Assembly: GCA_902784785.1 (NCBI GenBank)
Contig: CACZWF010000022.1
Location: 1-32,499 of the forward strand
DNA: 32,499 bases
Direction of reading: 5' to 3'
From: an uncultured Bacteroidia bacterium
GTDB taxonomy: Bacteria > Bacteroidota > Bacteroidia > Bacteroidales > UBA932
Numbering within the stretch: position 1 is the first letter of the stretch; every line of letters starts with the position of its first letter. The position numbers and the translations under genes were made by a program. A model generated the notes under the pieces. It made no database searches and had not been told where the DNA came from. It saw only the letters and a program-made list of their open reading frames with translations. Of the stretch, positions 1 through 32,499 are shown in pieces.

Positions 1-1487
1 TTCTCCACACGCACCTCGTCAGCGTCGTAGTACGTGCCGCGGATTTGTCGCCGGACCCTGTGCCGTACCCGGAAATACCAGTTCAGGTCATCGGGGTTGC
101 AGTGAAACCAACGCCAGTACCGGTCCACTCTTTCCCACTTGTATCCGCGCATGTGGCCGCTGTAGAAGGTCCGTACCCCTTCCGGGACGGGGATATCGCC
201 GAATTGCGAGGTGAAAATGTCCAGGTCGGCGTGACGGGCGAGGGCCAGCATCACATTGCGAAGAACGAAGGCGGGCGCGTTCCCGTCCAGCTCCGGAGCG
301 ATGACCAGAAATCTTTTTCTCTGTGTGTTTTCTTGATTTTCAAGCATCTGTGTCCAGTTGGAAATAATATGGGAGAGGTCGAAGCGGGCTGCTTGTGCGA
401 TGGCTCCCTGGGAGAGTTTTTGGCGGAGGGGCTCGTCTCCCATAAGGGTCCGGCTCGCTTCTATGAATGCGCGGGTGTCGCCGTTTCGGATGATTTTTCC
501 GCTTGTGTTATGCTGCAATATTTCCCGCAGGGAGGAGAAGGATTCCATAATGACGGGGACGCAGCCGCGCTGCATGGCCTCGGTCAGCGTCATCGGCCAT
601 CCTTCGAAAGAACTGGCCATCCAGAAAAGCTTGGCTTTCCGGTAGTAGCTGTCCGGATGTTGAAAACCGCAGAATTCCACTCGCTGGATATTTTCCCGCA
701 CGCATTGCTCTTGAAGCGTGGCCCGAATAGGCCCGTCTCCGATGATCTGCAGTTTCCATTCGGGAAAATCCCGGAAGAGTTTCTTCCACATTTTAATCAG
801 CAGGTCCACCCTTTTGTCGGCGTTGAGTTGGCCGACGAACAGGAGGGTGTTTTCTTTCTCTTCCTCAGCGACGGGATGGGACAACTCCACCAACGGGTTG
901 TGGATGACGCGTACTTTCCGCATCAGCGGGTCGTCCGGCTGTCGTTGGCAAATCTGCTGTAATTCCTTGCGGAAGGATTCGGATAGAACGACGTAATCTT
1001 GGGCTTGCCGGAGCAACGACAGGTGCCGCAGGTCGTCCAGCCGGCGCAGCCGGTCGTATTCCAGGGCCCTGCGGAACTTGAAAAACTTCAGACGCCGCTT
1101 GAGGATGCGCCGGTACATCGGAGTGCTGTGCTCGAAGACAATCAACCGCGCTCCACATATTTTGGCCATTTCTAAAACGATACCTTCGGTGGGGGCGTAA
1201 CTGTCTTGGTAGATGATGATGTCGTAGCGCTCCCGGGCCGCCAGTTCACAGGCGAACGCCCGGTTGGCCGGGGTGTCCCAGCCGCTGCCGTCGGGCTTGA
1301 GAAGCGGGTCGTCCGGCAGGAGGTGGAAAGCGGCTTTCTGCAACAAGGCGGAGGGGCGTTCTTGACGGACGTGCGCCAATATGCTGATTTCATATCCCAT
1401 TTCGGCCAGTCGGCAACCTATCGTTTCCGTGACGGACTCGATACCGCCCCAACCGGGGAAACGGGAGAGATAAAAAAGAATCTTCAT
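1..1487 (-). CDS. Glycosyltransferase, GT4-like, probably two-unit; C-terminus beyond window
   Basis: The frame opens at ATG 1487 (MKILFYLSRFPGWGGIESVT) and stays open to the window edge, giving 495 residues without a stop. Residues 1-385 look like a complete GT-B glycosyltransferase of the GT4 type: a Gly-rich N-terminal loop (PGWGGIES), a nucleotide-sugar region beginning LLFVGQLNADKRVDLL near 215, and the E-x7-E motif EGWPMTLTE at 295-303. From about residue 391 a new start-like segment (KRFLVIAPELDGNAPAFVLR) resembles the first strand and loop of another Rossmann unit, so the protein may be a tandem fusion. It would transfer a sugar from an activated donor during polysaccharide assembly at the cytoplasmic face; donor and acceptor cannot be told. 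It lies 8 bases after the stop of the upstream glycosyltransferase gene, so the two are probably cotranscribed. The long plus-strand frame over it is antisense shadow. Confidence 0.85.
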   Translation of the reverse strand, partial: MKILFYLSRFPGWGGIESVTETIGCRLAEMGYEISILAHVRQERPSALLQKAAFHLLPDDPLLKPDGSGWDTPANRAFACELAARERYDIIIYQDSYAPTEGIVLEMAKICGARLIVFEHSTPMYRRILKRRLKFFKFRRALEYDRLRRLDDLRHLSLLRQAQDYVVLSESFRKELQQICQRQPDDPLMRKVRVIHNPLVELSHPVAEEEKENTLLFVGQLNADKRVDLLIKMWKKLFRDFPEWKLQIIGDGPIRATLQEQCVRENIQRVEFCGFQHPDSYYRKAKLFWMASSFEGWPMTLTEAMQRGCVPVIMESFSSLREILQHNTSGKIIRNGDTRAFIEASRTLMGDEPLRQKLSQGAIAQAARFDLSHIISNWTQMLENQENTQRKRFLVIAPELDGNAPAFVLRNVMLALARHADLDIFTSQFGDIPVPEGVRTFYSGHMRGYKWERVDRYWRWFHCNPDDLNWYFRVRHRVRRQIRGTYYDADEVRVE

Positions 1488-1495
1488 ACGCCCTC

Positions 1496-2668
1496 TCAAC
1501 CCAAATGACGCGTCAGCAACGACTGCGCGTCCGCTACTTCGTTTTTATGCTCATCCAATAGGGAACGGATGACCCGGGCCCATTGCATATCGATGATGAG
1601 GGGGGCATACTGCTGTATCCAAGTGTGGGCGCAGCGTCCCATCTTTTCCCTTTCCTGCGGGTTTTCAATCAGCCGGTTGATGGCCTTGGCCAAGTCTTCC
1701 GGACTGTCCTCGCAGAGCAGGCCGTTGTATCCGTCGATGATGACTTCGTTTACCCCGGAGCAGGAACGGAGTCCGATGCAGGGGAGTCCGACGGATAGGG
1801 TCTCGCCCAAACCGACGCTGAACCCTTCCACGCGGGAGGGGAAGAAGCAGAAGTCGTAGGCTTTGAGGGTTTCTTCCAGTCCCAGCGGAGACTTGCCTTT
1901 CAGGAAAACCTGATTCTGCAGCCCTTTCTCTTGGATGGCGGCCTGAAGCTCGTCCCTGTATTCCAGCGGCTCGATGTCCCCGAAAATATCGATGGACCAG
2001 TCAGGGTGTTTCTCTTTGACGAGCGCCATCGTTTCTATCAGCAAATCGACCCCTTTGAGCCGGTCGATACGGGAGAAATAGACCATTTTCTTGCGTTCGA
2101 CGCTGTAATCGACGGTCTCGGAGAATTGCCGTATGCCGTTGGCGATGACGACCACCTGCCCTTGCCGCATATAATCAGGAAGACGGTCGCGGTAGCTGTC
2201 CAGCAGGACTTGCGACACGGTGTTGACATAGTGGCGGCGGAGCGATTTCTCAAATTTAGGCCGTTGGGCGAAAAGGAAGTCCGGACGGGAGTGAAACATC
2301 AGGATGCGCGGAATGTCGTTGAAGCGTTTTTCCAAACGGGCGTCCAGATAATAGTGCGGGAAAAAGAAAACAATCAGGTCCGGATCCATTTCTCCGACCA
2401 ATCGGTTGATGGCGGTGGAATAATCCGGCCTGTCGGGATAGAGCAGACAAGCATTGACAAAGCGTACCCGTTCATCCAGACTGGCCGGTCGGGTGGGGTC
2501 TTCTCCATAGCAGGCGCCGGTGACTTCGTGACCCAATTCAACCAGAAAACGACAGAAATGAAAGAAAACCGTGATGGAACCGCCCGTGGTGGACGCCAGA
2601 TTGGCCTGGCCGATGACCAGAATGCGGCGCGGATTGTTGGGGGTTCTTTTACGCTTCCAATTGAACAT
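1496..2668 (-). CDS. GT4-family glycosyltransferase
   Basis: A 390-residue GT-B glycosyltransferase. The N-terminal half starts RRILVIGQANLASTTGGS, with the Gly-rich loop that binds the sugar nucleotide or acceptor; the C-terminal half begins near MVYFSRIDRLKGVDLLIE and carries the E-x7-E signature EGFSVGLGE, the nucleotide-sugar site of this family. The length is normal for a single-unit GT4 enzyme. A longer frame reaches 2803, but its extra 45 residues would overlap the divergent gene at 2746 and lie across a good TATATTTG promoter box at 2685-2692, so ATG 2668 (MFNWKRKRTP) is preferred. It is first in the leftward operon of the polysaccharide locus and probably adds a sugar to a lipid-linked repeat unit. 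The specific sugar is not predictable. Confidence 0.9.
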   Translation of the reverse strand: MFNWKRKRTPNNPRRILVIGQANLASTTGGSITVFFHFCRFLVELGHEVTGACYGEDPTRPASLDERVRFVNACLLYPDRPDYSTAINRLVGEMDPDLIVFFFPHYYLDARLEKRFNDIPRILMFHSRPDFLFAQRPKFEKSLRRHYVNTVSQVLLDSYRDRLPDYMRQGQVVVIANGIRQFSETVDYSVERKKMVYFSRIDRLKGVDLLIETMALVKEKHPDWSIDIFGDIEPLEYRDELQAAIQEKGLQNQVFLKGKSPLGLEETLKAYDFCFFPSRVEGFSVGLGETLSVGLPCIGLRSCSGVNEVIIDGYNGLLCEDSPEDLAKAINRLIENPQEREKMGRCAHTWIQQYAPLIIDMQWARVIRSLLDEHKNEVADAQSLLTRHLG

Positions 2669-2684
2669 AGGAGTAAGTTTTACG

Positions 2685-2692
2685 CAAATATA
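2685..2692 (-). promoter_or_regulatory. -7 box TATATTTG for the leftward glycosyltransferase operon
   Basis: On the minus strand the sequence is TATATTTG, a full match to the Bacteroidota TAnnTTTG box, with 16 bases between it and ATG 2668. No convincing -33 TTTG is seen; a TTTCG lies about 20 bases upstream. Confidence 0.65.
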
Positions 2693-2724
2693 GCATATTT
2701 TTCCCCTCGAAACGAATTTTTTAA

Positions 2725-2732
2725 TATCTTTA
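2725..2732 (+). promoter_or_regulatory. Candidate -7 box TATCTTTA for the rightward sugar operon
   Basis: TATCTTTA matches TAnnTTTG except for the last base and ends 13 bases before ATG 2746. The intergenic region between the two divergent starts is only 77 bases, so the two promoters lie nearly back to back. Confidence 0.45.
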
Positions 2733-2745
2733 CAAAAAATTATAA

Positions 2746-4440
2746 ATGATGAATGTTTCCGTGTTGATGCCGGTTTACAATACGAAGCCGGAATATCTCT
2801 CACAAGCGATAGAAAGTATATTGTCGCAGTCTTTCTCGCAATTTGAATTGTTGATCTACGATGATGGCTCTACAAGCGAGGAGACGCTGGATACATTGGA
2901 CCGTTATGCCGGAAAAGATGTCCGTGTGCGCGTGATTCGCGCTTCGCAGAATAGAGGAGTTGTCGTGGCTCGGAACCGGCTCGTCGAAGAGGCGGCCTAT
3001 GCGCTTTGTGCCAATATGGATTCGGACGATATCGCGCACCCGAACCGATTGGAACGGCAGGTTGCTTTTTTTGAAAAGCATCCGGATGTAGGGGTGTGTG
3101 GTACCTGGTTTCACCGTTTTCCTTCGGATTCGACGGTCTGTCTTCCGACGGTTCCGGGATATCTGGATTTTTTGCGTGAGAATTGTTTGGGGAATTCGAC
3201 CGTAATGTTCAACAAGGAGTTGTTTGCCAAGTTTGGACTTCGTTTTAACGAAGATCTGCTTTTTTGTGAGGATTATGACTTGTATACGCGGGCTGCCCGG
3301 TTTATGAAAATCGCCAATCTCCCGGAGGTGCTGGTGGAATATCGCGAGCGGCCGGATAGCTTATGCCATGCGGAGCCGGAAGCTTTGCAGCAGACAGACC
3401 GGCTGATCCATTGGTCGATGCTGGATTTTCTTTCGTATAGAAATGCTTTTCGGGAAGAAACGGTTGGGGCGGTTTCCAAGGACGAAATGGCTCCGCGGTT
3501 GCGGGAATTGCCTATCCCGTTGTCGAAGAAACGTCGTCACCGTTCTTATTTCCGAATGCCCGTTGTCGTCCGTCTGATGGGAGGATTGGGCAATCAGATG
3601 TTTCAATATGCTTTCGGAGTGGCGTTGGGAGAGGCGCTGGGACGCAGGGTGCTGTATGATCTGTCTTGGCTGGAGGATGAAAAGAAAACGATTACCAATG
3701 CTCAGACCAAGGAGAATGCGGATGGCGTTGTCATTCGGGATTATGCCTTGAATGTGTTTCAGGCCCGCTTTTCGCTTACCGGACGCCGGATGGTTTGGCT
3801 CTGCAAGTTTCTTGGAGGACGAATTGGCGAGCCGGTGAGCAGTTTTCGTAAGTTCGATGCTTCATTGTTGCAACATAAGCGTTGCGGCGAGTGGAAAGGC
3901 TATTTCCAGAACGAGGGCTATTTCAAACACCTCAGGCCCTATTTGGAGTCCGTTCTTGTCTTGCCGGAATTCGACCCGCAGGACACTTTCAACCAGACGA
4001 AACTGATGGATATCCGTTTGTGTGATGAGTCCGTATTTGTGCACGTGCGCAGGGGAGATTTTGTCAATTTGGGCTGGCAGCTTCCTACCTCTTATTATGC
4101 GAATGCCGCAGCCTATATGGTGGCGCATCTGAAGCATCCCCGTTTCTTTGTTTTCGGGGATTTCGTTCCGGAGATTATGGATGCCATCAAGGCGCATTCT
4201 TCCCAAGTCGAGTGGATTGGAGATAATAATTCCAAGAACCACGAAGATTGGAAAGATATGGCTCTGATGCGGGCCTGTCGGCATGCGATTATTGCAAATT
4301 CCTCTTTCAGCTGGTGGTCGGCTTGGTTGGGCCGGGCGAATACGGGTGTCGTGACGGCTCCTTCTCCTTATATGGACGGTACGGATGACGGCATTTGTGA
4401 AAGTTGGGTGAAAATTCCTACAAAAGAGTTAGATAAATAA
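2746..4440 (+). CDS. Fused glycosyltransferase: GT2 domain plus GT11 alpha-1,2-fucosyltransferase-like domain
   Basis: A 564-residue protein made of two enzymes. Residues 3-255 are a GT2 (GT-A) glycosyltransferase: VSVLMPVYNTKPEYL at the start, YDDGST at 38-43, and the metal-binding DSDD at 92-95, with CEDYDLYTRAA near 174 typical of the acceptor-side helix. Residues 271-564 are a GT11 fucosyltransferase-like unit: VRLMGGLGNQMFQYAFG at 275-291, HVRRGDFV at 433-440 (the HxRRxD GDP-binding motif) and SSFSWWSAWLG at 519-529. The linker 256-270 is basic and Pro-rich. Each half is about as long as the stand-alone enzyme. GT11 members transfer L-fucose, and some relatives L-colitose, from the GDP sugar to O-2 of a hexose; the next genes make the GDP sugar. 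The GT2 half may add the preceding sugar. The stop TAA abuts the next ATG. Confidence 0.92.
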   Translation: MMNVSVLMPVYNTKPEYLSQAIESILSQSFSQFELLIYDDGSTSEETLDTLDRYAGKDVRVRVIRASQNRGVVVARNRLVEEAAYALCANMDSDDIAHPNRLERQVAFFEKHPDVGVCGTWFHRFPSDSTVCLPTVPGYLDFLRENCLGNSTVMFNKELFAKFGLRFNEDLLFCEDYDLYTRAARFMKIANLPEVLVEYRERPDSLCHAEPEALQQTDRLIHWSMLDFLSYRNAFREETVGAVSKDEMAPRLRELPIPLSKKRRHRSYFRMPVVVRLMGGLGNQMFQYAFGVALGEALGRRVLYDLSWLEDEKKTITNAQTKENADGVVIRDYALNVFQARFSLTGRRMVWLCKFLGGRIGEPVSSFRKFDASLLQHKRCGEWKGYFQNEGYFKHLRPYLESVLVLPEFDPQDTFNQTKLMDIRLCDESVFVHVRRGDFVNLGWQLPTSYYANAAAYMVAHLKHPRFFVFGDFVPEIMDAIKAHSSQVEWIGDNNSKNHEDWKDMALMRACRHAIIANSSFSWWSAWLGRANTGVVTAPSPYMDGTDDGICESWVKIPTKELDK

Positions 4441-5532
4441 ATGATGAAAACAGCTCTCATAACAGGCGTTACCGGACAGGACGGTTCTTATCTGTCCGAG
4501 TTTTTGTTGGAAAAAGGATATGAGGTACACGGCATCATCCGCCGTAGTTCCGTGGATTTCAGGGAGCGTATCGCCCACCTGGAGGGAAGGCCTCATTTCC
4601 ATCTGCATTATGCGGATTTAAGCGATTCGATGTCCATTGTGAAGGTGGTGGCGGCCGTCCGGCCGGATGAGATTTACAATCTGGCGGCCCAAAGTCACGT
4701 TCAGGTGAGTTTCGACGCGCCTGAGTTTACGGCGAATGTGGATGCGACGGGAGTGCTGCGCGTACTGGAGGCCGTCCGGTCCTGCGGTCTGGAGAAGACC
4801 TGCCGCATCTACCAGGCTTCCACGTCCGAATTGTATGGAAAAGTGGAGGAGGTCCCGCAGAATGAGAATACGCCTTTCCATCCCTACAGTCCCTATGCCG
4901 TCGCCAAACTCTATGGCTTCTGGATTGTGAAGGAGTATCGCGAGGCGTATGGTATGTATTGCTGCTCCGGTATTTTGTTCAATCACGAGAGTGAGCGCCG
5001 GGGAGAGACCTTTGTGACGCGTAAGATTACCTTGGCGGCGGCCCGGATCAAGCAGGGCCTGCAGGATTGCCTGTATCTGGGCAATCTTTCTTCTATGCGT
5101 GACTGGGGGTATGCGAAAGATTATGTGGAGTGTATGTGGCTGATGCTTCAGCAGGAACAGCCGGAGGACTTCGTGATTGCGACCGGCGTGCAGCATACGG
5201 TCCGCGAGTTCGCGACGCTGGCTTTCCACTACGCCGGCATCGAGTTGCGCTGGGAAGGTGAAGGGGAGGATGAGAAAGGCATCGATGTGGCGACGGGCGA
5301 GGTCCGTGTGGCCGTCTCTCCCGACTTCTACCGTCCGACCGATGTGGTGAATCTCTGGGGCGACCCTTCCAAGGCGAAGGCGAGGCTCGGGTGGAATCCT
5401 TCCAAGACGACTTTCGAGGCGTTGGTGAAACTGATGGTTGAGGCGGATATGGCGAAGGTGGCGGCGGAAGGCGCTGCGGCGAAAGTGCGGACCAATTTGG
5501 CCGAATATCTGGAAAAAGGCATCGTGAAGTAA
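4441..5532 (+). CDS. gmd: GDP-mannose 4,6-dehydratase
   Basis: A 363-residue extended SDR enzyme that converts GDP-D-mannose to GDP-4-keto-6-deoxy-D-mannose with bound NADP. The nucleotide loop is [10 protein letters not shown] at 9-18, RRSS follows at 34-37, and the catalytic residues are visible as T128/E130 in STSELYG and Y152/K156 in [27 protein letters not shown] is the well-conserved substrate-binding block of the family. The length is normal. ATG 4441 directly follows the stop of the glycosyltransferase gene; a second ATG three bases later would remove one residue only. Its TAA overlaps the next ATG by one base, so the operon is translationally coupled. The product is the branch point for L-fucose, colitose, perosamine and rhamnose; which one is made depends on the two enzymes that follow. 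Confidence 0.96.
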
Positions 5533-6467
5533 TGGAGAAAACAGCCAAAATATACGTCTCCGGACATCGGGGGCTGGCCGGTTCAGCGATCCTGCGTCAT
5601 TTGCAGGAGGCGGGCTTTACCAACCTGGTGACCCGGACGCACGCGGAGCTGGATCTGTGCGACCAGCGCGCGGTGGCGGCCTTTTTTAAGCAGGAAAAGC
5701 CGGACTATGTCTTTCTGGCGGCCGGACGGGTGGGCGGCATCCGTGCCAACATCGAGAATCCCGCTCCCTTTTTGTATGAGAACCTGGCGATTCAGATGAA
5801 CATCATCCATCAGGCATATCTGCACGGGGTGAAAAAGTTGCTGATTCTCGGTTCGTCCTGCATCTATCCCCGGGAATGCCCGCAGCCGATGAAGGAGGAG
5901 TATCTGATGGACGGGAAACTGGAGCCGACCAACGAGGGATACGCCCTTTCGAAGGTGGTGGCGCTGAAAATGGGCGAGTACTATAAGAAACAATATGGTT
6001 TCAACGCGGTCTCGATTATGCCTTGCAACCTATACGGTCGCAACGACAGTTTCGATCCGCTTCGTTCCCACGTGTTGTCCGCGACGGTCCGCAAGTTCGT
6101 GGACGCGGTCGAGGAAGGACGCGACAAGGTCGTGATGTGGGGGACGGGACGGGCCCGGCGGGAGTTCCTGAATGTGGACGATATGGCCGCCGCCGCTCTC
6201 TTTATGATGGAACGGTATGAGGGAGACAGCTTTATCAATGTGGGCTGCGGAACGGATTTCTCCATCCGCGAACTGGCCGAGAAGGTTGCCCTGCATACGG
6301 GTTTCAAAGGGGAGGTCGAGTGGGATGCGACCAAGCCGGACGGAATGATGCGCAAGTGTCTGGATGTGACACGGATGAAGGCGATGGGCTTTGAGCCGAA
6401 AATTTCCCTGGACGAGGGGATAGAACAAATGATAGAAGAATACAAACGTTATAAGGAAAAATTATGA
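5532..6467 (+). CDS. fcl: GDP-L-fucose synthase-like epimerase/reductase (Fcl, or ColC-like)
   Basis: A 311-residue SDR protein with the GxxGxxG loop SGHRGLAGSAI at 10-20. The residues used by GDP-fucose synthase are all present: S108 and C110 in GSSCIYP, Y137 and K141 in GYALSK, and H180 in LRSHV, matching Ser107, Cys109, Tyr136, Lys140 and His179 of the E. coli enzyme. The family performs 3,5-epimerisation and then NADPH reduction of GDP-4-keto-6-deoxymannose to GDP-L-fucose. The colitose enzyme ColC is a close homologue that does C5 epimerisation and 4-keto reduction of the 3-deoxy substrate; sequence alone does not separate them here, and the ColD-like gene next door makes that role credible. 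The ATG overlaps the gmd stop (TAATG) and the stop overlaps the next ATG (ATGA). Confidence 0.9.
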   Translation: MEKTAKIYVSGHRGLAGSAILRHLQEAGFTNLVTRTHAELDLCDQRAVAAFFKQEKPDYVFLAAGRVGGIRANIENPAPFLYENLAIQMNIIHQAYLHGVKKLLILGSSCIYPRECPQPMKEEYLMDGKLEPTNEGYALSKVVALKMGEYYKKQYGFNAVSIMPCNLYGRNDSFDPLRSHVLSATVRKFVDAVEEGRDKVVMWGTGRARREFLNVDDMAAAALFMMERYEGDSFINVGCGTDFSIRELAEKVALHTGFKGEVEWDATKPDGMMRKCLDVTRMKAMGFEPKISLDEGIEQMIEEYKRYKEKL

Positions 6468-7642
6468 GAGTCCCTTTGATGCGATATGCCTTTTTGAACG
6501 AGGCTCAGACGAAAGAAAAGCTGGCGGATTTTATCCGTGGCGCGGAAATGTTTTCCATGGGTAAGGAGTGCGCGGAATTCGAGCGGAAATTTGCCGCGTG
6601 GCAGGGTTGCAAGCACGCCCTCCTGTTCAACAGCGGCGGCAGCGCCAATCTGGCTTTGTTGCAGTCTCTCAAGAGCTTGGGCCGTTTGAAGGAAGGGGAC
6701 AAGGTGGGCTTTTCTTCCCTGACTTGGTCCACGAATGTGATGCCCATCATCCAGATGGGGATGATTCCCGTTCCGGTGGATGTGGACAAGAAAACGGCCA
6801 ACGTGATGTCTTGGAACCTCTTGGAGCGTCTGAAAGAAACGGACTTGCAGGCTTTTTTCGCCACGAATGTGCTGGGGTATGCCGGTGATTTGAAAGAAAT
6901 CCAATCCCTATGCCGGGAGCGGGGGATTGTGTTTATGGAGGACAACTGCGAGGGCCTTGGCGGCCGTATCGCGGGCGACCGTTTCGGCAACTTCGGCGTG
7001 GGCTCGACTTTCTCTTTCTTCGTGGCGCACCACATGTCCACTATCGAGGGGGGAATGTTCTGCACGAACGATGACGAGCTGTGCCGGATGATGACGATCA
7101 CGCGGGCCAACGGCTGGGACCGGAATCTTTCGGCGGAGGAGCAGGTGAAGATGCGGGAGCCGTACAAAATCAATCCTTTCTTTGCCAAATACAGTTTCTA
7201 CAATCTCGCGTTCAACTTCCGTCCGACGGAAATCACGGGTTTCCTGGGGCAGGAGCAGATGCAATACCTGGATGAGAACATTGAGCGCCGTCTGGCCAAT
7301 CACGCTCAGTTCGACGCGGCCATCTGCGGGAATCCGGAGCTCATCCATATCGAACACGCTCATATCGACAGCATTTCGCCGTTCGGTCTGATTGTCCTGT
7401 GCCGTACGCCGGAGCTGCGGGACAAGTACCTCCAACGTTTTGCCGAAGCGGAAATCGAGGTGCGTCCGGTGATTGCCGGCAATATGCAGAACCAGCCCTT
7501 CTACCGTAATTATGTGGACAAACTGTACGATTTGCCGAATACGGATTTCTATAACAACTGCGGTTTTTATTGCGGCAATTTCCCCGAAATGACGCAGGAG
7601 GATGTGGATGCCATCTGCGGGTGCCTTAGGTCAAATTCTTAG
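6464..7642 (+). CDS. DegT/DnrJ/EryC1/StrS-fold PLP enzyme with His at the lysine site (ColD/RfbH-like 3-dehydratase)
   Basis: A 392-residue fold-type I PLP enzyme. The family hallmarks are NSGGSANLAL at 56-65 for cofactor phosphate binding, MEDNCEGLGG at 158-167, and the segment SFFVAHHMSTIEGG at 184-197. In sugar aminotransferases this last segment has the Schiff-base lysine; here it has H189-H190 and no lysine. That change is known in the 3-dehydratases ColD (GDP-4-keto-6-deoxy-D-mannose, about 390 residues) and RfbH/E1 (CDP sugar, longer, with an iron-sulfur cluster). The length and the gmd neighbour favour the ColD type, which removes the C3 hydroxyl with PLP and glutamate. The predicted product is GDP-4-keto-3,6-dideoxymannose, a precursor of GDP-L-colitose. 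The ATG overlaps the preceding stop. The stop overlaps the convergent acyltransferase gene by four bases. Confidence 0.85.
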   Translation: MRVPLMRYAFLNEAQTKEKLADFIRGAEMFSMGKECAEFERKFAAWQGCKHALLFNSGGSANLALLQSLKSLGRLKEGDKVGFSSLTWSTNVMPIIQMGMIPVPVDVDKKTANVMSWNLLERLKETDLQAFFATNVLGYAGDLKEIQSLCRERGIVFMEDNCEGLGGRIAGDRFGNFGVGSTFSFFVAHHMSTIEGGMFCTNDDELCRMMTITRANGWDRNLSAEEQVKMREPYKINPFFAKYSFYNLAFNFRPTEITGFLGQEQMQYLDENIERRLANHAQFDAAICGNPELIHIEHAHIDSISPFGLIVLCRTPELRDKYLQRFAEAEIEVRPVIAGNMQNQPFYRNYVDKLYDLPNTDFYNNCGFYCGNFPEMTQEDVDAICGCLRSNS

Positions 7643-8544
7643 AACCAGAATCTTCTGTGCGTCCAGAGGTAGTTGGCGGGATTGCGACGAATGTCTTCTT
7701 CCAGCAGCTTGAAATATTTCTGCATGATGTCTTCCACCGTCATGTCCTTGGCGTTTTCACAAATCGTCGTGTATTCCATCAAGTAATGCCCTTGTTTCGT
7801 GCGGTTGAGGTTGAGATAGACCACCGCCATGCCGAATTTCTGGGCGAGGGCCGCCGCTGCGGACATCGTGTGGACGCGATGGTACAGGAACATGCACTCT
7901 ACATAATGGGGCGCTTCGAAATACGGCCGCTGGTCGGTGTTGACATTGTAGATGATTTTTTTGTCTTTGTGCTCATAGACGTAACGCGCCACTTTCTTCG
8001 ACTCGACATAGCCCTCGAATTTTTCTTTATCGCGGACCGGGGCGATGCGGTTGAGGCGGATGATGTCATCCCATAATTTGCTGGAAAGCCGGCGATAGAC
8101 TACGCAGAAATTCGCTTCGTAACTTCTTTTCGGCTCGTCGCTGTAGTCGTATTGGTCGTAACCGCCGTACAGTTCCCAGTTGCCGGTGTGGGAGTACATG
8201 ACCATGACGCTGGGAGATTTGTCATACAGTTCGTTCATCATTGCCACATCCCGGTTTTCCATGATGCGGGCCTTGTGCAGACGCTCGGGATTCTGGCAGG
8301 CGCCGAACCAGATACTTTCGACAATCAGTTCTGCAAAATGCTGATAGAATGCTTTGGTTATGGCTTTGATTTCATTGTATTCTTTTTCCGGGAAGCAGCT
8401 GGTGAGGTTGATGATGACTTCATCCCGTCGATAACCAATGACCCGGTGCAGTAGCCAAGCCATCCATCGGGCGTTGAAATAGTGAAAACTGAGCGGCAGC
8501 ATCCCGAACAGCCGCATCAGGGCGCGTATGATGAATTTGAACAT
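7639..8544 (-). CDS. LpxL/HtrB-like lysophospholipid (lipid A) acyltransferase
   Basis: A 301-residue member of the lipid A biosynthesis acyltransferase family, which moves a fatty acyl chain onto a lipid acceptor at the inner membrane. The N-terminus (MFKFIIRALMRLFGMLPLSF) is a hydrophobic, basic membrane anchor. The catalytic H-x4-E motif is H119-TGNW-E124. The ending NYLWTHRRFWF resembles the conserved LpxL C-terminus. Typical length is about 300. The natural substrate may be lipid A or another lipid such as an aminolipid; Bacteroidota have several paralogues. The start at 8544 has only five bases between it and a TATATTTG box, so the mRNA may be nearly leaderless; ATG 8517 is the alternative but would remove part of the anchor. 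It converges with the sugar operon and diverges from secA. Confidence 0.87.
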   Translation of the reverse strand: MFKFIIRALMRLFGMLPLSFHYFNARWMAWLLHRVIGYRRDEVIINLTSCFPEKEYNEIKAITKAFYQHFAELIVESIWFGACQNPERLHKARIMENRDVAMMNELYDKSPSVMVMYSHTGNWELYGGYDQYDYSDEPKRSYEANFCVVYRRLSSKLWDDIIRLNRIAPVRDKEKFEGYVESKKVARYVYEHKDKKIIYNVNTDQRPYFEAPHYVECMFLYHRVHTMSAAAALAQKFGMAVVYLNLNRTKQGHYLMEYTTICENAKDMTVEDIMQKYFKLLEEDIRRNPANYLWTHRRFWF

Positions 8545-8549
8545 AATGG

Positions 8550-8557
8550 CAAATATA
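8550..8557 (-). promoter_or_regulatory. -7 box TATATTTG for the acyltransferase gene
   Basis: The minus strand reads TATATTTG, matching TAnnTTTG exactly. Only five bases separate it from ATG 8544, so transcription should start at or next to the start codon. Confidence 0.55.
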
Positions 8558-8566
8558 GGAAATAAA

Positions 8567-8598
8567 TTTGTTTTTCTCTCGGCTTATTCCTATTTTTG
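8567..8598 (+). promoter_or_regulatory. Promoter of secA: -33 TTTG, -7 TATTTTTG
   Basis: TTTG at 8567-8570 and TATTTTTG at 8591-8598 are separated by 20 bases, within the normal Bacteroidota spacing. The -7 box ends 30 bases before ATG 8629. Confidence 0.75.
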
Positions 8599-8628
8599 TA
8601 AGATTTTGGATAATTATTGTGTGAATAT

Positions 8629-11600
8629 ATGTCACTGACAGGATTTTTTAAGAAGATTTTCGGGTCGAAGGCCGAGCGGGATTACAAGAAGTTGCAACCG
8701 ACGCTGGCCGCGATTCTCGAGGAATATAAGACCATTGACGCGCTGGACAACGACGCCCTGCGGGCGGAGAGCGCGAAGCTCCGGGAGCTGATTCGACAGC
8801 GGACGGCGGCGGACGAGGCGCGGATGGTGGAGATCAAGGAGCAGATGGAGAGTCCGGACCTCGACGTGAAGGAGAAGGTCCAACTGGCCAATGAGTCCGA
8901 GAAACTGGTCAAGAAGATTGACGAGGATATCGAAGCGATTCTGAACGAGATTCTTCCCAAGGCGTTTGCCATCATGAAGTCCACCGCCCGGCGTTTTGCC
9001 GAGGGCAAGGATGTGGTCGTGACGGCCAGCGAGTTTGACCGTGCCCTGTCCACGAACAAGGATTTCGTGACCATCGACGGGGACAAGGCCGTCTGGCACA
9101 ACCACTGGATGGCGGGCGGCAACGAGATTACCTGGGATATGGTGCATTACGACGTGCAGCTTATCGGCGGCACGGTCCTGCACCAGGGAAAGATTGCGGA
9201 GATGGCCACCGGTGAGGGCAAGACCCTTGTGGCGACGCTTCCGGTCTTCCTCAATGCCTTGGCGGGCAAAGGCGTGCACGTGGTGACGGTCAACGATTAT
9301 CTGTCCAAACGTGATGCGGAGTGGATGGGCCCGCTCTATCAGTTCCACGGCCTGTCGGTGGATTGCATCGACAAGTACGATGCCAATATGGAGAAGGACA
9401 AACGCCGCCGGGCCTACAACTGCGACATTACCTTCGGTACCAATAACGAGTTCGGTTTCGACTATTTGCGCGACAATATGGCCACGGATGTCAATGACCT
9501 GGTCCAGCGCAAGCACCACTATGCCATCGTGGACGAGGTGGACTCCGTGCTCATCGACGACGCCCGTACGCCTTTGATTATTTCCGGAAGGGCCTCCCGC
9601 GGCGACAGCGACGACATCGCCCGCTTCATGGAGTTCCGTCCGATGGTCGAGCAGCTCTACGGCAAGCAGCGCGCCCTCGTGGTCGAGATTCTCAACAATG
9701 CCCGCAAGCTCATTTCCGAGGGGAACGAGAAAGACGGCGGCCTGTTGCTCCTGCGTGCCTACAAGGGTCTGCCCAAGTACAAGCCTTTGATCAAGTATCT
9801 GAGTGAGCCCGGTATCAAGCAGCTGTTGCAGAAGACCGAGGATTACTATATGCAGGACAATGAGAAGGAGATGCACATCGCGACCGATCCTTTGTACTTC
9901 GTCCTGAATGAAAAACAGAATACCATCGATATGACCGATAACGGTCACGAGGTCCTGGCCCACGCGCTGTCCGACCCCGATTTCTTCGTGATTCCGGACG
10001 TGGGTTCCGCGCTCGCCGAGTTGGAGAAGGAGAATCTGTCGGTGTCCGACAAGGTCCGCCGCAAAGACGAGATTATGGCGGATTTCGCGCTCAAGAGCGA
10101 CCGTATCCATACGGTGAACCAACTCCTGAAGGCCTATGCGATGTTCGAGAAGGATGTGGATTACGTCATCATCGACAACAAGGTCAAGATTGTGGACGAG
10201 CAGACGGGCCGTATCATGGAGGGCCGCCGCTGGAGCGACGGTTTGCACCAAGCCGTGGAGGCGAAGGAAAATGTGAAGGTGGAGGAGTCCACGCAGACGA
10301 TGGCGACCATTTCCTTGCAGAACTATTTCCGTATGTATCACAAACTGGCCGGTATGACCGGTACGGCGGAGACCGAGGCGGGTGAGTTCTGGAGCATCTA
10401 CAAGCTGGATGTGGTGGTGATTCCGACCAACAAGCCGATCGCCCGTATCGACCAGACGGACTTGATTTACAAGACGGAGGCCGCCAAGTTCAACGCGGTG
10501 GTGGCGAATATCGCCGAATTGATGAAAGAAGGCCGTCCCGTGCTGGTGGGTACTACCGACGTGGAGACCTCCGAGAAACTGAGCCGCATGCTCCGGATGC
10601 GGGGCATCAACCACCAGGTGCTGAACGCCAAACAGCACGCCCGCGAGGCGGAGGTCGTCGCTCACGCCGGTCAGAAGGGGATGGTAACGATTGCGACCAA
10701 CATGGCCGGTCGTGGTACCGATATCAAGCTTTCCGATGAGGTGCGAGCCGCCGGCGGTCTGGCCATCATCGGTACGGAGCGTCACGACAGCCGTCGTGTG
10801 GACCGTCAGTTGCGCGGCCGTGCCGGCCGTCAGGGAGACCCGGGTACTTCCATTTTCTACATTTCCTTGGAAGATAAATTGATGCGTCGTTTCGGATCGG
10901 ACCGTATCGCCGGACTGGTGGACCGTCTGGGCATGCCCGAAAACGAGGCGCTGGAAAGCCCGATGCTGTCCCGGCAGATCGAGAGTTCGCAGAAGAAGGT
11001 GGAGGAAATTCATTTCGGTACCCGTAAGCGTCTGCTCGAGTACGACGACGTGATGAACTCCCAGCGCGAGGTCATCTACACCAAACGCCGCAACGCCCTG
11101 CGGGGGGACAAAGTGGAAATCGATGTGCTCAATATGATGCAGGATATGGCCCAGATCATCGTGGATAACTATGAAGAGCAGGGTTCCCTCTATGTGAACA
11201 TTGCCTTGCCTATCACCGACGGCCGCCGCGTCAATCCGCTGACCCTGCCGTTCAACCTCAAGAAGTGCTATGAGAGCAAGGGCAAGGAAATCGGCCGAAC
11301 CCTCGCCAAGTACATTACCTTGATCCAGATCGACAATCTCTGGAAAGACCACCTGCAGGCGATGGACGACCTCCGTCAGTCCGTGCAGAACGCGTCCTAC
11401 GAGCAGAAAGACCCGCTCTTGATTTATAAACTGGAGAGCTTCAACCTCTTCACGGAACTGCTGGAGAACCTCGACAAGAACATTCTTTCCTTCTTGTTGC
11501 TGGCCCAGATTCCTTTGCGCGATGCTTCCGAGGCCCGCGAGGCGGCTCCCACCCGTCGTCCGGATCCCGGCCGCTTCCAGACCAGCCGCAGCGATATGGT

Positions 11601-11724
11601 GACGAATGGTCCGCAGGAGCGCAGCCGCATGCCGATGCGCGTGGAAAAGACGGTCGGACGCAACGATCCTTGTCCTTGCGGGTCCGGCAAGAAATACAAG
11701 AATTGTCACGGTAAAGAGAATTAA
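8629..11724 (+). CDS. secA: Protein translocase ATPase SecA
   Basis: A 1031-residue preprotein translocase motor that drives unfolded proteins through SecYEG. Visible motifs are Walker A in ATGEGKT at 193-199, the DEAD-type Walker B DEVD at 302-305 followed by [25 protein letters not shown] in the second nucleotide-binding fold, [18 protein letters not shown] (motif VI), and the zinc tail with C1015, C1017, C1026 and H1027 for SecB or ribosome contact. An insertion within NBF1 (about residues 330-400) is normal for Bacteroidota. ATG 8629 is chosen ([22 protein letters not shown]); a TTG at 8617 would add four unconserved residues. A 1025-residue antisense frame over this gene is a codon-bias artefact. 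It sits four bases before the bactofilin gene. Confidence 0.98.
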
Positions 11725-11728
11725 TCTT

Positions 11729-12160
11729 ATGTTTTTTAAAGATTCAACTATGGCTAAAACAGATCAACCGGTCAATATCAATACGATCAGTCGTATATCC
11801 CAAGGCACCTGTTTCAAAGGTGTGATGACTTCTCCTTCCGATTTCCGTTTGGACGGTACGTTTGAAGGGGATATCGTTTGCGAAGGTAAGGTGGTTGTCG
11901 GCGCAGACGCCCATTTCAAAGGCAATATCACTTGCTCGGACCTCGATTTCTGGGGCAAGGCGGAGGGTGAATTCTTCGTCAAGGATACCCTTTCGATGCA
12001 CAGTGCCTGCGAAATCAAAGGAAATATCCACACCCGCAAACTGTATGTGGAGCTGGGTTCTTCTTTCAATGGCAATTGCTCGATGAAAGAAGACGAGGCG
12101 GTGGTGACGGGCGCTAGCTTGAACGCAAGTGGCTCCGAAACGGAATCTGCCGAGGAATAA
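11729..12160 (+). CDS. Bactofilin-family cytoskeletal protein
   Basis: A 143-residue polymer-forming protein. The central 90 residues (DFRLDGTFEGDIVCEGKVVV onward) show the spaced glycine and hydrophobic pattern of the bactofilin beta-helix, for example GTFEGDIVCEGK and KGNITCSDLDFWGKAEGEF, flanked by a short N-terminus and an acidic, disordered tail (SGSETESAEE). Bactofilins self-assemble without nucleotide and act as membrane-near scaffolds for cell shape or for placing envelope enzymes. The start could be ATG 11729 (MFFKDSTMAKTD), four bases after the secA stop, or ATG 11750 (MAKTDQPVN), which would give 136 residues. The frame extends upstream into secA but that part is shadow. Cotranscription with secA is likely, as no promoter box is seen between them. 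Confidence 0.9.
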   Translation: MFFKDSTMAKTDQPVNINTISRISQGTCFKGVMTSPSDFRLDGTFEGDIVCEGKVVVGADAHFKGNITCSDLDFWGKAEGEFFVKDTLSMHSACEIKGNIHTRKLYVELGSSFNGNCSMKEDEAVVTGASLNASGSETESAEE

Positions 12161-12163
12161 GGA

Positions 12164-12180
12164 ACTGACACTTTGTCAGT
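12164..12180. promoter_or_regulatory. Perfect 7-bp inverted repeat ACTGACA-CTT-TGTCAGT before grpE
   Basis: Two seven-base arms separated by three bases, lying 57 bases before the grpE start. It is not followed by a T-run, which argues against a terminator, and it does not match the CIRCE heat-shock operator. A similar half, TTTGTCA, occurs again at 12201-12207. It may be an operator for grpE-dnaJ; this is inference. Confidence 0.4.
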
Positions 12181-12184
12181 AAAA

Positions 12185-12217
12185 GACCGGTGGCAAATTT
12201 TTTGTCATCCGGTTTTT
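12185..12217 (+). terminator. Probable terminator after the bactofilin gene
   Basis: ACCGG at 12186-12190 pairs with CCGGT at 12209-12213, and TGGCAAA/TTTGTCA extend the stem with a bulge and a G-T pair. TTTTT follows. It would end the secA-bactofilin transcript ahead of grpE. Confidence 0.55.
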
Positions 12218-12237
12218 CATAAATAATCAGTCAAACT

Positions 12238-12789
12238 ATGTTTAAGAATAAAAAAGAGAAAGTGAAAGAGCCTGTTGAGGAAGTGCAGCAGGAAGAAGCC
12301 GTGGAGCAGCCCGTCAACGAATGTGACGAACTCCGCAAAGAGGTGGAGGGCCTGAAAGCGCAGGTGGAACAGGATAAGGACGACTATCTGCGTCTGCGGG
12401 CGGATTTCGAGAACTTCCGTCGTCACGCTTCGGAAGACCGGCTCAAGCTCATCACCAACGCCTCTGCAGACCTGATCAAGGGGATGCTGCCGGTGCTGGA
12501 CGATTGTGAACGGGCGATGAAAATGATTGCCGACACGCAAGGCGAGGACAGTCCCGCGCTAGAAGGCGTCAAAATGATTTACAACAAACTCTTCGAGTAT
12601 CTGAAGTCCCGCGGTCTCGCGTTGATCGAGGCCAAAGGAGAGCCTTTTGATACCGACAAGCACGAAGCGGTGGCCCAGTTCCCCGTACAAGATGAGGCGG
12701 AAAAGGGCAAGGTGTTCGATGTGGCACAAAATGGTTACACCCTTCATGGCGAGATTATCCGCTATGCGAAGGTGGTAGTAGGAATTTGA
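12238..12789 (+). CDS. grpE: Nucleotide exchange factor GrpE
   Basis: A 183-residue co-chaperone that releases ADP from DnaK. The N-terminal 27 residues are charged and Glu-rich, residues 28-70 form the long dimer helix ([32 protein letters not shown]), and the C-terminal beta domain carries the conserved block [12 protein letters not shown] and ends [18 protein letters not shown], the usual GrpE signature. Length is normal. ATG 12238 is the first in the frame and the following dnaJ gene starts four bases after the stop. dnaK is not in the window, as in many Bacteroidota where it is elsewhere. No good TAnnTTTG box is visible in front, so its promoter, perhaps stress-related, is unclear; an inverted repeat lies upstream. 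Confidence 0.96.
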
Positions 12790-12793
12790 CAAA

Positions 12794-14005
12794 ATGGCAC
12801 AGAAAAGAGATTATTATGAAGTTCTGGGCGTAAACAAGAACGCTACGGAGCAGGAAATCAAGAGCGCCTATCGGAAAATGGCCATCAAGTACCATCCCGA
12901 TAAGCACTTGAATGATACGGAGGCGCAGAAAAAAGAAGCGGAAGAGAAGTTCAAAGAGGCTTCCGAAGCTTATTCCGTGCTCTCAGATCCCGACAAGAAG
13001 GCCCGTTACGACCAGTTCGGCTTTGCCGGCGTGGATGGCGGAGCCGGGGGTGCCGGTGGATTTAGCGGAGCCGGTTGGGAAAATGTCAATGACATTCTTC
13101 GTGATCTGTTCGGCGGCGGCTTCGGGGGCTTCGGCGGTTTTGATTTCGGCGGTTTCGGCGGTGGAGGGTCTGCCCGTGGCGGCCGTCGGGTCTATCGTGG
13201 ACGGGATATTCGTACGCGTGTCAAGTTGACCTTGGCGGAAATTGCTTCAGGCTGTGACAAAGAGATTTCCTTGGAGCGTAATGTCCCGTGCCCCGATTGC
13301 GGTGGCAAGGGAACTGCCAATGCTTCCGATATCAAAGATTGTCCTTCCTGTCACGGAACGGGACAAATCAAACGGGTGTCTACCGGCCTGTTCGGAATGC
13401 AGACGGTCCAATATTCCGTCTGCCAGCAGTGTGGGGGCGAGGGAAAGATTGTTTCTAACCCGTGCAAGAGTTGCAGCGGGACGGGCTTGATTCGTAAACG
13501 CCAGACGGTCAAGGTGCATATTCCCGCGGGTGTGCAGGATGGGATGCAGATTACGGTGCAGGGCGAAGGACACGGCGCCAAGAACGGGGGAGTCAACGGC
13601 GATTTGCTGTTGGTGATCGAGGAGATTCCTTCCCGCGAGTACAAACGTAACGGACCGGATTTGCTCTATACCCAGTTATTGACCATCAGTCAGGCTTGCC
13701 TGGGATGCGAGGTGCAGATTCCCTGCGTGGACGGGACGACGCACCGCGCCAAGGTGGAGGCGGGTACCCAGTCTGGTGCGATGATTAAAGTCCGCGGAAA
13801 AGGTCTGCCCAGGATTGACGCCTATGGTCGCAACAACGGTCGCGGAGACCTTTATGTGCGTTATATCGTGTATATTCCCAAGAAGGTGTCCCGCGAGGAA
13901 AGGGAGCTTTTGCAGAAGTTGGATCAGAGCGAGAATTTCCAGCCGGTGGAGAAGAACAATGATGATCGTTCTTTCTTCGATCGTCTGAAAAGTATATTTG
14001 ATTAA
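12794..14005 (+). CDS. dnaJ: Chaperone DnaJ (Hsp40, type I)
   Basis: A 403-residue co-chaperone that delivers substrates to DnaK and stimulates its ATPase. The J domain occupies 5-72 with the catalytic HPD at 34-36. A Gly/Phe-rich stretch follows (about 78-130, [20 protein letters not shown]). Four zinc-binding repeats are intact: CPDCGGKG (166), CPSCHGTG (183), CQQCGGEG (210) and CKSCSGTG (224). The C-terminal substrate-binding domain includes [13 protein letters not shown] and VRGKGLPR. Length is a little above the usual 375-390. It forms an operon with grpE. Confidence 0.97.
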
Positions 14006-14011
14006 TTGATT

Positions 14012-14058
14012 GAGGCTATTGCCGAGGGTGGCACAGGCAAGAAAATGGACATAGCCTC
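14012..14058 (+). terminator. Structured intergenic element after dnaJ, possible terminator
   Basis: GAGGCTAT at 14012-14019 pairs perfectly with ATAGCCTC at 14051-14058, enclosing a smaller stem, either TGCC/GGCA (14020-14023 with 14030-14033) or TTGCC/GGCAA (14019-14023 with 14036-14040). Only TAAAATGTATTT follows, so it is not a classical terminator; a leader structure for the next gene is an alternative. Confidence 0.35.
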
Positions 14059-14076
14059 TAAAATGTATTTAAAGTA

Positions 14077-15300
14077 TTGAAGGTTATAGTTGGAATAGGT
14101 AAGGGTGTGGGTGCGGTCGTTGGGGCCGTGCTCTTGCTTTTCGTGCTCTCGGAGGTCAGCCCTATCTATGATTTCCGGGTCCCGGAGCCGTTCCAAGGTC
14201 CTGATATCTTCAATCCTTATCGGAATCTGCACGATAGTCTGACGGGTGCGGACTCGCAGGCGGCGACGCTTTGGAAACGGGCGGTGTTTCATACGCACAC
14301 GCGGGTGAAGGGCCCCTGGCCGCTCAATGAATGCCGCTATTGGCCCGCTCACGTGGATTCGGTCTATCGGACTTTCGGCTACGAAATCATCACCTTTTCC
14401 AATCATAACGAGATCATTTCCCACCCTTACGACACGGCCTTGCAGGTGAATGTGTACGAGCACGGATACAATCTGTTCAAGTACCACAAGTGCGTGTTCG
14501 GGTCACCGTCCGTGATTCATTTCGACAATATGCTGCCCGTGCTGGCTTCCCAGAAGCAGTTCCAGTTGGATTACCTGGGGCGGACCTCCGATTTTATCCA
14601 GATGAATCATCCTTTCCGCACTTTTTGTACGACCCCGGATGTGATGCGGAAGCTTTCGGGCTATGAACTCATCGAACTGGACAGCGGGGTGAGTGTGGAA
14701 AATGAATATTGGGACTGGGCGCTCGGCGCGGGACATTACAGTTTTGCATTGGCCAATGATGACTTGCATTACCCGGACCGTTCCGACCGCATCGCCGTGC
14801 GCTGCAATTTCCTGCATTGCCCTTCGGGGCGATATGAAGACATCAAGGCCTGCCTGCTGGGCGGTTGCTTCTATGCGATGCGGGTCCCGGACTACGGTAA
14901 CGGGGATTGGGCGGAAAAACACGCCCGCAATAGATGTCTGCCCTCCATTACGGATATCGGCTTGAAGGACAGTACCATCTTTATGACGCTGTCCGTGCCC
15001 GCCGACAGCATACGGGTCATCGGTCGTGATCATTCGCGTCTGGCCCTGGCCGTCGATACGGATACGATGGCCTACACCCTTCCTGCGAATGAACCCTACG
15101 CGCGTCTGTGCGCTTGGTTCCCCGGGGGAGAGGTGATTTATACCAACGCCTTCGCCCGCTATGATGCGTCCCTGGCGTCCGATCCGTTCAACAACGCGCC
15201 GCAGCCGGTGAACGTGCCGTTGACCATCTTGTATAATCTGCTGGTCCTGTGCCTGTCCGCCGGATTGGTCTGGCTGCTGGTCAAATTATTTCGTCTATGA
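14077..15300 (+). CDS. Membrane-anchored PHP-type metal-dependent hydrolase
   Basis: A 407-residue protein with one N-terminal membrane segment (about 9-25, GKGVGAVVGAVLLLFVLSEV) and one near the C-terminus (about 380-403). Between them the sequence follows the PHP (polymerase and histidinol phosphatase) pattern: HTHT at 72-75, GYEIITFSNHNEI at 101-113 where the usual DH is NH, YEHG near 128, MNHPF near 198, and ANDDLHYP near 226, which supply the expected His/Asp/Glu metal ligands. A phosphoesterase outside or in the periplasmic space is likely; the substrate is unknown. No ATG fits: the frame has a stop at 14059 and the first plausible start is TTG 14077 (GTG 14107 is an alternative inside the membrane segment). 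Its stop overlaps the EptA-like start (ATGA), so the two are coupled and may act on the same envelope lipid. Confidence 0.7.
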   Translation: MKVIVGIGKGVGAVVGAVLLLFVLSEVSPIYDFRVPEPFQGPDIFNPYRNLHDSLTGADSQAATLWKRAVFHTHTRVKGPWPLNECRYWPAHVDSVYRTFGYEIITFSNHNEIISHPYDTALQVNVYEHGYNLFKYHKCVFGSPSVIHFDNMLPVLASQKQFQLDYLGRTSDFIQMNHPFRTFCTTPDVMRKLSGYELIELDSGVSVENEYWDWALGAGHYSFALANDDLHYPDRSDRIAVRCNFLHCPSGRYEDIKACLLGGCFYAMRVPDYGNGDWAEKHARNRCLPSITDIGLKDSTIFMTLSVPADSIRVIGRDHSRLALAVDTDTMAYTLPANEPYARLCAWFPGGEVIYTNAFARYDASLASDPFNNAPQPVNVPLTILYNLLVLCLSAGLVWLLVKLFRL

Positions 15301-16817
15301 AATGCTTCTTCCCTAAAAAAGTCAGCCTGACGGTATTCAGCCTGGTGTTGAGTCTCTACACCTTGCTGACCTTCCATTTTCCTTTCCTGCGTCACGCTTC
15401 TCACCAGGTAGAAAGCGGCTTCAGCGGTGTGGTGATTCTGGTTAGCCTGGTCTTGCTGCTGCTGGTTTTGAATTTCTTCTTCTATTATCTGCTCACCTGG
15501 TTGGGACGGCTTGTGGGAAGAATCATCATCAGCCTGACCTTGATTGGGGATGCCATTATGCTGTATTTCGTCAATAACTATGATGTTCTGGTGACGGATG
15601 AGATGATGGGCAATGTATTCCGGACGCAGTTCAGCGAGGCTTCGGGATTTTTCTCCTTCTCCTTTATATTATATGTGTTGTTTCTGGGAATCGCTCCTTC
15701 GGTCTATGTGCTGGGGCGCAAGGTCGAGTTCGGCTCGTGGAAGCGTTTCCTTTCCTGGATCGGGGGCGCGCTGGGTGCCGTGTTGGTGATTGCCTTCGGA
15801 AATATGCCCTCCTGGCCGTGGATAGACAAGAATTCGACGGAACTGGGAAGTATGCTGATGCCCTGGTCCTATGTGATCAATACTTTCCGCTACTATGACG
15901 GGGAAAGGAAGAAGAATGCGAAGGAAATCCTTCTGCCGGACGCGCGTTTCGACAACGAGCGGCCGGAGGTGTTGGTGCTGATGGTCGGGGAGTCGGCCCG
16001 TCGGGACCATTTTGCCTATTATGGTTATGAGCGGAACACCAATCCTTATACCGCGTCGGACGGCCTCACCGCCTTGGTCGCGGATTCGTATACGACCTAT
16101 ACGGCGGGAAGCCTCAAGGCGATTCTGGAATATCAGCCGACGGGGGATTTGTATGAGATTTTGCCCAATTATCTCTATCGCCACGGTGTGGATGTGTCCT
16201 GGCGGACCAGCAACTGGGGCGAGCCGCCGGTGCATATTGAAAAGTATGCGAAGGTGGGGGACTTGAAGGCGCGTTATCCCGAGGCGGACGATCGTTATGA
16301 CGGTATCTTGCTGGCGGGTTTGAAAGAGGAAATCCAGGCCAGCTCGGCTTCCAAAGTCCTGGTCGTGCTGCATACCAACACTTCGCACGGACCGGCCTAC
16401 AACACCAAATATCCGCCGGAGTTCGAGACTTTTACGCCCGTTTGCAGTACTGTGGAGATGGCCAAGACCGACCGGCAGCAACTGCTCAACGCCTACGACA
16501 ACAGCATCGTCTATACCGATTATCTGATTCACAGTGTGATTGAGTTGCTCCGCGAGATTCCGGAGCGGCGTTCCGCCCTGATTTATGTCTCCGACCACGG
16601 CGAATCACTGGGCGAGAACAACCTCTATATGCACGGCGTTCCCATTTCGATGGCGCCGAAAGAGCAGATTGAGATTCCTTTCCTTGTCTGGACTTCGGAT
16701 GCGCTCAAGGTCAAATCCCTTGGCAAAGTCGGTCAGCACCACATTTTCCACTCCGTGATGCACTTCTTCGGCATGACCAGCCCTATCTATAATCCCGACT
16801 TGGATATTTTTGAGTAG
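15297..16817 (+). CDS. EptA-like phosphoethanolamine transferase
   Basis: A 506-residue inner-membrane enzyme of the phosphoethanolamine transferase family (sulfatase fold), which decorates lipid A or related lipids with phosphoethanolamine. Five hydrophobic segments occupy about 12-30, 44-64, 75-95, 120-139 and 153-170. The periplasmic domain shows metal ligand E232 in GESARRDHFAYYGYERNTNP, candidate nucleophile T269 in TYTAGSL, H364 in NTSHGPAY, and D433/H434 in SDHGESLGENNLYMHG with H446. This motif set and order match EptA. ATG 15297 is chosen because it overlaps the previous stop; 16 further upstream residues in the frame are shadow. Such enzymes lower the negative charge of the surface and raise resistance to cationic peptides. 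Its last codons (PDLDIFE-stop) are duplicated at 18299-18322. Confidence 0.92.
   Translation: MKCFFPKKVSLTVFSLVLSLYTLLTFHFPFLRHASHQVESGFSGVVILVSLVLLLLVLNFFFYYLLTWLGRLVGRIIISLTLIGDAIMLYFVNNYDVLVTDEMMGNVFRTQFSEASGFFSFSFILYVLFLGIAPSVYVLGRKVEFGSWKRFLSWIGGALGAVLVIAFGNMPSWPWIDKNSTELGSMLMPWSYVINTFRYYDGERKKNAKEILLPDARFDNERPEVLVLMVGESARRDHFAYYGYERNTNPYTASDGLTALVADSYTTYTAGSLKAILEYQPTGDLYEILPNYLYRHGVDVSWRTSNWGEPPVHIEKYAKVGDLKARYPEADDRYDGILLAGLKEEIQASSASKVLVVLHTNTSHGPAYNTKYPPEFETFTPVCSTVEMAKTDRQQLLNAYDNSIVYTDYLIHSVIELLREIPERRSALIYVSDHGESLGENNLYMHGVPISMAPKEQIEIPFLVWTSDALKVKSLGKVGQHHIFHSVMHFFGMTSPIYNPDLDIFE
16794..16817 (+). repeat. 24-bp direct repeat, copy 1 (3' end of the EptA-like gene)
   Basis: This stretch encodes PDLDIFE-stop at the end of the phosphoethanolamine transferase gene. 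It matches 18299-18322 at 22 of 24 positions; the two differences (TTG/CTG and GAG/GAA) are synonymous. With copy 2 it brackets the ATPase gene. Confidence 0.8.
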
Positions 16818-16878
16818 CTACGTCAATTTTAGGAAAAGTGTAAGAGAAGAAGTCGGCCGATAACCAAGGTTGATATAT

Positions 16879-16937
16879 ACTTTCTCCCGAAAAACATTCA
16901 TACTTTTTACCGAAAATTTTTTCAACTTTTTCCCGAA
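16879..16937 (+). repeat. Three direct repeats ACTTTYTNCCGAA with exact 23-bp period
   Basis: Copies ACTTTCTCCCGAA (16879-16891), ACTTTTTACCGAA (16902-16914) and ACTTTTTCCCGAA (16925-16937) start exactly 23 bases apart. The last lies between the -33 and -7 regions of the ATPase promoter, where a bound repressor would block transcription. They look like operator iterons. Confidence 0.75.
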
Positions 16938-16942
16938 TTGAT

Positions 16943-16950
16943 TATCTTTG
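16943..16950 (+). promoter_or_regulatory. -7 box TATCTTTG for the DUF4143-type ATPase
   Basis: An exact TAnnTTTG match ending 18 bases before ATG 16969. It overlaps the upstream TTG at 16948, which argues against that codon as the start. Confidence 0.7.
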
Positions 16951-16968
16951 CCTCAGAAAATACTTGAT

Positions 16969-18270
16969 ATGGAAGGATATAAGCATAGAATCGCAGATGC
17001 CCTGCTCGACAGGAAACTCCAAGGAAACGGCGCTGTTGTCGTAGAAGGCCCAAAGTGGTGCGGAAAAACCACCACAGCCGAACAATTGGCCCAAAGCGTC
17101 ATCTATATGGATGACCCAGACAAAATCACCGAGCATATAACCGTGGCCAACATCTGTCCCAGGGACCTGCTCATAGGAGACAATCCACGCCTGCTTGACG
17201 AATGGCAAATTGCCCCCCAGCTCTGGGACACAATCCGTTTTGAAGTGGACCACCGGAAAGGCCAAGGCCACTTCATCCTCACGGGATCCTCAGTCCCCAT
17301 CCAGGAAGACGATGACGAAGACATCCCGGAGAATCAGAAGATTCGTCACTCGGGTACAGGACGATTCGGATGGCTCAGGATGCGTCCTATGGCTCTCTAT
17401 GAATCCGGCGAATCCAATGGCACCGTCAGCCTGAGAGAGCTTTTTTCCACCCCCGAAATAATCTATGCCAAATCTAAACTCACCCGGGAAGACATCGCAT
17501 ACCTCATCTGTCGTGGCGGCTGGCCGGAATCCCTTGAAATGGACAAGGAAATCGCACTGGACAAAGCATTCGATTATGTCGATGCCATTGCAGAAAGGGA
17601 TATGTCCCGCGTGGACAAAACCAATCGAAGCCCGGAGAGAGTCCGTCGGCTGATGCGCTCCTATGCTCGCAATCAAGCCTCGCAGGCCACATTTGAAACA
17701 ATGGCAGAGGATATGCGTGCCAACGAACCTAAAGCGCTGGATACAGACACCATTGCTTCCTATATCACTGCCTTGCGCAAACTCTTTGTCGTGGAGGAGT
17801 CAGAAGCATGGAATCCCAATCTCCGCAGTAAAACGGCAATCCGGACTTCAAATACCCGATATTTTACAGACCCGTCCATTGCCTCTGCCAGTTTGGGCTT
17901 AGGCCCGAATGACCTTTTAAACGACTTCAATACCTTCGGCCTCCTGTTCGAGACACTCGCTGTCAGGGACCTCAGAACCTATGCCGATGCCTTGATGGGA
18001 AAGGTGGCCCATTATCGCGACGTGACGAATCTCGAATGTGACGCGGTAGTCCATCTGCGTGACAGAAATTATGGCCTTGTAGAAATCAAGATTGGTGGTG
18101 ACAATCTCATTAATGAGGGCGCTGAATCTCTCAAGAAACTTCGTGACAAGATTGACACTACCAAGATGAAGAAGCCTTCCTTCCTGATGGTGCTCATCGG
18201 CATCGGCGAGATTGCTTACCGCCGCGACGATGGCGTGTACGTGGTCCCGCTTGGTTGCTTGAAAGATTAA
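16969..18270 (+). CDS. AAA ATPase with C-terminal DUF4143 / nuclease-fold region
   Basis: A 433-residue protein of the widespread bacterial and archaeal AAA family annotated as ATP-binding protein DUF4143. Walker A is GPKWCGKT at 27-34, the Walker B-like block is RLLDEWQ at 74-80, and FILTGSS at 102-108 is the sensor strand. A helical middle (about 170-300) leads to a C-terminal region with E329, ECDAVV at 356-361 and VEIKIGG at 371-377, the spacing of a PD-(D/E)xK nuclease-like core. Length is normal for the family. The biological role of this family is not established. ATG 16969 (MEGYKHRIADALLDRK) is chosen because the upstream TTG lies in the promoter box. The gene is flanked by the 24-bp repeats, has its own promoter and operators, and by eye uses more A-ending codons than its neighbours, all suggesting acquisition. 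Confidence 0.88.
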   Translation: MEGYKHRIADALLDRKLQGNGAVVVEGPKWCGKTTTAEQLAQSVIYMDDPDKITEHITVANICPRDLLIGDNPRLLDEWQIAPQLWDTIRFEVDHRKGQGHFILTGSSVPIQEDDDEDIPENQKIRHSGTGRFGWLRMRPMALYESGESNGTVSLRELFSTPEIIYAKSKLTREDIAYLICRGGWPESLEMDKEIALDKAFDYVDAIAERDMSRVDKTNRSPERVRRLMRSYARNQASQATFETMAEDMRANEPKALDTDTIASYITALRKLFVVEESEAWNPNLRSKTAIRTSNTRYFTDPSIASASLGLGPNDLLNDFNTFGLLFETLAVRDLRTYADALMGKVAHYRDVTNLECDAVVHLRDRNYGLVEIKIGGDNLINEGAESLKKLRDKIDTTKMKKPSFLMVLIGIGEIAYRRDDGVYVVPLGCLKD

Positions 18271-18298
18271 TCCATCTTTTTAGCAATATAGCTGAAGC

Positions 18299-18322
18299 CC
18301 CGACCTGGATATTTTTGAATAG
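18299..18322 (+). repeat. 24-bp direct repeat, copy 2 (displaced 3' end of the EptA-like gene)
   Basis: This copy can still be read as PDLDIFE-stop, but the sequence before it (a TGA two codons upstream) is not EptA-like, so it is a bare gene end. It is followed at once by a hairpin that could be the original terminator of the EptA-like gene. Confidence 0.75.
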
Positions 18323-18352
18323 GGTCCGGACGTTCCTTTTTTGGGCCCTTTG
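18321..18352 (+). terminator. Possible terminator after repeat copy 2
   Basis: AGGGTCC at 18321-18327 pairs with GGGCCCT at 18343-18349 (one G-T pair), with a T-rich loop; only TTTG follows the stem. Moderate support as a terminator. Confidence 0.4.
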
Positions 18353-18363
18353 TACTTTGCGTT

Positions 18364-18423
18364 GATTTTACCAATTCTTGCGTCAATCGTTACAAGGGGC
18401 TTGATGGCTATGATTTATCTTTG
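18364..18423 (+). promoter_or_regulatory. Promoter region A: GATTTTACCA box and -7 TATCTTTG
   Basis: The -7 box TATCTTTG is at 18416-18423, 19 bases before ATG 18443. A GATTTTACCA box begins 52 bases upstream of it at 18364, and AAGGGG is at 18394-18399. The same order occurs in front of 21975 and 23864. Confidence 0.6.
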
Positions 18424-18442
18424 CTGATGAATTGTTGCCATT

Positions 18443-18580
18443 ATGAAAAAACCGAAAAAAGTTTATCTGACACCTCAAATCATCGATATGCCTTGCTGTC
18501 GATATTATCCGCTGTGCGAGTCGGATGAAGATATCGATTCGACGATCGATGATTATGATATCGATGATGCTGAATTCTAA
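18443..18580 (+). CDS. Small peptide of 45 residues before a beta-helix lipoprotein
   Basis: ATG 18443 opens a 45-residue frame (MKKPKKVYLTPQIIDMPCCR at the start, DDAEF at the end). It has no signal peptide or membrane segment; the N-terminus is basic with K-x-Y-x-x-P, the middle has a CC pair and a third Cys, and the second half is very acidic (seven Asp in the last 15 residues). It follows a good promoter and ends 14 bases before the lipoprotein gene. A similar peptide (KSYFSP at the start, VEF at the end) precedes the paralogous lipoprotein at 24006. Peptides with this KxYxxP start are common in Bacteroidales before surface lipoprotein genes; no function is known to me. Too short for most gene callers. 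Confidence 0.7.
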   Translation: MKKPKKVYLTPQIIDMPCCRYYPLCESDEDIDSTIDDYDIDDAEF

Positions 18581-18594
18581 AAAAGGGCTTGAAG

Positions 18595-21500
18595 ATGAAA
18601 CGTTTGTATCGCATATTGACAGCAACGGGACTGATAGCGGCCCTTGCTCTTTCTTGCGCCAAGCAGGAGAATGAACCGAAAGAATATGAGATTCCCGGTC
18701 AAGCCGGGAATGAAGCACAAGGAACTGACGGACAGGCGGACGAGGGCCAGGAGCCGGTGGATATTCCCGAGGGCTATGTGCTGTTGGCCATTACCGGCGG
18801 CATCGGTGAGGGGGACCAAGCGGCTCCCAACCAGGTATCTGCCAAAACGACGCTGGCGGGCGACGGTTCCGTCAGTTGGGTGAAAGATGATAGGATTGAT
18901 GTGCTCTGGGACAGCGGAAGTACGACGGCCAAGGCTTCCGCCACGGGGGCCAGCACCTCCTTCCGGGCGGTCGTCCCGGAGTCGGGGGAACTCTTTGGTG
19001 TCTATCCGGCTTCGTCCGCGACGCTCTCCTCCGATGTGCTGAAAGTCACGGTCCCCGCGACACAGGACGGCAGTTTCGCATCGGCCAATCTGACGATGGC
19101 CCGCATCAACCGTTCCACCAAATCCGCCGCTTTCCACAATGTGGGGGCGGTGATGAAGTTGACGGTGTCCAATACCTCCGTACGCCGTATCATCATCGAA
19201 TCGGCGGATGGCAGCGATTGCCTGAGCGGCAGTTATGATGTCGCATTCGACAGTTACGCGGTTTCCGTAGATGATTTCTCCGATGCCTATTCGGACGGCG
19301 GGACCCGAATCACGATGGACGTGGACGGGGCCGGGGACTATTATGCAGCCCTCGTTCCTGGGGTGACGCTGGATGGATTTGTCGTCACTTACTACACTTC
19401 AGACGGCAGTACTTATACGCCGATGACGCCTTACTATTACACGGGAACCTATACGACGGCCATCGGCAAGGTCAAGAATTTCGGCGACCTTAATCCCAAT
19501 CCCGGTCATCTGTATGTCAGCGTGTCGGGCTCCGGTACGAAGAGCGGATTCACTTCGGCCAACGCGATGGACCTGGTCCGCTGGAAATCTCGTGTGACGG
19601 CCATCGCATCCGGCGCCAAACGCAGCGCGCAGGCGGAGAGCCTGAATGGCGTCACGTTCCATTTCGCCGCCGGTACCTATTCCTTCCCGTCCTCCACGGC
19701 TTTTGCGCTGGGCGGTTACGGACAAGTGGGAGGAAATAACATTTCCTTCACTTTGCAGGGTGTGAGCGGAACTATTTTCTCAGGAGAAAAAAGCGAGGCG
19801 GCCTATGGGAAAATCTTCAATGTCTCCTCCGGGGTCGAACTGCTGTTGGACGGCATCACTTTCACGATGGCCAACGCCACCAGCAACACGTCCGGCGCTT
19901 GTCTGGAGATTGGTTCCGGCGCGGTGGTCCGGGCGAGCGACTGTACTTTCTCGTCCAACACGGGCAATCCGGTCTATACGACGGGAACGGCCTATTTCAC
20001 GACTTGCTCCTTCACGGGAAACAGTTCGGAAGTGGGCTATTCTTCTTTGGGTGTGAAAGTGAACAACGGTGGTTCCGTCACCATCAGCGGCTGCGAATTT
20101 ACTACGCTTTCCGCCAGTACCAACAGCGCCATCGGAGCCATTTATGCCGGTACGAGTGCCTCCGTCACCATCCAGGATTCAGGCTCTACACATACCACTT
20201 TCAGCGGAATTACGGCGACCAGCAACAATTCCGGAGCGTTGGTGTCCTATCAGACCAGCGGCGTGCTCTCGGTCACCCATGCGGTGTTCTCCGACAACAG
20301 CGGCAATTTCGGTGTGGGGACCTATCTGCGTGATGTGGGCATCAATCCTACTTTCGAGGGTTGTACCTGGGAAAACAATGAGGCCGTGACCGGCAACGGC
20401 GGGGCCATCCATATCAACAGCGGTTCCAATACGCCCCGTATCGATTTCATCGGTTGCGAGTTTACCGGAAATGCGGCGGAAGCCGGAGGGTATGGCGGCG
20501 GAGCCATCTACATCTCCGATTGTTCGGCCAACCTGCGCTTGAGCGGATGCACTTTCGAAGATAACAGCGCCACCAACGGCGGCGCCTTGTGTTCGATAGG
20601 CAGCGGAACAGTGACATTGACAGGCAGCAATACGTTTACGGGCAATTCGGCCACCATTGATAATGCTTCGGCCGACACCAAAGGAGGCGGCGGGGCCTTC
20701 GCTTTGCGCGGGGCTTCCTGCCTGACGGTTACGGACGGCGTATTGCAGACTTTCTCCGCCAACCACGCCGACACGGGTTTCGGCGGAGCGGTGGATCTGC
20801 AGACCTCGGGGACGGTGAATTTCGTCTCCTGCACCTTCAGCGGAAATTATACGGACACTTCCGTCAAAAACAGCGACTGCTATTGCGGCGGGGCGGTGTG
20901 TGCCAATGGCAGCGGCACCTATGATTTTTCCTCCTGCCTTTTCTCCGCGAACCATACCAAGGCCACATCCAGTGACTATAACAGTGATTATGGCGGAGCC
21001 GTGGATGTCCGGGGCAGTTCCACGATTCGTTTCAACCAATGCCGCTTTGACGGCAATTATGCCACGGGCGGCGGCGCTTTGCATTTGAAATCCTCTTCCG
21101 CCACAACCTATCTGAACGCCTGTGTCTTCTCCCGCAATTATCTGACTTATCGTTACGGAACGACCATCGTGGCTTATGACCAGACGGGGGTGCTTTGTAT
21201 GAACAACTGTACCTTTGCGGACAACACCTACGGGCCCAATGTGGGAAGCGGCAAACAACTCTGCTGGATTTGCTTGAAACTCGGCAGCAGCGATTCATTG
21301 GTGATGAGCAACAATACCTTGATCGGCAACCTGCACAAATCTTCCGCCCTGAATGACTGGAGTGACGCCGGAGCGGGCCTGCTGCGTTTCGACGGGGGCT
21401 CAGGCTCGGCGACGCTGGTCAACAATATCATCGCGCCGACCGTGAAGGGGAAAGACACCAAGGCGATTATCGGAGAAAGTTCTTCGACCGTGACCATCAG

Positions 21501-21840
21501 CGCCGTTTCCAACAAGCAGTACGCCTATACGCATTCCGGAACCTATACTCCCTCCGGTCAAAACGCGACCGACTATAAGGGAACTTCCAGTTACTTCGGC
21601 AGCCTCTCCTTCACCAGCGGCACTTCTTGGAACGACAGTTATTGGGGCTGGAACGGAACGCTTTCGACGGGCTCCAACACCACCAAGGCGACGCTCGCCA
21701 GCGTGCAGTCGGCCATCAACACGGCCAACTCCGCTTTCTATTCCTGGCTGACGGCCATCGGCGCCAACAGCAAGGACGGTCGGGGAAAGACGCGGGGAAC
21801 CAACACCTGGCCCGGAGCCTACGACGGAACGAACAACTAA
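18595..21840 (+). CDS. Surface lipoprotein: fimbrillin-like N-terminus and long parallel beta-helix
   Basis: A 1081-residue lipoprotein. The signal peptide MKRLYRILTATGLIAALALSC places the lipidated cysteine at 21, followed by an acidic linker. Residues of about 75-300 resemble Bacteroidota fimbrillin-like domains (SAKTTLAGDGSVSWVKDDRIDVLW; a Tyr-rich stretch; ending KNFGDLNPNPGHLYVSV). The rest, about 300-1060, is a right-handed parallel beta-helix made of short repeats of the form CxFxxNxAxxGGA (CTFEDNSATNGGA, CRFDGNYATGGGA), close to the FxxN and GGA(I/L) repeats of chlamydial Pmp proteins. The end DGRGKTRGTNTWPGAYDG resembles the usual capping motif of such helices. Likely surface exposed, in adhesion or glycan binding; no catalytic motif is evident. 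ATG 18595 is preferred over TTG 18589 because of the signal peptide. Paralogue of 24006-26609. Confidence 0.88.
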   Translation: MKRLYRILTATGLIAALALSCAKQENEPKEYEIPGQAGNEAQGTDGQADEGQEPVDIPEGYVLLAITGGIGEGDQAAPNQVSAKTTLAGDGSVSWVKDDRIDVLWDSGSTTAKASATGASTSFRAVVPESGELFGVYPASSATLSSDVLKVTVPATQDGSFASANLTMARINRSTKSAAFHNVGAVMKLTVSNTSVRRIIIESADGSDCLSGSYDVAFDSYAVSVDDFSDAYSDGGTRITMDVDGAGDYYAALVPGVTLDGFVVTYYTSDGSTYTPMTPYYYTGTYTTAIGKVKNFGDLNPNPGHLYVSVSGSGTKSGFTSANAMDLVRWKSRVTAIASGAKRSAQAESLNGVTFHFAAGTYSFPSSTAFALGGYGQVGGNNISFTLQGVSGTIFSGEKSEAAYGKIFNVSSGVELLLDGITFTMANATSNTSGACLEIGSGAVVRASDCTFSSNTGNPVYTTGTAYFTTCSFTGNSSEVGYSSLGVKVNNGGSVTISGCEFTTLSASTNSAIGAIYAGTSASVTIQDSGSTHTTFSGITATSNNSGALVSYQTSGVLSVTHAVFSDNSGNFGVGTYLRDVGINPTFEGCTWENNEAVTGNGGAIHINSGSNTPRIDFIGCEFTGNAAEAGGYGGGAIYISDCSANLRLSGCTFEDNSATNGGALCSIGSGTVTLTGSNTFTGNSATIDNASADTKGGGGAFALRGASCLTVTDGVLQTFSANHADTGFGGAVDLQTSGTVNFVSCTFSGNYTDTSVKNSDCYCGGAVCANGSGTYDFSSCLFSANHTKATSSDYNSDYGGAVDVRGSSTIRFNQCRFDGNYATGGGALHLKSSSATTYLNACVFSRNYLTYRYGTTIVAYDQTGVLCMNNCTFADNTYGPNVGSGKQLCWICLKLGSSDSLVMSNNTLIGNLHKSSALNDWSDAGAGLLRFDGGSGSATLVNNIIAPTVKGKDTKAIIGESSSTVTISAVSNKQYAYTHSGTYTPSGQNATDYKGTSSYFGSLSFTSGTSWNDSYWGWNGTLSTGSNTTKATLASVQSAINTANSAFYSWLTAIGANSKDGRGKTRGTNTWPGAYDGTNN

Positions 21841-21884
21841 CGGCTGCTTTCCGCCCAAACAACCGTAGTTGGACCGCTTTCGGC

Positions 21885-21945
21885 GATTTTATCAGTAAGT
21901 TGATAGAATTTTAATAGAGAAAAAGGGGAGTGTGGGTTAACTTTG
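21885..21945 (+). promoter_or_regulatory. Promoter region B: GATTTTATCA box and -7 TAACTTTG
   Basis: TAACTTTG at 21938-21945 is an exact TAnnTTTG match, 29 bases before ATG 21975. GATTTTATCA at 21885 lies 53 bases upstream of it and AAGGGG is at 21923-21928. The 22-base leader 21951-21972 recurs with one mismatch at 23831-23852. Confidence 0.65.
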
Positions 21946-21974
21946 CAATGTTTAATTGTGAAAAACTCATTCTT

Positions 21975-23723
21975 ATGAAACGCTTTTCCTATCTGGCGCT
22001 GCTTGCGGCGATTGCAATTAGTTTCTCCTGCACGAAATACGTGTATATTCCGGTAAAGGGCCCTGCCGATTCTTCGTCGCAGAAACCCGATCCGGAACCG
22101 CAGATGCCGGCTGAACTGCCTGTCGATGTGATTGACATCGCCCAAGCCAATAGCGAAGCGGCCGGTCTGTCCGTGACAGAAACGGCCAATTGTTATGTCA
22201 TCAACCAGGCCGGCAAATACGCGTTCCCCGCTGAAATCCGTGGCAACGGCAAGGCGACGGGCAATCTCTCTCCCCGGATGACAGGCATCGCCTCCGCCGA
22301 CATCGTATGGGACAGCGGCGACATCCTCAAGCGCGTTTCTCTCTATACCGGCACCAGCGGAAAATTGTATGTGGTGGTCGAGACACCGAAAAATTACGCG
22401 CTGGGCAATGCGCTGGTCGCGGTCAAGGATGCTTCGGGAAACATTTTGTGGAGTTGGCATATCTGGAGCACGCGTTACCGCGTCGGCGTGGACGATCAAG
22501 TGCTCGGAGAAAGCCCCAGAGTCTTCAACGGATGCTGGGCCCATATGCCGTTGGAACTGGGCATGACCACCACGAATGACCGAAATTGCATGCTGTATCA
22601 GTGGGGGCGCAAGGACCCGTTCCGTATGGAGACCCCCTCCAAGCTTGTCAGCAGCCAGATGACCCTGGAAGAGTCCATCAAAAATCCGGATACTTTCTAT
22701 TACAGTACTGTGGACAACCGTTCTCTGTATTGCGTCAACGGAGATGTTTCCCTTTGGAATCCGGGCAACAATCTGGCCATTACGGACAAGACCATGCTGG
22801 ACCCTTGTCCGCCGGGTTACTTCGTGGTGCCATACAATGCCCTCAAAGAGGCGCTGAACCACAATGTCGCCAGTTGCACCTCGGCCACTGTCGTCAAACT
22901 TCGTTCCGGTCTTTCCATCTGGTTCCACCCTGTCATCTGGGACGGACAACTGACGAGTACGAGCAGTTATCATTTCTATTGGCAACACAGCTACTGGAAC
23001 CATGCCGACGATGCCGCTCTCAAAGAGGGCCAGTATGGTTCAGCCTATGTGCATCGGGACGGCACAAAGGTAACGAAGGACAACACCGGCGGGGTGTCCG
23101 GCGGTTTCCCGGTCAGGGCGGTCCGTCCCGGCCGCTTCAAAGCCGGATTTATAGGCGACAGCATTACCCAGATTTGGGGCGGGTATTCCGAAAACAACAG
23201 CGACCCGGACAAGCGTGGAGATTCCCCGTTCTTCATCAGCAACGGTTTTCTCAACAAAGGCGTCGGTGGCGAGACTACTTCGCAGATACTGGCGCGTTTC
23301 GACAAGGACATCGTCGCCAACCATCCTCCGAAAGTCGTCATTCTGGCTGGAACCAACGACCTCGCCGGTAACGACAACAACAAGCAGCCCCGCAGCATTG
23401 ACTTTATTCTCGGCAACCTCTCCGCCATGGCCCGGAAAGCTTTCGACGGCGGCATTTCCGAAGTGCTGATATGCTCGGTTCTTCCGACCTCCCAATATTC
23501 CTGGAGCACCGCCATCGAGCCTATGCCGCTGATTCAGGAACTCAACGCCAAGATCAAAGCCTACTGCGAAGCGACGCCGGGCTGTACCTATGTCGATTAT
23601 TATTCCGCGTGGCTGAATGCGGAGGGGACGGGCGCCAAAGACGGACTGACCTACGACAATGTCCATCCTACGCCGCTCGGCTGCGCCTTGATGGAACAAA
23701 TCATCTTGCCCTACCTGCAGTAA
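21975..23723 (+). CDS. Lipoprotein with C-terminal SGNH/GDSL hydrolase domain
   Basis: A 582-residue two-part lipoprotein. The signal peptide MKRFSYLALLAAIAISFSC gives a lipidated C19. Residues of about 55-385 are a Bacteroidota domain seen in fimbrillin-type and FISUMP-like lipoproteins: ANCYVINQAGKYAFP, GNALVAVKDASGNILWSWHI, LYQWGRKDPF and DPCPPGYFVVP. Residues 390-582 are an SGNH hydrolase: GDS at 394-396 (nucleophile S396) in FIGDSITQIWGG, GVGGET near 436, GTND at 459-462, and D561/H564 in YDNVHP. This enzyme class removes acyl, often acetyl, groups from glycans or lipids, so a surface esterase is likely; the substrate is unknown. ATG 21975 is chosen for the signal peptide although the frame runs upstream to 21930. 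Its own promoter is well supported, and it stands between the two beta-helix genes. Confidence 0.87.
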   Translation: MKRFSYLALLAAIAISFSCTKYVYIPVKGPADSSSQKPDPEPQMPAELPVDVIDIAQANSEAAGLSVTETANCYVINQAGKYAFPAEIRGNGKATGNLSPRMTGIASADIVWDSGDILKRVSLYTGTSGKLYVVVETPKNYALGNALVAVKDASGNILWSWHIWSTRYRVGVDDQVLGESPRVFNGCWAHMPLELGMTTTNDRNCMLYQWGRKDPFRMETPSKLVSSQMTLEESIKNPDTFYYSTVDNRSLYCVNGDVSLWNPGNNLAITDKTMLDPCPPGYFVVPYNALKEALNHNVASCTSATVVKLRSGLSIWFHPVIWDGQLTSTSSYHFYWQHSYWNHADDAALKEGQYGSAYVHRDGTKVTKDNTGGVSGGFPVRAVRPGRFKAGFIGDSITQIWGGYSENNSDPDKRGDSPFFISNGFLNKGVGGETTSQILARFDKDIVANHPPKVVILAGTNDLAGNDNNKQPRSIDFILGNLSAMARKAFDGGISEVLICSVLPTSQYSWSTAIEPMPLIQELNAKIKAYCEATPGCTYVDYYSAWLNAEGTGAKDGLTYDNVHPTPLGCALMEQIILPYLQ

Positions 23724-23748
23724 TCTTTAGACAGCGCTACTATCAATT

Positions 23749-23785
23749 GAGCCGACTTGCTCCGATTTTACCAGCAAGTTGGTTC
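23749..23785 (+). terminator. Stem-loop after the SGNH lipoprotein gene
   Basis: GAGCCGACTTGCT at 23749-23761 pairs with AGCAAGTTGGTTC at 23773-23785 over 13 positions with two G-T pairs and an 11-base loop. AATCTTTAT follows, a weak T-run. The loop and right arm overlap the GATTTTACCA box of the next promoter. Confidence 0.5.
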
Positions 23786-23825
23786 AATCTTTATAGAATA
23801 AAGGGGAGGATTTTAATTAAATTTG
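23764..23825 (+). promoter_or_regulatory. Promoter region C: GATTTTACCA box and -7 TAAATTTG
   Basis: TAAATTTG at 23818-23825 is an exact TAnnTTTG match, 38 bases before ATG 23864. GATTTTACCA at 23764 lies 54 bases upstream and AAGGGG is at 23801-23806. It should drive the peptide, beta-helix lipoprotein and susCD genes. Confidence 0.65.
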
Positions 23826-23863
23826 CATGGTTTAATTGCGAAAAACTCATTCGTCTGAAAAAT

Positions 23864-23992
23864 ATGAAAGAAAAAAGCTACTTTTCTCCCGCTTGTTCCG
23901 TTGTCAGAATGGGGCAGCGCGCCTGTCTGTGCGTGTCTGAAACTACGGCTTCCTCCACAGAAAACTTTGAAGTCGATTTGGTTGAATTCTAA
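23864..23992 (+). CDS. Small peptide of 42 residues before a beta-helix lipoprotein
   Basis: ATG 23864 opens a 42-residue frame (MKEKSYFSPACSVVRMGQ at the start, VDLVEF at the end). Like the peptide at 18443 it has a KxYxxP-type N-terminus, cysteines in the middle and an acidic C-terminus ending in EF, and it lies directly before a fimbrillin/beta-helix lipoprotein gene (13 bases). There is no hydrophobic stretch for export. A longer frame to 23471 exists but its upstream part overlaps the preceding gene and the promoter, so it is shadow. Function unknown; translation would help coupling to the lipoprotein gene, or the peptide may be a product in its own right. Confidence 0.68.
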   Translation: MKEKSYFSPACSVVRMGQRACLCVSETTASSTENFEVDLVEF

Positions 23993-24005
23993 AATCCCAT
24001 CCCGT

Positions 24006-26609
24006 ATGAAATTCTTGCGTAATTTTTCAGTGGCCCTTTCTATCGTGGCTTTGGCGGCTGTCGCTTGCCAGAAGGAACAGAAAGAAGCGGAATCCGGTGA
24101 TGCCGGTTCCCAGCAACCCATCGAAGAGGAAATCATACTCCCGGGCGGATTTGTACAATTTAACGTCAAGGCGGAAACGGAAAGTTCGACCCGTACGGCC
24201 GTGAGCGATGCGGGGGAAGTGGTCTGGAATGCTTCGGACAAAGTCAACTTCCTGTACGACGGTGGCTCCTACCAGTCCTCCACTTCGACGTGCGGCGCTA
24301 CCGCGACCTTTGCCGCTGTGGTGCCTGAAGCCGGGGATGTGTATGCCGTCTATCCCTCTTCGATCGGCGTTCTCTCGGACGGGAGCATTAACGTGACCAT
24401 CCCTTCCACTCAGGACGGAACATTCGCCAATGGCAATTTCTCCGCGGCCCAGGTCAACCGGAGCAGCCATAGCGCCACTTTCCAAAACATCAGCGCCTTT
24501 TTGAAATTCACCGTTTCCAACGCATCCGTCAAACGCATTGTGGTGGAGTCGGCCGACGACAGCGGCGCTTCTCTGACGGGAGAGGTGGCTGTTTCGTTTA
24601 ACAACTATGCCATTTCCCTTGGAGAAGTGCAGAATGGAGGCGGTCGGATAACGTTGGATGTTCCCTCCACCGGAACCTATTATGTCGCCGTCGCCCCGGG
24701 CGTGACCCACAGCGGACTCAGCATCACCTACTATACCCAGGATGGTGATATCTATACGGCGCTCCCACCCTACTATTATAATAAGTCCATCACCTTCACA
24801 CGCAACCACATCAAAGACTTCGGTGATTTGTATCCCAATCCCGGCCATTTGTATGTGAGCGTGAACGGATCGGGTACCCAGAGCGGTTTCACGGCCGCCA
24901 ATGCCATGAGTTTCGAGAAATGGAAAACCCGCGTGGTCAGGACTTCCACGGATGCGACCAATGCCAATGTCGCCCAGCGAAAAGCCCTTTTGGGTGTTAC
25001 CTTCCATTTTGCTGCCGGAACCTATTCTTTCCCGGACACCGCTCCGTTGATTGTGGGCGGTTACAATGGTTTCTCTTCTTCCAGCAGTTTCTCCATTTCC
25101 GGAGAGACCGGGACCATCTTTTCCGGTGAGGTGTCCGGCGCCGCGACGGGCAGTATGTTCGATATGAGAACCGGTGTCTTGAATATCGATAACGTTATCT
25201 TCGAATATGCGGCGGCTACGGCCAATACGACCAATGGCGCCATCTATGTGACCAATGAATCCGCCACGGTCAATCTCAGCAACTGCACCTTCCGCAACAA
25301 TGGTAATTCTTCCTATATCGGTGGCGGTATCGATATGAAGAGAGGCACGGTCAATGCGACGGACTGTGTTTTCTCCGGGAATGACGGTAAGCAGGGTTCC
25401 TGTCTCGAGATGAATTCTTCCGGCGCCAATGCCAACTTCACCCGTTGCGTTTTCGAAAACAACACCAAGCAGGGTATCCGTATCAAGAACGGCACGGCTT
25501 CGTTTACGGATTGCACCTTCTTCGGCAACCACGAATCCGGTCAGCGGGGCGCCGCCGCTTCTCTCCAGTTGGAATCTGCCCAAACCGTTACCTTTACCCG
25601 TTGCACGTTCAGCGGAAACTATACGGAAGCGACGGGGGAAGACAATGCCGGCGGTGCCATCGGCTGTGAGGGTTTAGGTATTTATGATTTTACAGAATGT
25701 ACCTTTACCGAGAATCATACCAAAGGAGGTTCATCCTATTCCAGTGATTATGGCGGCGCGGTGACGGTGCGCGGCAGCGCGATAGCCCGCTTCAACAAAT
25801 GCCGCTTCGAAGGAAATTATGCGACCAGCGGCGGGGCCATCGAGGTGAAATCCGGTACAGCCACTACCTATTTCAATGCGTGCGTGTTCTCCGGCAATCA
25901 CATCACGTACCGTTATGGTACTACTATCGTGGCGATGGCAAACGCCGGTGTGTTTTGTATGAACAACTGTACCTTTGCGGACAATACCTGGAGTACGGCC
26001 AGCAATGCGGCGCAGTTGAACTGGATCAACCTGAAACTCAACGGAAGCGACCAGCAGTTGGTGATGAGCAATTGCTCTCTGATCGGCGACCTTCGCCGGA
26101 ATGCCGGTCTGAGCAACTACAGCGACGGACGTTACGGTATGGTCCGATTTGACGCCGGTTCCGGTCCGGCGGCTATCATCAATACGATTATAGCCCCGAC
26201 GCAGGACAATGCCACCCAAGGTCCCACCAAGGCGCTCATGTTCGACGGTACTTGCACGGTCGCCGTTACCGGTGTTTCCAATAAACATTATGCGGTTTCC
26301 AGCGAAAGCAACTATAATGCATCCGGTGAAAACGCCATCGATTATAAAGGTACTTCCAGTTATTTCGAAGGTCTTTCCTGGACGGGTGGCTCTTCCTGGA
26401 ATGACAGTTATTGGGCCTGGAACGGCACGCTGGCCACCGGCAGCAACACCAACAAGGCCACGCTCGCGAGTGTCAATGCGGCCATCCAAGCGGCCAACGC
26501 AGATTTCTATACCTGGCTTGACACCATCGGAGCCCTGGACAAAGACGGTCGCGGCAAGACGCGCGGCACCAATACCTGGCCGGGCGCTTATGACGGAACG
26601 AACAACTAA
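24006..26609 (+). CDS. Surface lipoprotein: fimbrillin-like N-terminus and parallel beta-helix (paralogue)
   Basis: An 867-residue lipoprotein and shorter paralogue of the protein at 18595. The signal peptide MKFLRNFSVALSIVALAAVAC lipidates C21. The fimbrillin-like part (about 50-280) contains TRTAVSDAGEVVWNASDKVNF and ends KDFGDLYPNPGHLYVSVNG. The beta-helix (about 290-850) has repeats such as CTFSGNYTEATGEDNAGGAI and CRFEGNYATSGGAIEV, about 200 residues fewer than the paralogue. Both end with the same GKTRGTNTWPGAYDGTNN. A 31-base stretch at 25954-25984 is identical to 21194-21224, a possible recombination point. ATG 24006 is chosen for the signal peptide; upstream codons in the frame are shadow. 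The gene ends nine bases before susC, so its protein may be a surface partner of that transporter. Confidence 0.88.
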   Translation: MKFLRNFSVALSIVALAAVACQKEQKEAESGDAGSQQPIEEEIILPGGFVQFNVKAETESSTRTAVSDAGEVVWNASDKVNFLYDGGSYQSSTSTCGATATFAAVVPEAGDVYAVYPSSIGVLSDGSINVTIPSTQDGTFANGNFSAAQVNRSSHSATFQNISAFLKFTVSNASVKRIVVESADDSGASLTGEVAVSFNNYAISLGEVQNGGGRITLDVPSTGTYYVAVAPGVTHSGLSITYYTQDGDIYTALPPYYYNKSITFTRNHIKDFGDLYPNPGHLYVSVNGSGTQSGFTAANAMSFEKWKTRVVRTSTDATNANVAQRKALLGVTFHFAAGTYSFPDTAPLIVGGYNGFSSSSSFSISGETGTIFSGEVSGAATGSMFDMRTGVLNIDNVIFEYAAATANTTNGAIYVTNESATVNLSNCTFRNNGNSSYIGGGIDMKRGTVNATDCVFSGNDGKQGSCLEMNSSGANANFTRCVFENNTKQGIRIKNGTASFTDCTFFGNHESGQRGAAASLQLESAQTVTFTRCTFSGNYTEATGEDNAGGAIGCEGLGIYDFTECTFTENHTKGGSSYSSDYGGAVTVRGSAIARFNKCRFEGNYATSGGAIEVKSGTATTYFNACVFSGNHITYRYGTTIVAMANAGVFCMNNCTFADNTWSTASNAAQLNWINLKLNGSDQQLVMSNCSLIGDLRRNAGLSNYSDGRYGMVRFDAGSGPAAIINTIIAPTQDNATQGPTKALMFDGTCTVAVTGVSNKHYAVSSESNYNASGENAIDYKGTSSYFEGLSWTGGSSWNDSYWAWNGTLATGSNTNKATLASVNAAIQAANADFYTWLDTIGALDKDGRGKTRGTNTWPGAYDGTNN

Positions 26610-26618
26610 TTTTCACCT

Positions 26619-29600
26619 ATGAAAAAACACATATTCGCATTTTTGATCGAACTGATGGCGTTGGGCCTGCCCGCTGTCCTGCAAGCGCAGGAGCGGGTCG
26701 AGGTCAAGGGTCAGGTGCTGGATGCCGCGACGGGAGAGCCTGTGCTGAACGCGTCCGTGCTGGTCAAAGGCAGCACCAACGGCACCATTTCGGACCTGGA
26801 TGGCAACTTCACCCTGTCCGCCGCGGTCGGCACCCAACTGGAAATCGCTTCCCTGGGCTATGACAGCGCCTTGTTGACCGTCAAATCCGGGATGGGCTTC
26901 CAGAAAGTCTTGTTGAAGACCTCCTCGGAGTTTTTGGAGGAGACGGTGGTCGTCGGTTACGGCACGGTCAAGAAAGAGAACCTGTCCGGCGCGGTCGACC
27001 AGGTCTCGGAAGAGGTTTTTGCCGGACGGCCCGTGGCCAACGCCACACAAATGTTGCAGGGCGCCGTTCCCAACTTGAACATCAACCTGGAGAACGGTAA
27101 ACCCGGACAGTCGGCGGATTTCAATATCCGCGGCGCCACCTCCATCGGTAGCGGCGGCAGCGCTCTCGTGCTCATCGACGGCGTGGAAGGGGAGCCCAAT
27201 ATGCTTAACCCCAACGATATCGAGAGCGTGTCCGTCCTGAAGGACGCGGCGGCTGCGGCCATCTATGGCTCCCGGGCGACCTTCGGTGTGATTCTCATCA
27301 CCACCAAGGACCCCTCCCGCACCAAAGAAAAATTCACGGTCACGTACTCGGGCAACGTCTCCGTTCTCCAGCCTACGGCTATCCCCGACATTGTGGATGA
27401 CGGATATGTCTATTCCAAAATTTTCTACGAGGCCTATACCAATTACAACAAGACGGCCCCCACGGGCATCAACAAGAGTCAGCCTTTCTCGACGGGGTGG
27501 ATGGACGATTTCCGCTTGCGCAAACGCGATGGCAATCCGGTCACGACGACCGTGGATGCCGACGGAAACTACACCTACTATGGCAGCACCAATTATTATG
27601 ACGCGCTGTATAAGAAAGCCGTATTCGCCCATTCCCACAACATCTCCGTTTCCGGCTCGACCGGTCGTTTGAGTTATTATCTGTCGGGTCGTATCTATGA
27701 CTACAACGGTCTGTTCAATTTCAATCCCGATGTCTATCGCACGTTTAATATCCGTGGAAAAGCTTCGATGAAGATTTTTTCCTGGCTGACCCTGTCGGAA
27801 AATATGTCCTACGATTACGACAAGTATCATATTCCGAGCAGTTACAGCAAGGAGGGCAAGGGTAACTTCTGGCGTTCCATCAACGATGAGGGCCACCCTT
27901 CATCCGCCTTGTTCAATCCGGACGGTTCAATGACGCTCTCGACGGCCTACGCCATCGGCGGTCTGGTCACCGGGAACAACTGGGAGGACCGGCTGGTCAA
28001 GACGATGAAGTCTACGACCACCCTCAAAGCGGCCTTTTTCGATGATTCTTTCCGCATCACGGCGGATTTCTCCATCTTGGAACGCGACAAGAACGAGACC
28101 ACCAAGCGGACGGCTGTTCCGTATTCCACCAAGTTCGGAGAGACCTTGTGGCTGGGCGAACCTTACGCGGATGACAGTTTCCAGGAGTATGATTCCATCC
28201 AGCATTATATTTCCGCCAATTTGTATGCGGAGTATGAGCAGACCTTCGGCGGAAAACATTGGTTCAAGGCCCTGGCCGGCTGGAACTATGAAGATAAGAC
28301 GCTCAAGGGCGTGTATGTCACGCGCTATGGCTTGCTGACCCCGGAATCCAATTCCTTGAACCTGGCGATCGACGACCAGCTGTCTTCCTCTTCCACCGGT
28401 TCGCGCTGGCGTGTTTCGGGCTTCTTCATGCGGCTCAACTACGGTTATGACGACCGCTACCTACTCGAACTCAACGGCCGTTACGACGGTTCCTCCAAGT
28501 TCCCGACCAACTCGCAATGGGGCTTCTTCCCTTCGGCCTCCCTGGCCTGGCGGGTGTCCAAGGAGCATTGGTGGAAAGTCCATCCCAACGCCTTGTCCAA
28601 CCTCAAGATTCGCGGCAGTTTCGGTGAATTGGGAAATGGTAATGTGGGCGCCTACGCCTTTTTGGAGCGTTTCTCATTCAGCAATATGGGCCGTCTGTTG
28701 GACGGTACGCCCAGGGTTCGCTATACGAAGGTCCCTTCGCAGATCCCGGACAACCTGACCTGGGAGAAGGCCCGTACCCTCGATGTGGGCTTGGATGTCG
28801 GTTTCCTGAAAGGACGCTTGGAACTGACGGCCGACATCTACCGTAGGTGGACGCTGGATATGTATACGACCGGTCCGACCTTGCCCGACACCTACGGCGC
28901 TTCCGCCCCCAAAGGAAACTACGCCGATATGCATACGGATGGTTATGAGATTTCCCTCGCCTGGCACGATTCGTTCAATGTGGGCGGTAAGCCGATGTCT
29001 CTGTCGGTCAAAGCCTCGCTGGCGGATTCCCGCACCTGGGTGGACAAGTACAACAACCCGACCGGCAACATCAATGATTACTACGCCGGCTGCGAGGTGG
29101 GTGACATCTGGGGCTTCGTCGTCAACCGCCTTTTCCAAACGCAGGACGAAATCGACAATTGCTACGGCCCCGGCAAACCCTATGTCAACACCGCCGTGCG
29201 TACTTCGTCGGATTATTCCACCCAGCCGGGTGATATCAAGGTGGAGGACCTAAACGGCAACGGCATCATCGATTTCGGCGCCGGTACCCTCTCCGACCCG
29301 GGTGACAAGACCATCATCGGCAACAACCGTCCCCGTTTTCTGTATTCCTTCAATCTGGGCTTTGAATGGAACGGCATCTTCGCTTCCGCCTTCTTCCAGG
29401 GAGTCGGCCGCCGAGATTGGTACCCGAGTGCGGAATCCGCCTTGTGGGGGCCTTTCAACCGTCCCTACGACCAGGTGCCCAAATGGATTATCGGCAATTA
29501 TTGGACAGAGGACAACCGCGATGCCTGGCTGCCGCGTGTGACCGGCTACTACCGTCCCTTCTATTCGGGTTACGAAACCACGCGTTATATGCTGAATGCG

Positions 29601-29864
29601 GCCTATCTCCGCCTGAAGAACCTGCAGATCGGCTATCATCTGCCCGAAAAGTGGATGAAGGCCATCAAGATGCAGGATATCTGCATCTACTTCTCCGCAG
29701 AGAACCTCTATACCTGGTCTCCTGTGTATAATTTCTCGCGCGACTTGGATATTGTGACGGCGCCCAACGGTTCCGATTCGGACATTTCCTCCGATTCTGT
29801 CGGTGACGGTTACAACTATCCCTCGATGCGGACATTCAGCCTTGGTCTTACCCTTAAATTCTGA
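26619..29864 (+). CDS. SusC/RagA-family TonB-dependent outer-membrane transporter
   Basis: A 1081-residue outer-membrane transporter. The signal peptide (1-23, ending LQAQ) is followed by a carboxypeptidase-D regulatory-like beta domain (about 27-105, VEVKGQVLDAATGEPVLNASV), the SusC-specific TonB segment EETVVVGYGTVKKENLSGAV near 107, a plug domain (about 120-240) and a 22-strand barrel ending in the usual aromatic outer-membrane signal (SLGLTLKF). SusC proteins import oligosaccharides, peptides or other large ligands powered by TonB, with SusD as lid. It is cotranscribed with the beta-helix lipoprotein (nine-base gap) and susD (five-base gap). No glycoside hydrolase or sulfatase is visible in the window, so the substrate cannot be named. 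Confidence 0.96.
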   Translation: MKKHIFAFLIELMALGLPAVLQAQERVEVKGQVLDAATGEPVLNASVLVKGSTNGTISDLDGNFTLSAAVGTQLEIASLGYDSALLTVKSGMGFQKVLLKTSSEFLEETVVVGYGTVKKENLSGAVDQVSEEVFAGRPVANATQMLQGAVPNLNINLENGKPGQSADFNIRGATSIGSGGSALVLIDGVEGEPNMLNPNDIESVSVLKDAAAAAIYGSRATFGVILITTKDPSRTKEKFTVTYSGNVSVLQPTAIPDIVDDGYVYSKIFYEAYTNYNKTAPTGINKSQPFSTGWMDDFRLRKRDGNPVTTTVDADGNYTYYGSTNYYDALYKKAVFAHSHNISVSGSTGRLSYYLSGRIYDYNGLFNFNPDVYRTFNIRGKASMKIFSWLTLSENMSYDYDKYHIPSSYSKEGKGNFWRSINDEGHPSSALFNPDGSMTLSTAYAIGGLVTGNNWEDRLVKTMKSTTTLKAAFFDDSFRITADFSILERDKNETTKRTAVPYSTKFGETLWLGEPYADDSFQEYDSIQHYISANLYAEYEQTFGGKHWFKALAGWNYEDKTLKGVYVTRYGLLTPESNSLNLAIDDQLSSSSTGSRWRVSGFFMRLNYGYDDRYLLELNGRYDGSSKFPTNSQWGFFPSASLAWRVSKEHWWKVHPNALSNLKIRGSFGELGNGNVGAYAFLERFSFSNMGRLLDGTPRVRYTKVPSQIPDNLTWEKARTLDVGLDVGFLKGRLELTADIYRRWTLDMYTTGPTLPDTYGASAPKGNYADMHTDGYEISLAWHDSFNVGGKPMSLSVKASLADSRTWVDKYNNPTGNINDYYAGCEVGDIWGFVVNRLFQTQDEIDNCYGPGKPYVNTAVRTSSDYSTQPGDIKVEDLNGNGIIDFGAGTLSDPGDKTIIGNNRPRFLYSFNLGFEWNGIFASAFFQGVGRRDWYPSAESALWGPFNRPYDQVPKWIIGNYWTEDNRDAWLPRVTGYYRPFYSGYETTRYMLNAAYLRLKNLQIGYHLPEKWMKAIKMQDICIYFSAENLYTWSPVYNFSRDLDIVTAPNGSDSDISSDSVGDGYNYPSMRTFSLGLTLKF

Positions 29865-29869
29865 GAGCG

Positions 29870-31726
29870 ATGAAAAAGACAGTATATTTTGCGATTTTGC
29901 TTTCTTTGGGATTGTTCGTAGGTTGTTCTATGTATGAGCCCCCGCGCGTGCAAGCCTCCAAAGCGGATATTTTCGGTTCGGAATATGGCGTGAAGTCCTA
30001 CAGCTGGTCCTTCTATTCGGCTTTCCCCACCTTGTCCGGCGGTCCCATCCGGGAGGCCGGCGTGGTGGATTATGCGGCGTGCCGCAGCGTGAACGGCTTT
30101 TACCTGGACGGCGTGTTCAATTCCCAGAGCGAGCGTTCCTGGGATTGGGAGGAATTGCGCAATGTCAATTATTATCTGGACGGACTGGCCGACAAGTCGG
30201 TGTGCCCTTTGGATGACGATGTCCGTATGCATTACGAGGCCATCGGGCGCTTCTTCCGTGCCTGGTACTATTATGGTATGCTCAAAACCTACGGGGGAGT
30301 GCCTTGGTTCGATCATTGCGTGAGCAGCACGGACGAGGCCGAGATGTATCGGGACCGTGACAACCGCGATGTGATTATCGGCCATATCATTGAAGATTTG
30401 AACTTCGCGGCCGCCCATCTCAAGACGGAAGAATCGAAAGACAACACCTTGGTTTCGAAATACGCCGTCTGGGCCTTCAAATCCCGCGTGTGCCTCTTTG
30501 AAGCCTCGTACCGCAAATACCACAATATGGCCAACGAAAAACCGGCCGTCCCTTCGGACACCCGCTATACCCCGACTTGGCTGTTCAATCAGGCGGAAGC
30601 GGCTGCGGAAGAAGTGATATCTTCCAAAAAGTTTTCCCTCAACACAGAGGCCCTGGACGCGTCGAAGGAATACCAAGGCTCCTACCGCAAACTCTTTTAT
30701 TCGTCTGCCGTGGTGACCAAGGAGGTGATTCTCGGGGTGGCCGGCAGTGATGTGGACAAAATGTACGGGGAGGCCAACTGGCGTTTCTTCTCCGGTTCTT
30801 ATGGCAACGGCTACTGCGGCTGCCGCACATTCGTTCATACCTATTTGAAAAAGGATGGAACGCCCTTTACTTCGACTTCGGGATATGCGTCTACGGAGTA
30901 TAAGAATGAGTTTGCCGACCGGGACGAACGGTTGGCCCAGACCTTTATGCCCCCGAGTTACACGATGACGGGCGGCGGCGGAAAAGTGGTTCCCGACATC
31001 GTCGGACTGGTGGCCCCGACGGGCTATGCCATCATCAAGTTCGTCTTGGATAATTCCTGGTACAACGGCCGTTCCCGCAATACCAATTCCTACCCGATCA
31101 TCCGTTATGCCGAAGTGCTGCTCAACTATGCCGAGGCGCGCCGGGAACTGGGTACTTTTACCAATGATGACTGGGCGGCGACCATCGGAGCGCTTCGCAA
31201 ACGCGCCGGCATCACGGGCGGTTTGACCTCCTGTCCTACGACGGTGGATACTTGGTTCCAGTCGCACTTCTATCCCACCATCAGCGACGCGACCCTGTTG
31301 GAAATCCGCCGCGAACGCGCCATCGAACTTTTCTACGAAGGTTTCCGTCAGGACGACCTGCGCCGTTGGAATTATGGCAGCCTCATCCAGAGCCTGCCTT
31401 GGGACGGCCTGCATATTCCGGCCTTGGACACGCCCATCAACATCGATGGCTCGGGCTCGGCAGATTACTATTTCTCGTACAAAAGTATGGATGAAATCTC
31501 TTCCGCCTATCGCTCGATTCACGTGCGTTTGTATCCGGACTCTTCTTCCGAGCAAGGTCTGCGGGCGCATAGCAGCAGCGGCGGAGGATATGATTTGGAA
31601 TATGTATTATCGACTTCCCGCCGTTGGTATGATGACGGACGGCAAAACCTCAAGCCCATCCCGGCCAATATCATCGCCGATTATACGGCCCGGGGCTATC
31701 ATTTGACCCAAAACTACGGATGGTAA
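29870..31726 (+). CDS. SusD/RagB-family surface lipoprotein
   Basis: A 618-residue lipoprotein that forms the ligand-binding lid of the adjacent SusC channel. The signal peptide MKKTVYFAILLSLGLFVGC lipidates C19. The N-terminal TPR-type helices are recognisable (NVNYYLDGLADKSVCPLDD, then AIGRFFRAWYYYGMLKTYGGVPWFD near 125-150, the most conserved SusD block). The C-terminal RagB part has NSYPIIRYAEVLLNYAEARRELG near 405 and LLEIRRERAIELFYEGFRQDDLRRWNYG near 478, both family hallmarks. Length is in the upper part of the normal range. Its TAA overlaps the start of the next gene by one base, so translation is coupled. Confidence 0.96.
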   Translation: MKKTVYFAILLSLGLFVGCSMYEPPRVQASKADIFGSEYGVKSYSWSFYSAFPTLSGGPIREAGVVDYAACRSVNGFYLDGVFNSQSERSWDWEELRNVNYYLDGLADKSVCPLDDDVRMHYEAIGRFFRAWYYYGMLKTYGGVPWFDHCVSSTDEAEMYRDRDNRDVIIGHIIEDLNFAAAHLKTEESKDNTLVSKYAVWAFKSRVCLFEASYRKYHNMANEKPAVPSDTRYTPTWLFNQAEAAAEEVISSKKFSLNTEALDASKEYQGSYRKLFYSSAVVTKEVILGVAGSDVDKMYGEANWRFFSGSYGNGYCGCRTFVHTYLKKDGTPFTSTSGYASTEYKNEFADRDERLAQTFMPPSYTMTGGGGKVVPDIVGLVAPTGYAIIKFVLDNSWYNGRSRNTNSYPIIRYAEVLLNYAEARRELGTFTNDDWAATIGALRKRAGITGGLTSCPTTVDTWFQSHFYPTISDATLLEIRRERAIELFYEGFRQDDLRRWNYGSLIQSLPWDGLHIPALDTPINIDGSGSADYYFSYKSMDEISSAYRSIHVRLYPDSSSEQGLRAHSSSGGGYDLEYVLSTSRRWYDDGRQNLKPIPANIIADYTARGYHLTQNYGW

Positions 31727-32499
31727 TGAAAAAATTCAGCACAATACTTCTGGGAGCGGCCGCCTTGCTGGTCTGCTCCTGCTATGGGAAAATCCAATTC
31801 GATCCCACGCCTTGGTATTATGATCCGGCCGACAACGACAACCGGGAAAGCATCAGCGTGATGTCCTTCAACATCCGCTATCAGGCGACCGAAGATACGG
31901 GCGTCAAGAACTGGTCCTATCGAAAAAAAGGAATTTTCGCGATGCTGGAGGCCGAGCGTCCGCTTGCCTTCGGTGTTCAGGAAATGGATGCGACCCAGAT
32001 GAGTGATTTGTTGGCCGGCGCGCCGGATTATGCCGTTGAGTCCGGGCTTGAGAGCGGGAAGAAGGGCAATGGTTCGAGTGAGTATGTCGGCATTTTCTAT
32101 TTGCGTGACTCTGTTTCTGTCGTGAAATCAGGCACTTTCTGGTTGTGCGATGAGAACGGAGGTCCGCAAAGCAAGTCCATCTATGATGGTTGTACCAATT
32201 ATCGAATCGCAACTTGGGCCATCCTTCGTAAAAAATCGACCGGAACCCAGTGGCTTTTTATCAACACCCACTTGGAAAACGGCACTTCCGCCACGGCCAT
32301 CAATGTCCGTACCAAGCAATTGCTCGTCTTGGACCACCAGATTCCGCTCATCAACCCCAACTCGTTGCCTTGGTGTGCGACGGCCGACTGGAATGCCGAA
32401 GAGAAGGATGAGGCGTTTTTCCCCTTGATTGACAACTATGGTATGAAGAGCGCCAGATCCACGGCCCGCCGCAGTGACAATTTCCCGACCTTCAACAAT
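31726..32499 (+). CDS. Lipoprotein of the endonuclease/exonuclease/phosphatase family; C-terminus beyond window
   Basis: The frame opens at ATG 31726, overlapping the susD stop, and is open for 258 residues to the window end. The signal peptide MKKFSTILLGAAALLVCSC gives a lipidated C19. From residue 43 the fold is the endonuclease/exonuclease/phosphatase (DNase I-like) type: SVMSFNIRY with N49, QE at 85-86 (metal ligand E86), NTHL at 180-183 and ADWN at 220-223, where the usual GDxN is altered to ADWN. The terminal SDxH motif lies outside the window. In Bacteroidota such secreted members are phosphodiesterases or phosphatases whose substrates are rarely known. Placement at the end of a susCD operon suggests it acts on the imported ligand or on extracellular nucleic acid or phosphoester; this is inference. 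Confidence 0.85.
   Translation, partial: MKKFSTILLGAAALLVCSCYGKIQFDPTPWYYDPADNDNRESISVMSFNIRYQATEDTGVKNWSYRKKGIFAMLEAERPLAFGVQEMDATQMSDLLAGAPDYAVESGLESGKKGNGSSEYVGIFYLRDSVSVVKSGTFWLCDENGGPQSKSIYDGCTNYRIATWAILRKKSTGTQWLFINTHLENGTSATAINVRTKQLLVLDHQIPLINPNSLPWCATADWNAEEKDEAFFPLIDNYGMKSARSTARRSDNFPTFNN

Follow-up and report, generated by a model that had tools for sequence, protein, structure and literature searches.

An ATPase gene of a candidate defence family that looks like a mobile unit, at a duplicated eptA-like gene end in an uncultured Bacteroidia bacterium

How did an ATPase gene come to lie between an intact eptA-like gene and a duplicate of its final codons? The locus lies in a window of 32,499 nucleotides (the whole stretch of DNA analysed; contig CACZWF010000022.1). 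Our data indicated that a gene so far listed among possible antiviral defences itself resembles a mobile unit: close copies of the ATPase gene occupy unrelated loci, and about one-fifth of the loci are flanked by a duplication of adjacent DNA. In several cases the duplicated piece is the 3' end of the adjacent gene, so that this gene stays readable. Taken as a whole, the reading of the ATPase gene as a one-gene mobile unit is on balance probable, if narrowly. That the unit moves itself is something we infer, with passive transfer as the main rival.

The duplicated end of the eptA-like gene

The product of the complete eptA-like gene scored 565.6 bits against PRK09598 (cut-off, 561). The end of this gene, CCCGACTTGGATATTTTTGAGTAG, recurs behind the ATPase gene as CCCGACCTGGATATTTTTGAATAG, with 22 of 24 positions identical; both copies encode PDLDIFE followed by a stop codon, the two codons that differ being synonymous. 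The preliminary description of an intact gene end and a downstream fragment with a hairpin (-13.0 kcal/mol for region 18316-18352) was thus confirmed. When the 600 nt that follow the ATPase gene were shuffled 2000 times, no match exceeded 18/24, and the ungapped score of the eptA flank pair (18) was higher than that of any of 273 mismatched flank pairs (maximum, 14), which ruled out a chance match as the origin of the repeat. In a looser peptide-level test, the eight residues alone were not significant, because the window scored 40 and the best of 266 controls scored 44. A decayed eptA paralogue was rejected, since the 28 nt from the ATPase stop codon to copy 2 contain no further eptA match. 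The same duplication was present in separate assemblies (L147 and L155; L266 and L268), which argues against an assembly artefact; on the other side, each of the 13 duplications for which a named record exists came from a metagenome-assembled or uncultured genome, and three NZ_ Prevotella loci that were checked had arrays and lacked the duplication. Taken together, chance, a decayed paralogue and an artefact make an exceedingly improbable explanation.

Table 1. Features of the ATPase unit and its target gene in the window
Feature	Position	Strand	Remarks
eptA-like phosphoethanolamine transferase CDS, complete, target gene	15297..16817	+	Pfam Sulfatase, EptA_B_N; NCBIfam PRK09598
Repeat copy 1, final eight codons of intact eptA-like gene	16794..16817	+	Putative element-side version
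Stretch between eptA-like gene end and array	16818..16876		59 nt; mostly absent from closest ATPase copies
23-bp tandem array	16877..16937	+	About 2.7 units; left edge of mobile unit
TATCTTTG	16943..16950	+	Promoter -7-like box
ATPase CDS	16969..18270	+	433 aa; AAA_14 + DUF4143
ATPase protein residues			Walker A 27-34; Walker B 75-78; PD-(D/E)XK-type D358, E372, K374
Tail between ATPase stop codon and repeat copy 2	18271..18298		28 nt
Repeat copy 2	18299..18322	+	Putative native eptA-like gene end, now a fragment
Hairpin after copy 2	18321..18349	+	

The end of the intact eptA-like gene appears to be the newcomer, because the downstream copy matches the native eptA end in relatives (G158 and G010); copy 1 is further than copy 2 from the relatives' gene end. 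These two genomes (89% and 81% identity, respectively) were the nearest relatives when sets of 61 and 400 genomes were searched, and an empty eptA site was not found there. In G158, another ATPase gene follows eptA, and no duplication of the eptA end was seen there; in G010, the contig stops 130 nt on. The empty site anticipated in the preliminary description was not found at eptA itself in these searches; for a sister insertion at an acetyltransferase gene, two relatives have the site without the unit, as judged from its downstream side.

The ATPase and the unit in which it travels

By its sequence, the ATPase is a PDC-S01-family protein, a candidate defence (PADLOC profile PDLC04790; 195 bits; E 3.6e-58; residues 1-431), with Pfam matches over the cut-off to PF13635 (100.9 bits) and PF13173 (39.6 bits). 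It carries a predicted PD-(D/E)XK-type domain: among the 153 full-length proteins from 165 loci, D358 and E372 were present in all 153 and K374 in 152, and the helix-strand order of residues 320-412 presumably fits the PD-(D/E)XK core. The Walker residues are conserved among the relatives, and ATPase copies at unrelated loci showed a dN/dS of about 0.03 at a dS of about 1. The best Foldseek matches were the archaeal AAA+ ATPases SSO1545 (2fna; E 7.9e-7) and PABY2304 (2qen; E 8.9e-7), with TM-scores of only 0.38 to 0.48. Most of the matches were ATPases; nucleases that we take to be the CRISPR-associated Card1 and Cdn1 stood at ranks 8 (E 2.6e-4) and 12 (E 6e-4), with a TM-score of 0.2 and aligned ranges not given.

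Between the repeat copies, the plus strand holds no long open reading frame other than the ATPase gene, in agreement with the proposed single-gene cargo without an integrase. The search of the ATPase product found no integrase or transposase domain (a DDE match at E 0.18 was insignificant); two minus-strand frames of 109 and 128 aa overlap the gene. ARAGORN found no tRNA in the window, and neither of the two inverted pairs between 16000 and 19500 lies at the unit ends.

The "own promoter and operators" of the preliminary description correspond to a period-23 array and the TATCTTTG box, which we take to be a Bacteroidetes -7 element. A period-23 array was detected in 130 of 154 ATPase loci (threshold, 12; shuffled maximum, 9.4); a separate lag test was passed by 55 of 90 loci, with lag 23 the best in all 55. 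Homology between the window unit and close ATPase copies begins at 16867-16880. In close pairs of loci without long shared flanks, the shared stretch starts no more than 15 nt from an array start in 55 of 72 pairs, and in 54 of 82 its end lies no more than 8 nt from the stop codon. The ATPase gene travels as a unit of about 1.4 kb, made up of the 23-bp tandem array, the promoter region and the coding sequence with its stop codon.

A serious, if somewhat doubtful, possibility is that this unit is passive cargo, that is, DNA of other strains joined by homology-anchored illegitimate recombination or by a single crossover of a circle holding the gene end, with selection, for example for phage protection, keeping the array and the gene. 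The listing of the family as a PADLOC candidate defence would suit such cargo. The recurrence of the array as the left edge in the 55 pairs argues against it, as does the sharing of at most 133 nt upstream and at most 43 nt downstream in seven of the nine pairs that have at least 94% DNA identity and no long shared flanks.

Flanking repeats and other insertion sites

Direct repeats flank 31 of 148 loci of ATPase relatives versus 12 of 473 neighbouring genes (pooled Fisher p 4e-12), a result that supports the preliminary description. The two sets gave 18/87 versus 5/302 (first set) and 13/61 versus 7/171 (replication in named public genomes), and merging the loci with shared flanks gave 29/130 versus 12/473 (p 3e-12); at the same threshold, inverted repeats flanked 4/87 and 2/61 loci. 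When 89 loci were screened at the peptide level for a duplicated end of the upstream gene, which was usable in 82 of them, 11 loci scored above the control best of 44, none of them new. No flanking repeat was found in 117 of the 148 loci, which speaks against a mobile unit, as do the imprecise edges and an upstream mismatch at the acetyltransferase gene.

The duplications range from 14 to 218 nt over 32 flank pairs, with no fixed length. Only 6 of 31 left repeat copies are found no more than 15 nt from a clear array start, against a chance expectation of 1.6, and only 6 of 32 right copies begin no more than 8 nt from the stop codon, so the unit edges are unlike those of a precise transposon. 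Such uneven lengths and edges would also suit passive cargo. A related, equally patchy ATPase subfamily with 32/33-bp arrays, in which one of 28 rows (one row without enough flank) carries a duplication (p 0.03), counts against passive cargo; its near lack of duplications is at the same time awkward for a mobile unit.

The target genes include eptA, hisS, recJ, a GNAT acetyltransferase gene, a Na+/H+ antiporter gene and a DUF3089 gene, as well as a gene start in L077. It is quite improbable that the unit is an integrase-type cassette that brings a gene end as its attachment site and is served by a recombinase encoded elsewhere. Gene-end regeneration and a foreign end on an intact gene are marks of such elements, and in L147 and L155 the repeat travels with the unit, both copies lying inside a common 1.7-kb block, an arrangement that also weighs against a mobile unit; the target genes, however, are unrelated, and the listed repeats share neither a common core nor a length. 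Of the earlier proposal of integration at a gene's 3' end, the insertion there with a second in-frame copy of that end was supported, the arrangement being seen likewise at hisS; site-specific integration as such was not supported, given duplications from 14 to more than 200 nt and loose edges.

The same genome holds an ATPase paralogue at the 3' end of hisS, and an 89-nt duplicate of the hisS end follows it; here, too, the downstream copy matches the native end of relatives, less clearly than at eptA. At the acetyltransferase gene in G130, the downstream copy matches the native gene end of relatives, and G186 and G120 have this site without the unit, as compared on the downstream side only; upstream of the gene, G130 did not match relatives lacking the unit. 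Passive cargo would fit the foreign look of the intact acetyltransferase and hisS gene ends, and the whole acetyltransferase gene may have arrived with the unit. At recJ, G010 has no array after the gene; its downstream sequence is unmatched, and the site was not counted as empty.

Between the repeat copies of nine hand-picked cases, 30 codon differences were synonymous and 19 non-synonymous, the partly synonymous divergence being in line with passive cargo. The earlier suggestion that one copy came from another strain fits the synonymous differences in part: selection on the intact copy alone would also account for some of them, and at hisS and L182 non-synonymous differences outnumber synonymous ones. 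One genome has an identical ATPase coding sequence on two contigs (two copies). In L077 and L078, the coding sequences are identical with six differences in the 119 nt upstream, a pattern favouring ectopic gene conversion between resident paralogues, by which distant copies would only appear mobile. That explanation is very improbable: the left edges lie at the array start, the pairs share nothing beyond it, and the existence of an acetyltransferase site without the unit weakens it. The flanking copies of L077 and L078 differ at 7/59 and 5/11 codons, which is not expected from a fresh target duplication and speaks against a mobile unit.

Possible mechanism and relation to known systems

On the one-gene mobile-unit reading, the unit would have entered at the last codons of the eptA-like gene in the window, which would now end in the element-side copy, with the native end behind the ATPase gene. 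The ATPase protein may bind the 23-bp array and either cut the target with a stagger or invade it, repair then filling the gap, so that the outer edges would be loose and the duplications would vary in length. Later homologous recombination between strains at the gene end would explain copies that differ at synonymous sites. We propose, tentatively, that PDC-S01-type ATPase-nucleases with 23-bp arrays are possibly unrecognised autonomous one-gene mobile elements, with the array recognised by the protein as the left end, wide-stagger cuts at gene 3' ends and target duplications of variable length, and without an integrase or transposase. Mobility and phage protection, the latter suggested by the PADLOC listing, can both be true.

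PDC-S01 is described, in the excerpted text of the sources, as the fourth most common defence across prokaryotes, an ATPase fused to PD-(D/E)XK, with most such candidates still awaiting validation (PMC12988326), and in rumen genomes as the individual locus with the highest count (10,358; PMC13356809). The window ATPase belongs to the same sequence family; the array, unit edges and duplications are not mentioned in the excerpts of these two papers, and in the parts of the literature on the family's mobility that were covered, including PMC4158269, no description of a 23-bp array or duplications was found. If PDC-S01 members are mobile units of this kind, spread may account for their abundance no less than protection does; under the autonomous-element reading, one of the most abundant prokaryotic "defence" genes, as ranked in these excerpts, would spread by its own transposition. 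The private array would then offer a handle for finding what the ATPase protein binds, and the duplicated gene ends would polarise each insertion. The locus is a concrete test case for transposase-free movement of DNA by an AAA ATPase that has a PD-(D/E)XK domain.

Integrative elements at the 3' ends of genes and tRNA genes regenerate the gene end, leave the native end downstream, encode an integrase and have a fixed core; the window unit shares the regenerated, duplicated gene end, whereas neither an integrase nor a fixed core was found here. Free-standing homing endonuclease genes are one-gene mobile units with a nuclease that home to one sequence, whereas the targets of the ATPase unit differ and its protein includes an AAA ATPase. 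Unlike an insertion sequence or DNA transposon, the unit has no transposase domain, terminal inverted repeats or fixed-length target duplication. To our knowledge, the Rpn / YhgA-like proteins of E. coli have neither an AAA domain nor a 23-bp array. They belong to the PD-(D/E)XK family (PMC1913061), a point of likeness to the window ATPase with its PD-(D/E)XK-type residues. They have been linked first with horizontal transfer that is RecA-independent (PMC5350276) and subsequently with phage defence (PMC10327210); movement as units with target duplications is not mentioned in the excerpts of these three papers.

The BrickBuilt MITE of Porphyromonas gingivalis is mobile and has 23-nt tandem repeats, IS5-like terminal inverted repeats and no transposase remnant, according to the excerpted source (PMC4596501); on account of the IS5-like ends, it was rejected as a non-autonomous relative of the unit. 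One array type, searched for in seven genomes, was present at six loci, all before ATPase genes, and as one relic at recJ in the window's own genome.

The duplicated end of the eptA-like gene and the array-plus-gene unit

The 24-bp duplication of the eptA-like gene end, claimed in the preliminary description, was confirmed: the copy ending the intact gene (copy 1) and the copy behind the ATPase gene (copy 2) were identical at 22/24 positions, and both encoded PDLDIFE-stop, with two differing codons, both synonymous. Across 2000 shuffles of the 600-nt stretch past the ATPase gene, no match to copy 1 exceeded 18/24; at the peptide level, the match between the copies scored 40, not above the best of 266 controls (44). 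The claimed absence of an integrase also held, as neither an integrase nor a transposase domain was detected in the window's ATPase (a DDE match at E 0.18 was noise). No tRNA was found within the window.

Features of the window and of other loci (L, loci compared; G000, the window's own genome; G158, a related genome)
Feature	Position	Remark
eptA-like gene	15297-16817	
Copy 1	16794-16817	End of eptA-like gene
23-bp array	16877-16937	
ATPase gene	16969-18270	433 aa
Copy 2	18299-18322	28 nt past ATPase stop
Second hisS-like gene	G000:C47:13223-14122	
PF01637-type ATPase gene, G158	L073:13621-15066	
PF01637-type ATPase gene, G158	L330:10339-11847	
ATPase-like gene, window's genome	L344:3441-4631	Array directly upstream, period 22
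ATPase-like gene, window's genome	L346:3611-4957	Array directly upstream, period 32-33
ATPase-like gene, window's genome	L346:1875-3224	Array directly upstream
ATPase-like genes, window's genome	L347:3298-4647 and 6568-7929	Arrays directly upstream

Upstream of the ATPase genes lay a tandem array with a period of 23 bp, for which 55/90 passed a lag test (lag 23 in all 55) and 130/154 scored at least 12 in a second test with a shuffled maximum of 9.4; the repeat sequence itself varied among members. Edges were compared in 93 pairs at ≥80% DNA identity, of which 11 had long common flanks and the 82 others were analysed. The common stretch stopped ≤8 nt from the stop codon in 54/82 pairs and started ≤15 nt from an array start in 55 of the 72 pairs with a clear array, with both edges so placed in 36/72. 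Three ATPases at unrelated loci (L107 in genome G183, L217, and L221) showed 94-95% protein identity to the window's ATPase, and only the array-plus-gene stretch was common to these loci and the window. The dN/dS in these comparisons was about 0.03 at a dS of about 1, which indicates strong selection on the ATPase protein. One array type (≤2 mismatches, 7 genomes) occurred at six loci, all before ATPase genes, and once as a solitary 23-bp array behind recJ in the window's genome (G000:C82; L297, L329), with no ATPase gene after it; array and ATPase gene were both present after recJ in G158.

Direct repeats flanking the unit

Flanking repeats were scored in 600-nt flanks (ungapped score ≥14). 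The first set comprised 93 loci with ATPase relatives among the matches listed, window included; a direct repeat was present in 18 of the 87 loci having enough flank and an inverted one in 4/87, compared with direct repeats at 5/302 neighbouring genes, a control count that retains three ATPase-sized ORFs of 391-435 aa among its five matches. Mismatched flank pairs reached the threshold in 1/273 cases. In a second set of 72 more loci from named public genomes (79 minus 7 already in the first set), direct repeats were found in 13/61 vs 7/171 controls, and inverted repeats in 2/61. The pooled frequency was 31/148 vs 12/473 (p = 4e-12, loci sharing flanks included), or 29/130 after merging loci with common flanks (p = 3e-12). 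A related, equally patchy subfamily, drawn from 30 loci, had a repeat in 1/28 rows, one row being without flank (p = 0.03 whether or not that row is counted). The array and the ATPase gene form a discrete unit found at many unrelated sites, with flanking DNA duplicated in about a fifth.

Further ATPases flanked by duplicated gene ends, which the preliminary description had proposed to seek, were present, as exemplified by hisS in the window's genome, behind which lies the gene for a 59%-identical ATPase and, behind that, a copy of the last 89 nt of hisS. Other targets were recJ (L133), a GNAT acetyltransferase gene (L113), a Na+/H+ antiporter gene (L114), and a convergent DUF3089 gene (L182), all named by Pfam, as well as the start of a downstream gene (L077).

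Native gene ends and the proposed movement of the unit

The nearest relatives found were G158 (89% at EptA) and G010 (81%); in both, the eptA-like gene ends ...GGA(C/T)ATTTTTGAATAGGGCG, with which copy 2 and the GGG behind it agree and copy 1 (GAGTAGCTACG) disagrees. Since copy 2, not copy 1, fits the relatives' ends, the intact gene carries a new end, and its native end is copy 2, 3' of the ATPase gene. An eptA site lacking the unit, anticipated among relatives, was not found in these two: eptA in G158 is followed on the opposite strand by a PF01637-type ATPase gene, with no duplicated eptA end, and the G010 contig stops 130 nt beyond the eptA-like gene. PF01637-type ATPase genes occupied two equivalent sites in G158, one after eptA and the other with hisS and an outer-membrane-protein gene as its neighbours, and a 50-nt stretch resembling the DUF4143 ATPase end lay 3' of hisS in the same genome.

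The intact hisS of the window's genome ends ...DDLDGMVAFIGQLPK, with final codons that extend into the repeat array, and the downstream copy ends ...DDLEGIISFIK. The closest hisS among 41 genomes, that of G010, ends ...DDIEGLLTFVKS, more like the downstream copy; because hisS in G158 ends ...DDIAALTAWLKA and hisS ends generally vary widely, the polarity suggested here is less certain. A second hisS-like gene in the window's assembly, which shares 66% identity with the first and has a stop within the matched stretch, may be a paralogue or contamination.

We lean, narrowly, towards the ATPase gene being a one-gene mobile unit. The protein would recognise its own array and open the target by a widely staggered cut, the gap would be filled by repair, and movement between strains via recombination at the gene end would then give rise to diverged copies. 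Several observations argue against a clean transposon. In 6/31 cases (1.6 expected), the left copy lay ≤15 nt from a clear array, and in 6/32 the right copy started ≤8 nt past the stop. Repeat lengths ranged from 14 to 218 nt in the ungapped scan, and a gapped comparison lengthened the duplication flanking the ATPase gene in L181 to 634 nt (91% identical). Both repeat copies in L147 and L155 fell within a common 1.7-kb block, and in L026 and L251 the 23-bp array itself was present on both sides of the ATPase gene.

The main rival, passive transfer of the ATPase gene, is the less likely explanation but a serious possibility, and it draws on the acetyltransferase site (L113, in genome G130). In G186 and G120, which lack the unit there, the acetyltransferase gene end is followed directly by TTGATTATCTATAG, and the next gene, of the FMN-reductase type (PF03358), is the one behind the 94-nt fragment in G130 (about 90% DNA identity), a match confined to the downstream side. 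Their acetyltransferase genes have 75-77% DNA identity to the intact G130 gene, and no match between G130 and these genomes was found upstream of it. The intact G130 gene most resembles that of G030 (92.5%), and the two are followed by a 37-nt stretch in common. The upstream mismatch and the likeness to G030 suggest that the import may not have been limited to the array and the ATPase gene and perhaps included the entire acetyltransferase gene, which slightly weakens the mobile-unit reading and slightly strengthens passive transfer.

Synonymous differences between the copies had been read as a sign of a different strain, and this stood in part. Nine coding cases, hand-picked for a clear reading frame (two without any difference), yielded an excess of synonymous over non-synonymous codon differences (30 vs 19), but the order was reversed in hisS (2 and 4) and L182 (2 and 7). 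By estimate, about half of the differences could be synonymous if selection acted on the intact copy only, so the codon counts speak weakly for a foreign copy. Two contigs of G058 (L077 and L078) carried identical ATPase coding sequences (422 codons), although the 119 nt preceding them differed at 6 positions and the flanking copies at 7/59 and 5/11 codons; either the flanks originated in another strain, or gene conversion homogenised the coding sequences.

The ATPase protein and other subfamilies

The window's ATPase combines AAA_14 with DUF4143 and belongs to PADLOC family PDC-S01. Walker A residues G27, G32, K33, and T34, Walker B residues D77 and E78, and D358 and E372 were invariant in 153 full-length, stop-free proteins from 165 loci, with K374 conserved in 152. 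An AlphaFold2 model built from the window's ATPase together with 41 proteins of named loci (mean pLDDT, 91) had the archaeal AAA+ ATPases SSO1545 and PABY2304 as its top Foldseek matches; the CRISPR-associated nucleases Card1 (rank 8) and Cdn1 (rank 12) matched with low TM-scores. A nuclease function is predicted from the conserved residues together with the order of helices and strands in residues 320-412. Two defence-gene surveys describe PDC-S01 as very abundant (PMC13356809, PMC12988326), and one presents it as a fusion of an ATPase with PD-(D/E)XK that awaits validation (PMC12988326). Relatives at 58-67% identity lay on contigs labelled Lachnospiraceae, Clostridiaceae, Oscillospiraceae, Eubacterium, and Treponema (L222-L228, L236, L237, and others), which may reflect cross-phylum transfer or bin contamination.

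The easiest lead to pursue is whether each ATPase subfamily keeps an array period of its own. Array periods upstream of other ATPase-like genes of this superfamily in the window's genome were 22 (L344), 32-33 (L346 and L347), 34, and 15 bp, and a lag of 32 or 33 was found in 23 of the 28 relatives of the second-listed of these genes (L346:3611-4957).
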